In this document: positions 1 through 64,000 of the stretch, in pieces
Position numbering within the stretch: position 1 is the stretch's first letter
Layout: the number at the start of each line of letters is the position of its first letter
From: Rubrobacter indicoceani
GTDB lineage: Bacteria > Actinomycetota > Rubrobacteria > Rubrobacterales > Rubrobacteraceae
DNA: 64,000 nucleotides
NCBI RefSeq assembly: GCF_003568865.1
Contig: NZ_CP031115.1
Span: forward strand, 2,480,001-2,544,000
Direction: 5' to 3'
Position numbers and translations under genes: made by a program
The notes under the pieces: model-generated
The model's database searches: none
The model's input: only the letters and a program-made list of their open reading frames with translations
Told to the model about the DNA's origin: nothing

Positions 1-1
1 C

Positions 2-913
2 AACACGAACCTGCCGGAAGGCTCACCGTTCTGGTTCCCGTTCCTGTTCATCACGATCGCCTGTGGCGCGATCTCGGGCTTCCACAGCCTCGTCGCCTCT
101 GGGACGACCTCCAAGCAACTGGATAACGAGCAGGACGCCCGTTACGTCGGGTACGTCGGCTCGCTCGGCGAGGGATCTCTGGCTACGGCTGCGATCCTTG
201 CCTGCACCGCCGGCATCGGCAGCTACGCCGTCTGGCAGGAGAGTTACTCAAGCTTCTCGTCGGCCTCGGCGAACGGGCTGGGCAACTTCACCGCCGGGGT
301 CGGGGAGTTCGTGAGCAACCTCGGGATTCCGGCGGCGGTCGGGGCGACGTTCGCGGCGGTCGTGGTCATCACGTTCGCCGGTACGACGCTCGATACGGCG
401 GTGCGGCTTCAGCGGTATGTCATTCAGGAGATCGGCGAGGTCGCGGGCTCGCGCTTTCTCTCGCGCAACATGACGCTCGCCGCCACGATAGCGGTTCTGC
501 TCTCGGCAGGGCTTGCGCTCTTCCCCTACGGCGGCGGCGGGGAGGCCGGGTTCGCCTTCGGCGTCCTGTGGCAGCTTTTCGGGACGACAAACCAGCTCAC
601 CGCCGGACTCGCTCTAGCGGTTATAGCGGTCTGGGTGCTTGCGAGCGGCAGAAACCCGCTGGCGGCGATCATCCCGCTTGTTTTTCTGCTGACGATGACA
701 ACCTGGGCCCTGCTTATAAACCTCGGCAACTTCTTCCGCGACGGCGCGTGGCTCCTGCTCGTGCTCGACATCGTGGTCTTTGTCCTGGCGCTCTGGCTTA
801 TAGTCGAGGCCGCTTCGGCGATGAACCGGGTCCGCCGGGATCGGCGCAGCGGAGGCGACGGTGCAAACGCCGCAACGGACGGCTCCGGGCGGCCGCCGGA
901 GAGCGGAAGCTAG
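2..913 (+). CDS. cstA: Carbon starvation protein A (CstA), C-terminal part
   Basis: The 5' end is outside the window; the reading frame is open from base 2. CstA is an inner-membrane transporter induced on carbon starvation and linked to peptide or pyruvate uptake. The family hallmark CGAISGFHSLVASGTTSKQL is visible near the start, followed by several hydrophobic segments and the conserved stretch around VLWQLFGTTNQLTA. The last 25 or so residues are a polar cytoplasmic tail rich in Gly, Arg and Ser. The stop lies one base before the GTG of the next gene, so it heads an operon with two small Cys-containing proteins and an ArsA-like ATPase. Identification is secure; the substrate is not decided by sequence. 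Confidence 0.93.
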   Translation, partial: NTNLPEGSPFWFPFLFITIACGAISGFHSLVASGTTSKQLDNEQDARYVGYVGSLGEGSLATAAILACTAGIGSYAVWQESYSSFSSASANGLGNFTAGVGEFVSNLGIPAAVGATFAAVVVITFAGTTLDTAVRLQRYVIQEIGEVAGSRFLSRNMTLAATIAVLLSAGLALFPYGGGGEAGFAFGVLWQLFGTTNQLTAGLALAVIAVWVLASGRNPLAAIIPLVFLLTMTTWALLINLGNFFRDGAWLLLVLDIVVFVLALWLIVEAASAMNRVRRDRRSGGDGANAATDGSGRPPESGS

Positions 914-914
914 C

Positions 915-1343
915 GTGCCGGACTACAGACACCGCATCCTGCTCGTCCGGGAACTCGACGCTCAGGTTTCGGCTTCGGGCTGCTGCGGTCGCATCGGCGG
1001 CAAGCACAGCGAACTGGGCGCGGGCCAGGACTACGCCCACAACCGCCGCGAGATGGAGGCGATGGGCGAGGTCTACCGCGCCCTCAAGAAAGCCCTCTTC
1101 GACGAGGACGTGGAGCTCAGCGTCGTTGACCCGCGCAACGCCGTCTGGCTTCTTCCGGCCATCCTCCGTGACGCCCGAAAGCACGGACGCCCGGCGAAGG
1201 AGACGCTGAAGAGCATCAAAAACGGCCTCTCCTACAACTCCATCGTCTTTGACGGCAAGGTGCTGTTCTCCGGCAGAATCCCAGCCCCCGAGAAGGCGGT
1301 CGAGGCGGTTCTGGGGGAACTGAAGGCAGCCCGTGTCACCTAG
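915..1343 (+). CDS. Small Cys-containing protein between CstA and ArsA-like ATPase
   Basis: A 142-residue soluble protein with a GTG start one base after the cstA stop; a longer upstream frame exists but would overlap cstA. Near residue 20 it carries a SGCCGRIGG motif, followed by a charged helix-rich middle and a C-terminal part (NSIVFDGKVLFSGRIP) that reads like the end of a thioredoxin-like fold. I do not recognise a named family. The paired cysteines near the N-terminus and the ArsA-like ATPase two genes on recall the ArsD metallochaperone/ArsA arrangement, but similarity to ArsD itself is not evident. It overlaps the next gene by 11 bases. Confidence 0.7.
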   Translation: MPDYRHRILLVRELDAQVSASGCCGRIGGKHSELGAGQDYAHNRREMEAMGEVYRALKKALFDEDVELSVVDPRNAVWLLPAILRDARKHGRPAKETLKSIKNGLSYNSIVFDGKVLFSGRIPAPEKAVEAVLGELKAARVT

Positions 1344-1599
1344 CTTCCGCGAGCTCTTCGAGCGCTTCGAGGAGCTCAACCGCGAGTACATGGTGAGCCG
1401 CTGGCAGTCCGGGCTGCAGAAGGAGGCCGCCCGACAGGAGGACGCGCTGATGGCGATGCTCTTTCTGGAGGCGCTCGGGGTCGAGAACCCGACGGGTTAC
1501 TACACGCTGGACCTCTATCCGGAGTTTGTCGAGTCGTTTCACCGCTGGCACCGCAAGATGGGGATGGACACCTTCCCCGAACCCGGCTTCTGCTGTTGA
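1333..1599 (+). CDS. Small protein ending in Cys-Cys (CC-terminal family)
   Basis: An 88-residue protein, GTG start inside the end of the previous gene and stop overlapping the TTG of the ATPase gene (TTGA). It is mostly helical and acidic/aromatic and ends in PGFCC, so the last two residues are cysteines exposed at the C-terminus. From memory this matches a small actinobacterial family nicknamed 'cory-CC-star'; that name should be checked. A terminal Cys pair suggests metal or thiol chemistry or a docking tag for the ATPase, but no function is established here. Confidence 0.72.
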   Translation: MSPSFRELFERFEELNREYMVSRWQSGLQKEAARQEDALMAMLFLEALGVENPTGYYTLDLYPEFVESFHRWHRKMGMDTFPEPGFCC

Positions 1600-2549
1600 C
1601 CGAGGGTTCTCCGGGAGGCTTCGGTCGCAGGCTGGCCTTCTTCGGCGGGAAGGGCGGCGTCGGCAAGACAACGCTCGCTGCGGCTTACGCGATGCTTCTC
1701 GCCTCTTGTAAAGAGAAGACGCTCCTTGTCTCGACCGACCCGGCTCATTCTACGGGCGACATCCTTGGAACGAGGCTCTCCGGCAGGCCGGAGAAAGTGG
1801 AAGAAAACCTCTTTGCGGTGGAAATAGACGCGTCGGCCGACGCCGCGCGGTACATCGAGGGGGTGAAAGAGGACTCAAAAAAGTCCGTCAGCCCGGAGGT
1901 TCTGCCGACGGTGGAGAAGCACCTCGACCTCGCCAGGACAAGCCCCGGCACGGAGGAGGCCGCGCTCTTCGAGCGGTTCGTCGACCTTATCGCGCTCTGC
2001 CCCGAAGAGTACGACCGCATCGTCTTCGACACCGCCCCGACGGGCCACACTCTGCGGCTGCTGGCCCTTCCGGCCCTGCTTTCGGCCTGGGTCGAGGGGA
2101 TGGTCCGCCAGCGCGAGAAGGTAGCCGGGATGGAGCGGATGCTCAAGAACCTCGCCGGACGCGACGAACCCGCAGGAGACCCCGTGCTTGAGCGGCTTCG
2201 CAGGAAACGCGACCGCTTCCACCACGCAAGGCATCGCCTCATGGATGACGCGACGTTCTACCTTGTTCTCATACCCGAACGGCTGCCCATCGAAGAGACT
2301 GCCCGAACGATAGAGACGCTGAGTACCGGCGGCGTTCACCTGGGAACCCTGCTCGTGAACCGCGTCCTGCCGGAGATAAACGAGGGGGAGTTCATGCGCT
2401 CCCGCTTGGCGCAGCAATCCGAGTACCTCGGGGAGATCAAGCGCCGTTTCGCCGCTCACCGGACGCTTGAAATACATCAGGGGGCAAGGGACATCACGAG
2501 CCGGGATCAACTGAGAGACATCGCGGCGCGGCTCGGTCCGCTGGCCTGA
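1596..2549 (+). CDS. ArsA/Get3-family anion-transporting ATPase
   Basis: A 317-residue single-domain ATPase of the deviant-Walker-A class. Visible motifs are GGKGGVGKTT (P-loop with signature lysine), STDPAHSTGD, and DTAPTGHTLRLL, all diagnostic of ArsA/Get3. Family members act as ATP-driven dimers, either with ArsB in arsenite efflux or as tail-anchored protein targeting factors. It has one nucleotide domain, not two as in plasmid ArsA, and I see neither the arsenite-binding Cys triad nor a Get3 zinc CxxC. The TTG start is set by overlap with the previous stop. Association with CstA and the CC-terminal protein suggests a dedicated role other than arsenic export. Confidence 0.88.
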   Translation: MTEGSPGGFGRRLAFFGGKGGVGKTTLAAAYAMLLASCKEKTLLVSTDPAHSTGDILGTRLSGRPEKVEENLFAVEIDASADAARYIEGVKEDSKKSVSPEVLPTVEKHLDLARTSPGTEEAALFERFVDLIALCPEEYDRIVFDTAPTGHTLRLLALPALLSAWVEGMVRQREKVAGMERMLKNLAGRDEPAGDPVLERLRRKRDRFHHARHRLMDDATFYLVLIPERLPIEETARTIETLSTGGVHLGTLLVNRVLPEINEGEFMRSRLAQQSEYLGEIKRRFAAHRTLEIHQGARDITSRDQLRDIAARLGPLA

Positions 2550-2557
2550 GCCGCCGG

Positions 2558-3049
2558 TCACGGAACTCTTGAGTAGACCCGGTACCGGGACCCGAAGCGC
2601 GGCTCTATCTCCCGCACCACCTCGAAGCCGAGCCTGTCGTAGATGCTCCTCGCGGTGACCATCATCTCACCGCTGTGCAGGGCTATTCTCTCGGCCCCGT
2701 CCTCTTTTGCCCGGCGGATACACCTCTCGACAAGCCTGCGCCCCGTCCCGAGCCCCCGGTGCCCGGGCGAGACGGAGAGGATGCGGATGATCGCCCACCC
2801 CCGTCTGAAGATCTCCGGTTTCGGTGCGTCGGGCGGCAGATAAACTACCGCCCCGACTACTTCACCGTTTGTCTCCGCAACGAGCAGCGTCCCTTCAGCA
2901 GCGACCTCTGCGATGCCGCAGACGCCTTCTCTCATCTTTTTCCAGTTATCGGGAGAGAGCATCTCCCGGTACCCGGCGTGCGCCGCAAGCGCGACGTCGC
3001 GGGCCTTCTCCTTGTCGTGTTCGTCCGCCGCCCTGATCCGCACCGTCAA
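2558..3049 (-). CDS. GNAT-family N-acetyltransferase
   Basis: 163 residues, TTG start (a GTG lies two codons in). The GNAT core is clear: beta-strand WAIIRILSVSP followed by the acetyl-CoA pyrophosphate loop GHRGLGTGRRL, then IALHSGEMMVTARSIYDRLGF typical of motif B. The acceptor is unknown; the family acetylates amines on small molecules or proteins. It converges on the ArsA-like gene with only 8 bases between them. Confidence 0.88.
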   Translation of the reverse strand: MTVRIRAADEHDKEKARDVALAAHAGYREMLSPDNWKKMREGVCGIAEVAAEGTLLVAETNGEVVGAVVYLPPDAPKPEIFRRGWAIIRILSVSPGHRGLGTGRRLVERCIRRAKEDGAERIALHSGEMMVTARSIYDRLGFEVVREIEPRFGSRYRVYSRVP

Positions 3050-3099
3050 CGCTCTCGCCTTCCGTCCGGGGTGTAGCCCCAGGTTAGCAGACCGGTTTT

Positions 3100-3786
3100 C
3101 TAGCTGGCCTTTCTGTTTGCGCTCCTGAAGATTTCGTGGTCGCGGAAGTGGAGGCTGCGGTTGGTCGTGCCGGAGTCGTCGGCGGTTATGATGCGGCGGC
3201 TGAGCGGGAGGTGTATGCCTGCGACCTCCCGGTAACCGTCACGGTAGAGGTCGGTCCTTACGAGGCGGCCGTTCTCGCGGCTCCAGTAGATGATGCAGTA
3301 GTGTACCGGGAGGCTCCTGCCGTCAGAGGCTCGCTGCCTCTGCTGGATGTTGACGGTGAAGCTCAGGTCTCCGAAGCGCCGCTCCACCTGCGTTATCTCC
3401 CCCGAGCGGACCCGGTACACGGAGTCGAGGCCGTCCTCGACGTGGATGGAGCGTCCCGCCGGGGTCTGCCTCGGGTCGAGCCGGAGGTTCAAGCTCCCCT
3501 CTGCCCGCTCGTACGGTATCGCCCAGCGGTGGCCGATCATGGCCGTTATCTCCCAGCGCAGGTGTTCGTCTACCCTTCCTGCGGCCCCGCTGCACTTTAT
3601 GTCCGCCGGGTTTCTGACCTCCACCGCTCCGCCCCAGCCCTCGGCGTCCCACGAGTAGTACATCCGCGCCCTGAAGCCCCCGAAACCCTCCGGGTAGCGG
3701 TACTCGGCGTTGTAAGCCCGCCGCATCAGCCGGTGCGCCGCCCCCGACCCCGCCGGCTCCTCCTCCGGTCCGTCGGACGCCCTCAA
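3100..3786 (-). CDS. DUF3386-type protein
   Basis: 228 residues, TTG start 7 bases after the flavodoxin stop, so probably co-transcribed with it. The N-terminal MRRAYNAEYRYPEGFGGFRA and the C-terminal YREVAGIHLPLSRRIITAD match the pattern I associate with DUF3386, a mostly cyanobacterial/plastid-lineage family of unknown function with a lipocalin-like beta-rich layout. No signal peptide or membrane segment is visible. The family assignment is from recall and the role is unknown. Confidence 0.65.
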   Translation of the reverse strand: MRASDGPEEEPAGSGAAHRLMRRAYNAEYRYPEGFGGFRARMYYSWDAEGWGGAVEVRNPADIKCSGAAGRVDEHLRWEITAMIGHRWAIPYERAEGSLNLRLDPRQTPAGRSIHVEDGLDSVYRVRSGEITQVERRFGDLSFTVNIQQRQRASDGRSLPVHYCIIYWSRENGRLVRTDLYRDGYREVAGIHLPLSRRIITADDSGTTNRSLHFRDHEIFRSANRKAS

Positions 3787-3793
3787 GCGCTCT

Positions 3794-4261
3794 CTATCCC
3801 TCTCTCACGAGGCCGGTAAACTTCCCCGCCGCCTGACCGACCCACTCTTTCGCCCCGTCTATATCCTCGTCCTCCGGGAAGCCGTCTATCTCGAAGCGGT
3901 CTATGATCTCCTTTGCTCCTAGCTCCTGAAGCAGAGCGCTCCAGTCCTTCCCGGCCTGACAGAAGTCCTCGTAGTGATCGTCCCCAAGCGCACAGACCCC
4001 GAACACGACCCCGGAGAGATCCGGCTTCTCGTCCTCAAGAACCTCGAAGAGGTCTATGGAGTTCTCCGGCAACTCACCGTCGCCCGTCGTCGCCGTACAG
4101 ATTACAACCGCCCGACTTCCGTCGAAGGCGTCCGAACGGGCCTCTTCCATGTCGAGTATCTCGGCCTCCATCCCCGCGCCCGTTATGGCTTCGAGCAGGT
4201 CGTCGGCCACGTCCTCCGCCGTCCCGGTCTCCGTCCCCACCAGTATCACCGCTCGCTCCAT
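3794..4261 (-). CDS. Flavodoxin (MioC-like)
   Basis: 155 residues. The FMN phosphate loop GTETGTAEDVAD is at residues 9-20, followed by TATTGDGELPENS and VCALGDDHYEDFCQAG, the two flavin-flanking loops of short-chain flavodoxins. It is very acidic, as expected for an electron-transfer flavoprotein replacing ferredoxin, often under iron limitation. ATG start with a GGAGG ribosome site. An inverted repeat lies about 40 bases upstream of the start, and an iron-uptake system follows on the same strand. Confidence 0.92.
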   Translation of the reverse strand: MERAVILVGTETGTAEDVADDLLEAITGAGMEAEILDMEEARSDAFDGSRAVVICTATTGDGELPENSIDLFEVLEDEKPDLSGVVFGVCALGDDHYEDFCQAGKDWSALLQELGAKEIIDRFEIDGFPEDEDIDGAKEWVGQAAGKFTGLVREG

Positions 4262-4297
4262 GACCGCCTCCGCTTCCCGAACCGTTTACACCGCTCG

Positions 4298-4320
4298 TTG
4301 CTAATGAGAGCTGTTAGCAA
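4298..4320. promoter_or_regulatory. Inverted repeat upstream of flavodoxin, possible operator
   Basis: Perfect 7-base arms TTGCTAA and TTAGCAA separated by 9 bases, starting 37 bases upstream of the flavodoxin ATG. The left half continues into AATGAG, a core shared with the inverted repeat in the siderophore-transport divergent region at 8554-8572. Iron-responsive control by a Fur-family repressor would fit flavodoxin, but this is inference. Confidence 0.45.
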
Positions 4321-4457
4321 TTACTTCAGTACACCCGGAGGTTAGAGGCAGGAGGTCCGGTAGTCAACGGTGGGATCGGTCTGCTGTGATCTGCATCAAT
4401 GATCCCGGTCGGTCCGGGTCTATGGACCTTTATCCGGATTTATCTGGAGCGGGGTCT

Positions 4458-5396
4458 TCAGGACTTTTCGAGGCTCGCGACCCGGTACTGGCGAACCTCT
4501 TCGAGCGGGTCCGTCCCGGAGCTTGCGAGCGTCATCACCGAGCCTGCGGGTTCGATGGTCACGGAGTAGGTTGAGTCGGGCGTGGAGATCGTGACCTCGC
4601 AGCCCCCGGAGCCGGGGATGCGCGGCGCGACCGTTGCGGAGCGCGGGGTATCCAGCCAGCCCCACCCCTCACGGGTCAGGAGTTCGCGGTCGGCTATCTG
4701 AGCGGCCTGTTCCCTTATCCCGGCCCAGCCTCGGAAGAAACGTCCGGCTTCTTCGACCGGAAGCTCGCGCTGGAGAAGCCGGGCGGCAAGTTCCGGCTCG
4801 ACGTGGCCCCAGACCACCCCCGTCGGAAGGTCCAGCATCGTCGGGGCAAAGCGGTGTCCGCCGAGGTGGCTGCACCGCCAGACGCGGAGGTTCTCCGACT
4901 CGATCTCCTTCAGGGCGCGGTGGAGTTCGGTCCCGAAACGGCCGCAGCACACGTCGCGGTTATTGTGGGTGCAGACAAAGAGTTCCCGGACATCGCCGCT
5001 CCCGGCCACGACATGCTCGTCCGAACCGGAGAATATGCCGTCCACGGCGTTGACGACTTCCTTGTCTGGAACAAGGTATTCCGTCTTTCCGTAGCAGGAG
5101 AAGCGGCTCTCTTCGGCGGGTCGGGAGTAGCGGAAGATCCGGGTATAGCCGGGGACGGAGCGGCCGTTCTCGGGCAGAAAGGCGGTGAGCTTCTGGAAGT
5201 CGTCGGCCCGGTCGTGGGGGGCGAGGGCCTCGCGAAGGCCCGCGGGGAACCGTCTGGAGGCCGAGACTTCGCGGTTCCAGGGTGGCGGCACTTCGACGAG
5301 CAGCGCGGTTCGGAAACCGCCGCCGGAGCCCGCCGGGTCGTCGCCGGCCTCTCTGGATACCACCGAGCAGAGCCTGACCTCGTTATCTGTCTGCAT
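4458..5396 (-). CDS. Sucrase/ferredoxin-like (thioredoxin-like 2Fe-2S) protein
   Basis: 312 residues; ATG preceded by GAGAGGGA. The core FVCTHNNRDVCCGRFG plus WRCSHLGGHRFAPTM and LPTGVVWG is characteristic of the sucrase/ferredoxin-like family, which has a thioredoxin-like 2Fe-2S fold. Cysteines in CTH...CC and the later CSH are the likely cluster ligands. Family members are annotated variously as sucrase, ferredoxin or bluB-like neighbours, and the biochemical role is poorly known. Its place directly downstream of the ferric-siderophore ABC genes on the same strand suggests an electron donor for iron release, which is a guess from context. Confidence 0.82.
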   Translation of the reverse strand: MQTDNEVRLCSVVSREAGDDPAGSGGGFRTALLVEVPPPWNREVSASRRFPAGLREALAPHDRADDFQKLTAFLPENGRSVPGYTRIFRYSRPAEESRFSCYGKTEYLVPDKEVVNAVDGIFSGSDEHVVAGSGDVRELFVCTHNNRDVCCGRFGTELHRALKEIESENLRVWRCSHLGGHRFAPTMLDLPTGVVWGHVEPELAARLLQRELPVEEAGRFFRGWAGIREQAAQIADRELLTREGWGWLDTPRSATVAPRIPGSGGCEVTISTPDSTYSVTIEPAGSVMTLASSGTDPLEEVRQYRVASLEKS

Positions 5397-5464
5397 TATT
5401 CCCTCTCACTAAAACGGTCTCGGGCGTTCAGTCCAGCGAGTTTCGGGGCGGTTCGGGTTCTGCG

Positions 5465-6280
5465 TCAGCCGATCCTCGACTCGCTCGCGCCGTTTGCATA
5501 GTGCAGGCCGTAGGGGATGCAGAGCGGGAGGCCGTCTCTGGGGTCTTCGACGATGTCCGCCTCTACCCCGAATACGTCGCGGAAGAGTTCTTCGGTCATC
5601 ACTTCGGCGGGTGTTCCGGCCCGATATACCCTGCCTCTGGCAAGCGCGATTATGTGATCCGAGTACCTGGAGGCGTTGTTCAGGTCGTGCAGGACCATAA
5701 GGACGGTGCGACCTTCCTGGTGGTTCAGCCGGTCGAGGAGCTGCAGTATTTCAAGCTGGTGGGCCATGTCGAGGTAGGTTGTTGGCTCGTCGAGCAGGAG
5801 GGTGTCCGTCTCCTGCGCGAGCGCCATCGAGATCCAGGCGCGCTGGCGCTGCCCGCCGGAGAGCGTATCGAGCGGTCGGTCGGCGAACTGGAGCACCCCG
5901 GTTGTCTCCATCGCCCGCTCGACGGCCCGCTCGTCGTTCTTTGACCACTGCTTGAGCCAGCTCTGGTGCGGATAACGTCCCTGAGAGGCAAGCTCTCTTA
6001 CCGTCAAACCTTCGGGGGCCTCGGGGCTTTGCGGCAGGATGCCGAGGCGTTTTGCGACCTCGCGGGTCGGGAGCCGGGAGATCTCCCCTCCGTCCAGAAG
6101 TACGGCCCCTTCGCGGGGCTTTATCAGGCGGGCCATCGAGCGCAGAAGCGTTGATTTGCCGCAGCCGTTCGGTCCGACGACGGAGGTTATCTTTCCGGCG
6201 GGGATCTCGGTAACGAGCCCCTTGATGATGTCTTCGCCGTCGTAGCCGAGGGTCAGGGCGTCTGTCTGAATCCTGCTCAC
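5465..6280 (-). CDS. fecE: Ferric-siderophore ABC transporter ATP-binding protein
   Basis: 271 residues, GTG start. Walker [10 protein letters not shown], signature LSGGQRQR, Walker [13 protein letters not shown] and the switch histidine in [11 protein letters not shown] are all present, and the length and sequence fit the FecE/FhuC/FepC type. It would power the two permeases encoded just upstream on the same strand, from which it is separated by a 99-base gap with no recognised feature. The symbol is by family; the siderophore is unknown. Confidence 0.92.
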
Positions 6281-6379
6281 GAAGGAGCACCGCCTTTCGG
6301 CGGACGCCGTTCGACCTCGAAGAGCGCTCTTATCCTACAAATCATGCCGCCTCCTTGAAGGTCCGTCTGTTTTGCGGGC

Positions 6380-7438
6380 TCATCTCTTTACCCGGCTACT
6401 GCGGTAGAGCAGGTAAAGAAAATACGGCGCGCCGACTATGGAAGTCACGATGCCGCAGGGGATCTCGATGGGGGCGACTACCGTGCGCCCGACAAGGTCC
6501 GCGAGCACCACTATCGCCCCACCCGCCACCGCCGACACGGGAAGAAGCCCGCCGTGATTCGGGCCGACGAGCTGCCGGGCGATGTGCGGCGCGATAAACG
6601 CCACGAAGCCGACCGTCCCCGCCGTCGCGACCGCCGAAGCCGCAAGGGCGACGCTGCAGAGTATAAGAACCCCGCGTTCGCGCTCGACGCGGCTCCCGAG
6701 TCCGACGGCTACCTCGTCGCCGAGGTTCAGGGCGTTCAGGTGCCGGGAGAGGAAAAGCGTCAGAGGAACAAAGACAACAAGCCAGGGCAGAAAAGAGAAT
6801 ATCTGATCCCAGCTTCTTCCGTAAACGCTCCCCGTAAGCCAGACAAGGGCCTGCGAGACCTCGTAGATGTCGCCGAAGGTGATCATGAACGTCGTCAAGG
6901 CCCCGGCTATCGCCCCGAGCCCTATCCCGATAAGGATAAGCCTGAACGGGGACGAGTTGCCCCGCCACGCGATGAGATACAGAAGCACCGCAACCGCAAC
7001 TGCCCCGACAAAGGCCGCCGGAGGCACGAACGCCGACGAAACGGACGGGAAGACGACGATCAGGCTGACGGCCGCAAGCCCCGCTCCGGCGTTGATTCCG
7101 ATGATGTCCGGCGCGGCCAGCGGGTTGCGCGTAAGCCCCTGCAGTATCGCTCCGCTCAGGGCGAGCGCGACCCCGACAAGAAACGCAACGAGCGCGCGCG
7201 GCAGGCGAAGGGTGTTGACGATAAAGTCGTAGTTGCCGTCGGCGGCCTCGAAGCCGAGGATCGTACGAACCACGTCCGGCGGGGAGATCGGGTACTCCCC
7301 TACCCCGACGTTCACGATTATCCCGGCCAGCGCAACGAGCCCGAGAACGATGAACACGAAAACCGAGCGAAGGTCCAGCTTAAAGGAGAACCCCCTGCCC
7401 CTGACGGTTTTCCTGCCGCTCCAGCGTCCGGCGGTCAT
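6380..7438 (-). CDS. fecD: FecCD-family siderophore ABC permease (second)
   Basis: 352 residues from the ATG that overlaps the preceding permease stop by ATGA; a longer upstream frame is an overlap artefact. FecCD-type motifs include [36 protein letters not shown] near the first third and [16 protein letters not shown] near the end, and about ten hydrophobic segments. It forms the membrane pore as a heterodimer with the product of 7435-8445. Confidence 0.93.
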
Positions 7439-8445
7439 CGTTTGATCCTCCACCGCGCCAGATAGATAAAGAACGGCGCACCCACCAGCGCGGTCATGAT
7501 GCCGACCGGGATCTCCTGCGGCCTGAGAACGACCCTTGCGGCGATGTCCGCCGAGACGAGCAGCATCGCTCCGAAAAGGATGGAGTAGGGCAGAATCCAC
7601 CGGTAATCCACCCCGACAAAGAAGCGCACGATGTGCGGGATGACCAGCCCCACGAAGCCTATCGGCCCGGCGATGGCGACCGCGCTCCCGGCGAGCAGAA
7701 CCACCGCGACCGCCGCCAGCCCCTTGACCCAGCCCGTTCTCTGACCAAGCCCCGCCGCCACGTCGTCGCCCAAAGAGAGCGTCGTTACCTGCCTCGATAT
7801 CGCCAGAGAGATAAGAAGCCCGACAAGGATGTAGGGCAGAACCTGCAGCAAAAGCGTCAGGTCGCGCCCGGCCACCGAACCGGCGAGCCAGAACCGGATC
7901 TGCTCCAGGGTCTGCTGGTTCAGGATGAGCATCGCCGTCGTCAGCGAGCTCAGCAGCGCGGTGAAGGCGGCCCCGGCTATGGTTAGCTTCATCGGGGTCA
8001 TGCCGCCGCGTCCCATCGATCCCAGGCCGTAGACAAGGACCGCCGTGATGCCGCCACCCAGAAAAGCAAAGAGCGCGTACGTACTGAGCGACGACACCCC
8101 GAACAGAAACACCGCCCCGACAACGGCAAGCGCGGCCCCGGCCTCGATGCCCAGGATGCCGGGGTCGGCGAGCGGGTTTCGCGTCAGACCCTGCATAATC
8201 GCCCCGGCGACCGCGAGCGACGCCCCGACAAGGGCCGCGATCACCGCCCGCGGAACCCGAAGCGTGCGGATGATGAGGTCCTCCTCGCTGCCGGAGTCGT
8301 AGTCGGTAAAGGCCCCGATAACCTCGGAGGTGCCGATCTGAGCCGCCCCGAACCTGACGCTCGCGAGCATGCAGAGCAGCAGAACCCCGACCCCGGCAAA
8401 GAGGCCGAGGATCAAGGCAACCCTCGAACTCAGAAACCGCGACAC
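7435..8445 (-). CDS. fecC: FecCD-family siderophore ABC permease (first)
   Basis: 336 residues with about ten membrane segments. The sequence shows [36 protein letters not shown] and [16 protein letters not shown], matching its partner permease position by position. First gene of the minus-strand transport operon; its promoter must lie in the 274-base divergent region shared with the binding protein at 8720. Confidence 0.93.
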
Positions 8446-8553
8446 ATCAGCCCCCCCGAAACCCGCCGCTACACAACGAACCCACCGCCGATATCAATCC
8501 TCCCGCCGCCTCGCCTGACAAATCCTCAGACAGATGCTAACGTTGATGCTCGA

Positions 8554-8572
8554 TTTGACAATGAGTGTCAAA
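8554..8572. promoter_or_regulatory. Palindrome TTTGACA-N5-TGTCAAA, candidate Fur-family operator
   Basis: TTTGACAATGAGTGTCAAA is a perfect 7-base inverted repeat with a 5-base spacer, and outer ATGCT/AGCAT blocks extend it. The central 15 bases match TGATAATNATTATCA, the classical Fur 7-1-7 consensus, at 11 of 14 specified positions. It sits in the 274-base divergent region between the permease operon and the binding-protein gene, the expected place for iron control of both. No experimental support is available. Confidence 0.6.
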
Positions 8573-8719
8573 AGCATGGCTGCTAGAGTACAGCAAAGCG
8601 ATGGAACGGGATAGTCTTCTGCGGTCGGGGTTGATCTCGATCACCGGATTTTCCTCCCTTTCGGTGTGTTGTTTCGCTTTTTTAGCCGGTTCGGTCGATA
8701 GGGATCAGAGAGGTGGGAT

Positions 8720-9733
8720 ATGTCCAAGAGGTTTTTCAGGAAGGCCGGTCTGGCGCTGCTCGGAGCGACGACGCTCTCGCTCGCGGCCTGCGGCGGCAAC
8801 CCGGATAGCGGTTCGGGGGGCGGCTCCGGTGAAGAGACGGGCAGCGGTTCTTCCGGCGGGACTCGAACGCTCGAGCACGCTATGGGTACGGCTGAGGTCC
8901 CCGAGAACCCGGAGCGCGTGGTCGTGCTGGACACCGGGGAACTGGACAGCGCCGTCTCGCTCGGCGTAACGCCCGTCGGAGCGGTCGAGGCCGTCGCGGG
9001 TCAGGGCCTGCCGGGATACCTCGAAGGCACGGACGAAATCGAACTCGTCGGGACCATCGAGGAGCCGAACCTGGAGACCATCTCCACCCTTGAGCCGGAC
9101 CTGATCCTGTCGAGTTCCCTGCGCCACGAGGCGATTTACGACCAGCTCTCCCAGATCGCACCCACCGTCTTTACCGAGGAAACGGGCGTTACCTGGCGCG
9201 AGAACTTCGACAAGCACGCCGAGGCCCTGAACCGCGAGGCCGAAGCCGAACAGGTCGTCTCCGACTACGAATCCCGCATAGAAGACTTTCGGAACGCCAC
9301 GGGCGACACCCCCCCGACCGTCTCCGTTGTCCGCTTCACCCCCGGAGACACCCGCATCTACCAGAAAGAGAGCTTTATCGGGACGATCCTGGATGACGCC
9401 GGCCTCCCCCGCCCCGAGGCCCAGGACGTGGAAGACTTCGCCCTCCTGAACGTAACCGCCGAGGCCATCCCGGACATGGCCGGGGATGTGATCTACACGA
9501 CCGTCTACGACAGAGAAGCCGATACCGCCAAGGCCGACATAACCTCCGACCCGCTCTGGCAGAACCTGGAGGCCGTCCAAAACGACCGGGTCTACGAAGT
9601 CTCCGACGACCTCTGGATGCTCGGCATCGGCTACACGGCGGCACAGGGCGTCCTCTCCGACCTCGAAGAGACCATCACGGACGGCAGCGGATCAACCACG
9701 ATGGAGACGACTATGATGGAGACCACCGGCTGA
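8720..9733 (+). CDS. Iron-siderophore ABC transporter substrate-binding lipoprotein
   Basis: 337 residues. The N-terminus has a positively charged start, a hydrophobic core and the lipobox LAAC at about residues 22-25, followed by a Gly/Ser-rich linker, so it is an exported lipoprotein. The body has the FepB/FecB pattern: ERVVVLDTGELDSAVSLGVTPVG, then LEPDLILSSS and, near the end, NDRVYEVSDDLWMLGIGYTAA. It captures the ferric chelate and delivers it to the divergently encoded permeases. The last residues are an odd Met/Thr-rich tail (TTMETTMMETTG). Confidence 0.93.
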   Translation: MSKRFFRKAGLALLGATTLSLAACGGNPDSGSGGGSGEETGSGSSGGTRTLEHAMGTAEVPENPERVVVLDTGELDSAVSLGVTPVGAVEAVAGQGLPGYLEGTDEIELVGTIEEPNLETISTLEPDLILSSSLRHEAIYDQLSQIAPTVFTEETGVTWRENFDKHAEALNREAEAEQVVSDYESRIEDFRNATGDTPPTVSVVRFTPGDTRIYQKESFIGTILDDAGLPRPEAQDVEDFALLNVTAEAIPDMAGDVIYTTVYDREADTAKADITSDPLWQNLEAVQNDRVYEVSDDLWMLGIGYTAAQGVLSDLEETITDGSGSTTMETTMMETTG

Positions 9734-9753
9734 TCGAGAACATTGAGAACGAC

Positions 9754-9783
9754 TTGCAATAACCGAGCGTCGTCTGCTATCTT
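9754..9783 (+). promoter_or_regulatory. Sigma-70-like promoter giving a leaderless start
   Basis: TTGCAA at 9754-9759, an 18-base spacer and TATCTT at 9778-9783. The ATG at 9791 begins 7 bases after the -10 element and has no ribosome-binding sequence before it, which is the layout of leaderless actinobacterial genes. Confidence 0.45.
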
Positions 9784-9790
9784 ACCGCCC

Positions 9791-10024
9791 ATGAGCTACT
9801 CACCGCTTGCAGACGACGCGGACTGGCCGCTGGTCCGGCTGCCCGGCGACTGTGTTTCGGAACCGGGTTTCTACGAAGAGCTGGGCGAGCTCGAGTCGGT
9901 GCGGGAGTTTGCGGGTTATGCCGAGTCGGTGCGGGCAAAGGCGGCGCGGTTGTCCTTTGTCCGGGCTACTCCGGCTGACACTTCGGGCACCAGAAAACGT
10001 TTCTCGCGGCCATCTCGGCCCTGA
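9791..10024 (+). CDS. Small hypothetical protein, 77 residues
   Basis: An acidic small ORF directly behind a plausible promoter with a leaderless ATG. Codon usage in its first two thirds is GC-rich in third positions, like neighbouring genes. I recognise no domain. The last 59 bases overlap the 3' end of the nei gene on the other strand, and the final residues (TRKRFSRPSRP) look like antisense of that gene, so it may be a truncated gene that runs on into its neighbour. Could equally be non-coding. Confidence 0.38.
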   Translation: MSYSPLADDADWPLVRLPGDCVSEPGFYEELGELESVREFAGYAESVRAKAARLSFVRATPADTSGTRKRFSRPSRP

Positions 10025-10772
10025 GGACCCCGGTTTTGCAGATGCGGCACGGCTGGCCGTCACGTTTGTAGACGTAGAAGGCGTCCGTGCGGGGGACGCG
10101 ACCGGACTTTTTCGGACGGTGTCCGGGGCGGGTGGTGACGATGCGCCCGGTTTTCACCCCGGCGCGCATCAGCGTCCGGGTATCGGCCCAGAGTTCGCGC
10201 CACTCGCCATCCGAGAGGGTGTTTCCGGGCCGGTTCGGGGAGATACCGGCCCGGAAAAGGATCTCGGCCCGGTAGATGTTCCCGATGCCCGATACAACGC
10301 TCTGGTCCATAAGCAGCTTCCCGGTGGCCGACCTTGAACGCCTGATCCGTTCTTTTGCAGGCTCTCCGTCGGAGGCCGGGACAAGCGGATCCGGGCCGAG
10401 TCGGGCAAGAACGGCGTCGCGCTCGTTTTCGGTCTGGATTTCACATGCCGTCGGGCCGCGAAGTTCAAGCCAGCGACCTTCCGAGACAAACCGGACCCGG
10501 ACCGCGCCCTTCGGCTCCGGCGGCGGATTCTCTCCGGTTGTGAACTTGCCGTACAGCCCGAGGTGGACGTGCAGGAAGCCCGCCTCACCGCCCCCCGAGA
10601 ACCTGTACCAGAGGTGCTTGCCAAAGGGATGCACCTCTTCGAGAACCCGCCCGTCGAGCCGGCTCGCACCTTCGCTGAACCTGCCCTGCGGGCTGTCTAC
10701 CCGGAGCCTCTGCCCGGCGAACAGGCTCCGGTGCTGCCCGGCGTAGCGGTGTATCGAGTGTCCTTCGGGCAC
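9966..10772 (-). CDS. nei: Fpg/Nei-family DNA glycosylase-AP lyase
   Basis: 268 residues. MPEGHSIHR provides the catalytic Pro2 and Glu3 left after Met removal. The H2TH region is seen at DQSVVSGIGNIYRAEILFRA, and the C-terminal zinc finger has the CRIC...CPKC pattern. The PEGHS/HRYA start resembles endonuclease VIII-like (Nei2) proteins of actinobacteria, which remove oxidised pyrimidines. It begins 3 bases after the PIG-L stop, so it is the last gene of the YcaO operon by position, probably passively. Confidence 0.9.
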   Translation of the reverse strand: MPEGHSIHRYAGQHRSLFAGQRLRVDSPQGRFSEGASRLDGRVLEEVHPFGKHLWYRFSGGGEAGFLHVHLGLYGKFTTGENPPPEPKGAVRVRFVSEGRWLELRGPTACEIQTENERDAVLARLGPDPLVPASDGEPAKERIRRSRSATGKLLMDQSVVSGIGNIYRAEILFRAGISPNRPGNTLSDGEWRELWADTRTLMRAGVKTGRIVTTRPGHRPKKSGRVPRTDAFYVYKRDGQPCRICKTGVLRAEMAARNVFWCPKCQPE

Positions 10773-10775
10773 GTT

Positions 10776-11603
10776 TCAGATCACCTCAGCTATGTGATCG
10801 GCGCCCTCGTCGGTGCTGAGAAAGGCCTCGGCGTAGCGGGATTCCGCCCCGATGCGTCCGGCCTCCGAAGCGGCGAAGTAAGTCAGGGAAGCTCTTGCCT
10901 TTTCCGGACCGTCGAACTGAAATCCGATCTGAGAACCGTAGGCTTCGGTGGCGCGGAGCTTGGTTTCAAGGTTATCCGGGATTAGCCCGACCGGTATCTC
11001 CCGGAGCCCTGACGGGAGCCGGGGCTCCGGGTGAGTCTGTCCGGCGCGGATGGCGTACGGGGTGTCCCGGTAGAAAAAAACGTGCGGGTTGCGGGAGATA
11101 CGGGGGTTCGGGCGGCCTTCGCGGTCTTTCTCCGTAACCTCCCGGACGGCTTGAACCACCTGCAGGTGATCCACGTGGTTTCCGAGTCCCTGAGGGGCGA
11201 AAAGAAGGTCCGGCGCCTCCGAGGAGATGATGAACCCGAGATCGACGGCGACCTCCTCGAAGACCGCGTCGCCGAGGTAAACCCCGCCGAAAAGGGACTT
11301 CGCGCTCTCGTAGCCCCGGTGCGGGGCCTCGGCGTGATCCAGATGCACCACCCGCGATACCCCCGAGATGCGCGCCGACTCCACATCCTCCGAGCGCCGG
11401 AGTTCCATGTAGTCCACCCCGGACGGCACCCCCTTGTCGGTCTGGCAGGCGAGGGCGAAGCCCGAGGGGTCGGCCACGCTCCGGGTGAAGCACGTAACGA
11501 GCACGCACCGCCAGCCCCTCGAGGCCAGCTTCGCGACCGTACCACCGCACGAAAACACGACATCGTCGAGGTGGGGAGAGATAAAGACCGCTGTTCCGCT
11601 CAC
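10776..11603 (-). CDS. PIG-L/LmbE-family deacetylase
   Basis: 275 residues from a GTG that overlaps the upstream stop as GTGA; the frame runs further upstream but that part is antisense-like. The zinc-site motif is SPHLDDVVFSCGG near residue 10, with the second metal motif GNHVDHLQVV in the middle. Family members deacetylate N-acetylglucosamine-type substrates (MshB in mycothiol, BshB in bacillithiol, PIG-L in GPI). Directly downstream of a GT4 glycosyltransferase, it most likely removes an acetyl from the glycosylated product. Confidence 0.9.
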   Translation of the reverse strand: MSGTAVFISPHLDDVVFSCGGTVAKLASRGWRCVLVTCFTRSVADPSGFALACQTDKGVPSGVDYMELRRSEDVESARISGVSRVVHLDHAEAPHRGYESAKSLFGGVYLGDAVFEEVAVDLGFIISSEAPDLLFAPQGLGNHVDHLQVVQAVREVTEKDREGRPNPRISRNPHVFFYRDTPYAIRAGQTHPEPRLPSGLREIPVGLIPDNLETKLRATEAYGSQIGFQFDGPEKARASLTYFAASEAGRIGAESRYAEAFLSTDEGADHIAEVI

Positions 11604-12838
11604 AGCAGGTGAGGCTCCTCTCTGAAGCGACACGGCTCCACCGGAAACTCCCGCTTCCAGCGGGTATCCGGCTCGGTTCCGACCAGCTCCTTGTAGACCC
11701 CGACTATCTGCCTTGCGACCGCCGGCCACGAGTACACCCGCCGGACTTCCTCCAGCGCGACGGCGGCGAGCCGATGACGAAGGCCGTGGTCGGTCAGGAT
11801 GCGGTGGATCTCATCTCTCAGGCCCGCCGCATCCCCGACTTCCGTGAGCAGCGCGTTCTCTTCGTGGCGCAGACAGTCCACGACCCCGACGGAGCGGGTC
11901 GAGACGACGGGCAGCCCGCTCGCCATCGCTTCGAGTATCGTGTTGGAGAAACCCTCGGCGTAGGTCGGGGAGACAAACAGATCCCCCTCACGGTAGACGC
12001 CGGGGGCATCTCCGTAGGGCGTATAACCGAGCACATCCACCTCTTCCGCAAGGTCGAGTTCCGCGATGCGCTTCCTTACCCGTCCGAGATCCGGCCCGAT
12101 GCCGGAGTAGACGAGGCGAGGCCTGGCCGGAAGCTCCGCCCCGAGAAGCCCCCGGAAAGCATCGAGCAGCACGAGCGCCCCCTTTCTTGCGTCCACCCGC
12201 CCGTGGTAGAGAAGCCTCGGGCCCTCGGGGGATAGTTCTCCGGGAACCTTGTTTCCCTGCGGCCGGAATCGGCTCACGTCTACCGCCCCCGGCACGATGG
12301 TGAACCGCTCCGTGTTCGTCCCGTTGTTCTTCCCGACCTCCCGGGCAAAGGAACGGGACCCGATCAGGAGCGCCCCCGCGTGTCCCAAAACGGCCTGCAT
12401 CGCCCGCTTGTGAGTGCCGCAGCACGTCCCGACCCAGTGTCCGTCGCCGCCCTGAATGGAGACGAGGTTCGGAAGCCCCGTCCGGCGGCTCGCCTCCAGC
12501 GCGGCCAGCCCCGTCGGGTACCCGTACTGGGCGTGCAGGATATCGAACGGCTTCTCCGCGTGTTCCCACTCCACAACAGAGACGATCTCCTCTATGTCGC
12601 GCTCGAAGTCGCCGCCGTCCTGCTCCCCCCGCGCTTCGAGACCTATGACCTTTACCCCCGGAACCTCCGGTGGCGGCCCGCCGCCGTAGACCCGGGTCCC
12701 GGCCTCGTCGCCCCGGTACTGTGAGATCATCACAACGTCGTGATTCATTGCTACAAGTTCTTTGAGAAGGTTCTGCGCGTAGACGCTCATGCCGCTTATC
12801 GCCGGGAAATACCTCCGGGAGACAAAGCAGATCCTCAC
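11600..12838 (-). CDS. GT4-family glycosyltransferase
   Basis: 412 residues; GTG start overlapping the upstream stop by GTGA. The N-terminal Rossmann half opens with VSRRYFPAISGMSVYAQNL, the glycine-rich acceptor loop of GT4 enzymes such as MshA and BshA. The C-terminal half has LLYHGRVDARKGALVLLDAF and EGFSNTILEAMASGLPVV, with the EX7E nucleotide-sugar site. It should transfer a sugar from a UDP or GDP donor. Ino1 in the same operon makes inositol phosphate the obvious acceptor candidate, as in mycothiol; this is inference. Confidence 0.9.
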   Translation of the reverse strand: MRICFVSRRYFPAISGMSVYAQNLLKELVAMNHDVVMISQYRGDEAGTRVYGGGPPPEVPGVKVIGLEARGEQDGGDFERDIEEIVSVVEWEHAEKPFDILHAQYGYPTGLAALEASRRTGLPNLVSIQGGDGHWVGTCCGTHKRAMQAVLGHAGALLIGSRSFAREVGKNNGTNTERFTIVPGAVDVSRFRPQGNKVPGELSPEGPRLLYHGRVDARKGALVLLDAFRGLLGAELPARPRLVYSGIGPDLGRVRKRIAELDLAEEVDVLGYTPYGDAPGVYREGDLFVSPTYAEGFSNTILEAMASGLPVVSTRSVGVVDCLRHEENALLTEVGDAAGLRDEIHRILTDHGLRHRLAAVALEEVRRVYSWPAVARQIVGVYKELVGTEPDTRWKREFPVEPCRFREEPHLL

Positions 12839-13692
12839 TGTCTTTCTCCGGTCTCTTCGAGAGCGTGTTCCGTGCGCTTCAGGTATTGCAGGGCCTCCGG
12901 CACGGCGTGGTGCGCCCGGTGGGATTCCCGCGAGAGCTCAACGCAGACAAGGCCGCCGAAACCGACCTCCAGAAGCGCACCGAGCACGGCCTCGAGATCC
13001 ATGTCCCCCTCTCCGAACGGCAGGTGTTCGTGAACGCCCCGGCGCATGTCCTCGACAGCGACCGTCCCGAGATATCCGGAGAACTCCCGGACGGCCTGAT
13101 CCGGCTCGCGCTCTCCGGTGACCAGACAATGCCCGGTATCCAGGGCCAGCTTCAGGGAGGGCACCTCCTCCGAGATAGATACGAAATCATCCAGCGTCTC
13201 GACCAGCATCCCCGGCTCCGGCTCGAAGGCGATGGTCGCCCCGATCTCACCCGCGATCCCGGCGTAGCTCTGAAGCCCCTCCACGAGCCACTTGCTCGCG
13301 TCCTGCCGGGACACGCCGGGGCGCGGCACCCCGGCCCAGAACGAGACGGCTTCGGCATCGGTGGCGGCGGCGATCCCGGCGGCGCGGGTAAGGAAGTCGA
13401 GGCGGCGCAGCCGGTCTTTTTTCGAGGGGGAGATCAGGGTCGGTTCGTGCTTCTCCCTCGGGTCGAGCAGGAAGCGCGCCCCCGTTTCGATAACGATGCC
13501 GAGGCCGAGGTCCCCGAGCCTCCGGGCGAGTCGCTCCGACCTTTTCTCCAGGTCCGGGGCGAGCGGATCGAGGTGGTGGTGGTCCAGGGTCAGCGCCACG
13601 CCGCTGTAGCCGGAGGCCGAGATCATCTCCAGCGCATCCTCCAGGCGATGGTTCGCTGCACCGTTGGTGTTGTATGCGTAACGCAGCTTCAT
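12835..13692 (-). CDS. Xylose-isomerase-like TIM barrel (sugar isomerase/epimerase)
   Basis: 285 residues, ATG overlapping the YcaO stop (ATGA). Pattern of the AP-endonuclease-2/xylose-isomerase-like superfamily: YNTNGAANHRLEDALEMISA at the start, FEPEPGML (metal Glu), LALDTGHCLV (Asp/His) and HEHLPFGEGDMDLE near the end. These metal-dependent barrels isomerise or epimerise sugars and cyclitols (for example IolE, IolI) or cleave DNA; an inositol-related isomerisation fits the neighbours best. Substrate unproven. Confidence 0.85.
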   Translation of the reverse strand: MKLRYAYNTNGAANHRLEDALEMISASGYSGVALTLDHHHLDPLAPDLEKRSERLARRLGDLGLGIVIETGARFLLDPREKHEPTLISPSKKDRLRRLDFLTRAAGIAAATDAEAVSFWAGVPRPGVSRQDASKWLVEGLQSYAGIAGEIGATIAFEPEPGMLVETLDDFVSISEEVPSLKLALDTGHCLVTGEREPDQAVREFSGYLGTVAVEDMRRGVHEHLPFGEGDMDLEAVLGALLEVGFGGLVCVELSRESHRAHHAVPEALQYLKRTEHALEETGERQ

Positions 13693-15182
13693 AATGCCCC
13701 CCTCTCTTTTGCGAGCGCGGCTACGTGGCGGCCCGGTTCCCGGTAGAGCGGGTAGAGTTCCCCGACGGCGGCGTTTGCGGCTCTATAGTCAAACCAGGCC
13801 GGGCCTCCGAAGCGAGATTTCTGTTCTTCGGTGAGCAGGATCCGCTTTGTGCCGGGGCGGTCTTTAGGCGGCGCTCCGAGGCCGACGAGGCCGATGTCCC
13901 GCTCGAGCAACCGGGCGAGGTTGCGCGCCCCGATCCTTCCGTAGCTGAGCGTCTCCACCTCAAGCCCCGGCACGATGACCTTCACAGCCCGCACGTCTTC
14001 CGAGGGTGCGATGTCGGCGTAGAGGACTTCGTATCCTTCTTTTCGGAGCCGGGGCAGCACTATGCCGAGGGTCTCTTCCGGCGTACCGGCGGTCGTGGTC
14101 GGGAGAGCGGTGAGCGCGACCGTTTCGCGCACGGTCAGGATATTGGAGACAAGGCCGCGCAGACCATCGTGGCCGAGGTCCAGCCAGCCGAGCGTGGCGT
14201 CGAGCGAGCGGTCCTCCTCGCTTGAGAGCGGCTGCCGGCGGAACCGCTCGACGTATCCGGTCGGGGCGAGTTCTTCTATCGGGGCGAGCGGCCCGTGGTT
14301 GAAGGGTTTCCTCGCGCGCGAAGCGCAGAACTCGGCGACCGCTTTTCTGACGGCCCGGCCCCGGTCTGGATGACACGCCTCACCGCAGGCCGTGACGCTC
14401 AGAGGGTGCATCGCTCGGGACGGGTAGCGGTCCTCCCCGACGGCGTAGACGTTCGCAAGGCCGAAGTCCGTCGCCGCGAGCTTCACCGTTACGTCTATGC
14501 CCTCGTCGTCCAGCCGGGACAGGAGCTCCAGCGCGGCGGCGTCTTCCAGACCTTCCAGGTCTACCCCGATGCCCCGGTCAAGAGCCCGGAAAGCGAGGCC
14601 GTTGCCGTCGCGCTGGAGTATCTCCATAACCGCGTGCGAGACGGCCCGTTCAGGGTCGAGCCCGGCCCCGAGGCCGTTGGTGATCGGGGTAAACAGCGGC
14701 TCTGGCGCGTCGTCCGGCAGGTCCGCACCGCGCGTGGCGACGAACTCCACCGGCGCGAGCACGGTCGAACCGTCCGGCCAGCGGCGCATCTGTACCCAGT
14801 CGAGCTCTGTCTGCGGGGTGTAGCCGCTCCCGGCTGGCAGCCCCCCGAGAACCGGGTCCATCACCGCCCGCTCGCCGTACTGCCGGACGAGTTCCGGGCG
14901 GCTGGCCCGAACCCGCTTCATGCTCTGCACTCTTTTCCAGGCCCCGACGGACTCCACGCACTCTCCGAACGCGCTGACCCGCGCCTCATCCGCGGTGTTG
15001 CCGTACCCGACGCCGTTGCAGAATGGCCCCTTCCCGGCGCCGGACTCCGGCCAGACGGCGACGGTGTGCACCGGAACGCCCGTATGGTCCAGTCCGGAGA
15101 CAGGAAACTCCATCACCTCCCCCGCCCCGAGCGAGGCCCGGTACGCCTCCGCAACCTCCCCGAGGCTTCGCTCACCGCTCAC
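13689..15182 (-). CDS. YcaO-domain ATP-dependent enzyme
   Basis: 497 residues from the GTG that overlaps the previous stop (GTGA). YcaO enzymes phosphorylate a backbone amide, giving azolines, thioamides or amidines, usually on ribosomal peptides. The nucleotide/Mg region is seen at ITNGLGAGLDPERAVSHAVM followed by EILQRDG, where the usual E-x-x-E-R-D reads E-I-L-Q-R-D, and again at AVRKAVAEFCASRAR. The C-terminus lacks the PxPxP ending of azoline cyclodehydratases, and no E1-like partner, TfuA or precursor peptide is visible nearby, so a non-peptidic or small amide substrate is possible. Fourth from the end of the operon. Confidence 0.88.
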   Translation of the reverse strand: MSGERSLGEVAEAYRASLGAGEVMEFPVSGLDHTGVPVHTVAVWPESGAGKGPFCNGVGYGNTADEARVSAFGECVESVGAWKRVQSMKRVRASRPELVRQYGERAVMDPVLGGLPAGSGYTPQTELDWVQMRRWPDGSTVLAPVEFVATRGADLPDDAPEPLFTPITNGLGAGLDPERAVSHAVMEILQRDGNGLAFRALDRGIGVDLEGLEDAAALELLSRLDDEGIDVTVKLAATDFGLANVYAVGEDRYPSRAMHPLSVTACGEACHPDRGRAVRKAVAEFCASRARKPFNHGPLAPIEELAPTGYVERFRRQPLSSEEDRSLDATLGWLDLGHDGLRGLVSNILTVRETVALTALPTTTAGTPEETLGIVLPRLRKEGYEVLYADIAPSEDVRAVKVIVPGLEVETLSYGRIGARNLARLLERDIGLVGLGAPPKDRPGTKRILLTEEQKSRFGGPAWFDYRAANAAVGELYPLYREPGRHVAALAKERGAL

Positions 15183-16102
15183 AGCGGCAACACCCCTACA
15201 AACGGGCGTCCGTCCAGCTGGGCGTCTATAAGCCTCAGAACTTCCTCCGGCCCGACGTTCGTGCACTGCTCGAAGGGCGTAAAGGTCTTTTGGAACTCCA
15301 GTTCCTCGAAAACGGCCCGGTAACGCCCCAGTTCGGCGGGCGTGAGCGGCACGCGCCGGACGAACGCCTTGTGCGCCGAGATGCCGTCGGCGGTGCGTCC
15401 GGTCGGGTCCGAGTCGGCGAGCTCGAGTTTCACGGCGTCCCCGATAAAAAGGATGCCCCGCCCCGCATCGTGCATCACCGTGTGCCCGTCGAAGTGACCG
15501 CCCGTATGCAGAAGCCGCAGACCGCCCGCAAGCTCAAGCGCTTCGTCGAACGGCAGCGTAACCCCGAAGGCCGTCGCCCAGCCGAGGTCGTCCCGGTGGA
15601 TGGCGACCTCCGAACCGAAATGCTCCACAAGCTGCCACACAGCCCCGTAGGTGTGCGGGTGCGAAGCCGAGACGAAGTCCACCCCCCCGAGCCGTTTGAT
15701 CTGCGCTAGCGCGGCCTCCCCGTAGAACGGACATCCCTCGAAGGCCACGTTACCCGCCTCAGACAGGACCAGATAGCCCGAAGGTGAGATCCCGACCGCA
15801 GGCTCGACCGAGAACTTCCAGACCCCCGGTTCCACCTCTTCCCAGACGCACTCGACGCGCTCGTCCATCTCGTCCACCGTCAGGAACTCGTAGCCGCCTT
15901 CGGGCAGAACGTGGCGGGCGTCCTCGCAGACCGGGCATCGCCCCGGCGACCTGAAGTACTTCTGCCAGAAACCGCAGTTCGTGCAGAGGTAGGCCGTCAG
16001 GTCCGCATCGGAGGGCCACTCCTGCGGTATGCGCGAGCCGTGAGGCGTCTTCTGGATACGTCTGGCGTCGCCCGGCGGGTTTGTTTCGTGGTTTTTGCTC
16101 AC
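15179..16102 (-). CDS. Rubredoxin-like zinc ribbon plus metallo-beta-lactamase fold protein
   Basis: 307 residues, GTG start overlapping the oxidoreductase stop. Residues about 38-62 form a ribbon with CTNCGFW...CPVC, like a rubredoxin or zinc knuckle. The rest is a metallo-beta-lactamase fold: SASHPHTYGAVWQLVEH replaces the canonical HxHxDH (the DH is lost), HTGGHFDGHTV supplies later histidines and LFIGDAVKLE the bridging Asp. The altered first motif suggests a changed metal site. A redox or hydrolytic role in the YcaO pathway is likely but unknown. Confidence 0.85.
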   Translation of the reverse strand: MSKNHETNPPGDARRIQKTPHGSRIPQEWPSDADLTAYLCTNCGFWQKYFRSPGRCPVCEDARHVLPEGGYEFLTVDEMDERVECVWEEVEPGVWKFSVEPAVGISPSGYLVLSEAGNVAFEGCPFYGEAALAQIKRLGGVDFVSASHPHTYGAVWQLVEHFGSEVAIHRDDLGWATAFGVTLPFDEALELAGGLRLLHTGGHFDGHTVMHDAGRGILFIGDAVKLELADSDPTGRTADGISAHKAFVRRVPLTPAELGRYRAVFEELEFQKTFTPFEQCTNVGPEEVLRLIDAQLDGRPFVGVLPL

Positions 16103-17166
16103 TGGGTCTTTGTCCGATCATCGAGGGCGTTTTCTTCTATAGCTCCGGTGACTATCTCCATCGTTTTGAGGTCTCTTCCCGGCCCGTGTTCGAATGGTTC
16201 ACCGGACAGGAGCGCTGCGCTGAAGGCCGAGATCTGATTCAGAAACGGCGAGCGTTCGATGCCGGGTACTTCAACCTCCTCGCGGCGTCCGGTTTCGGCG
16301 GATATGATCTCAAGCGTACCGCCCGGTGTCTGGCCCATCGTGTCGGTTGCGAGGGCCATAGCCTCCGTGCCGACGATTTCGAGTTCGCGGCGGGGGAAGG
16401 TCTCCGGGGTGTTGTAGGCTACGTGCTGGGTAAAGAGCGCCCCCGAGGCGAAGCGCCCGATAAGCGAAGCCCCGTCCTCGACGGCGTAATCGAAGATGCG
16501 TCGCTGAAAAAGGGTTTTCGTCTCCACGAGGTCTTCGCCGAGGAGATGCTGGACAAGGTCTATGCCGTGTGGCGCAAGGTCAACGAAAGCCCCGCCCCCG
16601 GCCCGGAGCGGGTCGGTGCGCCAGTTGTCCTCCGAGATCTCGTCCGGCGACCACCGGGGCGGAAGCCAGCAGGCGTAGCGAACGCGCACGGAACACACCC
16701 GACCGAGGCGACCGCTGGAGATCAGCTCCTTCAGCCTCAGGTGCGCGGCATGGAACCGCTGGTCGAAGGCCGTTGCGTAGGTTACGCCCGCCTCTTTGCA
16801 GACGATGACCATCTCCTCGGCCTCCCGGAGCGTCGGTGCTACGGGCTTTTCGCACAGGACATGCTTTCCGGCCCCGGCGGCGAGCAGAACGGCCTCCCGG
16901 TGCAGGTGGTTCGGAGTGGCGACGTAGACGGCCTCGACCCCGGCTTCCAGAAGCGCGGATCGCGGGTCCCGGTGCCTTTTCGCGTCGGGCAGCGTCTGCG
17001 AAACGGTGTTCAGAGCGGCTTCCGAAGGGTCCGCTACCGCGACGACCGAGGCGTTCTCTGCGGCGTCGAAAGCCGGGGCGACGTAATCCCGCACAACCCA
17101 GCCGCAGCCGACTATCGCCCAGCCAACGGCCTCGCCGGGGCTTGTACCGCCGCCCGTTACCACCAT
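16099..17166 (-). CDS. Gfo/Idh/MocA-family oxidoreductase
   Basis: 355 residues. The Rossmann NAD(P) loop AIVGCGWVVRDYVAPAF lies near the N-terminus after a short lead, then YVATPNHLH and the family signature CEKPVAPTLREAEEM; the catalytic His region is FVDLAPHGIDLVQHLLG. Members oxidise or epimerise sugars and cyclitols, inositol 2-dehydrogenase being the best known. With Ino1 in the operon, oxidation of an inositol hydroxyl is the natural hypothesis. It overlaps the methyltransferase gene by 10 bases. Confidence 0.9.
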   Translation of the reverse strand: MVVTGGGTSPGEAVGWAIVGCGWVVRDYVAPAFDAAENASVVAVADPSEAALNTVSQTLPDAKRHRDPRSALLEAGVEAVYVATPNHLHREAVLLAAGAGKHVLCEKPVAPTLREAEEMVIVCKEAGVTYATAFDQRFHAAHLRLKELISSGRLGRVCSVRVRYACWLPPRWSPDEISEDNWRTDPLRAGGGAFVDLAPHGIDLVQHLLGEDLVETKTLFQRRIFDYAVEDGASLIGRFASGALFTQHVAYNTPETFPRRELEIVGTEAMALATDTMGQTPGGTLEIISAETGRREEVEVPGIERSPFLNQISAFSAALLSGEPFEHGPGRDLKTMEIVTGAIEENALDDRTKTQ

Positions 17167-18377
17167 CCCTCCGGAAGATCCAGCAGAACCCGCCTGCGGG
17201 CCAGACCGTCCACCTCCGGGGCGGAGCCGACGCCGGACTCGAACGCTTTCCGCAGGGTTTCCCGCGATACCTCGACGCTCTGCGGCAGGTATGAGGACTG
17301 CGGGGCATACTCAAGCTCGTAACGCTCGGAGGGCCACCGCAGGGAGAAACACGCCGGGTCGGTTTCACCCTCGCGAGCGTAAAGCGGGTTGAGTCTGAGC
17401 CGCGTTCCGGCGGGCGGCAGAAGCAGGCCGGTGTCCGGCTCCGGGCCGCGTCTGTTCTGTACAAGACAGACGGCTCTGGAGTTGACGAGATCCGCCTCGT
17501 CCCGAGGTTCGGGGACCCGCTCCGAAAGCAGATTTCCGGTCAACGCTTCGTCGTCGTAAAGAAGCGGTGAGCTGAAGAGCGCAGCGTACTCGGGGACCTT
17601 CAGGGGAGCCCCGGAGGAGAGGTTCTCGGCGGCGGCGTTGTGCGTGTGTCCGATCAGGACCGCTCCGCTGTCCGGCCCATTCCCCCCGACAAGCCGGGCC
17701 ATCTCGCTGGCAACGTGCGGCTTCTCCGGCAGAAAATAGAAGGCGTCCTGACAGAGAACGAGGTCGAACCTCGCGGCTTCGGGAAACGGAAACGGCCCGG
17801 AGGCGTCGAAGCAGACCATTCGCGTCTCCGGCGTAACGTAGCGACGCGCAAGCCAGACCTTTGCGAATACAACGTCGGCAGCGGTGGTCTCCACGTCTCT
17901 CCGGACGAGTTCCCGGCTGTAGTGTCCAAGGCCGCAGGCCAGCTGAAAAGACCGCTTCGTACCCCGCAGGTTGTCTTGCAGAAGCGCAAGCCCGGCCAGG
18001 TAAGTCGGGTCAGAGAGACGATGGATAAGGTAATCGCCCACGCGTCCGAAACCGAGCAGCTCCATCGAGCGCCGCAGCGAACCGACCCCCGAAGCAACCT
18101 CCAGCCGCCTGTCAAAACCCGGTGGCGGGTCGGGCGCCCAGCTGTCCTGGTCCCCGAGAAGGACCGCCAGCGCGCTGATCAAATCGTTATTGCGCAACAA
18201 GGATACGCACTCTTCACGGGTTTCGTCGCGTCCGACCCTGAGATACGGGATGCCTTCGATCACGGGCCAACTTCTCTCGCCGTCGGTGAGGAGGTACTCT
18301 GTCTCATAGACCAGCGGTGCGCCGTTTTCGGGGCTGATCAAATCCTCGTCCAGCCACTTCGGATAGCGGTGTATCAA
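17157..18377 (-). CDS. SAM-dependent methyltransferase with Trm112-like N-terminus
   Basis: 406 residues. The TTG start is set by the TTGA overlap with the HD gene. The first 50 residues (LDEDLISPENGAPLVYETEY, then VIEGIPYLR) resemble the Trm112-like zinc ribbon often fused to methyltransferases, but its cysteines are absent. The class I domain follows: FQLACGLGHYSRELVRR is motif I and FDLVLCQDAFYFLPEKPHV the acceptor-side strand. The last 170 or so residues are unlike standard methyltransferases. It may methylate the pathway intermediate. Confidence 0.8.
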   Translation of the reverse strand: MIHRYPKWLDEDLISPENGAPLVYETEYLLTDGERSWPVIEGIPYLRVGRDETREECVSLLRNNDLISALAVLLGDQDSWAPDPPPGFDRRLEVASGVGSLRRSMELLGFGRVGDYLIHRLSDPTYLAGLALLQDNLRGTKRSFQLACGLGHYSRELVRRDVETTAADVVFAKVWLARRYVTPETRMVCFDASGPFPFPEAARFDLVLCQDAFYFLPEKPHVASEMARLVGGNGPDSGAVLIGHTHNAAAENLSSGAPLKVPEYAALFSSPLLYDDEALTGNLLSERVPEPRDEADLVNSRAVCLVQNRRGPEPDTGLLLPPAGTRLRLNPLYAREGETDPACFSLRWPSERYELEYAPQSSYLPQSVEVSRETLRKAFESGVGSAPEVDGLARRRVLLDLPEGWW

Positions 18378-19330
18378 GCCCCTGCGCCTTCGGTTGTGCT
18401 GAGGCCGGACGCCGCGAGCACCGATTCCTGAAACTCTTTGACCGGACCGTCGTGGACAAGGTCCATCTCTCCGAGGGCCTGGTCCAGGGTGAAGGCGGCT
18501 TCCCGGGCGTAGTGTTTCATCTGGATGACCCGGTCCATGACATCTGCGGCGTTGAAAGCCCTTCCGAGCGGGTCTTCGGCGTCGGTGATGCGCTGGAGTA
18601 TATCCTCCACCACGTCGCGAAGCTGGCCGGGGATCTGACCGAGGGATTCTTCGGTGAAGCTCGCGACGACGGCGGGGAGGCGTTCCCCGAGCATCATCTC
18701 GCCCGTGAAACCGGCGTCCGGCATCCCGGCGTTGTGGAGGTGATGGGTCAGCCCGGCAAGAAACGCCTCCCCCGGCTTCGCCTCGAAGCGCTCACAGAGC
18801 AGAACGGCGTAGACCGCCACGGTCTGGCAGTGATCCGCGTGGCTCTCCGGCGGCTCCAGCACGAGCCGCGCCCGACCGGGACGGGTACATCCCGCCCGGG
18901 GCTGCCGGGACAAAGCCTCCACGAAGCCGGGTAGACCGGCGGGATTCGGGCCCACACCTTTCCCGACAAGGAGCGCAGCTCTGAGCCGCCGTGCGGTACG
19001 CTCCGGAACAACGTCCTCAAAGGCGTCAAAGGACCGTAGAAGGATCTCTTCGGCCTCCGCGTCGGAGAGGCCGCCCCGCTTGAGCACATTCCGGTCTATG
19101 CCGCCGAGTCGAGCGGCGGCGACGGCGCGGGCGGTCTCGCTCAGGGCGACGCTCTCCGGGTCCTCGCCGGAGAGCAGCGCGGCCCACGAACGCCGGAACG
19201 CGGCGTCTGAGAGCGTGTCGGGAAAGTGAGCAACCCTCAGACGCTTGAGGTCCGAGATCTCCCCGAAAAGCGGGGTCAGATCGCCGAGACCCGGAGAGAT
19301 CCCCGACCGCCCGACCCGAGCTTCGTTCAC
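18374..19330 (-). CDS. HD-domain-like hydrolase
   Basis: 318 residues, GTG start overlapping the Ino1 stop (GTGA). After a helical N-terminal half, residues about 160-270 contain SHADHCQTVAVYAVLL, LAGLTHHLHNAGMPDAGF and FNAADVMDRVIQMKHY, the histidine/aspartate spacing of HD phosphohydrolases, although the central HD doublet appears as HH/HN. The family hydrolyses phosphates of nucleotides and small molecules. Next to Ino1, dephosphorylation of an inositol phosphate or glycosylated inositol phosphate is possible; the altered doublet makes activity uncertain. Confidence 0.7.
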   Translation of the reverse strand: MNEARVGRSGISPGLGDLTPLFGEISDLKRLRVAHFPDTLSDAAFRRSWAALLSGEDPESVALSETARAVAAARLGGIDRNVLKRGGLSDAEAEEILLRSFDAFEDVVPERTARRLRAALLVGKGVGPNPAGLPGFVEALSRQPRAGCTRPGRARLVLEPPESHADHCQTVAVYAVLLCERFEAKPGEAFLAGLTHHLHNAGMPDAGFTGEMMLGERLPAVVASFTEESLGQIPGQLRDVVEDILQRITDAEDPLGRAFNAADVMDRVIQMKHYAREAAFTLDQALGEMDLVHDGPVKEFQESVLAASGLSTTEGAGA

Positions 19331-20580
19331 GCGCCGGAGATCCAGTCGGCCAGAAGTTTGCCCTGCTCGTGGAAGGCGTGCTCCGGCGCGTTGCCGTTCT
19401 CTACCATCGGCGCCTTGAAAAAGAGCCCGAGCTGCTCCTGAACCCCGCCCTCGCCCCTGCGCTTCGCAAGGTCCACCAGCCGCACCAGCTCTATGACCAG
19501 CGGCGCCGCCAGGATCGAGTCGCTGCAGAGGAAGTTCACCTTTATCTGCATCTTGCGTCCCATGAAACCCACGAGGTCCACGTTGTCCCAGGCCTCTTTC
19601 GCATCACCACGAGGCTTATAATAATGTATTGACACGATGTGATCCTCCACCTCGTACCCGAGCATCTCATCGAGTACGGAGCCTTTCGTGGTGATCTTGG
19701 ATGCAAGAGAATCGGCGTCATCGAGGGCGAGGCCGTCGCGGTTTCCGAGGATGTTGGTGGAGAACCAGCCTTCGACCTTCAGGCCGCGCGCCTTGAAGGC
19801 CGGGGCGAGCACGGTCTTTATCATGGTCTGTCCGGTCTTACCGTCCCGACCGGCCACGGGGATGTTCTCGCGGTTGGCGAGCTCGGTCAGGGCGGGGATG
19901 TCGGCGGCGGCGGAGGGGGTGAAGTTCACGTACGGTACGCCGGAGGTTATCGCGGCGTAGGCGTAGATCATGGCCGGACCGATTCTGCTGTCGCTGTTGT
20001 CCAGGCCCCGCTCGAAGGCTTCTACGCTCGCAAAGACCCCGGCCTCAAGGTCAACGACGCGCTCCGTCGAGGCGAGGTTGACCAGAACGACCTCGTCCAG
20101 AGCGTGTTCTTCCCGGAAGGCGTGAAGGTCTCTTTTTATCAGGTCCACCTGTTCGCGGTGTCCGTTCGCTACGACCACGTTGTCGCCCGCAACGTTGCGG
20201 CAGAACTCGGGGTTTCCGGCGGCGGGCCAGGGCTTCACGGCGTCGAGGTCGTCCTTGACGGCGTAGATCTGCGCCTTGTCCATTACGCCGTGCGAGACGG
20301 CGGCATCCGTAAGGTCGTCGCCGGAGAGGTCCCAACCGCCGAAGACCAGGTTCTCGTACGGGGCCAGTTCATCCAGACCCCGAACGTCGAGGTCCGCGAG
20401 CGGGAGCCCGTCCGTATCCACTATGCCCTTGCGGATCATGGCTATCCCGGCGATGGCCGTCGTGGCAACCGCGCCGCCGACCCCGACGATAGCCACCCCG
20501 ACTCTACGAGTCTCCGTACCTGCGCCAGATGATTCCTGCACTTTGCAAGGCTCCTTGTTCGTCTTTTGTTCGAGGCTCAC
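19327..20580 (-). CDS. ino1: Inositol-3-phosphate synthase
   Basis: 417 residues. Converts glucose 6-phosphate to 1D-myo-inositol 3-phosphate using tightly bound NAD. The NAD loop GVGGAVATT is near residue 33; NFTPSAAADIPAL, AGRDGKTGQTMIKTVLAP and LGNRDGLAL match the catalytic core, and KVNFLCSDSILAAPLVIEL is typical near the C-terminus. GTG start with GGAAG seven bases upstream. First gene of the overlapping minus-strand operon, so the pathway downstream probably uses inositol phosphate. Confidence 0.93.
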   Translation of the reverse strand: MSLEQKTNKEPCKVQESSGAGTETRRVGVAIVGVGGAVATTAIAGIAMIRKGIVDTDGLPLADLDVRGLDELAPYENLVFGGWDLSGDDLTDAAVSHGVMDKAQIYAVKDDLDAVKPWPAAGNPEFCRNVAGDNVVVANGHREQVDLIKRDLHAFREEHALDEVVLVNLASTERVVDLEAGVFASVEAFERGLDNSDSRIGPAMIYAYAAITSGVPYVNFTPSAAADIPALTELANRENIPVAGRDGKTGQTMIKTVLAPAFKARGLKVEGWFSTNILGNRDGLALDDADSLASKITTKGSVLDEMLGYEVEDHIVSIHYYKPRGDAKEAWDNVDLVGFMGRKMQIKVNFLCSDSILAAPLVIELVRLVDLAKRRGEGGVQEQLGLFFKAPMVENGNAPEHAFHEQGKLLADWISGA

Positions 20581-21184
20581 GGCGAACTTCCCCGATGGAA
20601 CGGACCGCCTCTTTTCCAGCCTTCACCCGGCTAGTAATAGCGGAACAGGCCGCAGACCAGAGTATTCTGTCTTACTGCCAACCGGGGGCCGGGACGTACC
20701 AAACCCCTTAAGCGCAGCCGTAACAGGCTTTCACAAAGCACGCTCACGAATGGCCCGGCTCATCCTTGAGATAACTTTTTGCAGGCATTTCAGATACCGG
20801 TGGTCTCTTTATCCGGCGCGCCGTTGTCTTTGGCGTTCGGTCTCGCGTGGGCCGGAGGGGCCGGACATCCTGTCCCGGACGGCTCGCCAGCTCTTCTCCG
20901 CCTCCAGAGCCTTGCGCCTCCCCGGGTAGACGGAGGCATTCCAGACGCGGTACAGGTACCTATACAGGTACTCACCGTCGGAGTCGAGGGTCGGGATCGG
21001 ATCAACCCGCAGGCCCTAGAGGTCCGGCTTCTCCGGACAGCAAAAAACCTGCGTAGTCGCTGAAAACCGTGATTACGGCCGCTTCTCGACGCTCTCCTCT
21101 GTGGCATCCCTCCGAAGACACCCGCACGGAGACAGGGACCTTATCCGCGGTAGAACAAGAGCCGTAAACGTTTCGAAGCCCTGC
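20581..21184 (-). other. 604-base gap with coding-like fragments, no intact gene
   Basis: This stretch must contain the promoter of the ino1 operon. On the minus strand 20809-21015 is open for 68 codons and reads like protein (DGEYLYRYLYRVWNASVYPG, then RRKALEAEKSWRAVRDRM), but has no usable start codon before an in-frame TAG at 21016. The adjacent frame just upstream (AAVITVFSDYAGFLLSGEAG) also reads like protein. Together they may be a frameshifted remnant of a small gene. I see no tRNA or known RNA here. Confidence 0.35.
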
Positions 21185-21649
21185 TCAGACCGGTGTAAGG
21201 TCGAGCTCGCTCGTGATCTCGATGCTCCCCTTCAGGGACCGGGCGACCGGACAACTGTCCGCGTAGACCCGAAGGACCCGCTCTACCGTCTCGCGGTCCT
21301 CCTCGCTCGCGCTCAGGCGCATGGAGTGCTTTATGCGCTTGATGACGAGCACCTTCCCTTCGTCCTCGACCTCCCCGATCGTGTCGGCCTCAAGATTGTC
21401 AAACGACACTTGACGCGCTCCCAGCGCGCCCGCAAAGGTGCCGAGCAGTCACCCGCCCGCCGCTGCGACAACGTAGTCGAGCGTCGAGGCGTGTGGCTCT
21501 TCGGCCCCCGGCTCGACCCCGTAGTGCTCCGCGACCTCGCTATGAACCCCGAAGAGCACCGGCTCCTCCTCGCCCGGCACGTAGGCCCGCCGGACCTTCC
21601 CCTCCACCGGCTCTACCTTTACTCTAGAGACGTACTTTACCTCCGACAC
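21185..21649 (-). CDS. OsmC-family protein with in-frame TGA at the conserved Cys (candidate selenoprotein)
   Basis: 154 codons from a GTG at 21647-21649 preceded by AGAGAGGA. OsmC/Ohr proteins are thiol peroxidases with two cysteines. The sequence runs in one frame up to DYVVAAAGG, then a TGA at 21449-21451, then LLGTFAGALGARQV and the rest of the fold with the second cysteine in YADSCPVARSLKG. In the family the residue after GG is the reactive Cys, so the TGA sits exactly where selenocysteine would replace it. A GC-rich hairpin with a GGG loop follows 21 bases later. It lies 37 bases after an AhpD-like gene. The alternatives are a nonsense mutation or a sequencing error (TGC to TGA). Confidence 0.75.
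21412..21430 (-). promoter_or_regulatory. Candidate bacterial SECIS hairpin
   Basis: In the minus-strand transcript an 8-base-pair stem (GGCGCGCU with AGCGCGUC, one G-U pair) closes a GGG loop. The stem starts 21 bases and the loop 29 bases after the first base of the UGA codon. This fits the general bacterial SECIS layout: immediately downstream of UGA, a short stem and a small loop beginning with G. GC-rich DNA forms hairpins by chance, so this is supporting rather than decisive evidence. Confidence 0.55.
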
Positions 21650-21686
21650 GTTCCGGTCCTCTCTGTTGAGTATCTGCTCCTGATAC

Positions 21687-22313
21687 CTACCCGCAATGCT
21701 TGCCCGCAATGTCTGCCCCGTGCTCCCGGCGGAACAGGGCATGATACTCCTCGTTCGGGAGCTTCCCGCAGGCCAGTGACATCCGGTTCGTGAAGTTGTA
21801 CATGCTCGCTACCTCCGCCACGTCCCAGACCTCCTCCAGCGTGAGGCCGAAGCTCTGGAGGCGTTCGATGTCCTCCGGGGTGCATTCGAGGGGCTCGTTC
21901 GTAATCTTCACCGCGTAGTCGAGGATCGCCCTTCGCCTCTCGTCCAGCCCGGCCCGGCGGTAGTCGAGGGTAATGCGGTCGGCGAGGATCGGGTCCCCGA
22001 GGGCTTCGCGAAGGGCCGCCCCGTGAGCGACAAGGCAGTACAGGCAGCCGTTCTCCATCGAGACGGCGACCGCGATCATCTCCCTTTCAGCCACGCTTAA
22101 ATTCTCTGTCGGCTCGTGCAGCATCCTGTAGTGGTTAAACCACGCCGAGAGTCGCTCGGGCCGGAAACTGTATGCCCGGAACACGTTCGGTACGAACCCG
22201 ACCGTCTCCCGAGCCTTCCTGAAAAGCCCCTGCAGACCCTTCGGCAACTCCGACTCCTCCGGCACGGGAAACCAGCTTATAGGTGTGTCCGTCGCTTTCT
22301 CTGTGTCGGTCAC
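21687..22313 (-). CDS. AhpD-like peroxidase-related protein
   Basis: 208 residues, GTG start with AAAGGAG six bases upstream. The carboxymuconolactone-decarboxylase/AhpD motif is visible as [18 protein letters not shown] followed by HGAALREA, with the CxxC redox pair and the downstream histidine. [14 protein letters not shown] is typical of the 'peroxidase-related enzyme' subfamily. It would reduce peroxides or act as a disulfide reductase. Upstream of and co-directional with the OsmC-type gene, so the two probably form a small peroxide-defence operon. Confidence 0.88.
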
Positions 22314-22418
22314 GTCGTACTCCTTTGGTGCTGCTCCGTAAATCCCCGGGGGAATTATCGGGGGAGCGATCTCACACGACTTCGGCCTTGCCCGGCGGTC
22401 ACGGCTGGGTATCTATCT

Positions 22419-23408
<990 letters not shown>

Positions 23409-23569
23409 GCTCGCCTCCGAAAAATCGTTCGCATCAAATATGAGTACCCTGACTTAAACCCGTTTCTTAGCCGGATAGACCCCGAACCAAACGCCCCGGG
23501 CAGCAGCAGTCTGCAGGTCGGCACCCTGTAAACCTCTGGAAATTCGCATCCGCCCCGCGCGGCGAGCCT

Positions 23570-25327
23570 CTATCCGATGCGCTCCGGGTTCCGCTCCGAG
23601 TAGCGGTTGGTTATGGGCATCCGGCGGTCTCGACCGAAGGAACGGATCGTTACTTTTATCCCGACCGGGGCCTGCCGACGCTTGTACTCCGCCCGATCAA
23701 CGAGCTTCACGACGCGGCGCACGTCCTCTTCCTCGAAGCCGAGGGCGATGATCTCCCCGATGCCCTTGTCCTCCTCGATGTAGGCTTCGAGGATCGGGTC
23801 CAGCACGTCGTAGGACGGCAGGGAGTCCGAGTCACGCTGGTCTTCTCGAAGCTCGGCAGAGGGTTCTTTTGTCAGGACGGACTCGGGGATAATCTCGCGG
23901 CCTTCGGAGCTGTTGATGTAGCGGCAGATGGCGTATACAAGCGTCTTCGGCACGTCCCGGATAAGCGCGAAACCACCGGCCATATCGCCGTACAGGGTTG
24001 AGTATCCGACGCTCATCTCGCTTTTGTTGCCGGTGCTCAGGACGATCCAGCCAAACTTGTTCGACAGCCCCATAACGATGTTCCCCCGCACCCGCGACTG
24101 AAGGTTCTCCTCGGTGATGCCCTCCTCGGTCCCCGCGAAGCTTTCCGAGAGCATCTCCCGGTACGCGTCGAAGGCCGGGCCGATAGGCACAACCTGCGTC
24201 TCTATCCCGAGCGACTCTGCAAGCGCGTAGGCGTCGGTGTTCGAGAGGTCGGAGGTGTAGCGGCTCGGCATAAGGACGCCGACCACGTTCTCCGGCCCGA
24301 GGGCGCGGGCAGCCACCGCCGCCACAAGCGACGAATCTATGCCGCCGGAGAGACCGAGAACGGCCTTCGTGAAACCGTTCTTCCCGAAATAGTCCGCCAG
24401 GCCGAGTTCCAGGGCCGCGAGAACCTCGCCCTCTTCGGGCAGAAGGTCTTCGGTGCGGGGTTCGTCGGACTGGGCGGGCGTGATGGCCTCTACCTTGCCC
24501 GGAAGCTCCACAAGGGTCGGACGTTCCCCGAGGTACTCTTCCTTTCTGGGACGCGAGTCGTGCAGGCGGCGCATAAGGGCTTCTTCGGGGAAGAGGTCCA
24601 CGAAAAGCAGGTCCTCCTCGAACTGCTTCGCCCGCGACACAAGGTTTCCCTCCGGATCAAAGACAACGGAGTGGCCGTCGAAGACAAGCTCGTCCTGCCC
24701 GCCGACAAGATTGCACATCACGACGTAGCAGCCGTAGTCCGACGCCCGCACCGAGAGCATCCGCTCCCGCGCCGCGCCCTTCAGCCGGTGATACGGCGAG
24801 GCGGAGATGTTCAGGAGCACGCTCGCCCCGCCGAGGGCCTGCTCGCGGGCCGGGCCGCCCGGATACCAGATGTCCTCGCAGACGTTCACCCCGACAAGCG
24901 TTCCGTCGAGCTTCAGAAGCGAGGAGCCGGAGCCTTCCCTGAAGTAGCGGTTCTCGTCGAAGACCCCGTAGTTCGGAAGGTAACGCTTGTGGTAGCGGTG
25001 CAGGACCTCGCCGCCCGAGACGACCGCGCAGGCGTTGAAGAGGTCTATGCCGAGGTCCACGAAGCCGAGGGCCGCCGTAACGCCCTCCGGGACCTCGACC
25101 TTGAACTCGTCCAGGGCGTGGAGGTTCTCGGCGATAAAGCTCGGCCTCAGAAGCAGATCCTCTGGCGGGTAGCCGGTGATCGCAAGCTCGGGAAAGGCTA
25201 CAAGGTCCGCGCCGTTTTCAACGGCTTTATGGAGGGCGTCCGTCATGCGTTCGACGTTCCCCCAGATATCCCCGACGGTAGTGTTGATCTGCGCCAGCGC
25301 GACCCTCATGAGCGGATGATAAACCAT
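23570..25327 (-). CDS. nadE: Glutamine-dependent NAD(+) synthetase
   Basis: 585 residues, two domains. N-terminal nitrilase-like glutaminase: Glu in FPELAITGYPPEDLLL, Lys in YHKRYLPNYGVFDE and Cys in VNVCEDIWYPGG. C-terminal amidating synthetase: PP-loop LGLSGGIDSSLVAA, then STGNKSEMSVGYSTLYGDMA. It makes NAD from deamido-NAD with ammonia channelled from glutamine. I start at the ATG at 25327 because GAAGGGG lies seven bases upstream; the ATG six codons later (25309) has no such site. The much longer open frame upstream is low-complexity and not coding. Confidence 0.95.
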   Translation of the reverse strand: MVYHPLMRVALAQINTTVGDIWGNVERMTDALHKAVENGADLVAFPELAITGYPPEDLLLRPSFIAENLHALDEFKVEVPEGVTAALGFVDLGIDLFNACAVVSGGEVLHRYHKRYLPNYGVFDENRYFREGSGSSLLKLDGTLVGVNVCEDIWYPGGPAREQALGGASVLLNISASPYHRLKGAARERMLSVRASDYGCYVVMCNLVGGQDELVFDGHSVVFDPEGNLVSRAKQFEEDLLFVDLFPEEALMRRLHDSRPRKEEYLGERPTLVELPGKVEAITPAQSDEPRTEDLLPEEGEVLAALELGLADYFGKNGFTKAVLGLSGGIDSSLVAAVAARALGPENVVGVLMPSRYTSDLSNTDAYALAESLGIETQVVPIGPAFDAYREMLSESFAGTEEGITEENLQSRVRGNIVMGLSNKFGWIVLSTGNKSEMSVGYSTLYGDMAGGFALIRDVPKTLVYAICRYINSSEGREIIPESVLTKEPSAELREDQRDSDSLPSYDVLDPILEAYIEEDKGIGEIIALGFEEEDVRRVVKLVDRAEYKRRQAPVGIKVTIRSFGRDRRMPITNRYSERNPERIG

Positions 25328-25584
25328 AAACAACCCCTTCGGTGCAAACGGGCTCCCCGCCCTGCGGCTGCGGGCCGGGTCGGTCTCATCTACTCCGGGC
25401 ATTGCAGGTCGCGCTGGCGCAGCTTGTGTTCGCCGGAGGGCTGGCCTCGACGGCCTGGCTTTCTTCTGCGACCGGCTCCCCGCATGGAGCCAGCGGCTGG
25501 CCGTCGTGCGGAGGTTTACCCTGAGGACCGGAGAGCATCTGCGGGATCTCGGGGGTCTGTCTTGCCTTAAACGAGAAACCCGAG

Positions 25585-25845
25585 GTGAGCGAGGTGCCGG
25601 CCCTGCACCTGCTCTCCGAAAGGACCCGGGCCTTCGGGGACCCTGCCACCGTCGCGGCCTGCAACGCCGACCTCTTCGCCGGACGCGACCCCCGCGAGAT
25701 TGTCCTGCAGCTGCCGGAACGCTGCGCTCTGGCCGCTGAGGTTCTACGGACGATCCCTGAGGAGATACCGTCTGACCGGGCCGACTTCGCCGACCGCGAC
25801 GTTCGCAGCGCGGCCCGAACGCGTCCGCCTGACCCGCCGACCTAA
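25585..25845 (+). CDS. Small hypothetical protein, 86 residues
   Basis: A GTG-started ORF in the 514-base gap between nadE and the Nudix gene. The product (LHLLSERTRAFGDPATVAA, then DPREIVLQLPERCALAAEVL) has a natural composition and alternating amphipathic helices until a Pro/Arg-rich end. I recognise no domain and there is no strong ribosome site. The rest of the gap (25328-25584) shows nothing I can name. Confidence 0.35.
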   Translation: MSEVPALHLLSERTRAFGDPATVAACNADLFAGRDPREIVLQLPERCALAAEVLRTIPEEIPSDRADFADRDVRSAARTRPPDPPT

Positions 25846-26480
25846 CCCATCCGGCCCCCGGCGGTGTCTGGAAGAGCGCGCCGGATAAACTCCAGAACCC
25901 CGGCGAGGTAGTCGCCCGCCGTCCCGTCGTCCACGAACTCCGAGAGACCGACGGTCGCCTTCTCCGGCGCGGCACCGTTCCGGTAGATGGTGGCCGGAAC
26001 GGTTTCGCCTTCGGGGAGTTTGTCTGCGTCGCTGAGGGTGACGCAGGCAAGGGAGTCCACCTCCTCCGGCTGGAGCCTGAGAGTTGCGGGGCTGATCTCC
26101 GTGATGAAAAGAAAGACACCGTGAAACTCGCGGTCGGTCCCCTGCGCAATGGTACGCTCCACGCGGCGTTCGCCGAGCGCGATCAGGTCCCCGGCCGGGG
26201 CTTCGAGGCCGAGTTCCTCGCTTATCTCCCGCCGACCGTCAAGGATAGTCTCCCCCGCCGCCAGATGCCCTCCGACCGAGACGTCGAGCCTTCCGGGCCA
26301 GGTATCTTTCTGCATCGCCCGCCGCTGAAGAAGGAGGCTCGGCTCGCCGTTCTCCGGCCTGTGCACCACCCAGCAGTGAAAGCACCGGTGCCACAGCCCG
26401 TCCCGGTGGGCCTCGCTTTTGAGGCGAACCTCGCCGGTTCCGTTTCCGACCTCGTCCAGGATATCTATCCACTCGTCCAC
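25842..26480 (-). CDS. Nudix hydrolase (IPP-isomerase-like)
   Basis: 212 residues. The Nudix box GGHLAAGETILDGRREISEE is complete. The N-terminus WIDILDEVGNGTGEVRLKSE and HRCFHCWVV resemble the YfcD/IDI-like branch that handles larger phosphate esters. The GTG start is five bases after a TAACTT element, so it may be leaderless; only 42 bases separate it from the divergent dehydrogenase gene. Confidence 0.9.
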   Translation of the reverse strand: MDEWIDILDEVGNGTGEVRLKSEAHRDGLWHRCFHCWVVHRPENGEPSLLLQRRAMQKDTWPGRLDVSVGGHLAAGETILDGRREISEELGLEAPAGDLIALGERRVERTIAQGTDREFHGVFLFITEISPATLRLQPEEVDSLACVTLSDADKLPEGETVPATIYRNGAAPEKATVGLSEFVDDGTAGDYLAGVLEFIRRALPDTAGGRMG

Positions 26481-26522
26481 GGGTTAAAGTTAGCATCTCG
26501 TAAACCGAAGGGGGGAGAATGC

Positions 26523-27551
26523 ATGGCGACCATCGTCATCGCGAGCTGCTTCGAGGAGAAGAACATCCGGCGCGTGCGGGAGGCAGGTTCAGACAGGGTC
26601 CTGTACAACGCAAGCCTCGTTCCGCCGCCACGCTGGCCGGGCGACATCGTCGGGGAGCACGGCTGGAAAAGAACCCCGGAGCAGCAGGAAACATTCCTTG
26701 AAATGATCTCGGAGGCCGAGATCCTCCTCGATTTCCCCCGGAACATCGAAAGACCGCTCCCCGAAGCCGCGCCGGGTCTGAGGTGGGTTCAGGGCGGGAT
26801 GGCGGGGGCCGGGCCGGTCGCAAGGGACGCCGGGCTGCTAGAGACGGACATCGTGGTAACCACGGCGAGCGGGGTCTTCTCGACGCAGCTCGCGGAGTTT
26901 GTTCTGGGCGGGATGATCCACGCCGCCAAACGCTTCGACCGGCTCCGTGAGCACCGGCTCAGGCGCGAGTGGCGAGAAGAAGAGACCGGGACGCTCGAAG
27001 GCAAGACCCTCTGCATCATCGGGACCGGGAGCATCGGTCAGGCGATAGCGGACCTCGCCCGCCCCTTCGGGCTAAACATCATCGGGGTCAAGCGCACCGT
27101 GAAGCCAGGTGATTCCATCCCGAACTTCGACGTCCTCTACAGAACGGGAGACCTTCACAAAGCCCTGAAAAACGCGGACTACGTCAGCATCACCCTGCCC
27201 GCGACGCCGGAGACGGAGCGGCTCGTAGACGATGTGGCGTTCGGGGCGATGAAGCCGGGCGTCCACCTCTCAAACGTCGGGCGCGGGGTCGTCGTGGACG
27301 AGGGCGCGCTGGTCAGGAACCTGAGAAGCGGCCACGTCTCGGGGGCCGCCCTGGACGTGTTCGCGGTGGAGCCGCTGCCGGAAAACAGCCCGCTCTGGGG
27401 TTTCGAGAACGTTATCCTGAGCCCGCACTCGACCGACAACGTTGCAAGGGTAACGGAGACAAAGTTCATAGACCTGTTTCTCGAGAACCTGCGGCGTTAC
27501 AGGGCGGGGGAGGCGCTGGAGAACGTGCTGAACCGGGAGCTTCTGTACTGA
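26523..27551 (+). CDS. D-2-hydroxyacid dehydrogenase
   Basis: 342 residues; ATG five bases after GGGGGAG (the frame extends upstream into antisense of the Nudix gene). NAD loop CIIGTGSIGQAIADLARPFG, catalytic Arg in SNVGRGVVVDE, Glu in VFAVEPLPENSPLW and His in LSPHSTDN are present. The N-terminal half is more divergent than in SerA-type enzymes, closest in style to the GhrA/glyoxylate-reductase-like group. It reduces or oxidises 2-keto/2-hydroxy acids; substrate unknown. Confidence 0.92.
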   Translation: MATIVIASCFEEKNIRRVREAGSDRVLYNASLVPPPRWPGDIVGEHGWKRTPEQQETFLEMISEAEILLDFPRNIERPLPEAAPGLRWVQGGMAGAGPVARDAGLLETDIVVTTASGVFSTQLAEFVLGGMIHAAKRFDRLREHRLRREWREEETGTLEGKTLCIIGTGSIGQAIADLARPFGLNIIGVKRTVKPGDSIPNFDVLYRTGDLHKALKNADYVSITLPATPETERLVDDVAFGAMKPGVHLSNVGRGVVVDEGALVRNLRSGHVSGAALDVFAVEPLPENSPLWGFENVILSPHSTDNVARVTETKFIDLFLENLRRYRAGEALENVLNRELLY

Positions 27552-27656
27552 GCGACCTTCGGGTGACGGGTCGCACGTAACGGTATTGCCAAAAGCTCCC
27601 GTGTGGTATATCTTCGGCGTGTTGCTATGGACCTGAGCGAATCATCTAGTACCAGC

Positions 27657-27708
27657 GCGTCCCTCACCGGGGGACGCTCCCGTTACCTCACCCCGGCACG
27701 GTCGTGCC
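27657..27708 (+). promoter_or_regulatory. Structured leader upstream of CorC-type gene
   Basis: Two perfect hairpins lie in the leader: GCGTCCC/GGGACGC with a 7-base loop (27657-27677) and GGCACG/CGTGCC with a 2-base loop (27695-27708). They precede the probable start of a divalent-cation-efflux-type protein, where metal riboswitches often occur, but I could not match M-box or yybP-ykoY consensus sequences. Confidence 0.3.
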
Positions 27709-27727
27709 CTGTTTGGACGGCTTTGCC

Positions 27728-29140
27728 ATGCTCCGAGCCATACACAGGCCTGATGAGATCTGCAAAACTCGAAAAGGAGTCGAACTGGAAGCTATAGTCC
27801 TACCCGCGCTGCGAATAATCGCCGCGCTCGCGCTGGTCGCGTTGAACGGGTTGTTCGTCGCGGCGGAGTTCGCGTTCGTCAGGATCCGTGAAACGCAGGT
27901 GGACCGCCTCGTGCGGGAGGGCAAGACCAGCTCCGGCCTCGTAAAGACCGCGACGGACAAGCTTGACCAGTACCTTGCCGTGTGTCAGCTCGGCATTACG
28001 ATCTGCTCGCTCGGCATCGGCGCGCTCGCGGAGCCGGCGATCGCCAGCCTGATCGAACCGTGGATCGTGGCCGCAGGCATCCCGATAGCCTTTACCCACC
28101 CCATCGCGATCGCCATCGCGCTCTTTATCGCTTCGTTTTTCCACGTGGTGTTCGGGGAACTCGCCCCGAAGACGCTCGCCATCCAGCGACCGGAGCGGAC
28201 TTCGCTTGCGGTCTCGCCGTTCATGGTCTTTTTCTATTACCTGCTGCGTCCGTTCGTTATCTTCTTCAACGGCACGGCGAACGCCATAACCGGCGCGTTC
28301 GGGGTCCCGCCCGCTAGCGAAGGCTCCCAGTCGCACTCGGAGGAGGAGATCCGGATGCTCGTGAGGCAGTCGGCGAGCAAGGGGCTTCTCGACGCCGACG
28401 AGGACGAGATGATCGGGGCCGTCTTCGAGCTGAACGACAAGATGGCGCGGGAGATCATGGTCCCGCGCCCGGACGTGGTCGCCCTCCCGGCGAGCATGGA
28501 TCTGAAGAACCTTGTCTCCGCCTCTGCAAGCGGCCACTACACCCGCTACCCCGTCTACGAAGACGATGCCCCCGAACGGGCGATAGGGATGATCCACGCC
28601 AAGGACGTGCTGCGGGCCGTCGAAGCGGCGGGCAGCCTGGAATCCGAGATAACCGCCCGGGATATGCTGCGCGACGTGCTCGTCGTGCCGGAGAACCGGA
28701 AGATAGACGAGATCCTGGAGGACTTCCAGAATCAGGAGATACAGATGGCCATCGTCGTGGACGAGTGGGGGTCGTTTGAAGGGGTCTTTACGATAGAGGA
28801 CATCATCGAGGAGATAGTCGGGGAGATCCGCGACGAGTTCGACGAGGAGGAACCGGCCGTCAAGCAGCTTTCGAACGGCTCTTTTACGATAGACGGCCGC
28901 ATCCCGATAAACGTCGTCAACGACGCGCTCGGCACGAACTTCGAGAGCGACGACTTCGACACGATAGGCGGCCTCGTCCTCGGCCACATCGGTCGCCAGC
29001 CCGAGGTCGGCGACCGCGTCGAACTCGACGGACACACCTTGAAGGTGGACGACACCGACGGTGCGCGCGTCGCTCAGGTTATCGCCTGCGCCTCCGCCCA
29101 GTCTTCCGTTCTCGACGAGGACGACGGCAAAAAAGAATAG
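27728..29140 (+). CDS. HlyC/CorC-family membrane protein (DUF21-CBS-CorC)
   Basis: About 470 residues. N-terminal DUF21 membrane domain with four hydrophobic segments (beginning VLPALRIIAALALVALNGLF), then two CBS domains (MVPRPDVVALPASMDLKNLV; TARDMLRDVLVVPENRKID) and a C-terminal CorC_HlyC domain. Members are linked to Mg/Co or Mn efflux and metal homeostasis. Start is uncertain: ATG 27728 lacks a ribosome site, GTG 27704 lies in a hairpin, while GGAG at 27776-27779 stands five bases before an in-frame CTG at 27785, just ahead of the first membrane segment. Confidence 0.9.
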   Translation: MLRAIHRPDEICKTRKGVELEAIVLPALRIIAALALVALNGLFVAAEFAFVRIRETQVDRLVREGKTSSGLVKTATDKLDQYLAVCQLGITICSLGIGALAEPAIASLIEPWIVAAGIPIAFTHPIAIAIALFIASFFHVVFGELAPKTLAIQRPERTSLAVSPFMVFFYYLLRPFVIFFNGTANAITGAFGVPPASEGSQSHSEEEIRMLVRQSASKGLLDADEDEMIGAVFELNDKMAREIMVPRPDVVALPASMDLKNLVSASASGHYTRYPVYEDDAPERAIGMIHAKDVLRAVEAAGSLESEITARDMLRDVLVVPENRKIDEILEDFQNQEIQMAIVVDEWGSFEGVFTIEDIIEEIVGEIRDEFDEEEPAVKQLSNGSFTIDGRIPINVVNDALGTNFESDDFDTIGGLVLGHIGRQPEVGDRVELDGHTLKVDDTDGARVAQVIACASAQSSVLDEDDGKKE

Positions 29141-29150
29141 TTTCCCGGGC

Positions 29151-29228
29151 TTACCTCAGGGCAAAGGATATGTAGATAAACGAGACGACGGCCGTCAGGA
29201 TAATGCAGATCACGAGCAGTTCTTTCAA
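29151..29228 (-). CDS. 25-residue single-span membrane protein
   Basis: A TTG-started ORF preceded by AGGAAAGG encodes MKELLVICIILTAVVSFIYI plus SFALR: one hydrophobic segment of about 18 residues flanked by charged ends. It lies 29 bases downstream of the ABC exporter stop on the same strand and converges on the CorC gene. The charge pattern, ribosome site and position support translation. Too short for homology. Confidence 0.5.
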   Translation of the reverse strand: MKELLVICIILTAVVSFIYISFALR

Positions 29229-29257
29229 GGTTTGCCCTTTCCTGGAGCGATTGTTCT

Positions 29258-31138
29258 TTACGGGGTCCGGCTCTCCCTTGCGGGGACCGGGCTTTCTCTT
29301 TTGTCGTCGTGGTTCTGCAGGGCGTAGAGCCGGGCGTAGCCGCCCCCGAACGCGAGCAGTTCTTCGTGGGTTCCGGCCTCGACGAGGCTTCCGCCCTCGA
29401 TAAAGAGTATGGCGTCCACATCGCGCACGAGCCGGAGTTCGTGGGAGATCAGGAAAGTGGTCCGGCCCTCCGTAAGCTCGCGCCAGCTCTCCTCGACCGC
29501 CGCGGCGGCCTCGGCGTCGAGGCCGGACTGTGGTTCGTCAAGGACCAGTATCGCGCTGTTGCGGATCATGGCCCGCGCTATCGAGATGCGCTGCCTCTGC
29601 CCGCCGGAGAGGCTGTCACCCCGCTCGGCCAGCACCGTATCGTAGCCTTCGGGCATCCGGGTTATGAAGTCGTCGGCCCCGGCGAGTTTCGCTGCGTGTT
29701 CTATCTCCTTGCGGGTTGCGTCGGGCTTGCCGTAGGCGATGTTCTCGGCCACGCTCGCCCGGAAGAGCATCGGCTCCTGCGGCACGAAGGAGACGTTGTC
29801 GCGCAGGGACTTCAGGGTGAACTCGCGGATATCGCGGCCGTCTATCAAGACCGCGCCTTCGAGCGGGTCGTAGAGCCGGATCAAAAGGCTCGTTATCGTT
29901 GTTTTCCCCGCCCCCGAGACCCCGACGAGCGCGACCCGGCTCCCGGCCTCGACGTCGAAAGAGACCTCGCGCAGAACCGGGGCTTCGTCCCCGGTCCCGT
30001 AGGAGAACGTGACCTCGTCGAAGGTGACGCATCCGTCGAAGGCCGGGGCTTCGGTGGCGTTCGGGGCCTCCTTCACCGTCGGGTCGGCGCGCAGGAGTTC
30101 CATTATGCGCTCGCCGGAGACAAGGGACTTGCCGATCTGATTGGCCTGCCGCGACAGCGCCCACAGGGGCGAGAGGAAAAGCCCGAGGTAAGCTACAAAG
30201 ACCGTGAGGTCGCCCACCGAGAGCGACCCGGCGAGAACCTGCCGCGCCCCGAAGTACGTGACAAGGGCCGTTCCGACCCCGCCGACGATACCGAGCGTAA
30301 CGCTGAAGCGGGCTTCGATCATGGACGAGTCAACGCTCGCCCGGAGGGATTCTTCGCTCTCGATGCGAAAGCGGTTCATCTCCTCCTCCTCACGCCCGAA
30401 AAGCTTCACGGCCCGAATCCCCGTAATAGCCTCCTGAACCACCGACGCTATCGCCCCCTCCTTTATCCTGACCACCCGCATCCGTTCGATCAGGGCCTTG
30501 CGGTAACGCCCGACGGCGAGAAAGAGAAACGGCACGGTAGCAAGGGCGAGCAGGGTCAGCTGCCAGTCGAGAAGGAGCATGATCGCAAGCATCCCGAAAA
30601 GGATAAGGACGGAGGAGAACACCTCCACGACCGAGTCAACGAGCAGGGACCGGACTTCCTTTACGTCGCTGGTTACGCGGGTGATGGTGTCGCCCGTTCT
30701 GCGCCGACCGTGGAAGTCGAGGCCGAGGGCGTGGACCTTTCCGTAGAGCGCCTCGCGCATATCGAAGACGGTCTCCTGACCGAGCTTCTGAAGCAGGTAG
30801 CGCCGGTAGGCGGCGATGGCGCGGGTCGCGGTGAAGATCATAACCGTAAGAAACGCTATCGCGGCGATGAGCAGCGCCGGGTCTGCAAGGGCGTCCGGCA
30901 GAAAGCCGGGCAGTTCTTTGCCCCCGAGGGCGTAGTCTATGGTCAGGGCGAGCGGCCAGGGCTGCGCAAGGCTGGCGGCGGTCTCGAGAAGGAGTATGAC
31001 GAGCGCGAGCAGAAGCCCCCTGCGCCTCGGCGTCAGAAACGGCATGAAGTCCCCGAGCGTCTCGCCGGTACGCCGGAGACCGTCCCTCGCGGCTGAGAGC
31101 CTGCCTTTGCTGCGCGGGTTTTCCTGTTCGTTTTCCAC
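29258..31138 (-). CDS. ABC exporter, fused permease and ATPase
   Basis: 626 residues. Six membrane segments in the first 330 residues, with the conserved coupling region FHGRRRTGDTITRVTSDV, then the nucleotide domain: Walker A LVGVSGAGKTT, signature LSGGQRQR, Walker B ILVLDEPQSGLD and switch histidine in LISHELRLV. This is the MsbA/LmrA-type half-transporter that works as a dimer to export lipids or drugs. The GTG start is six bases after TATCCT, so it may be leaderless. Substrate unknown. Confidence 0.94.
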   Translation of the reverse strand: MENEQENPRSKGRLSAARDGLRRTGETLGDFMPFLTPRRRGLLLALVILLLETAASLAQPWPLALTIDYALGGKELPGFLPDALADPALLIAAIAFLTVMIFTATRAIAAYRRYLLQKLGQETVFDMREALYGKVHALGLDFHGRRRTGDTITRVTSDVKEVRSLLVDSVVEVFSSVLILFGMLAIMLLLDWQLTLLALATVPFLFLAVGRYRKALIERMRVVRIKEGAIASVVQEAITGIRAVKLFGREEEEMNRFRIESEESLRASVDSSMIEARFSVTLGIVGGVGTALVTYFGARQVLAGSLSVGDLTVFVAYLGLFLSPLWALSRQANQIGKSLVSGERIMELLRADPTVKEAPNATEAPAFDGCVTFDEVTFSYGTGDEAPVLREVSFDVEAGSRVALVGVSGAGKTTITSLLIRLYDPLEGAVLIDGRDIREFTLKSLRDNVSFVPQEPMLFRASVAENIAYGKPDATRKEIEHAAKLAGADDFITRMPEGYDTVLAERGDSLSGGQRQRISIARAMIRNSAILVLDEPQSGLDAEAAAAVEESWRELTEGRTTFLISHELRLVRDVDAILFIEGGSLVEAGTHEELLAFGGGYARLYALQNHDDKRESPVPARESRTP

Positions 31139-31259
31139 GCGTTTAGGATACCGCCCTGTAAGGCATTAGAATGTGCGAGAGGCATCGTACCCGGCCGAAA
31201 AGGCAGGTGGTGCACGGTGCAGACACGGTACAAACCAATCGGCGGGAGGTTCCGGCAAC

Positions 31260-31694
31260 TTGACAGCGGAAGCAAGTGAAACGGAGAACCTGAAATCGGG
31301 CGGCGTGAGGCTCGTGGCCGCGACCGAGGACCTGATGTTCCGAAGCCGCATCGCACAGGCCGCCGAGTCGGCGGGCATAGAGTCAGCGTTTCCACGCTCC
31401 CCCAAAAAGCTGCTGGAGACCCTGCACTCCGAAAGGCCGGACGTGCTGGTGCTCGACCTCCACTCCGAGCGCTTCGACGCGGTCGAGATACTAAACGCCC
31501 TCGGCTCGGACGGTGACCTCGCCCGGATACACACCGTCGGGTACGTGCCGCACACAAGAAAAGACCTTATCGTCGCCGCAAGGGAGGCCGGCTGCGACCG
31601 CATCCTTGCCCGTAGCGCGTTTTTCGGCGGCCTGCCGGGCGTGCTCTTCCCGAAGGGTGCGAGGCCGGGAGAGGAGGCCGATGAACTCCAGTGA
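31260..31694 (+). CDS. Receiver-like domain protein (divergent)
   Basis: 144 residues from a TTG with GGAGG ten bases upstream; a longer frame exists. It resembles a CheY-type alpha/beta fold: VRLVAATEDLMFRSRIAQAA, then the strand DVLVLDLHSERFDAVEIL where the phospho-acceptor would sit, and GYVPHTRKDLIVAAREAGC. The acidic pocket and the conserved Lys are not clear, so it may be a pseudo-receiver. It overlaps the Nudix gene by 14 bases. Confidence 0.7.
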   Translation: MTAEASETENLKSGGVRLVAATEDLMFRSRIAQAAESAGIESAFPRSPKKLLETLHSERPDVLVLDLHSERFDAVEILNALGSDGDLARIHTVGYVPHTRKDLIVAAREAGCDRILARSAFFGGLPGVLFPKGARPGEEADELQ

Positions 31695-32259
31695 AGAGGC
31701 CGGGCGGTGGGAGCACCTGTCCTCCGAAGTCCTGCTGGAAACCCCGTTTTTCAGGCTGCGCTCCGACGCGCTGAAGCTCCCGGATGGCGCGGTCAAGGAC
31801 AGCTACTACATCCTGGAGCGCGACGACGCAGCCTTTGTGCTCGCGGTGGACGAGGACGGCAACGTGCCGCTTGTCCGGCAGTACCGACCGCCGCTCGGGA
31901 TCATGGAACTCTGCCTTCCCGCCGGTCTGGTCGACCCCGGTGAAGACCCGGAGGCTGCGGCCAAGCGTGAGCTTCTCGAAGAGACGGGCTACGCCGGCGG
32001 CAGGTGGGAGAGGGTCGCGAAGCTCTCCTCCTCGCCGGGTTTGAAGAGCAACTGGGCGCACGTCTTTCTGGCGCGGGGCGTGGAGAAAGTCTCTTCGGGC
32101 GACCCGGACGAGTTCGAGCGGCTCGAGGTCTTCACGGTCTCGGTGGCGGAGCTCGGTCGGCTCGTGCGGAGGGGGGAAATCGTCAGCTCCAGCGCCGTCG
32201 CGGGCGTTCTTCTCGCCGCCGAGAGGCTGGCCGCCCCGGGTTTCGGGGGTGAAACCTGA
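31681..32259 (+). CDS. Nudix hydrolase, ADP-ribose pyrophosphatase type
   Basis: 192 residues. YYILERDDAAFVLAVDEDGN then VRQYRPPLGIMELCLPAGLV leads into a complete Nudix box (GLVDPGEDPEAAAKRELLEE). The Arg-Gln-Tyr-Arg stretch and the Pro-Ala-Gly before the box are typical of ADPRase/NudF proteins that cleave ADP-ribose to AMP and ribose 5-phosphate. Translationally coupled to the receiver-like gene. Confidence 0.92.
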   Translation: MNSSEEAGRWEHLSSEVLLETPFFRLRSDALKLPDGAVKDSYYILERDDAAFVLAVDEDGNVPLVRQYRPPLGIMELCLPAGLVDPGEDPEAAAKRELLEETGYAGGRWERVAKLSSSPGLKSNWAHVFLARGVEKVSSGDPDEFERLEVFTVSVAELGRLVRRGEIVSSSAVAGVLLAAERLAAPGFGGET

Positions 32260-32419
32260 AGCCCGAACCCGCGCCTTCTTTGAAGGCCGCGACCGATCGC
32301 ATTAAAATTCCTGGTCGGCGCGGACGATAAACATACAGTCGGGGGGCGACGGTCTCACCCCCGGTCTTGCTGAAAAACCTTCCGGCGCCGGGCTGGCGCC
32401 CCGAGAGGAAATCATAGGG

Positions 32420-33829
32420 ATGGACGCGCCAGGGAAAGCTCTTCTCGGGGGTTCGGAGACAAAGGAAGTCAGGTTCTCGGAGATAGTATCGGCGTTCTCC
32501 TTTGTCCTTGACATGGTCGAGGGGCAGCCGGAGGGACATTCCGTGAGGACGTGCTACATCGGCATGATGCTCGGCGCGCGCCTCGGCCTCGGAGAAGAAG
32601 ACCTCTCCGCGCTTTTCTACGCGCTGCTGATCAAAGACGTGGGCTGCTCCTCGAACGCGTCGAAGATCTCGACCCTTTTCGGAGCCGAGGACTTCGGGGT
32701 GAAGCGGGCCTTCAAGCTCACCGACTGGAGCAGGCTCCACGAAACGGTTCTCTACGCGGCCCGCAACGTCAGGCCGGACGGCACGGCGTGGTCGCGCCTG
32801 AAACAGTTCGTGACCGCTTCGAAGGGCGGACCGAAGACAACCGGCGAGCTTATCCAGATCCGCTGCGACCGGGGGGCCGAGATCGCCCGATTTATGGGGT
32901 TCTCGGAGAAAACCGCCCTTGCCATCAGGAACCTCGACGAACACCACGACGGCAGCGGGTATCCCGACGGGAAGAGAGGGGATGAGATCCCGCTCCTCGC
33001 ACGCATCTGTGGTTTCGCCCAGACGCTCGAAGTCTTCTACACAAACTACGGGACCGAAACCGCCGAGCGCATGGCCCGCGCCCGGCGCAGGAAGTGGTTT
33101 GATCCCGGGGTCGTGGACGCTTTTCTCAAGGACCCCGGGGCTGTCTGGAAGCAGCTCACCCACCCCGAGCTCGAACGCTTCGTCTACAGCCTTGAGCCGC
33201 AGGAGAACACGGTCAAAGTAACCCCGAGGCTTATAGACCTCACAGCAATCTCCTTCTCGCGGGTCATAGATGCGAAATCGCCCTTCACCTACGAGCACTC
33301 CGCCGGGGTCGCCCGGATGGCGGTTGAACTCGGGGAGCGCCTGGGGTTTACAAAGACCGAGAACCGGAACCTCTGGCGGGCCGCCCTTCTGCACGACATC
33401 GGCAAGCTCGGGATTTCGAATACGATCCTCGACAAGCCCGCCCCCCTGACCCGCGAGGAGCTCGCGAAGGTCAGGGAACACCCTCGCCTGACCTACGAAT
33501 CCCTCAAGCGAGTACCGCTTCTCGAAGACCTCGCCCTTGTGGCCGCCAGCCACCACGAGAAGCTCGACGGGAGCGGATACCACCGGGGTGTTACCGGGGA
33601 ATACCTCGGCCCGGCCGCCAGAATCCTCACCGTTGCGGACATCTACGACGCGCTCGCCCAGGCCCGGCCCTACCGGAAAGCCATGCCCCGGGAGAAAATC
33701 ATCTCCATCCTGAGATCCGACGTCCGAGCCGGCAGGCTCTGCCCGCAGACCGTGGAGGTACTGGAGGACGTAATCAGGGAAGACCCGCTCTGCACAGAGG
33801 GTCTGACAGGGGGGGACCCGGAGTGGTGA
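32420..33829 (+). CDS. Tandem HD-GYP domain protein
   Basis: 469 residues with two HD-GYP-like halves. The C-terminal half is complete (ALLHDIGKLGISN, later HHEKLDGSGYHRG) and should hydrolyse cyclic di-GMP. In the N-terminal half the HD doublet reads KD (ALLIKDVGCSSNA), yet the GYP loop is kept (HHDGSGYPDGKRG), so it is probably a regulatory or degenerate copy. Its stop overlaps the GTG of the downstream diguanylate cyclase (GTGA), coupling synthesis and breakdown of the same messenger. Confidence 0.92.
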   Translation: MDAPGKALLGGSETKEVRFSEIVSAFSFVLDMVEGQPEGHSVRTCYIGMMLGARLGLGEEDLSALFYALLIKDVGCSSNASKISTLFGAEDFGVKRAFKLTDWSRLHETVLYAARNVRPDGTAWSRLKQFVTASKGGPKTTGELIQIRCDRGAEIARFMGFSEKTALAIRNLDEHHDGSGYPDGKRGDEIPLLARICGFAQTLEVFYTNYGTETAERMARARRRKWFDPGVVDAFLKDPGAVWKQLTHPELERFVYSLEPQENTVKVTPRLIDLTAISFSRVIDAKSPFTYEHSAGVARMAVELGERLGFTKTENRNLWRAALLHDIGKLGISNTILDKPAPLTREELAKVREHPRLTYESLKRVPLLEDLALVAASHHEKLDGSGYHRGVTGEYLGPAARILTVADIYDALAQARPYRKAMPREKIISILRSDVRAGRLCPQTVEVLEDVIREDPLCTEGLTGGDPEW

Positions 33830-36420
33830 GTCGAGGCGAGACCAGAGCGCGCCTTCAGGCCCTCAGACGCCTCGGGGCCGTAAGCAGCGAAGCAGATCAA
33901 GCCCTAAAGGAGATCACCGACGACGCCCGCCTGGTCTTCGGGGCCGACCTTGCGATGGTGAACCTGATGCTCAGGGACACCGTGTACTTCAGATCGTGGT
34001 CCGGCCCGCTGAGCGAGGAGGCTGCGGCGCTGCGGGTCGTCCGGCAGGAGGATGCGGTCTGCGCCCTTGTCGTGGACCACGGCGAGGTTCTGGTGATAGA
34101 AGACCTCACCTCGGATTCAGGATCGGGAAAGCTCCCCTTCTGTCCGGTGGGGGACTTTCGCTTCTACGCCGGTGCGCCGCTCATCACCTCCCGGCAGGAG
34201 ACCATAGGGACGCTCTGCGTGCTCCGCAGAGAACCGGGGAAGTTCTCCGAGAGCGATAAAGCCACCCTGAGAGCCTTTGCCCGCGCCGCCGTAGCCCGGA
34301 TGGAGTTGATCTCCGCGCTCGAAGGCGAGCGCGAGGCCCGCCGGCGGGAGACCCGGCGCAGCGAGGAACTGCAGGACGTTCTCGACCGCTCGCTGGACGT
34401 AATAGTAACCGTCGGCTTTGATGGTGAGATCCGCGCCATCAACCGGGCCGCCGAGAGCGTCTTCGGGTGGTCGCCGGAGGAGGTGGTCGGCAGCAAGTAC
34501 CTGGACCACGTGCACCCGAAAGACTTTCCGGAGGCGGTTCGGGCGGCGAAGGCTCTCTACTCCGGCGAGTCGGTCTGCAACCAGGTTCTGAGGTTTCTTG
34601 GCCGCGACGGCGAGGTGCGCTGGGTTGAGTGGAACGCCTCACCGGTACCGGATCAGCAACTCTACTACGGTGTCGCCCGCAACATCACCGACCGGAAGCT
34701 GGCGGAAGAAAAGGCCCGCGAGACGGAGATCCTCTACCGCGCCCTTGTCGAGCGCAACCCGGCGGTGACCTACGTGCGGACCATGGACGAGGCCGGAGGA
34801 TCAGCCGCCCTGACCTACATAAGCCCCCGCATCGAAGACATCCTCGGCTTCTCCCCCGAGGAGTGGCTCGGTCGGCCGCTTTTCTGGACGACCCGCATCC
34901 ATCCCGAGGACCGCCGCCGGGTACTCGAAGAGGACCGCCACACCGACGCGACCAGAGACGACTTCAAGATAGAGTACCGCTCGATAGCCCGCGACGGGTC
35001 CGTCGTCTGGATCTACGACGAAGCCTCGCTTGTCTACGACAAAGACGGCGAACCGCTCTACTGGCTCGGGGCGCAGTACAACATAACCGCCCTCAAGCAG
35101 ACCGAAGAGGAACTCCGTCGCGCCGAGGAGAAGTATCGCTCCATCTTCGAAAACATAGTCGAGGGCGTCTACCAGCTTGACTGCGAAGGCAGATACATCA
35201 CCGCAAACCCGGCGCTAGCCCGGATCTTCGGCTACGAGTCACCCGAAGCACTTATACGGGAAACCCCCTACCAGCACGAGCAGCTCCTTATGGACCCCGA
35301 ACAGGAGAGGGCTTTGCTTCAGGAGCTCCGGGAGGCGGGTCAGGCATCGGATTGCGAAGTCCGGGCCCGCAGACGCGACGGGGCCGTGATCTGGGTCTCC
35401 GGAAGCGTTCAGCTGATGCGCTCCGCAAGCGGCGAGGTAGTGGGCTACGAAGGCAGCATGGAGGACATAACCGAGCGCAAGCTGCTAGAAGAGGCCCGGC
35501 GGGAGAGCGAAGAGCGGTTCCGGCAGCTTTTCGCACAGTCCGTCGAGGCGCTCTTCATCCACGACGAAACGGGGCAGATCTACGACTGCAACGCCGAGGC
35601 CTGCCGCTCGCTCGGGTACACAAGAGAGGAGCTTCTCGGGTCGAACGTCGAGCAGTTCATTGTGCTTTCGCAGAGCGCCCGGAGAAAGCCCGAAGGTTCG
35701 GTCTGGAAGCGAGCCCTCTCCAACAACCCGCACAGACGGAACGACCTCTTTCGCAACGAACACCGCCGCAGGGACGGCACCACCTTCCCGGTCGAGGTCA
35801 GGTTGGGCTCCATAGACTACGGCGGTCGGCAGTTGATCTTTGCCTCCGTGCGCGACGTGACCGAGCGCAAGGCTTACGAGGACCGGCTCGCTCATGCGGC
35901 CTCGCACGACCCGCTGACCAACCTTCCGAACCGGATTCTCTTTATGGAGAACCTTGAAGCCGTCCTCACCCACGCCAGGCACACCGGGAGCTGCACCGCC
36001 CTTCTCTACCTCGACCTCAACGGCTTCAAAGAAGTGAATGACACCTACGGACATCACGTCGGAGACCGGCTGCTGGTTCAGGTGGCTCGCAGGCTGGAGT
36101 CCCGACTGCGGGAGGACGACATCGCCGCCAGGCTCGGTGGCGACGAGTTCACCATCCTTATCAGCGACCTGAGCACCCCGGCCAACGCCGACGAAGTACT
36201 GCGTCGGGTGCGGGAGATCTTTCTCTCGCCCTTCAACGTGCAGGGCTGGGAGGTCGACAACCTCGGCTGCAGCATCGGGATGGTCTGCACCCTTTCGGGT
36301 GCGATGAGCGCCGAGGAGCTTCTGCGGGAAGCCGACCGGATGATGTACCTCGAAAAAAAAAGCTCCCGGCACGCCCCGCTGAGCGTCAGGCGCGCTTCCT
36401 ATAGCTTGAAACCTCGATAA
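33826..36420 (+). CDS. GAF-PAS-GGDEF diguanylate cyclase
   Basis: 864 residues, soluble. GAF domain at about 20-160, then four PAS/PAC units at about 180-290, 300-420, 425-545 and 550-670, and a GGDEF domain at about 690-855. The active motif RLGGDEF is intact, as is the domain entry HDPLTNLPNRILF. It makes cyclic di-GMP under control of several small-ligand or redox inputs. GTG start overlaps the HD-GYP stop; a second GTG sits one codon upstream. No EAL domain follows. Confidence 0.94.
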   Translation: MSRGETRARLQALRRLGAVSSEADQALKEITDDARLVFGADLAMVNLMLRDTVYFRSWSGPLSEEAAALRVVRQEDAVCALVVDHGEVLVIEDLTSDSGSGKLPFCPVGDFRFYAGAPLITSRQETIGTLCVLRREPGKFSESDKATLRAFARAAVARMELISALEGEREARRRETRRSEELQDVLDRSLDVIVTVGFDGEIRAINRAAESVFGWSPEEVVGSKYLDHVHPKDFPEAVRAAKALYSGESVCNQVLRFLGRDGEVRWVEWNASPVPDQQLYYGVARNITDRKLAEEKARETEILYRALVERNPAVTYVRTMDEAGGSAALTYISPRIEDILGFSPEEWLGRPLFWTTRIHPEDRRRVLEEDRHTDATRDDFKIEYRSIARDGSVVWIYDEASLVYDKDGEPLYWLGAQYNITALKQTEEELRRAEEKYRSIFENIVEGVYQLDCEGRYITANPALARIFGYESPEALIRETPYQHEQLLMDPEQERALLQELREAGQASDCEVRARRRDGAVIWVSGSVQLMRSASGEVVGYEGSMEDITERKLLEEARRESEERFRQLFAQSVEALFIHDETGQIYDCNAEACRSLGYTREELLGSNVEQFIVLSQSARRKPEGSVWKRALSNNPHRRNDLFRNEHRRRDGTTFPVEVRLGSIDYGGRQLIFASVRDVTERKAYEDRLAHAASHDPLTNLPNRILFMENLEAVLTHARHTGSCTALLYLDLNGFKEVNDTYGHHVGDRLLVQVARRLESRLREDDIAARLGGDEFTILISDLSTPANADEVLRRVREIFLSPFNVQGWEVDNLGCSIGMVCTLSGAMSAEELLREADRMMYLEKKSSRHAPLSVRRASYSLKPR

Positions 36421-36778
36421 GGTTGCCGTCCGGGTCCCGGAAATAAACGGAGACCATCTCACCGAGCGCGCCCTCCCGCAGGATCGGGCCTTCTATTATC
36501 TCGACACCGCAGTTTTCGAGGTGGGAGATCACGTCCGGAATCCCGTCGCGAGCCACAAAGCAGAGGTCGGCGGAACCGGGCGTCGGGTGTTCGGACTTCG
36601 GCTCGAACTCGCCGCCCTGCTGGTGGAGGTTGATCTTCTGCCCCCCGAACCAGAGAGCGCGCCTGCCGTGCCTGCCGAAACCGACCACCCGCAGCCCTAG
36701 CGTCCGAGCGTAGAAATCGCAGGTCGCGTCCACGTCCGAGACGGTCAGGACAAGGTGATCCAGGCGGTCTACACGCAA
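36386..36778 (-). CDS. VOC/glyoxalase-family protein
   Basis: 130 residues from TTG preceded by AAAGGA eight bases upstream. Metal-site residues of the vicinal oxygen chelate fold: His in DHLVLTVSDVDAT, His in INLHQQ and Glu in VYFRDPDGNLIEVSSY. Resembles the small glyoxalase/bleomycin-resistance-like group with unknown substrate. Its 3' end overlaps the cyclase gene on the other strand by 35 bases. Confidence 0.88.
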   Translation of the reverse strand: MRVDRLDHLVLTVSDVDATCDFYARTLGLRVVGFGRHGRRALWFGGQKINLHQQGGEFEPKSEHPTPGSADLCFVARDGIPDVISHLENCGVEIIEGPILREGALGEMVSVYFRDPDGNLIEVSSYRKRA

Positions 36779-36806
36779 AGCGGTCGTCCTTTCTGACGCA
36801 CACACG

Positions 36807-36835
36807 AAGGGCCGGAGCACCCGACTCCGGCCCTT
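36807..36835. terminator. Perfect hairpin between VOC gene and secreted protein gene
   Basis: Eleven-base arms AAGGGCCGGAG/CTCCGGCCCTT with a 7-base loop, downstream of the secreted protein gene. The T-tract after it is short on both strands, better on plus (TTACTTT), so termination efficiency is uncertain. Confidence 0.5.
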
Positions 36836-36970
36836 ACTTTAGCGTTGTATGAAGAACCCTGCCAGCTACCCGAAGGTATTTCGCCACCAGTTTGCAGCCT
36901 CCCCAACCACCCGGGTCGTTTCTGGCCGGGGGCGGCTCCAGAAGGAACCGCCGAATATAGCCTTACGGAG

Positions 36971-39900
36971 CTACTGCTTGACGGAGTTTCTTCCCGGCCC
37001 GCCGTTGAGCCGGTCCCGTCCCGGACCGCCCCGGAGCGTGTCCTGCCCCGCGCCGCCGAGTATCGTGTCGTTGCCCCGCCCTCCGTAGAGCGCGTCGTTG
37101 CCGTTCGCTCCCTCTATACGGTCGGCTCCGTCGCCGCCGTAGACCGTGTCGTTTCCGCTGAGGGCGCAGATCAGGTCGTCCCCTCCGAGGCCGCGGATGA
37201 TATCGCGGCCCGGGGTTCCGATTATGACATCGTCGCCGCGCGTTCCCACTGTCGGGCCGCCTCCGGGCCCGCCTGATATGGTGGTCTCCCGTCCGGCGCA
37301 TGTAGCCGCCGGAGGCCCTTCGGGTGGCAGCAGATTCTGCACCTCAAAGGCACCAACGTCGCATGCGGCCTCGCCGTCTCCGGTCCCGTCCTTCGGCCTC
37401 TTCATGCCGCGCTGGTCGGTGTCCGGACAGTCCGGGCCGCCTCTGTCAAGGGCGAGGCTTCCCGCTCGGAGGGCGTGGGTTTCGGTCGGGCCTCCATTGT
37501 CGGCGAGGGGTTCGAGGCCGGGACTGTCCACGCCTTTCTGGTCTCCGGTTTCACCGAAGGCGTCGGCGGCGTTTCCGTCTGCGATAAGGTTGTAGCCGTT
37601 TGACTGGAAGGAATTGACGCCATCGTCGTCAAAGGAATTGAAATCCACATCGGTGTTTTCGTTTGCGGCGATGATCGAGGACGAGACTTCGGTACGGGCG
37701 AATTCGTCTCCGAAGCTCGACACACCCGAGCCTTGATCCGCCAGGGCGGTGTTGTTCGTGACGGTGGAGTTTTCTATGATGGTGAGGCCCTGGCGGTTTC
37801 TGACGCCGCCGCCTCTTGCGGCGGTGTTGCCCGAGATGGTGGAGTTCCTTATGGTGAGGCGCTGTTCGGGGTCCGCAGCTCCACCGGAGCCGGCACTTAC
37901 CGTGCTGGAGAAAATACCGCCGCCGTCAAGCTCCGAGGTATTTTCCGACACGACGGCGTTCGTCAGCGTCAACTTCGCCCTTTCAAGGAGGATGCCGCCG
38001 CCCAGGGCCTCAGAACCGCTGACCGCACCCTCCGTGATGGCGAGGTCGTTTATCTCCACCGGCCCGCCGTTTACGGAAAAGACGCGGCTCTCTTTGCCGC
38101 CGCTCACCGCGAGCCTGTCTGTCGTGGAGCCGTCTATGGTCAACGCCGAGGAGATCACGAGCTGTTCGCCCCCGAGCGTGATCGTCGTGTCGTCGGGGAG
38201 ATCGAAGGTGATCGTATCCTTTCCGCTCCCGGCGGCGCACTCTCCTGTCATATTCCCCGAAGCCGCGTTCGTGTTCGCCGAAATTATCGCTTCCCGAAGA
38301 GTACACTCGCTGTTGTCGGCCACCGTATCGGCGTCCGAGTTCACGACGATCTCACTGGTGAAGCGGATGTTCACGGTCGCCACCTTCGATTGCCGAAGCC
38401 CATCCGGTGATTTCACGCGGTACGTAAAGGCATCACCCGGAGAACCCTTGTCCGGCGTATACACCAACGACCCGTCCTTCTCGAGAACGACCGTTCCGTT
38501 TCGCGGCTCGTCGACGAGTTCCGGGATCATCGCCTCCCCCTCGGGGTCGGCGTCGTTTTCAAGCACGCCCGGCGCGGAAACCGCGACCGTCGCCGCCCCG
38601 GCCTCCGCTTCGTACTCGTCGTCGAGCGCGTTCGGACGCTCTGTTTCGACGCGCTCCACACCGTTGAAACCGCAACTCGAGCCAGGGGTCTCGGTGTTTC
38701 CTCCGCCATCGGTGATCTCATCGTCGGTCTCGGCTCCGCAATTTCCGTTTACGTTGTCTGAGACGTTCGTGCGGATAAAGGTGGTCTGTGCTTTATACTG
38801 CGTTCCATCCTGAGCTTGCGTCCCCTGCGACCTCGTCGTCACGCCGCCGACGGTGGCGCCTTCGTCCTTCGATCCGATGGCGACGTTGTTCGTTATCTCC
38901 GAGTCCGTGATGTCGAAGGACGCTCCGGCGTTGTCTATGGCTCCCGTCCTCTCCGCCGTGTTCTGGGTGAACGTGCCGTTCGAGATCGAAGTCGGAGATC
39001 GTAATGCAAAGAGCGCGCCGCCGAACGACGCGGGAGCCGTGGCGGCGTTTCTGGTGAAGGTGGTGTCGGATATATTCGCCTCCCTGAGCGGGGCGGTGTC
39101 GCCCGGTACGTTCTCGCTCTCGACGAGGACGGCGCCGCCGAACGTCTGCGGAACGAACCCGGCCCCCGGATTCCCGGCGCTGTCAGCGATGGTTGCCTCG
39201 TTTTCGGTGAACTCGCTGTCGGTAATGGTGAGTTCGCGGTTGAACACGGAGATCGCCCCGCCCCCGGTTCGGAAACGCAGACTGAAGATCGCCGCCGTCA
39301 AAGCCTTGTTTCCTTCGAAGGTGCTTCCGGAGATCGAGATCGGCCCGGTATCGCTCGCGCGGAACGAGAACCGCCCGAGGACGGCCCCTCCGGAGGCGTC
39401 TTTGCCGAAGGCGATATTGTCGCGGAAGACGCTGTTCGTGATCTTCGTCTCGCCCCCGGCGAGAGCAGCGATGGCGCCGCCCCCTCCCTGTCCGCCGCAG
39501 ACGCCGGTGCATGTCACGCGATTTCTCTTGAACGTGCTCCCGGTAATGGAGACGTTTGCTCTCGGCCCCTTCGAATAAATCGCACCGCCCGCATCGAAAG
39601 CGCGGTTGTCCTCGAAAGAAACCCCTTCGACGATGAGCGTCGCGGTGTTGTACACCGCTCCACCGCCGCTCGAGCCGCCTCCGAATCCGCTGCCCTGATC
39701 CACGCCCCTCCCCTCGGCGAGCGTGAGGTCTTTGAGCGTGAGGGTGGCGGGGCCATTCTCCTCGGAGCCCGAATTGAAGAATATCCCTACCTCCCCGCCG
39801 CCGCTTATGGTCAGGTTTCTGCCCGCGCCGTCTATGGTGAGATCCTCGAATACCTCGACCGGGGAGGAGCCGCCCTTCCCGGTCAGAGTGATCCTCGAAG

Positions 39901-40138
39901 AGTCCGGCAGGTCGAAGGTGATGGTGTCGGCCCCGTCCCCGGCTGCGCACCCCCCGACCACCGCATCCGTGTTTGCGGCAGCGACCGCCTCCCGGAGGGT
40001 GCATTTACCTTCCTCCGGCGTATCAGAGAGCGTGTCCACCGTTATCGGGGCCGCAGCCCACGCCGGAGCCGAATAAAGCAAAGCGACGATCACGAGCGAC
40101 ACACATACCGCCACCGGAAAACGCAGCACACCGTTCAT
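36971..40138 (-). CDS. Large secreted beta-helix protein with RTX-like repeats
   Basis: 1055 residues from an ATG following AAGGATGAG. A signal peptide (hydrophobic core LVIVALLYSAPAWA) is followed by two CSLREA-type blocks (CTLREAVAAANTDA and CTLREAIISANTNA), each opening a right-handed beta-helix rich in short repeats such as DNRAFDAGGAIYS. Between them is a cadherin/Ig-like spacer (VSAPGVLENDADPEG), and near 900 a choice-of-anchor motif LADNGGPTETHALRAGSLAL. The C-terminus carries glycine/aspartate nonapeptides (YGGRGNDTILGGAGQDTLRG), calcium-binding RTX repeats. An exported adhesin or wall protein is likely. No LPXTG or membrane anchor is seen. Confidence 0.9.
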   Translation of the reverse strand: MNGVLRFPVAVCVSLVIVALLYSAPAWAAAPITVDTLSDTPEEGKCTLREAVAAANTDAVVGGCAAGDGADTITFDLPDSSRITLTGKGGSSPVEVFEDLTIDGAGRNLTISGGGEVGIFFNSGSEENGPATLTLKDLTLAEGRGVDQGSGFGGGSSGGGAVYNTATLIVEGVSFEDNRAFDAGGAIYSKGPRANVSITGSTFKRNRVTCTGVCGGQGGGGAIAALAGGETKITNSVFRDNIAFGKDASGGAVLGRFSFRASDTGPISISGSTFEGNKALTAAIFSLRFRTGGGAISVFNRELTITDSEFTENEATIADSAGNPGAGFVPQTFGGAVLVESENVPGDTAPLREANISDTTFTRNAATAPASFGGALFALRSPTSISNGTFTQNTAERTGAIDNAGASFDITDSEITNNVAIGSKDEGATVGGVTTRSQGTQAQDGTQYKAQTTFIRTNVSDNVNGNCGAETDDEITDGGGNTETPGSSCGFNGVERVETERPNALDDEYEAEAGAATVAVSAPGVLENDADPEGEAMIPELVDEPRNGTVVLEKDGSLVYTPDKGSPGDAFTYRVKSPDGLRQSKVATVNIRFTSEIVVNSDADTVADNSECTLREAIISANTNAASGNMTGECAAGSGKDTITFDLPDDTTITLGGEQLVISSALTIDGSTTDRLAVSGGKESRVFSVNGGPVEINDLAITEGAVSGSEALGGGILLERAKLTLTNAVVSENTSELDGGGIFSSTVSAGSGGAADPEQRLTIRNSTISGNTAARGGGVRNRQGLTIIENSTVTNNTALADQGSGVSSFGDEFARTEVSSSIIAANENTDVDFNSFDDDGVNSFQSNGYNLIADGNAADAFGETGDQKGVDSPGLEPLADNGGPTETHALRAGSLALDRGGPDCPDTDQRGMKRPKDGTGDGEAACDVGAFEVQNLLPPEGPPAATCAGRETTISGGPGGGPTVGTRGDDVIIGTPGRDIIRGLGGDDLICALSGNDTVYGGDGADRIEGANGNDALYGGRGNDTILGGAGQDTLRGGPGRDRLNGGPGRNSVKQ

Positions 40139-40387
40139 CTCATCCTTCTTCCCGCCAGCTCGAAAGAGGTGCAACGACCTTTCAAATCCTCTGTCCACTC
40201 TTCTCATGCACCCTATCCAATCAAATAACCACTACCCTCTGTCCACTCCCGCTCTTTATTTCAACTGGATAGACCAGCGCAAGCAACTTTCCTTTCTACG
40301 TAAACAATGCTGCAGCGACGAGGTCTCCCGCACCGATATTCGCTGCGCGAACTATCCTGCGCGGGGTAGCCCCCGGAATTCCAGGGG

Positions 40388-40660
40388 CTACTGATCCGCT
40401 TTCTTGTCGGTGGGTCCGGCCTGTAGCTGCTGCTTTGCGGAGTCTCTTCCTGGCATCCCGTCTCCCCTGTTAGCGACGGCGGCGGTGTTACCGTCTATCG
40501 TGCTGTTCGTGATGATCGCGTTCCGCCCTGATCTATGTCTTTCGACGCCGGGTTGGAGACGTAGACGCCGCCCGCCACCGTGGCTGTGTTGTCCCAAACC
40601 GTGCTGTCCGCAAGATTCAGCGTGGCCCACTCGTCCAAGAAGATGCCGCCGGTGAAACAC
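40388..40660 (-). pseudogene. Frameshifted fragment of a beta-helix protein
   Basis: Minus-strand translation gives GIFLDEWATLNLADSTVWDN then TATVAGGVYVSNPASKDIDQ in one frame and, after a frameshift near 40530, NAIITNSTIDGNTAAVANRG and a short tail in another. This is the repeat pattern of the adjacent 1055-residue protein. With no start and a broken frame it is a remnant of a paralogue or of a duplicated end. Confidence 0.7.
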
Positions 40661-41150
40661 TTTCGTCTCCTCTACTTCTTTTGCTGACAGGGCAACGTCA
40701 TCCCGCATCCGGGTAGAGAAAGCTCTCTGGCAGACCAGGGAGCGCTCCCTTCTCAAGCTCTTCTCCCGCCCCCCTCTTCCGGGAGCAGCTTTTTGTTTTC
40801 TCCCCTGTACCGCCGGATCCTGCAAGCCCCCGCCCGGATCTCTCCCGGCAAAGTCTTCCTCGTCCGCGCCGGCTCCGGCCACGGCAGGCTCACGGTTGAA
40901 ACCGCCGTAAGCGGTAGAGACACCGTCAGAGAACTACAGACAACAAAAGACAATCTCTTCTCCCTCCAGCCGCGGGGGTTGCCCGGACCTTCCCGAAAAC
41001 TCTTCTCCTTTAGACCCTAAAACCTCGAAGTGACCGTGTGTATAGCTCAAACTACGTATTTTCGATCGATTTTGTAAAAATCTCCGCTACAACGACCTGT
41101 TTGTCGCAGAGCAAGATAGCAGACCGAGGTTAATGGATTCTTGATTAAAG
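40661..41150. other. 490-base gap without recognisable gene
   Basis: Short overlapping frames on both strands show no domain I know. 41030-41150 is clearly more AT-rich than the surroundings. Together with the two flanking pseudogenes this marks a zone of decay. Confidence 0.5.
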
Positions 41151-42043
41151 AGACTACGCATACGCAGGCATGGCCGGGGAGGTGCCTCCGTCTCGGGGAG
41201 GTTTCGGGGGAAGGTCCCTTCGGGGGGGCTTGTAGTTGCCCGGAGAACGACCCGTCGGCGAGGTCTGAGGCCCAGCTTTCTCAGGATACCGCCTACATGG
41301 GTATCGGCGGTGCGTTTGGTGTGCCGAGTGCTTTGGCGATCTCCCGGTTGGTGAGCCCCCCGGAGATCAGGACCGCAACCTCCCTCTCGCGGGGGCTGAG
41401 GGGCCGTGAACTCCTCACGCCGACTTTCTCTTAGAACGTAGTCCGTGGCCTCGCTGCGGCTCACGGTCGGCCCTCGGCCCACGCCGCCCTGAAGGTGGGT
41501 TCCTTGAGCTCTTTGCGGACGGGTCCCGGATGTGCGGCTTGTAGTCGCTTGCCTCGATGGGCGACAGGACCACTTCGATGTTCTACCGCAGGGCCTCGGT
41601 GGTCCCCACAGCTTCGCCGCCCGGGAAAAACGGCCCCCGGCCATCACGGCGGAGCTGTGAAGGTAGTGGATAACGAGGCGCTCGTGTCCGAACTCACGGG
41701 CGAGCGCGAACCCCTCGGCGTGGAGCCTCTAGGTCCCTGCCGGATCACCCTGCTCGACGGCGACGAGCGCGTCCATCCCGGACGCGAAGATACCTGCGAC
41801 GGCATCCCCGGTATCGCGGGCAAGGGCGATGGCCTCCTCGCTCAGCCCGGCCGCCCGCTCGTAGTCACCCCGGGTCAGCGGGCCGAGCCGAGAGCCTGAA
41901 GTTTGATCGGGCTCTTTGCCTTTTTCAGACCCCATTCGCCTTCGCCTACGAAACTCCCCGCGACCGCGACCCGGAAGCCCCCGAGCAGCCACACACGCAC
42001 GACCTCGACGGAGCCCCCTCGACCCTTGTATCACCCGGTGCCG
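41150..42043 (-). pseudogene. Decayed SARP/LuxR-type regulator
   Basis: Three pieces of one large regulator in order. Near 41890-42043: VRVWLLGGFRVAVAGSFVG, then EWGLKKAKSPIKLQAL, the start of a SARP-like winged-helix domain. Directly after, TPR-like GDYERAAGLSEEAIALARDT, an in-frame TAG, then LHAEGFALAREFGHERLVIH. Around 41300-41400: LSPREREVAVLISGGLTNRE, frameshifted into RTADTHVGGILRKLGL, a LuxR helix-turn-helix. The whole central ATPase is missing and at least three frameshifts/stops are present, so it is non-functional. Confidence 0.85.
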
Positions 42044-42133
42044 CGCCCGCTTTCATACAACGCCTCGTTTCCCGGCGCTCTTACCGGGATCGTACGACTC
42101 GGAGCAAGGCTCCCAGCCCTCCGGACAAAGAAA

Positions 42134-42159
42134 AAGCCCGGAGTGAGAACTCCGGGCTT
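42134..42159 (-). terminator. Intrinsic terminator after the A-type carrier gene
   Basis: Perfect 11-base-pair stem AAGCCCGGAGT/ACTCCGGGCTT with a 4-base loop; on the minus strand it is followed by a run of T residues (TTTTTCTTTG). It lies 28 bases past the stop of the gene at 42187-42537. Confidence 0.9.
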
Positions 42160-42186
42160 GATAAAACGATGTTCTTTCACCCCGGT

Positions 42187-42537
42187 CTAGCAGGTAAACG
42201 AGCTTCCGCAGCCGCAGCCGCCCTGAACGTTCGGGTTGTTGACGGCAAAGCCGGCACCCATCAGGCTCTCCTGCCAGTCGAACTCGCTGCCGCCGATGTA
42301 CGGAACGCTCATCGCGTCCATGACGACCTTCACGCCGTTGGACTCGAAAGTCTCGTCGTCCTCGTTGACCTCGTCGTCGAAAAAGATCGAGTACTGAAAG
42401 CCCGAGCAGCCGCCCGGCCTGACACCGATGCGAAGGGCGAGGTCGTCCTCTTCCTCCTGCGCCATGAGGGAGCGAATCTTCTCTGCCGCGTTATCGGTGA
42501 TGGATATGGGGGTCTCCTGATTTACCTTCTGATCCAT
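42187..42537 (-). CDS. A-type iron-sulfur cluster carrier (IscA/ErpA family)
   Basis: 116 residues. The three cluster cysteines are in RPGGCSGFQY and GGCGCGSSFTC (C-x60-odd-C-x-C), and NAAEKIRSLM opens the domain. It receives and delivers Fe-S clusters to target proteins. Two adjacent ATG codons follow AGGAGGTG; the second (42537) has the better five-base spacing. Monocistronic, with its own terminator. Confidence 0.94.
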   Translation of the reverse strand: MDQKVNQETPISITDNAAEKIRSLMAQEEEDDLALRIGVRPGGCSGFQYSIFFDDEVNEDDETFESNGVKVVMDAMSVPYIGGSEFDWQESLMGAGFAVNNPNVQGGCGCGSSFTC

Positions 42538-42642
42538 CATCACCTCCTGAAATACCGTAGCGGTTTTATCTAATTGACCTTGCGGTTCCACGGGGATTAT
42601 TACATCGCGCCGATCATTGTTCAATTCTTACCGGCGATCCAC

Positions 42643-44925
42643 CTATCCCCGAGGATCGCCGAAGCGTGTTCCGACTGCCTTTCGTGCCTTTTTGACGGTC
42701 TCTCTCCCGAACCGCCGAAGCCGCTCCGCGCTCCGGGAGAACAGCGAGGACGGGTTGAGCGCCGCGAGCAGTCGCCGCCAGACCGGGAGCTTTCGGTACT
42801 CGCCGATAGCCCGGCCGTGCGCTCGTGAGATAGCGTGGGTGTTGCCCGGTTCCGGGGCGTAGAGGTGCGCCGAGTACGCGGCCGCAAGCCCCGAGAACGG
42901 CTCCGGGTCCAGCCCGGTCGCCCCGGAGAGCAGGGTCATGCGCTCCTCGACGGTAAGCGTATCGAGGCTCCGGCTTGCGGCCCCCGGCGGCAGGGAATCG
43001 GTGAGCCGGTCCGTAACATCCCGGTAGTAGTCCCCGGGCCGCCCGCGGGCGAGCAGCAGCCGCCGGGTGAGCGGCACGCCGCCGAGGAGCACGACGCCCG
43101 CCAGGGTCAGCGAGGTCCACACCGGTACCGTTCCCCCTGTTGAAGCGACCGCCGACGGGTTCTCCGGGGAGCCCCCTTCCGGCTCCAGCGGAGCGAGTTC
43201 CTGCTCACCGGCTTCGGGGTCTTCGAGGTCGCGGTTCTCCTGCGGAACATCCTGAGCAGCCGGGTCCGGGAGCGCTTCGAGTCGCGGCACGTCGGCCTGC
43301 ATGGTTTCGGGTACGGAGAAGCCCGGCGTCGGGTCGAAGGGATACCACCCGACGCCGGGGAAGTAGACCTCGACCCAGGTGTGCATGTTCGCCCCGCGCA
43401 CAAGGTAGACGTTCTCCTCTACCTCATCCCCGCTCGTCGCCCCGTAGACGACGCGGGCGGGCACGTCCATCTCGCGCAGGACCAAGGCCATTGAGGTGGC
43501 GAACTGGGTGCAGAAGCCCTCGCGGCCCTCCCCGAGAAACTCCTCGACCGCCCAGTCGGCCCGCCGGTAGTCCACTTCGAGGTTGTAGGTGAAGTCGCCG
43601 TCGGTGCTGAGGTAGCGTTCGACCGCCCGGGCGGTGTCGTATGGCGTCCGGGTGCTGTACCCGGCGCGGACGTCCTGCGCGGTTTCGGCTACAACCTGCG
43701 GGGTTCCGTCGGGGAGCGTCAGGTACTTCTCCCGAACGTCCTGCGGGTAGGCTCTGCCGGAGTTCCTCAGCTGCCCCGCCCTCGGCTGGGGTATTTCGGA
43801 GAGGACCCGGTATCCATCGCCCTCGGTGAGCGGTCTGTCGGCGGTCCAGGAACCGTCGGAGTTCGGGGTCGCCCCGTCCAGCTCGCTGGAGAGGCCGGAG
43901 ATCATGTACCCACCGAACACAAGGTTCGTCTCGGACTGCAGAACCTCCACGCTCTGAACGACGCTGCGGCTCGGAACCCCGGCGGCGATCTCCTCGCCGT
44001 AGCCGGCCCCGCTGTTCTCGTCGGTGGTGCTGCTCCATCGAACGCCATCGAAGTAGTCGAGCGTTCCGCCGCGCCAGTAGAGCGGCTCGGTGGAGCTGAC
44101 CCGCATCAGCTCGGCCTCGCGACCGGAGTTCAGGTACTCCCCGACGTCGGCCTGCACGTCGAGCTGCGAAGTCCCGCCGGAACCTATGCTCGTCCAGTCT
44201 ATGGAACCCTGGCTTACCGCCTCCGAGGCGTACGGCAGCTTCGGCAGCGCAAGGACGCTCACCCCGACGATAAGCGCGGCGGCGAGGCCGACCCCGGTCA
44301 GGGAACGGCTCTCCGAGGCGACCCCGCTGAAGAGGATCAGGGCAAGCGACGCAAACACAAAGACAAAGAAGAACGGCCCGGCTCCGGCCTCGAAGCTGAT
44401 GGTCGAGAGAACGCCTATCGTCAGGCCGAGCGTCGCGACCGCGATAAGCGGCGCCCGCTCGTAGAGTGCGGCCGAGGTGGCGAAGGCGCAGATCACCATG
44501 ACTATCGGGGCGAAGATAACGAACAATCCCGGCGAGACCGCGTACGGGAGCGGCTCCGAGTACATGATGTTCGCCGCCCGGTACAGGTCTTCCCCGATGT
44601 TGCCGGCGAGCCCCCGAAGCCCGGACGGCGTCGGCCTCGGCGGACCGTAGACCGAGATCACCCCGTACAGCACGATGGCCGGCGGAAGCAGAACCAGCCT
44701 GAGCCTTCCGGCCGAACCGACGGCGGCCCCCGCAAGCGCGGCCCCGAAAAAGACCGCGAACGCTCCTCCCCCGAATACCCCGGCCAGCGAGTAGGCCCCG
44801 AAGCCCGCGCCGTCGCCTCCGGTGGTGAAAAGGATCGAAAACGCCGTCCCCGCCGCGAGGACCGCCACGTAGAGCGACAGACGCTCGATAAGCCCGACCC
44901 TGTCGTCCGTCCGGAACCCGTTCAC
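42643..44925 (-). CDS. Membrane transglutaminase-like protein (TgpA/DUF3488 type)
   Basis: 760 residues, GTG start overlapping the DUF58 stop. Six or so membrane segments in the first 220 residues, an extracytoplasmic transglutaminase core with Cys in GREGFCTQFATSMALVL, His in MHTWVEVYFPG and Asp in WYPFDPTPGF, then another membrane segment near 620 and a cytoplasmic C-terminal domain. It belongs with the DUF58 and MoxR genes upstream, a widely conserved trio. The catalytic triad is complete, so peptide or amide chemistry at the envelope is possible. Confidence 0.92.
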   Translation of the reverse strand: MNGFRTDDRVGLIERLSLYVAVLAAGTAFSILFTTGGDGAGFGAYSLAGVFGGGAFAVFFGAALAGAAVGSAGRLRLVLLPPAIVLYGVISVYGPPRPTPSGLRGLAGNIGEDLYRAANIMYSEPLPYAVSPGLFVIFAPIVMVICAFATSAALYERAPLIAVATLGLTIGVLSTISFEAGAGPFFFVFVFASLALILFSGVASESRSLTGVGLAAALIVGVSVLALPKLPYASEAVSQGSIDWTSIGSGGTSQLDVQADVGEYLNSGREAELMRVSSTEPLYWRGGTLDYFDGVRWSSTTDENSGAGYGEEIAAGVPSRSVVQSVEVLQSETNLVFGGYMISGLSSELDGATPNSDGSWTADRPLTEGDGYRVLSEIPQPRAGQLRNSGRAYPQDVREKYLTLPDGTPQVVAETAQDVRAGYSTRTPYDTARAVERYLSTDGDFTYNLEVDYRRADWAVEEFLGEGREGFCTQFATSMALVLREMDVPARVVYGATSGDEVEENVYLVRGANMHTWVEVYFPGVGWYPFDPTPGFSVPETMQADVPRLEALPDPAAQDVPQENRDLEDPEAGEQELAPLEPEGGSPENPSAVASTGGTVPVWTSLTLAGVVLLGGVPLTRRLLLARGRPGDYYRDVTDRLTDSLPPGAASRSLDTLTVEERMTLLSGATGLDPEPFSGLAAAYSAHLYAPEPGNTHAISRAHGRAIGEYRKLPVWRRLLAALNPSSLFSRSAERLRRFGRETVKKARKAVGTRFGDPRG

Positions 44926-46202
44926 GCCCGCACCCCGGTCCGTCCGGCGGGGGACATCGCCCCCACGCCTCCCGGATGCTCGACGACCAGCACGCTCGCT
45001 CCGAGCCGTCCGAGCTTCCGCACCAGCGCGTCGAACTCGCCTTCGGGGACTTTTATACTTCCGTCGTTCCGCGTCCCGGTCGGGGAGACCGGACCGGGAC
45101 GAGCCCCGTAAGTGTGCGACGCGACAAGGATGACCGTTACCGCAAGCCCGGCCCTTGAAAGCCGGGCGACCTCGTCGGCAAGACCCGCGTCCCGACTGCG
45201 GCTCACCAGAAAAACCCCGTTGCCGAGGTTCCCTTCCTCCCGCGAGACCCTCTCCGAGAGCGTCTCGCCGCCCCGGACCCGCACCGTTGCGAGGTTGCGC
45301 ATCTCGCGCCAGTAGAAGGCCTCGTCCCGGTGGAATTCGGCGGGTCGGGGTTCCCGGCTTTCGTCGGCTTCACCGTTGTGGATCAGACGAAACGGCAGGC
45401 CCCGGTCCTTCAGGGTGGAGATCACGGACGCCGCCGCGCTGACGGCGTCTTCGACCGGACCTTCGGGGGTTCTGAGCCCGACCCGGCCGAGGTCGAGGGC
45501 GACGGTGTAGTGCTTCGGGGAGTTGAGCGTGGTCTCTTTTGTATAGAGTTCTCCGGTTCTTGCGAAGCTCTTCCAGTGGATGTGTCGGCGGTCATCGCCG
45601 CGCCGGTACTCCCGGAGCCCGGCGAACTCGTCGCCGGACTGGCCGACCCGACCGGAAACACCGGACTGCGAAGCGCCGCCGAAGACCGTGCGCCCCGGCA
45701 GCTTGTGGACTTCGGGGTAGACGACGACCTCCGTGCGCTCGCTGAAGAACCGGGTGAACCCGACAAGCTCGAACGGGTCCACGACGGAGAGCTTCCCCGG
45801 GCCGAGCAGGTAGATCCCTCGGCGGCGAAACAGCACCTCTACCTCAAGGCTTCGTTCGCCGCCGCCGGGAACGGGGTCCAGCTCGAACTCGGTGCGCTCC
45901 GGCAGGCCGTCGGCCCCCTCGACAAAGGACGTCCCGAACCGGGAGCGGTTGCGGGAGGTCAGCTCCACCGTCGCCGGCCTCCCGACCCCGAGCTTCGTCC
46001 CGGAACGGACCCTGCGGGTGAAATCAAGACCCCGGGCAAAGCCGAGGCCGATAACAAGCGAGACAAGGGGCAGGGCGAGAAGAACGTAGCCGAGCTGGTG
46101 TAGCTGCGTTGTTCCTATCAGGCGGGCGGTGACGATCACGACGGCCCCGATCACGACGGCCTGCCAGCCCCGCGACGTGAGCCGCACCGAGAGCCTCGAC
46201 AA
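44922..46202 (-). CDS. DUF58-domain protein
   Basis: 426 residues, TTG start two bases past the MoxR stop. Two N-terminal membrane helices, then a cytoplasmic part with the DUF58 signature LREYRRGDDRRHIHWKSFAR and a von Willebrand-like fold (TVALDLGRVG). It is the usual middle partner of MoxR ATPases and transglutaminase-like proteins; molecular role unresolved. Confidence 0.92.
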   Translation of the reverse strand: MSRLSVRLTSRGWQAVVIGAVVIVTARLIGTTQLHQLGYVLLALPLVSLVIGLGFARGLDFTRRVRSGTKLGVGRPATVELTSRNRSRFGTSFVEGADGLPERTEFELDPVPGGGERSLEVEVLFRRRGIYLLGPGKLSVVDPFELVGFTRFFSERTEVVVYPEVHKLPGRTVFGGASQSGVSGRVGQSGDEFAGLREYRRGDDRRHIHWKSFARTGELYTKETTLNSPKHYTVALDLGRVGLRTPEGPVEDAVSAAASVISTLKDRGLPFRLIHNGEADESREPRPAEFHRDEAFYWREMRNLATVRVRGGETLSERVSREEGNLGNGVFLVSRSRDAGLADEVARLSRAGLAVTVILVASHTYGARPGPVSPTGTRNDGSIKVPEGEFDALVRKLGRLGASVLVVEHPGGVGAMSPAGRTGVRA

Positions 46203-46204
46203 AA

Positions 46205-47131
46205 CTACACGGCCTCGGTTACCGGAACGGACCGCAGTATGTCGTAGACGACGCGCCCGGAGGACTCGCCGCCGGCGGCGATGATCCTGTGCGAGAGCAC
46301 CGGGGTCGCGAGCGCTTTTACGTCGTCGGGCGTGCAGTACGACCGCCCCCCCGAGGCCGCCCGCGCCTTTGCCGCAGCAAGGAGCATCCGGCTCGCCCTC
46401 GGGGACGCCCCAAGGGTTATGTCGTCCCGCCCGCGCGTCGCCGACGTGACGGAGACGATATAGCGCAGCACGGCCTCGCTGGCATGGACCTCCTCCACCA
46501 TCCGGCGCATCTGCATAAACTCCTCGAGGCCGAAGACCGGACGTATCCCCGCAGCCGGGTCGGACGAGAGCTTCAGAAGCCTTATCTCCGCGTCCTCGTC
46601 CGGGTAGCCGAGGCTCATCTTGACCATGAACCGGTCAAGCTCCGCGTGCGGCAGCGGGTACGTACCCTCGTGTTCCACGGGGTTCTGGGTGGCTATAACG
46701 GTAAAGGAGCCGGGCAGAAAGCGGGTCTCGCCGTCCACCGTAACGGAGCCCTCCTCCATCGCTTCAAGAAGCGCGCTCTGGGTTTTGGGGCTTGCGCGGT
46801 TGATCTCATCCGAGAGCACCACGTCGGAGAAGACGGGCCCCGCCCAGAACTCGAACCGGCGGTCGCCCTGGTTGTAGATGTTCAGCCCGACAACGTCCGA
46901 GGGCAGAAGGTCGGGGGTGAACTGTATCCGGCGGAACTCCCCGCCGATGGAGCGGGCGAGCGACTTCGCAAGAAGGGTTTTACCGACGCCCGGCACGTCC
47001 TCTATAAGCACGTGTCCCCCGGCGAGCATCGCCACCACCGCGAGCGAGACACCATCTCGCTTGCCGGAGACGGCGCGCTCGACGTTGGAGACGATGCGCT
47101 CGACGTTTCTTGCAAAATCGCTGTACTCCAA
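46205..47131 (-). CDS. MoxR-family AAA+ ATPase
   Basis: 308 residues. Walker A EDVPGVGKTLLAKSLA, Walker B VLSDEINRASPKTQSALLEA, sensor 1 TVIATQNPVEHEGTYPLP and the typical ERF-like LDRFMVKMSLGYP. MoxR proteins are chaperone-like ATPases for maturation of partner complexes, here presumably the DUF58/transglutaminase pair in the same operon. Confidence 0.95.
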   Translation of the reverse strand: MEYSDFARNVERIVSNVERAVSGKRDGVSLAVVAMLAGGHVLIEDVPGVGKTLLAKSLARSIGGEFRRIQFTPDLLPSDVVGLNIYNQGDRRFEFWAGPVFSDVVLSDEINRASPKTQSALLEAMEEGSVTVDGETRFLPGSFTVIATQNPVEHEGTYPLPHAELDRFMVKMSLGYPDEDAEIRLLKLSSDPAAGIRPVFGLEEFMQMRRMVEEVHASEAVLRYIVSVTSATRGRDDITLGASPRASRMLLAAAKARAASGGRSYCTPDDVKALATPVLSHRIIAAGGESSGRVVYDILRSVPVTEAV

Positions 47132-47231
47132 GGAAGTCCCGCCGGTCGAAGTTTAGTGATGAGTAACGACCCGGATTATATCCGGCAGGGTTCGCTTAGC
47201 AATCAGGCCGGACGCCCGCCGGAGGTGCGCT

Positions 47232-47765
47232 TCAGGACATCTCGCCGTAGTACTGCTCGACGTAGCGGCGCTGGATCTCGTTCAGACCGCGCGAGTACCA
47301 GACCATGACGACGTAGCGCGGCTCCTTGGGGGTGGTCTTCGGGTACATGCCGCACTCCATCGGCAGGCGGTTGCTCTTTCTTGCGTTGCACTTGGTACAC
47401 GCCGTGACCACGTTCTCCCAGGTGTTGCCGCCGCCCCTGGAGACGGGCTTGACGTGGTCGCGGGTGAGACAGTCCCGGCGGTTCAACTCGTCCCGGTGCT
47501 TGCCGCAGTACTGGCAGCGGTAGTTGTCGCGGGCAAAAAGGATCGTGTTCGTAACGTGGCGGCGGAGCCTGCGCGGGATCTCGACAAACTTTATGAGGCG
47601 GATAACGAGCGGGTACGGGTACTCTGCCTTCTCCGAGCGAAACCGCTGTTTGAGGTTGGCCTCGACGATCTCGGCCTTTTCGGAGACGACAAGGACTATC
47701 GCCCGCTTCACCGGAACCAGCGCGACGGGTTCGTAACTCGCGTTCAGAGTCAGACACGTGGCCAC
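47232..47765 (-). CDS. HNH endonuclease-domain protein
   Basis: 177 residues. CQYCGKHRDELNRRDCLTRD followed by HVKPVSRGGGNTWENVV and CTKCNARKSN form a complete HNH beta-beta-alpha metal motif with two structural CxxC pairs. The type is widespread and chromosomal in actinobacteria, distinct from intron-borne enzymes; function undefined. The GTG start lies seven bases after TAAAAT, so the mRNA is probably leaderless. Confidence 0.92.
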   Translation of the reverse strand: MATCLTLNASYEPVALVPVKRAIVLVVSEKAEIVEANLKQRFRSEKAEYPYPLVIRLIKFVEIPRRLRRHVTNTILFARDNYRCQYCGKHRDELNRRDCLTRDHVKPVSRGGGNTWENVVTACTKCNARKSNRLPMECGMYPKTTPKEPRYVVMVWYSRGLNEIQRRYVEQYYGEMS

Positions 47766-47772
47766 GGCACGG

Positions 47773-47778
47773 ATTTTA
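47773..47778 (-). promoter_or_regulatory. -10 element for leaderless HNH gene
   Basis: TAAAAT on the minus strand, seven bases upstream of the GTG start with no ribosome-binding sequence between. No convincing -35 element. Confidence 0.4.
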
Positions 47779-47961
47779 GCATAGCGGGATGCCTGACCGA
47801 CCGGGTTCTCCGTTACTTCCGCGCTAAATCAACGGCCGTTCAGGAAAGCCGTCCATCGCGTCCGGCGGGGTGTAAAAACTCTGTTAAAAGTCTGAAGCAG
47901 GGTACCGGGGCGTTTATACTCGGGTCCAGTGTTCAAGCACCAAAAATCACCAGGAGGCCGG

Positions 47962-48684
47962 GTGTTAGCGTCGAGCGGGGCGGATATCCTGATAGTGGAG
48001 GACGACGAGGTAATAAAAAGTACCCTCGCCTACAACCTCGCCCGTCAGGGTTTCGGGGTGCATCAGGCCGAGACCGGGGCTGAGGCGATGCGGCTGGTCA
48101 GGAAGATCCGACCGGACCTTATCCTTCTCGACATCATGCTCCCCGGTGAGTCGGGGGTAGAGGTATGCAAGCGGGTTCGCGAGCGCGACGAGAGCGTGGT
48201 GATAGTGATGATCACGGCAAAGGACTCGGAGGAGGACAAGGTGCGCGGCTTCGAGGCCGGGGCCGACGACTACGTTACCAAGCCGTTCGGGATGAAGGAG
48301 CTTTTCGCCCGCATCACCGCGAACCTCAAACGCAGCGAATCCGGCCACCGGGGGAAGGTCCTGGAGTCCGGCGACCTTGTTCTCGATACAAAGAACTTCA
48401 CCGCGCAGGTGGCGAACAAGCCGCTGAACCTGCGCCTCAAGGAGTTCGAGCTTCTGGCGGCGCTTGCCTCCTCGCCGGGGGAACTCAAAAGCCGGGAGGA
48501 ACTGGCCAAAGAGGTCTGGGGACACGCCGGGGTCGGTTCTTCGCGCACGATAGACGTTCACATCCGGCGCATCCGGGCCGCGCTCGAAGCGACGAGCGGC
48601 TACGACTACATCCACACGGCTCGCGGGCTCGGATACCGCTTCGAGGCCCGCGAGAGGGTCGGCGAGCGCGTAGAAGCCGGGTAG
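47962..48684 (+). CDS. OmpR/PhoB-family response regulator
   Basis: 240 residues. GTG chosen because AGGAGG lies five bases upstream; a GTG 11 codons earlier is unsupported. Receiver: acidic pair in IVEDDE, phospho-acceptor Asp in LILLDIMLPGESG, Thr in MITAKD and Lys in YVTKPFG. C-terminal winged helix: RLKEFELLAALASSPG and RTIDVHIRRIRAALE. It should be phosphorylated by the kinase encoded directly downstream. Target genes unknown. Confidence 0.94.
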   Translation: MLASSGADILIVEDDEVIKSTLAYNLARQGFGVHQAETGAEAMRLVRKIRPDLILLDIMLPGESGVEVCKRVRERDESVVIVMITAKDSEEDKVRGFEAGADDYVTKPFGMKELFARITANLKRSESGHRGKVLESGDLVLDTKNFTAQVANKPLNLRLKEFELLAALASSPGELKSREELAKEVWGHAGVGSSRTIDVHIRRIRAALEATSGYDYIHTARGLGYRFEARERVGERVEAG

Positions 48685-48727
48685 ACGCACGGCTACCGAA
48701 CCGGAAAGAGAGTTCCCGGAGGACGAG

Positions 48728-49441
48728 CTGGGGCGCGTCATTCGCCTCAGACGGGAGTTTGTGGCAAACGTCTCGCACGAGCTCAAGACCCCGGCGACGA
48801 GCCTGAAACTCCTTGCCGAGAGCCTCGAGGAGAGCCTCGGCGAAGACCCGGAACAGTCGCGGATCTTCGCCGCGCAACTCCGCCGGGAGACGGAGCGCCT
48901 GGCGACGCTGATCAACGACCTTCTCGACCTGACCCGCCTGGAGAGCGAACGCCGCGAGGTGCTCACGGAGATCGTAGACGTCCGCGGCATTCTTGTAACC
49001 ACCCTCGCCGGCATGCGCCGCGTCGCCCGCGAACGGGGCGTAGCCCTGAACTGGAAACGCTTCGGTCGAGCCGCCGATTTCGCCGTGCGCGGAAACGAAA
49101 CCCAGCTCGCCTCCATGTTTACCAACCTGATAGACAACGCCGTCAAGTACACGCCGGGTGGAGGGTCGGTCGAGGTAACGGGCGGTTTGAGCCGGGACGG
49201 TCGGGAGGTTTTCGTAAGCGTATCGGATACGGGCATCGGCATACCGGAGGAGAGCCTGTCGCGCATCTTCGAGCGTTTCTACCGCGTTGACAGGGCGCGG
49301 TCAAAGGAGACCGGCGGGACGGGGCTGGGACTTTCCATAGTCAGGCATATCGTGGAGAACCACGGCGGGAGGGTCGTGGTCGAGAGCGTGCCGGACCGGG
49401 GGAGCAACTTCACCGTACATCTTCCGCGCAGTTCGGTGTAG
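48728..49441 (+). CDS. Short sensor-less histidine kinase
   Basis: About 237 residues. HisKA phospho-acceptor in FVANVSHELKTPATSL lies almost at the N-terminus; HATPase N box FTNLIDNAVKYTPG, G1 SDTGIGIPEE and G2 GGTGLGLSIVRH follow. No membrane or sensor domain is encoded. No ATG/GTG/TTG stands upstream of the H box helix; an in-frame CTG at 48728 has CGGAGG five bases before it, while the first GTG (48761) would remove most of the dimerisation helix. It may rely on a partner for sensing, or be an N-terminally truncated PhoR-type kinase. Confidence 0.88.
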   Translation: MGRVIRLRREFVANVSHELKTPATSLKLLAESLEESLGEDPEQSRIFAAQLRRETERLATLINDLLDLTRLESERREVLTEIVDVRGILVTTLAGMRRVARERGVALNWKRFGRAADFAVRGNETQLASMFTNLIDNAVKYTPGGGSVEVTGGLSRDGREVFVSVSDTGIGIPEESLSRIFERFYRVDRARSKETGGTGLGLSIVRHIVENHGGRVVVESVPDRGSNFTVHLPRSSV

Positions 49442-49596
49442 GGTCAGCGGTTAAAATACCCGCCTGTTCGGACCGATAAAGGGTGAAGAGGTTTCACGGA
49501 TCGGTTGTCTGACCGGGTGTTGGGCCTTCTTCGCACTGGCTTCGCCCCGCCCGGCGTCTCTCAGAGGTCGAGGGCCGGGGATGAAGGGATGGACGA

Positions 49597-52500
49597 GTGA
49601 GTATTTTAAAGAGGATCTGGCTTGGTTTCGGGATAGTTTCGCTGGCCGTGATCCTGATCGGGCTCCTTATCTTTATGGAGATCCGCTCGGTGGAGAGTTC
49701 GGTTGCCGTCGTCTCCGCCGACGAACGCACGCTCAACGACGCGGCGCTCGGGATGCAGTCGAGCATCCTGCGTTACGCTCAGGACACGTCGCTCTATCTG
49801 GTCGAGGAGGACCCTTCCTACCTGCAGAGGTCTCAGCGGCACGCCGACGATTTCGAGGCGTATCTGGAGAGCTTCCGGGGGACGGCGGTCGGGCCGGAGG
49901 ATGAGCGGCTGGCCGGGGAGCTGGACGCGCTCTTCGGTGCGTACCGGGCGCAGGGTGAGGAGTTGACCGGGGGTTCCGGTTCGGTACCGGAGTTCGAGGC
50001 GGCTCAGGCGGAGTTGATGGGCCTTGTAAGCGGGGACCTCCGCGACCGGCTGGAAGAGCGACTGGTTTCAAGGCAGCAGACCGCAACCTCGGAGATAGAG
50101 CGACGCTTCATGGACGTTCTCGCGCTTCTCGGGCTGATGCTGTTCGTGTGCGCGGCCCTGGCGTATTTCATCGGGGGGAGGATCGTCCGCTCCGTCTCGC
50201 GGCTCCGGGAGGGGGCGGAGCGGTTCGGGGGCGGCGATTATTCCCACCGCATCGAGGCTTCCTCCTCCTCGGACGAGCTGGATCAGGTCGCCCTCGCCTT
50301 CAACGAGATGGCGGCTCGAAGACAGGAGGCGGCCCGGGCGCTCGCCGAGAGCGAGGAGAAGCTTCGGGCCGGGGTGGAGAACGCGCCGATAATCCTCTAC
50401 TCGGTAAACCGGGCCGGCGTTATCACGACGACCGCCGGGCGCGGCCTGAAGAAGCTCGGTCTCAACTCCGGCGACCTTGTCGGCGCCCGCGTAGACGAGG
50501 TCTACAGCGAGTACCCGGATACCGTAGAGCGAGTCCGGCGCGCTCTGGATGGCGAGGCGCTGCACTTCGAGACCTCGTTTGCCGGGGGCGAGTACGAAAC
50601 CTGGTACGCCCCGGTGCGCGACGACGCAGGCGAAGTCCTCAGCGCGGTCGTGCTCTCGCTCGACGTAACGGACCACCGCAAGACCGAACGCGACCTGAAG
50701 CGGAGCGCCGAACGCCTCCGGGCCAGCATCGCGGACGTGCCGATCATCTTCTTCACCGTTGACCGCAACGGCGTCTTCCGGAGCTGCGAGGGACGGGGCA
50801 TGGAGGTTCTCGACCTCGAAAGCGAAGACCTCGTCGGGGTTTCGGTCTACGAAGCCTTCTCCGACAGCCCGAAAGTCCCGGAGAATATAGACAGGGTTCT
50901 GACTTCGGGCCAGGCCCACCGGGCCGTCATTGAGTTCCAGGGCCGGACCCTTGAAAACTACTACACCCCCTCGCTGAACGAAGCCGGGGAAGTCCTCGGC
51001 CTCTCCGGCTTCACGCTCGACATAACGGAGCAGAACCGTGTTCAGCGTGACCTTCAGGAGTCCAAGCAGCGCTACCAGAACCTTATAGAGCAGGTTCCGG
51101 CGGTTATCTACACCAGGACCGCCGCCGGGGAGACCCCGCTTCTCTACATCAGCCCGCGCGTCAGGGAGATGCTCGGCCATACGCCGGAGGGCTTCCTTGA
51201 GAAGAAAGACCTCTGGGAGGCTCTTATCCATCCCCGGGACCGTGAACCGGTGCTGCGCGAGAACGCCCGCTCCACCAGAACCGGAAGCCCCTTTGAGATG
51301 GAGTATCGGATGATCGCCTCGGACGGACGCGAGGTGTGGGTGCACGACGAAGCCGTTCTGCGTTTCGATGAATCCGGCGAGCCGTCTTTCTGGCAGGGTT
51401 TCCTCACCGACATCACCGCCCGGCGCGAAGCCGAAGAGGAGCTGCGGCAGTCCGAAGCCCGCTACCAGAACCTTGTAGAGCACGTTCCCGCCGTTATCTA
51501 CCGCAGCACCACCGAAGAATACAGCCCGACCATCTACATAAGCCCCCGGATCAGGGAAATGCTCGGCTACGAGCCGGAAGAGTTTATGGAGCCGTACTTC
51601 TGGGACGAAAAGATACACCCCGACGACGCCCCCATCGTCCACGACGTGGAGCGTGAAGCCCTCGCACAAGAGGAAGTCTTCTCTCTGGAGTACCGGATGA
51701 TCGCCTCGGACGGACGCGAGGTGTGGGTGCGCGACGAGATGTTCCTTGTGCAGGAGTCGGAGAACCGCCCGGCGTTCTGGCAGGGCGTTCTCACCGACGT
51801 TACCGAGCGCAACCTCGCCGAGAAGGAACTCCGGCGCAACAACTCCATCACCCAGCTTCTGCGGGCGACCGCCAGCCTCGCCAACGAGTCAAAGAACACG
51901 AGACAGACGGTGGCCGGGGTGATAGACGAGGTTATCGCCCGCTGCGGCTGGCAGGTCGGGCACGCCTTCGCTCTCTGCGAAGGAGACGGGCCGCAGCCGA
52001 CCCTGATACCCTCCGGTCTTCTGAGGGCCGACACGCCCGAGAGGGCCGGGTCCTTTGACCGGGCGACCGCCGGTATGGAGCTTTTCTCGGAACCCGGTTT
52101 TCCCGGCAGAGCCATCGAGGAGGGTCGGCCGGTGTGGTTTACGGGAATAGACGGAGACGCGCTCTTCGAACGGCGGGAGTGGGCCGCCTCCGAGGGGATA
52201 AAGACCGCGCTCGCCTTCCCGGTCTACGCCGAGGGCGAGGCTCAAATCGTCCTGGAGTTCTTTGCGAGCGGGGATCTCCCCGAGGACCGGCGCCTGCTTC
52301 AGGCGATGGAGCAGATAAGCTCCCAGCTCGGCCTCGCCCTGGAGCGCGAACGGGCCGAGCGGGAACTGGAGCGCGTCGCCGAACACAACCGGAGCCTCGT
52401 GGACACGAACGTGGACGGCCTGATAACCGCCGACCTCGAAGGCCGCATCACGGACGTCAACCCCTCGATGGAGCGCATGACCGGGCTTGCAAAAGAAACG

Positions 52501-55500
52501 CTTATCGGGCTGGAGGTCGGTGCTCTCCACCATCCGCCGGAGGCCCTCCCCGAGCGGTTTCACGAGGTCGCGGAGAGCGGTTCTCTGCGGCAGTTGGAGG
52601 CAAACGTGGTTCACCGCGACGGGACGCTCACCCCCGTTCTCTACAACGCCGCCGTTATCCGGAACGGTGGCGGTGAGGCGACCGGGGTACTCTGGGTCGC
52701 GCGCGATATCTCGGAGAGCATAGAAGCCGAAAAGGCCCGAAGAGAGGCCGAGGAGCGGTTCTCAAGCGCCTTCTACCACACCCCGGTCGGGATGTCGCTT
52801 ATCAGCAGCGACCACCGGTACCTGAAGGTCAACCAGGCTCTGCGCGAGATAACCGGCTACTCCGAGAGAGAACTGCTCGGCATGTCCTACGTAGACCTCA
52901 CCTACCCCGAAGACCTCTATAAAGACTCCGGGGTCATAAGCGACCTTATCTCCGGCAGGATAAACAGCTTCACCCGCGACCGGCGCTACATCAGAAAGGA
53001 CGGGGAGGTGATCTGGGTCTCCCTGAGCGTCTCGACCGTCCGCGACGAAGCCGGGGAGCTTCTCTACTTTATCTCGCAGGTACAGGATATAACCGACGCC
53101 AAAAACGCCGCCGAGAAGCTGCGTGACTCCGAGGCCGAACTCCGGGCGGTCTTCTCCTCGATGGATGATGTGATCCTTGTCGTGGACCGCGACGCCCGGT
53201 GCGTGAAGGTTGCCCCGACAAACCCGACCTCTGCCTACTGGATGCCGGACGACCTCTCAGGCAGAGGGATAACGGAGATCCTGCCCGTAGAAGAGGCCGG
53301 GGCGCTTGAGAACGTCGTGGCCCGGGTCTTCGAGAAGTCCCGGAGTGTAGACCTCGCGTGTGCGATGCAGATCGGGTACTCGCGGCTTTACTTTGAGGTG
53401 AAGGTCTCGCCGATGCTTGCGGACCGGGTGGTGGTGCTGGTCCGCAACGTAACGCAGCGCATAGACGCCGAAGCGGAGCGTCGCAGGCAGGAGAAACTCC
53501 TCCAGGTTATCTACAACGAGGGCGTCTCCTTTATCGCGGTGTGCGCCCCGGACGGAACCCTTATAGACGTAAACAACCTCGCCGTCGAGGAGTGCGGCTT
53601 TGCGCGAGAGGAGGAGGTCGGCAAACCCCTGGAGAAGACCGGCTGGTGGAACCCGGACCCGGCGGTCAGCCACAGGCTCCGGGAGCTGCTCGACCTCGCC
53701 GCCGAGGGGAAGCGCGTCCGGGAGGAGATGGACTACTTTCTCGCCGACGGAACGCGTCGGGTAACGGACCTTACGATCGCCCCGATAAGCGGCGACGCCG
53801 GAGAGATAATCCACCTCATCCCCTCGGGGCAGGACATAACGCAGAGAAAAGAGTCGGAGCTCAGGCTCGCCGTCGCGCGGGATCAGGCCCTCGCCGCGGC
53901 CAAGGCCAAAAGCGAGTTCCTCGCCAACATGTCGCATGAGATCCGCACCCCCATGAACGGCGTTATCGGGATGACCGAGATGCTCCTTGACACCGAGCTC
54001 GACCCCGAGCAGCACGACTACGCCGAGACCGTCCGGCTCTCCGGGGAATCCCTTCTGACCATCATCAACGACATCCTTGACTTCTCGAAAATAGAGGCCG
54101 GAAAGATGCGCCTCGACACCACCGACTTCGACCTGACCTCGGCGGTCGAGGAGGTTACGACGCTCTTCGCGGCCCGCGCTCACGGCAAGGGCCTGGAGCT
54201 TGCGAGCTTTGTCGAGCACAGAGTCCCGTCCGCCCTCAGGGGTGACCCGGGGAGGCTCCGCCAGATCCTTGCAAACCTCGTCAGCAACGCGATAAAGTTC
54301 ACCGAGTCCGGCGAGGTCGTGCTTCGGGTAAGCACGCTCGGCCCGGAGCAAGACCCGGTAAAGGTGCGCTTCGAAGTCTCCGATACCGGGATCGGCATTC
54401 ACCCGGATCAATCGGAGAGCATGTTCGAGTCCTTCTCACAGGCCGACGCCTCCACCACCCGGCGGTACGGCGGCACGGGCCTCGGCCTGACCATCTCGCG
54501 TCAGCTCGTGGAGCTTATGGGGGGTGAGATCGGCCTTTCGAGCGAGCCGGCAAAGGGAAGCACCTTCTGGTTCGAGCTGCCCTTCGACCGCCAGACGGAC
54601 GTGCGTCAGGCGGAGGCTCCGACCGGCGGCCTTGTAAACCTCGCCGGCCTGAAGGTGCTTATCGTTGACGACAACGAGACAAACCGGGAGATCCTGAAGC
54701 TCCAGATCTCACCCTGGAAGATGACCGCCGAGGGGGCCGAGGACGGTGCGGGCGCGCTGAAGGCTCTGCGCTCCGCCGCCGATTCGGGCGAGCCGTTCGA
54801 CCTGGTCGTGGTGGACATGCACATGCCGGGGATGGACGGCCTGCAACTCGCCCGTGCCATCAAGAGCGACCCCCGCACCTCCGGCTCGCGCCTCGTGATG
54901 CTGACCTCGCTCGGCGAACGCGAGGATCTCATGGACGAGGATCAGCCGAACGGAGCCAGGATCACGAGCACGGAGGGCGCGCGGAGGGCGGGCATCTCGG
55001 TCTACCTCTCGAAACCCGTCCGGCAGTCCGAACTCTACGACGCGCTCGCGGCGGTCGTAAACGACTCGCTTTTCGAGCCGAAGACCCCGGAGGAGCGCAG
55101 GATAGTAACCCGCAACAACCTCAAGGTCATTCGCCCGGCGCTCCGGGTTCCGATCCTGGTGGCCGAGGACAACCCGGTCAACCAGAAGGTGGCCGCCCGG
55201 ATGCTCGACCGTCTCGGCTACCACGCCGAGGTCGTCGCGGATGGTCGCCTGGCCCTCGACGCCCTTAAATCGGGGGAGTACGCGGCCGTTCTGATGGATA
55301 TACAGATGCCGCGCATGGACGGTTACGAGGCTACGCGGGAGCTGCGTGAGCGCGAACGCACGACAGGAGCCCACGTCCCCGTTATAGCCATGACCGCCAA
55401 CGCCATGCAGGGCGACCGCGAGCGCGCCCTGAAGGCCGGGATGGACGAGTACATATCGAAGCCCGTCCGGCAGGCCGACCTCTCCGACGCGCTTGCCCGG

Positions 55501-55935
55501 TTTGTCTCCGGAGCGCACCAGCCGACGCCCGAAGCCGCCCGCGAGAACCCGGCGAACGTTGCCCCCCCCGTAGAGGAGGTGCTGAACCTCGAGACGGTCA
55601 AGGAACTGCTTCAGCTTGAGGAATGCGGTGCACCGGGCCTTCTGCTGGAGTTGATCGAGACCTTCGAGGAAGACTCGCGCCGGAGGCTGGCCAACCTCAG
55701 GGAGGCCCTGATGTCCGGGGACTCCGGCGACATCGAGCGCACGGCCCATGCCCTGAAGGGAAGTTCTGCTAACATGGGCGCGATTCGTATGAGCGACGCG
55801 GCGGATGAGATCCAGACCTCCTGCATCTCCGGCAGGCTGACCGACCTTGAGGCTCTGACGGTTGCGCTGGAACGGGAGTTCGAAGTCGCCGACGCGTCCC
55901 TGAGAAGCTTCGTGCGGGAGGGTACGAGAAATTGA
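49597..55935 (+). CDS. Giant hybrid sensor histidine kinase, eight PAS, two REC, HPt
   Basis: 2112 residues. Order: membrane helix 8-30; extracellular four-helix sensor (CHASE3-like) to about 172; membrane helix 175-198; HAMP 200-252; PAS at about 257, 373, 492 and 622; GAF about 750-920; PAS at about 928, 1053, 1182 and 1301; HisKA with SHEIRTPM near 1446; HATPase ([19 protein letters not shown]) to 1665; REC1 from 1685 ([12 protein letters not shown]); REC2 from 1850 ([12 protein letters not shown]); HPt with phospho-His in [13 protein letters not shown] near 2048. A full four-step phosphorelay in one chain. PAS3 and PAS4 are recent duplicates. It overlaps the REC-GGDEF gene, its probable output. 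Confidence 0.95.
51307..51343 (+). repeat. 37-base exact direct repeat, copy 1 (copy 2 at 51694-51730)
   Basis: The 37 bases at 51307-51343 recur exactly at 51694-51730, encoding the shared [12 protein letters not shown] motif of PAS3 and PAS4 in the hybrid kinase. Identity at silent positions points to recent duplication or gene conversion. Confidence 0.85.
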
Positions 55936-56879
55936 AGGTCCTTATAGCCGAAGACGATACCGTTACCCGCCGTATTCTGCAGCTCGGGCTGAACCGCCTC
56001 GGTCACGAGTGCCTGCCGACCTCGGACGGCCGGGAAGCCTGGGAGACCTTTCTGGAAGACCCGGACATAGAGGTCGTTATAAGCGACAGGATGATGCCCG
56101 GCATGGACGGCATCGAACTCTGCTGCCGCGTCCGCCGGACGCCCCGCGAATCCTACACCTACTTTATCTTTATAACCGCCCTGAGCGAGCGCGACGAACT
56201 GCTCGAAGGATTTGAAGCCGGGGCCGACGATTACCTGACAAAGCCGCTCGACCAGCAGCAACTCCGCGCCCGGCTCCTGACGGCCTCTCGCGTGACCGAG
56301 CTTCACGGTCGGCTCTACGAGCAGAAACGCCAGCTTGAACGCCTGAACCGCGAGCTCTGGGCCTCGGCCCGTCAGGACCCGCTCACCCGGCTCGGCAACC
56401 GCCTGAGGCTCCGCGAGGACCTTGATCACCTGCTCTCGAACGTGGACCGTTACGGCCACGGCTACTGTGCCATGCTCTGCGACATAGACAACTTCAAGGA
56501 CTACAACGACTACTACGGACACCTCGCCGGGGACAAAGTCCTGCAGAGGGTCGGCGACACCATAGCCAGCAGCCTGAGAAGGGGCGACCGGGCCTACCGC
56601 TACGGCGGTGAGGAATTTCTGATCACCCTCCCCGAACAGACCCTTGAAACCGCCGCGACCGTCGCCGAACGCCTCAGAAAGAGCGTCGAGAACCTCGGCA
56701 TCGTCCACGAAGCCCGAGACGGACAGAAGCTCGTGACGATAAGCATCGGCCTCTCCGAGCTGAACCCGCAAAGCGACAAGTCCGCCGAGAACATGCTCCG
56801 CGAAGCGGACCAAGCCCTCTACGAGGCCAAACGTCGGGGCAAGAACTGCATCATGGTGAGCAGCGTACACCGCCTCTAG
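55932..56879 (+). CDS. Response regulator with GGDEF output
   Basis: 315 residues; TTG start overlaps the kinase stop (TTGA). Receiver with EDD near the start, Asp in VISDRMMPGMDGIEL and Lys in DDYLTKPLDQQ; a coiled-coil linker (about 120-150); then a cyclase domain with active motif RYGGEEF. WspR/PleD-like architecture. Given the coupling, the giant hybrid kinase most likely controls its cyclic di-GMP synthesis through the HPt domain. Confidence 0.95.
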   Translation: MKVLIAEDDTVTRRILQLGLNRLGHECLPTSDGREAWETFLEDPDIEVVISDRMMPGMDGIELCCRVRRTPRESYTYFIFITALSERDELLEGFEAGADDYLTKPLDQQQLRARLLTASRVTELHGRLYEQKRQLERLNRELWASARQDPLTRLGNRLRLREDLDHLLSNVDRYGHGYCAMLCDIDNFKDYNDYYGHLAGDKVLQRVGDTIASSLRRGDRAYRYGGEEFLITLPEQTLETAATVAERLRKSVENLGIVHEARDGQKLVTISIGLSELNPQSDKSAENMLREADQALYEAKRRGKNCIMVSSVHRL

Positions 56880-56960
56880 CCCGGAGAAACCCCCCACTCG
56901 CTGCAATTACCCCCCGGGCGTGCAAAGATTCCGTCAGGTGTAGGACGGTTGTGGAGGGGA

Positions 56961-57659
56961 GTGATTTTCTTGTCCGGTCTGGCGTTCGGTGGAAGGTCCG
57001 GTTTTACGGGTGAGTTATGGGACGGCATGGGCGGTATCTTCGGGGAGATACTGGACCATCCGTTTCTGAAAGGTCTCACCGACGGGACGCTCTCGAAAGA
57101 GCGGTTCGGTCACTACGTCGTGCAGGATGCCCTGTACCTTCGGGAGTACGCCCGGACGCTCGCGCTCGTCGGTGTGCGCTCCGGGAACGAGGATACGCTG
57201 CTCATGTTCGCTCAGCACTCGGCGGGCGCCATCACGGTCGAGCGAAGCCTGCACGAAGGATTTCTCCCGGAGCTCGGTCTGAGCCGGGCGGAGGTGGACG
57301 CTACCCCGATGTCCCCGACCACCCTGGCCTACACAAGCTACATGATGAAAACCTCCGCGACCGGGGATTACCCCGAAGGTCTGTGCGCCGTCCTGCCGTG
57401 TTACTGGATCTACGCCGAAGTCGGCAACGCCCTCAAGGAGAGCGGCTCCCCCGACCCGATGTACGCCCGGTGGATAGAAACCTACGGCGAAGAGGACTTC
57501 AACGCCCTTGTAGAAGCGGTCCTCGACACCGCAGACCGAGCCTGTGAAAACCTCGACGCCGAAGGGAAGGCCGCCGCCGGAAAGGCCTTCGTGACCGCCA
57601 GCCGCTACGAGTGGATGTTCTGGGATGCCGGCTGGCGCCGGGAGAAGTGGCCCGTCTGA
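56961..57659 (+). CDS. tenA: TenA family aminopyrimidine aminohydrolase (thiaminase II)
   Basis: 232 residues. HPFLKGLTDGTLSKERFGHY and QDALYLREYARTLALVG are typical of the TenA four-helix bundle, and the active Cys is in LPCYWIYAEVG, the TenA_C type. It hydrolyses amino-pyrimidine breakdown products of thiamin to hydroxymethylpyrimidine for salvage. Start is uncertain: GTG at 56961 is close to GGAGGGG, and TTG at 56970 is an alternative. It converges on the thiamin operon. Confidence 0.93.
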   Translation: MIFLSGLAFGGRSGFTGELWDGMGGIFGEILDHPFLKGLTDGTLSKERFGHYVVQDALYLREYARTLALVGVRSGNEDTLLMFAQHSAGAITVERSLHEGFLPELGLSRAEVDATPMSPTTLAYTSYMMKTSATGDYPEGLCAVLPCYWIYAEVGNALKESGSPDPMYARWIETYGEEDFNALVEAVLDTADRACENLDAEGKAAAGKAFVTASRYEWMFWDAGWRREKWPV

Positions 57660-57723
57660 CCACCCGACCGACGCCCGGACTCCGCGCTCCGGCAGGCGTG
57701 TCCGGCTCACAGGCGGACCGGTT

Positions 57724-58668
57724 TCAGGAGAAGTGATCCCAACCGGAGAGATCCGGCACCGCCCGTCCTTCTTTCAGGAACCCGACGCCTTTCGCTTCGG
57801 AAAGCACCTCCCCGATAACGGTGACGGGCGTCCCAACCACGCGGCCAAGCTTCTCGACGGCAGCTTCCGGCCCGCAGAAAAGCAACTCGAAGTCTTCGCC
57901 GCCCGTGGCCGCGAGACGCTCCGGGTCTTCCCCGAGCTTCAAGGCCAGCTCCCGAACGTCCGGCGACACCGGCAGCAGCCCGAGGTCTATCCGACATCCG
58001 ACCCCGCTCCGCTCGCAGACGTGCCGCACGTCTGAGGCGAGGCCGTCGGAGAGGTCTATCATCGCTCCCATCCCGACCTCCGCCGCCGCAACTCCGGCCT
58101 CCACCCGGGGCTCCGGCCGGCGGTGTCTGGCCTTCAGGCGTTCGTACCCCTCGACGCCTCGCTCCAGCGCGAGCAGCCCCGCCGCCGCCGCGCCGAGTTC
58201 GCCGCTGACCGCGATCACATCCCCCGCCCCGGCCCCCGAACGCGCCACGAAATCCCTGCCTTCTAGGGAACCTAGTATCGCCACGTCGACCACGAGGCGT
58301 TCGGACCCGGTCGTATCGCCCCCGATCGGATACACCCCGAACTCCCGGCACGCCTCGGCGACCCCGGCAAAGCACCCGAGCGCAACCTCAGACCCCGGCG
58401 CGCCGCCGCTCGTCAGGACAAAGCGCGGCCTCGCGCCCATCGCCGCCACATCCGAGACGTTGACCGCGACGGCCTTGAAGCCCACGTCCCCGGGTGACGA
58501 CCATTCCTCCCGGAAGTGCCGACCCGCGACAAGCATATCCGCCGCCGCAACCCAGCGTTCCCCCCCGACCTCGATAACCGCGCAGTCGTCGCCTATCGGG
58601 AGGATCACACCTTCCGGCGCGCTCGGCAGCAGGGCCCTGATGCGGTCTATGACCTCGAACTCCCTCAC
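57724..58668 (-). CDS. thiL: Thiamine-monophosphate kinase
   Basis: 314 residues from GTG overlapping the Nudix stop (GTGA). Phosphorylates thiamin phosphate to thiamin pyrophosphate, the last step. ILPIGDDCAVIE near the start, VNVSDVAAMGARPRFVLTS, GGDTTGSERLVVDV and DLSDGLASDVRHV are the PurM/ThiL nucleotide and Mg motifs, and TGGEDFELLF closes the domain. Last gene of the thiamin operon in the window. Confidence 0.95.
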   Translation of the reverse strand: MREFEVIDRIRALLPSAPEGVILPIGDDCAVIEVGGERWVAAADMLVAGRHFREEWSSPGDVGFKAVAVNVSDVAAMGARPRFVLTSGGAPGSEVALGCFAGVAEACREFGVYPIGGDTTGSERLVVDVAILGSLEGRDFVARSGAGAGDVIAVSGELGAAAAGLLALERGVEGYERLKARHRRPEPRVEAGVAAAEVGMGAMIDLSDGLASDVRHVCERSGVGCRIDLGLLPVSPDVRELALKLGEDPERLAATGGEDFELLFCGPEAAVEKLGRVVGTPVTVIGEVLSEAKGVGFLKEGRAVPDLSGWDHFS

Positions 58669-59543
58669 GCCCGGCCCATCTCCCCGATGCGCCCCCACAG
58701 CGCCTCTGACTCCTCCGGCGTGTACCACGTCCGGGCCGAACGCCACTCGGCCTCCGTTGCCCAGTAGAACGAGTCGTGAGCCGCGTCTTCAAGGGATATT
58801 TCGCCTCCGGCGTAGCGGCTCACGAAGGCGACCCCGGCGTAGAGCTCTTTGTCGTCCGAGCCGCGCCAGGGTTCCACCCGCGCCCACCACACCCCTTCCG
58901 GCCGGGCGTCTATGCCGGTCTCCTCCAGCGTCTCCCGCCGGGCGCAGGCTGCGAAGTCCTCTCCGGCCTCCAGCATCCCGCCGGGGTTCTCCAGAAGTCC
59001 TTCGGGTGGCTTTCGGCGGCGCAGAAGCAGGGCGCGCGGCTCATCCCCCCCGAAATCTACGACCACGCTCCCGGCGCCGAGGTTCGCCTCTACCGGAGGC
59101 GCGTCCGGCCTGACCTCCGGGGGAGCGGGGGTCGGCCTGCCCTTCAGCCGGGGGATTTCGTCAAAGACCTTCCGACGGTTTTCATGGCTCCACCAGCTTT
59201 TCATCCCGGCCCACTCCTCAGATGAAACCCACCGGTAGCCAAGGTGTTCGTGGGAGATCACGACCTCCGACTCCGGCACCCTCCCGAGGTAGGTTACGGC
59301 CGCAAGCCGCCCCGACGGCCCGCCCCCGACCCAGCTTGCGAAAGCCCGCTCCGGCGCTACAAGCAGGCCGGTCTCTTCGTAGAGCTCGCGCGTCGCCCCG
59401 GCCTCAAAGCTCTCGCCGCTCGCGAGCCTGCCGCCCGGCGGGTCCCAGGTTCCCTCCGGCCTCTGCAGGACCAGCACCCGTCCATCCTCCCGAACCGGGA
59501 GCAAAGCTCCGACAAGGTCCGCCCTGACCGCCTCCCGGCTCAC
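58665..59543 (-). CDS. Tandem Nudix hydrolase in thiamin operon
   Basis: 292 residues with two complete Nudix boxes, GGRLASGESFEAGATRELYE and GGMLEAGEDFAACARRETLE, each followed by EETG or the final ETG. Both modules look catalytically intact and are joined by a Pro-rich linker (RPTPAPPEVRPDAPP). GTG start and stop overlap ThiE and ThiL by 4 bases. Nudix enzymes associated with thiamin remove damaged thiamin pyrophosphates or pyrimidine pyrophosphates; such a role here is inferred from position. Confidence 0.9.
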   Translation of the reverse strand: MSREAVRADLVGALLPVREDGRVLVLQRPEGTWDPPGGRLASGESFEAGATRELYEETGLLVAPERAFASWVGGGPSGRLAAVTYLGRVPESEVVISHEHLGYRWVSSEEWAGMKSWWSHENRRKVFDEIPRLKGRPTPAPPEVRPDAPPVEANLGAGSVVVDFGGDEPRALLLRRRKPPEGLLENPGGMLEAGEDFAACARRETLEETGIDARPEGVWWARVEPWRGSDDKELYAGVAFVSRYAGGEISLEDAAHDSFYWATEAEWRSARTWYTPEESEALWGRIGEMGRA

Positions 59544-60157
59544 GGCAGCAGCGCCCTCAGTTTTTTTGCAGCGACCTCCGGGTCGTCGGCATCCAGCACC
59601 GCCCTCACGACCGCGAACCCCCACGCCCCCGCCGCCGCTACCTCCGGCGCGGTCTCGAGCGTTACACCGCCGATCGCATAGAACGGCAGGCCTAGATCCG
59701 CCCGCACAAGGCTTCGCACGAGTTCCAGACCCGCCACTTCACCCTCGGGCTTGGTCGGGGTCGCGTACATCGCCCCGACCCCGAGGTAATCCGCCCCCTC
59801 GTCCACAGCCACCCGCGCCTCCTCGACCGTCCCGACGCTGCGCCCGATAAGCACCGCCGCGCCAAGCCTTCTCCGCGCCCCCGCAAGCGGCCCGTCGTCC
59901 TGCCCGAGATGCAGCCCACCCGCCCCGCTTTTACGCGCAAGCTGCACATCGTCGTTGACGGTGAAGACAGCACCCTCCGACTCACAGACCTCCCGCAACT
60001 CCTCCGCCTGGGATAAAAGCTCCCTCGCCGAACTACTTTTGTCTCTTAGTTGCACTACGTTTACACCGCCCTTTATTCCGGCCCGCACCCGTTCTGCAAG
60101 GTCTTCTCGCGGGTCGGTTACGAGCAGGAGCCGGGCTTTTTCGAGAGAGGGTTTCAT
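59540..60157 (-). CDS. thiE: Thiamine-phosphate synthase
   Basis: 205 residues. Couples hydroxymethylpyrimidine pyrophosphate with thiazole phosphate. NVVQLRDKSSSARELL, FTVNDDVQLA, GGLHLGQDDGPL and YLGVGAMYATPTKP are the TIM-barrel motifs of ThiE. ATG overlaps the DUF2071 stop (ATGA). Confidence 0.95.
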   Translation of the reverse strand: MKPSLEKARLLLVTDPREDLAERVRAGIKGGVNVVQLRDKSSSARELLSQAEELREVCESEGAVFTVNDDVQLARKSGAGGLHLGQDDGPLAGARRRLGAAVLIGRSVGTVEEARVAVDEGADYLGVGAMYATPTKPEGEVAGLELVRSLVRADLGLPFYAIGGVTLETAPEVAAAGAWGFAVVRAVLDADDPEVAAKKLRALLP

Positions 60158-60918
60158 CGGCGGGCCTTCCGGTCGGTTGTGTTCTCTGGAACCCAGGCGA
60201 GTACTTCGAGGCGTTCGGCGAAGTGCAGTACGGGTTCGGTGTCGGGGAGGGTGATGCCGACCTGTTCGGTCATCTGAAGCGTTTCTACCTCGGCTTCAGC
60301 CTTTCTCAGCGGCCAGAGTTCGTGGTGTACTTCGCCGCGTCTGACGCCGGTCTTTCCCCAGGGGGCGTAGAGGCAGTACCTCTCCGTCAGAAAGGCTTCG
60401 ATGGTATGGGGGTGTGATCTTTCGATCCCGGCGGTCGGTCGGTAGCTTCCTGAGAACTCGGCGAGCGGGGCGCGGCGGCTTCTGTAATGGACCGTGTCGT
60501 CTTCACGCTTCAAGGACATCGTCGCGTCAAAGTACGGGAGCCCGAACGTGGCGCGGGCGAGGCGCACGGCGAGCGAGTTGTGCGCGTCGAGGGAGAAAAA
60601 CCAGACGCCCGGCCTGTCGTCGGCCGTAACGTAGGTGCGGAGGTTGATCTCGGGAAAGTTCGAGACGGGGCCGACGCTCGGTAAAAAGCGCGGCCTCACG
60701 TCCGACATGCGAAACGGCACCACCCCGAGCCACGCCGACCCATCGAAGGTATCCAGTTGCAGGCCGGCCGGGATCATGGGCCTCAGAACCTCCACCGGGA
60801 CGGGCCAGTGCATAAAGAGCAGGTCGTGCCAGGTCATGGACATCGCCCACGGCCCGTCGGGACGCGGATAAAGGCGGTGGTCCACCTCGCTCAGCAGCTT
60901 TTCGGCGTTGAATCCCAC
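60154..60918 (-). CDS. DUF2071/YqjF-type protein
   Basis: 254 residues from GTG at 60916-60918, seven bases after a TATGAT -10 element; an ATG four codons further upstream lies within that element. Pattern of DUF2071 (YqjF): LLFMHWPVPVEVLRPMIPAG, AWLGVVPFRMSDVRPRF, EINLRTYVTADDRPGVWFFS and ATFGLPYF. Function unknown; acetoacetate-decarboxylase-like fold. It is embedded in the thiamin operon (stop overlaps ThiE start) but may also have its own leaderless promoter. Confidence 0.88.
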   Translation of the reverse strand: MGFNAEKLLSEVDHRLYPRPDGPWAMSMTWHDLLFMHWPVPVEVLRPMIPAGLQLDTFDGSAWLGVVPFRMSDVRPRFLPSVGPVSNFPEINLRTYVTADDRPGVWFFSLDAHNSLAVRLARATFGLPYFDATMSLKREDDTVHYRSRRAPLAEFSGSYRPTAGIERSHPHTIEAFLTERYCLYAPWGKTGVRRGEVHHELWPLRKAEAEVETLQMTEQVGITLPDTEPVLHFAERLEVLAWVPENTTDRKARR

Positions 60919-60925
60919 GCCCGCT

Positions 60926-60931
60926 ATCATA
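60926..60931 (-). promoter_or_regulatory. Internal -10 element before DUF2071 gene
   Basis: TATGAT on the minus strand, seven bases before the GTG at 60918, the spacing of a leaderless transcript. No clear -35 element. Confidence 0.4.
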
Positions 60932-60940
60932 ACCGCCCGG

Positions 60941-61447
60941 CTACTTACGTTCGCGGTCTTCCCTTACAGCCCCCGAACGCCGGAGAAGCTTCAGCACGGC
61001 ATATCCGATCACCGCCCCGGGGATGCTCGAGAGCGCAAACGGGATCGCGAAGGCAAAAAACCCGACCGACGCGCCGCCGTCCAGGAGGGGTGAGATCAGG
61101 ACCGCAGAGAGCGTAGCCCCGATCAGCACCGTCCCGAGCGGCTCGAAGAGGGCCGCCTCGTCTCGGCGGAGGAAAAGGTACGCGAACCCGACCGCGAGCG
61201 CGCCGAACGGGCTTCCCGGAAACGCAAAGACGCTCCCCGTCCCGAAAGCGAACCGCAGCGTCGCCGTGACGAGCGCGGAGCCCGCCGCCCACCAGGGGCC
61301 CAGCAGAACACCCGCGATCGCGTTGAGCGCGTGCTGCACCGGGAGCACCCGCGTCCCACCGACCGGAACGGCCAGCGCGGAAAGCAGGACCCCGAACCCC
61401 GCGAACAGAGCCGCCAGAACAAGCTTGCGCGTGTACTCCCGCCTCAC
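60941..61447 (-). CDS. thiW: ThiW, thiazole-specific ECF transporter S component
   Basis: 168 residues with five or six membrane helices. GGTRVLPVQHALNAIAGVLL and GTGSVFAFPGSPFGALAVG match ThiW, the substrate-binding subunit of an energy-coupling factor transporter that imports hydroxyethylthiazole. The shared EcfA/A'/T module is not in this window. GTG/ATG start overlaps the ThiM stop, and ThiM is the kinase for the imported thiazole. Confidence 0.9.
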   Translation of the reverse strand: MRREYTRKLVLAALFAGFGVLLSALAVPVGGTRVLPVQHALNAIAGVLLGPWWAAGSALVTATLRFAFGTGSVFAFPGSPFGALAVGFAYLFLRRDEAALFEPLGTVLIGATLSAVLISPLLDGGASVGFFAFAIPFALSSIPGAVIGYAVLKLLRRSGAVREDRERK

Positions 61448-62259
61448 AGCAGACCCGCCTCCGGTATCTCTTCGCTCGATATCAGGAGCCGCCCGTCCAG
61501 CCCCTCCTGACCGCCGGAGAGAGCGTGAAGCGCATCAAGAAAGCGCGGCTCGAAAGTCCCCGGTCCGTCGGACCTCCGGGCGGCGTCCTCCCCGGCGTAT
61601 CCGTAGCAGGCGAGCGCGGCGGCAACGGTATCCACGCCAGCGCCACCGACCGCGACAAAAGAAGCGACCACCGCGGTCGAAGCGCAGCCGCTCCCGACTA
61701 TTCTCCCCATCAGCGCGTCGCCGTTTCGCACCGCAACAAGCCTCTCCCCGTCGGAGACGTAGTCGGTCGAGCCGGTTACCGAGACGACCGTACCGAGCGA
61801 CCGCGCCGCCGAAACGACCGCGGCCTTTGCATCGCCGCCGAGGCTCTCCACCCCGCGAACCTCCGCCTCCAGCCCGGCTATCGTTGCTATCTCTCCAGCG
61901 TTTCCGCAGATGACCGAGACGCTCACCTCATCCAGTATCCGTCCGACCGTCCCCGTGCGAAACGTCGTTGCGCCCGCCCCGACGGGATCAAGGACAACCG
62001 GTATCCCGCGCCCGTTGGCCGTTTTCCCGGCGGCCAGCATCGCTTCGACGGTGTTCGGGTCGAGCGTCCCGATGTTTATTACAAGCGCAGAGGCGAGGCC
62101 CGTCATCTCCTCGACCTCTTCCCCGGCCTGCGCCATTACCGGGAGCGCTCCGACCGCGAGCGTTACGTTTGCAACGAGGTTGGCGGTAACGTAGTTTGTC
62201 AGGTGGTGTATGAGCGGTTTCCTGTCGGAGAGCTTTCCGAAGATCTTCCCGGCGTTCAT
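61444..62259 (-). CDS. thiM: Hydroxyethylthiazole kinase
   Basis: 271 residues. PLIHHLTNYVTANLVANVTL, VLDPVGAGATTFRT and GRIVGSGCASTAVVASFVAV are the ribokinase-fold motifs of ThiM, with the catalytic Cys in GSGCASTA. It phosphorylates salvaged thiazole for ThiE. ATG overlaps the ThiD stop by ATGA. Confidence 0.96.
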   Translation of the reverse strand: MNAGKIFGKLSDRKPLIHHLTNYVTANLVANVTLAVGALPVMAQAGEEVEEMTGLASALVINIGTLDPNTVEAMLAAGKTANGRGIPVVLDPVGAGATTFRTGTVGRILDEVSVSVICGNAGEIATIAGLEAEVRGVESLGGDAKAAVVSAARSLGTVVSVTGSTDYVSDGERLVAVRNGDALMGRIVGSGCASTAVVASFVAVGGAGVDTVAAALACYGYAGEDAARRSDGPGTFEPRFLDALHALSGGQEGLDGRLLISSEEIPEAGLL

Positions 62260-63101
62260 CCCGAGCCCTCCGCACGATGCAGACCCCGTCCTGCGGTCTC
62301 CGTTACGGGCGGCGCATCCTTCAGAACGGCCCCGAGCGCGTGTACCGGACCGGCTCCGGCTCCGACCCCGGCCAGCCCGTACTCGACGGCCTCCGAGGCG
62401 ACGAGCCGCGCTCGCCTGGCCGCTTCTTCGACGCCGAAGCCGAGGGCGAGAAAGCTCGCCAGCGCCGACGAGTGCGTGCAGCCCGAACCGTGCGCGTTGC
62501 CGCCGGGGTGGACCGGCCCCTCGATGCGCGTGAAACCCTTGCCGTCGTAGAGAAGGTCCGCCCCGGACTCCGTATGACCGCCCGTTATAACGACCGCCTC
62601 GGGGCCGAAAGAGTGGAGTTCTATCGCCGCGTCTTCGATGCGCGCTTCGTCGCGCTCCGCGCCGAGTATCGCGAACGCCTCGTTTGCATTCGGGGTGATG
62701 ACCCTCGCAAGTGGGAAGAGTTCCCTGCGGTAGGTCTCGATGGCGTCGTCTTCAAGAAGCGTCGCCCCGCTCTCGGCGACCATCACCGGGTCGACGACGA
62801 CGTTCGGCAGCTCGAGGCGACGTATCACCTCCGCAACGGCGGAGATTATCCCGGCGTTAAACAACATGCCGGTCTTTACCGCGTCGGCCCCGATATCCTC
62901 GAAGACGGCCTCTACCTGCCCGACAGCGACGGGCGGCGGGAACGGGAATATGGCGTTTACCCCGACGGTGTTCTGGGCGGTCGTCGCAACGATGGCGGTC
63001 GTTCCGTAGACCCCGCAGCGCAGAAACGATTTCAGGTCGGCCTGAATCCCGGCCCCCGCGCCGGAGTCGCTCGTTGCTATGCTCAGAGCTTTCTTCATCA
63101 T
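62256..63101 (-). CDS. thiD: Hydroxymethylpyrimidine (phosphate) kinase
   Basis: 281 residues. ALSIATSDSGAGAGIQADLK, VVDPVMVAESGATLLEDDAI and GNAHGSGCTHSSALASFLAL are diagnostic of ThiD, which performs both phosphorylations of hydroxymethylpyrimidine. Starts four bases after the stop of the binding-protein gene. Confidence 0.96.
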   Translation of the reverse strand: MMKKALSIATSDSGAGAGIQADLKSFLRCGVYGTTAIVATTAQNTVGVNAIFPFPPPVAVGQVEAVFEDIGADAVKTGMLFNAGIISAVAEVIRRLELPNVVVDPVMVAESGATLLEDDAIETYRRELFPLARVITPNANEAFAILGAERDEARIEDAAIELHSFGPEAVVITGGHTESGADLLYDGKGFTRIEGPVHPGGNAHGSGCTHSSALASFLALGFGVEEAARRARLVASEAVEYGLAGVGAGAGPVHALGAVLKDAPPVTETAGRGLHRAEGSG

Positions 63102-63105
63102 GCTC

Positions 63106-63999
63106 CTATCCCCTGTCCGGCAGATACTCGTTTGTCATGACCTGCTCCACCTCGACGCTCTGCGGCAGGACGTCGTTCTCGACCGCCCATGCAACGTAGG
63201 CCCTCCACTCGTCCGGCGGCTGGAATCCGACGGGGCGTCCGGGCTCGGAGAAGATCGGCACGGTAAGCTCGGTCGTGCGCCGCGCCGTTTGCTCGTCAAG
63301 CTCCGGGCTGGCCGCGACGAGCGCGTTCGCCGCCTCCTCCGGGTCTTCCGTTGCGGCCCGGTGGCCCTCCACGAGCGCGGCCACGAAATCCCGGACCACC
63401 TGCGGGTTCTCCCCGGCGTAATCGTTCGCCGTTGCAACGACAAGCTCGTTGTAGTTCGGAACGCCGACGTCCTCCAGGCGGATCACGTCCACTTCAAAGC
63501 CCTCTTCCTCCATCTCGACGGCCTCGATGTTCCAGTAAGCGTCTACGATCGCATCCACCCGCCCGCTCGTGAGCGCGGGTCGGAGGTCGTAGCCTACGTT
63601 GATCTTCTCCAGGGAAGCCGGGTCTTCTCCGGCTTCCCTGAGTACCGTATCCAGCACCGCCGACCCGAACGACTGCCCGGCGTACCCGACCTTTCTTCCG
63701 GTGAGGTCGGCGGGGCCGGAGATGCCCGTCCTGCGCAGGCTCATCAGCGAGTTGAGCGGGTGCTGCATAACCGCCATGACCGAGACCACCGGAATATCTC
63801 TTACGGCGGCGTTCGTTATCTCCGTTTCGTAGGAGATCCCGAACTCGCTTCTCCCGGCGGCGACGAGCTGCAGGACCGAGGCCGGGTCCGACGGCTGCTG
63901 TATCTCCACGTCCAGACCGGCTTCCTTGAAGAGCCCCAGGCTCCGGGCCATGTAGATTCCGGCGTGATCGGCGTTCGGGTACCAGTCGAGCGTCAGGGT
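63106..63999 (-). CDS. THI5/NMT1-family pyrimidine-binding ABC protein, 5' end outside window
   Basis: 298 codons visible; the start and any signal peptide lie beyond base 64000. LTLDWYPNADHAGIYMARSL followed by EAGLDVEIQQPSDPASVLQL and FGISYETEI is the THI5/ThiY signature. Members bind formylaminopyrimidine or other thiamin pyrimidine precursors for import. With TenA and ThiD in the neighbourhood a pyrimidine-salvage role is likely. A TPP riboswitch, if present, would be upstream and outside the window. Confidence 0.9.
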   Translation of the reverse strand, partial: TLTLDWYPNADHAGIYMARSLGLFKEAGLDVEIQQPSDPASVLQLVAAGRSEFGISYETEITNAAVRDIPVVSVMAVMQHPLNSLMSLRRTGISGPADLTGRKVGYAGQSFGSAVLDTVLREAGEDPASLEKINVGYDLRPALTSGRVDAIVDAYWNIEAVEMEEEGFEVDVIRLEDVGVPNYNELVVATANDYAGENPQVVRDFVAALVEGHRAATEDPEEAANALVAASPELDEQTARRTTELTVPIFSEPGRPVGFQPPDEWRAYVAWAVENDVLPQSVEVEQVMTNEYLPDRG

Positions 64000-64000
64000 G

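Follow-up and report, generated by a model that had tools for sequence, protein, structure and literature searches.

In the actinobacterium Rubrobacter indicoceani, an osmC-family gene carries an in-frame TGA at the codon where the family has its reactive cysteine. Is this UGA read as selenocysteine (Sec) or as another amino acid, is it a genuine stop, or does it mark a decayed or misread gene? The gene lies in a 64,000-nucleotide stretch of contig NZ_CP031115.1, hereafter the window. The coordinates given by the first-pass annotation, 21185-21649, are correct; the strand, which had been left out, is minus. The following features are numbered along the window.

21185..21649, minus strand: osmC-family gene, predicted selenoprotein of 154 residues with Sec67 (sequence, frame, Pfam)
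21657..21664, minus strand: Shine-Dalgarno-like AGAGAGGA, 7 nt 5' of the GTG (direct sequence reading)
21649-21647, minus strand: start codon GTG; homologues start near the same residue
21449..21451, minus strand: in-frame UGA, predicted Sec67, at the OsmC reactive-Cys column (frame, homologue alignment, selection)
21412..21430, minus strand: SECIS-like hairpin, 8 bp, GGG loop, beginning 19 nt past the UGA (fold and conservation)
21251..21253, minus strand: Cys133 (SCPVARS), presumed to be the resolving cysteine; no exception in the alignment
21187-21185, minus strand: terminator TGA
21687..22313, minus strand: gene for a peroxidase-related CMD/AhpD-like protein of the CxxC form, lying 37 nt upstream (TIGR01926, 180 bits, cut-off 81.8)
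22419..23408, minus strand: aldo/keto reductase gene (name assigned by reading the sequence), a recurrent upstream neighbour chiefly within Rubrobacteraceae

The gene and the decoding capacity of its host

The TGA at 21451-21449 (residue 67) is the sole break in the frame that runs from the GTG at 21649 to the stop at 21185. A match to Pfam OsmC (PF02566) spans it at 52.9 bits, above the gathering threshold of 27.5, which confirms that one frame continues on both sides. Four further OsmC-family matches, all free of internal stops, are found in the host genome. When these proteins are aligned with the present one, their two conserved cysteines fall opposite residue 67 and Cys133, so that the earlier placement of the TGA at the reactive-cysteine column, as of an intact second cysteine in SCPVARS, holds.

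The host genome (3.08 Mb in 3 contigs) encodes a tRNA-Sec (62.9 bits; ARAGORN concurs), adjoined by selB, a 629-aa frame scoring above cut-off. The gene adjacent to selB, which we take from its sequence to be selA, completes a cluster in which the three lie side by side. The selD gene (345 bits) contains one in-frame TGA, and so does each of two formate dehydrogenase-like genes. The host therefore decodes Sec whether or not the osmC-family gene is counted. Bacterial selenoproteins are expected in genomes endowed with SelA, SelB, tRNA-Sec and SelD, and all four components, which it had been proposed to look for, are present. The selD and formate dehydrogenase-like genes correspond to loci L050, L187 and L190; one of the formate dehydrogenases features the motif ARIUHSATV.

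Conservation of the UGA and of the downstream hairpin

Once duplicates are removed, 86 homologues remain; 85 of them share the TGA of codon 67, and one has TGT (Cys). TGA-bearing homologues reside in Rubrobacteraceae, other Actinomycetota, Chloroflexota and Acidobacteriota. The same motif with TGA was found at more than 20 loci of one family (f1) and in genome G044 (44% identity). A scan of named genomes identified 78 loci, with TGA in all 76 that reach the reactive column, a sample biased to near relatives because short peptide patterns were used. In a search across the phylum the gene was found in 47 of 396 genomes. The sole other genome of the same genus that was searched (G001) has selB and no copy of the gene. 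Two distant TGA-bearing relatives (L177 and L178, 35–38% identity), marked by the motif UMMGT, belong to a different actinomycete family, and both genomes have a tRNA-Sec. The gene is broken over several frames, by mutation or sequencing error, at L182 (genome G023) and at L136 (Rubrobacter marinus), both with a tRNA-Sec. L184 (genome G028, C346) is a degraded second copy, gapped and bearing an additional TAA; an intact copy resides elsewhere in the same genome.

Stop-free matches reaching the column were found in only five genomes of the 396-genome phylum sample, all of one actinomycete family (f14). These homologues (L040, L170-L174) belong to the same subfamily, L040 sharing about 45% identity and the motif CLIGT, but differ from the Rubrobacter gene in having Cys for Sec and in residing in genomes devoid of tRNA-Sec (5 of 5). 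One paralogue in the family, L176, has lost that Cys. The first-pass annotation had suggested looking for Cys in OsmC homologues, and Cys is indeed at the column where the host lacks tRNA-Sec. Bacterial selenoproteins are recognized by an in-frame UGA where homologues have a conserved Cys, and this pattern is observed. Among 24 genomes tested that carry the UGA gene, 18 have a tRNA-Sec, G023 being counted with its broken copy. None was detected in the other six, all fragmented assemblies, one of which is rated 98% complete in 470 contigs; selB was above cut-off in none of the five of these that were searched.

The same data bear on a reading of the UGA as some other amino acid, either Trp or, via a mischarged tRNA-Sec, Cys. 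In principle, tRNA-Sec could be mischarged. In hosts without tRNA-Sec, however, the replacing residue is Cys rather than Trp, other genes in the window terminate at TGA, and the Sec machinery is complete, all of which makes such read-through very improbable.

Past the TGA, dN/dS between the Rubrobacter gene and seven relatives is about 0.16–0.29, as expected under purifying selection, and the second half of the gene is therefore translated in this frame. In the same comparisons dS falls about tenfold, to 0.09–0.18, in codons +1 to +13, while other parts of the gene show approximately 0.7–1.9. Within Rubrobacteraceae, codons +1 to +13 are also the more alike, with a codon identity of 0.81 versus 0.54 elsewhere (p = 1.5e-5).

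The hairpin just past the TGA is present as first described, with arms at 21430-21423 and 21419-21412 (8 bp) and a GGG loop at 21422-21420. Its folding energy is ordinary for GC-rich sequence (z = -0.15 against dinucleotide shuffles). As shuffle energies gave no signal, synonymous recoding was taken as the test instead. Of 25 Rubrobacteraceae genes, 24 (96%) form the complete set of 8 pairs, as against 3.0% of recodings that preserve the protein; the hairpin stands above chance because it is conserved, not because of its folding energy. In 59 sequences from outside the Rubrobacteraceae, at least 7 pairs of the same register form in 59%, versus 8.5% of recodings, and about one fifth of them form neither of the two tested pairing registers well. 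All 25 Rubrobacteraceae genes have G as the first loop base (G27), a wobble position that the hairpin leaves unpaired, compared with 32% of the other CTN codons of the same genes (p ~5e-12). In the main register the partner of almost every wobble base is a base fixed by the codon, so that covariation is not expected to be informative. The hairpin is under selection. A small apical loop containing G, in a hairpin just past the UGA, is a feature of bacterial SECIS elements (PMC1088965), and is found here. With its wobble bases paired to fixed codon positions, this well-conserved element is a good test case for the fitting of a SECIS into a coding sequence.

Such constraint tells against a true stop, with which the gene would yield a short N-terminal peptide plus a C-terminal piece that has its own start. 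Read with the standard code, the two pieces do show up as distinct ORFs. Yet conservation of the hairpin and of its loop G extends to the wobble bases, Cys takes the place of the UGA in hosts without tRNA-Sec, the reactive residue itself would be lost, and the break would fall inside a helix of the predicted fold; termination at this codon is hence highly unlikely. Least credible is a pseudogene or assembly error, in which TGC or TGT became TGA by mutation or misreading: copies frameshifted in R. marinus and degraded in G028 lend it some colour, but the same TGA in independent genomes of several phyla refutes it, and both halves of the gene are under purifying selection.

The UGA at 21451-21449 is almost certainly read as selenocysteine (Sec67), as first proposed, on the combined strength of the Sec machinery, the Cys homologues, the conserved hairpin and the conserved TGA. 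By the established bacterial mechanism, SelB would bind the hairpin and bring Sec-tRNA to the UGA, and the ribosome would yield the 154-residue protein rather than halt after residue 66.

Fold, proposed chemistry and gene neighbourhood

The predicted structure features the OsmC/Ohr fold (pLDDT 92.5). A fold search against the PDB retrieved OsmC/Ohr proteins, with only 9–17% identity to solved members; a phmmer search of PDB sequences with the protein gave no match. Fold and Pfam score together place the protein in the OsmC superfamily (PF02566). Its fold and the alignment columns of its two reactive residues are those of the Cys-type Ohr/OsmC peroxidases, from which it differs by Sec in place of the first Cys. 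Judging by family, the protein is fairly likely to be an OsmC/Ohr-fold thiol peroxidase with Sec as the peroxidatic residue. According to OsmC/Ohr chemistry, Sec67 would attack an oxidant such as an organic hydroperoxide, Cys133 would resolve the oxidized Sec67 by forming a selenenylsulfide with it, and the enzyme would be restored by a dithiol reductant. The neighbouring CxxC AhpD-like protein may be guessed to be one candidate reductant.

The CMD/AhpD-like gene is a probable operon partner. In several Rubrobacteraceae the osmC-family gene is accompanied by it, by the aldo/keto reductase gene, or by both. Beyond this family a single distant match, to the aldo/keto reductase, was found in G044, and no functional partner among the flanking ORFs recurs across the set; the largest cluster of flanking ORFs is made of antisense ORFs shadowing the osmC-family gene itself.

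Relation to known OsmC selenoproteins

OsmC-like selenoproteins, cited as precedent in the first-pass annotation, are known in bacteria since 2005. Those reported in 2005 and 2008 are few marine sequences (3 and 5) with the motif UxxT (PMC1088965, PMC2398784), and reviews of 2022 and 2026 hold a single OsmC entry, UxxT. Rubrobacter xylanophilus was listed with five selenoproteins in a 2006 paper, in which OsmC is unmentioned. The survey proteins (PMC1088965, PMC2398784; NCBIfam NF041052, OsmC_like_Se) and the Rubrobacter protein have in common the OsmC fold, Sec at the reactive-Cys position and a downstream SECIS-like hairpin. In contrast to the UxxT of the former, the latter features ULLGT, and its relatives U[LM][LTA]GT. 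The Rubrobacter protein scores 33 bits with NF041052, NCBI's OsmC selenoprotein model, below the cut-off of 95, and no match above this cut-off was found in the host genome. The protein is of a known kind, and belongs to a widespread subfamily for which no curated model was found; on the open part of PMC, the UxxG(T) subfamily and its breadth appear to be new.

Tentatively, the group may form a separate OsmC subfamily of Actinomycetota, Chloroflexota, Acidobacteriota and others, with Sec as the rule, Cys as a rare exception and no curated model, acting as a Sec-dependent peroxidase of stress-resistant bacteria, partnered in Rubrobacteraceae with the AhpD-like and aldo/keto reductase neighbours. 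The cultured group that contains Rubrobacter is known for radiation resistance. A distinct form of OsmC selenoprotein is present in many genomes, against the few marine survey sequences. Because gene callers unaware of Sec would split or truncate the gene, this peroxidase candidate has probably been missed in these genomes.

One NF041052 member, L195 of genome G427, has the motif ULLT; it falls far from the subfamily in the tree, on a very long branch that leaves its exact placement unsure. Alongside this UxxT selenoprotein, G427 also encodes L128, which belongs to the same subfamily as the Rubrobacter protein.
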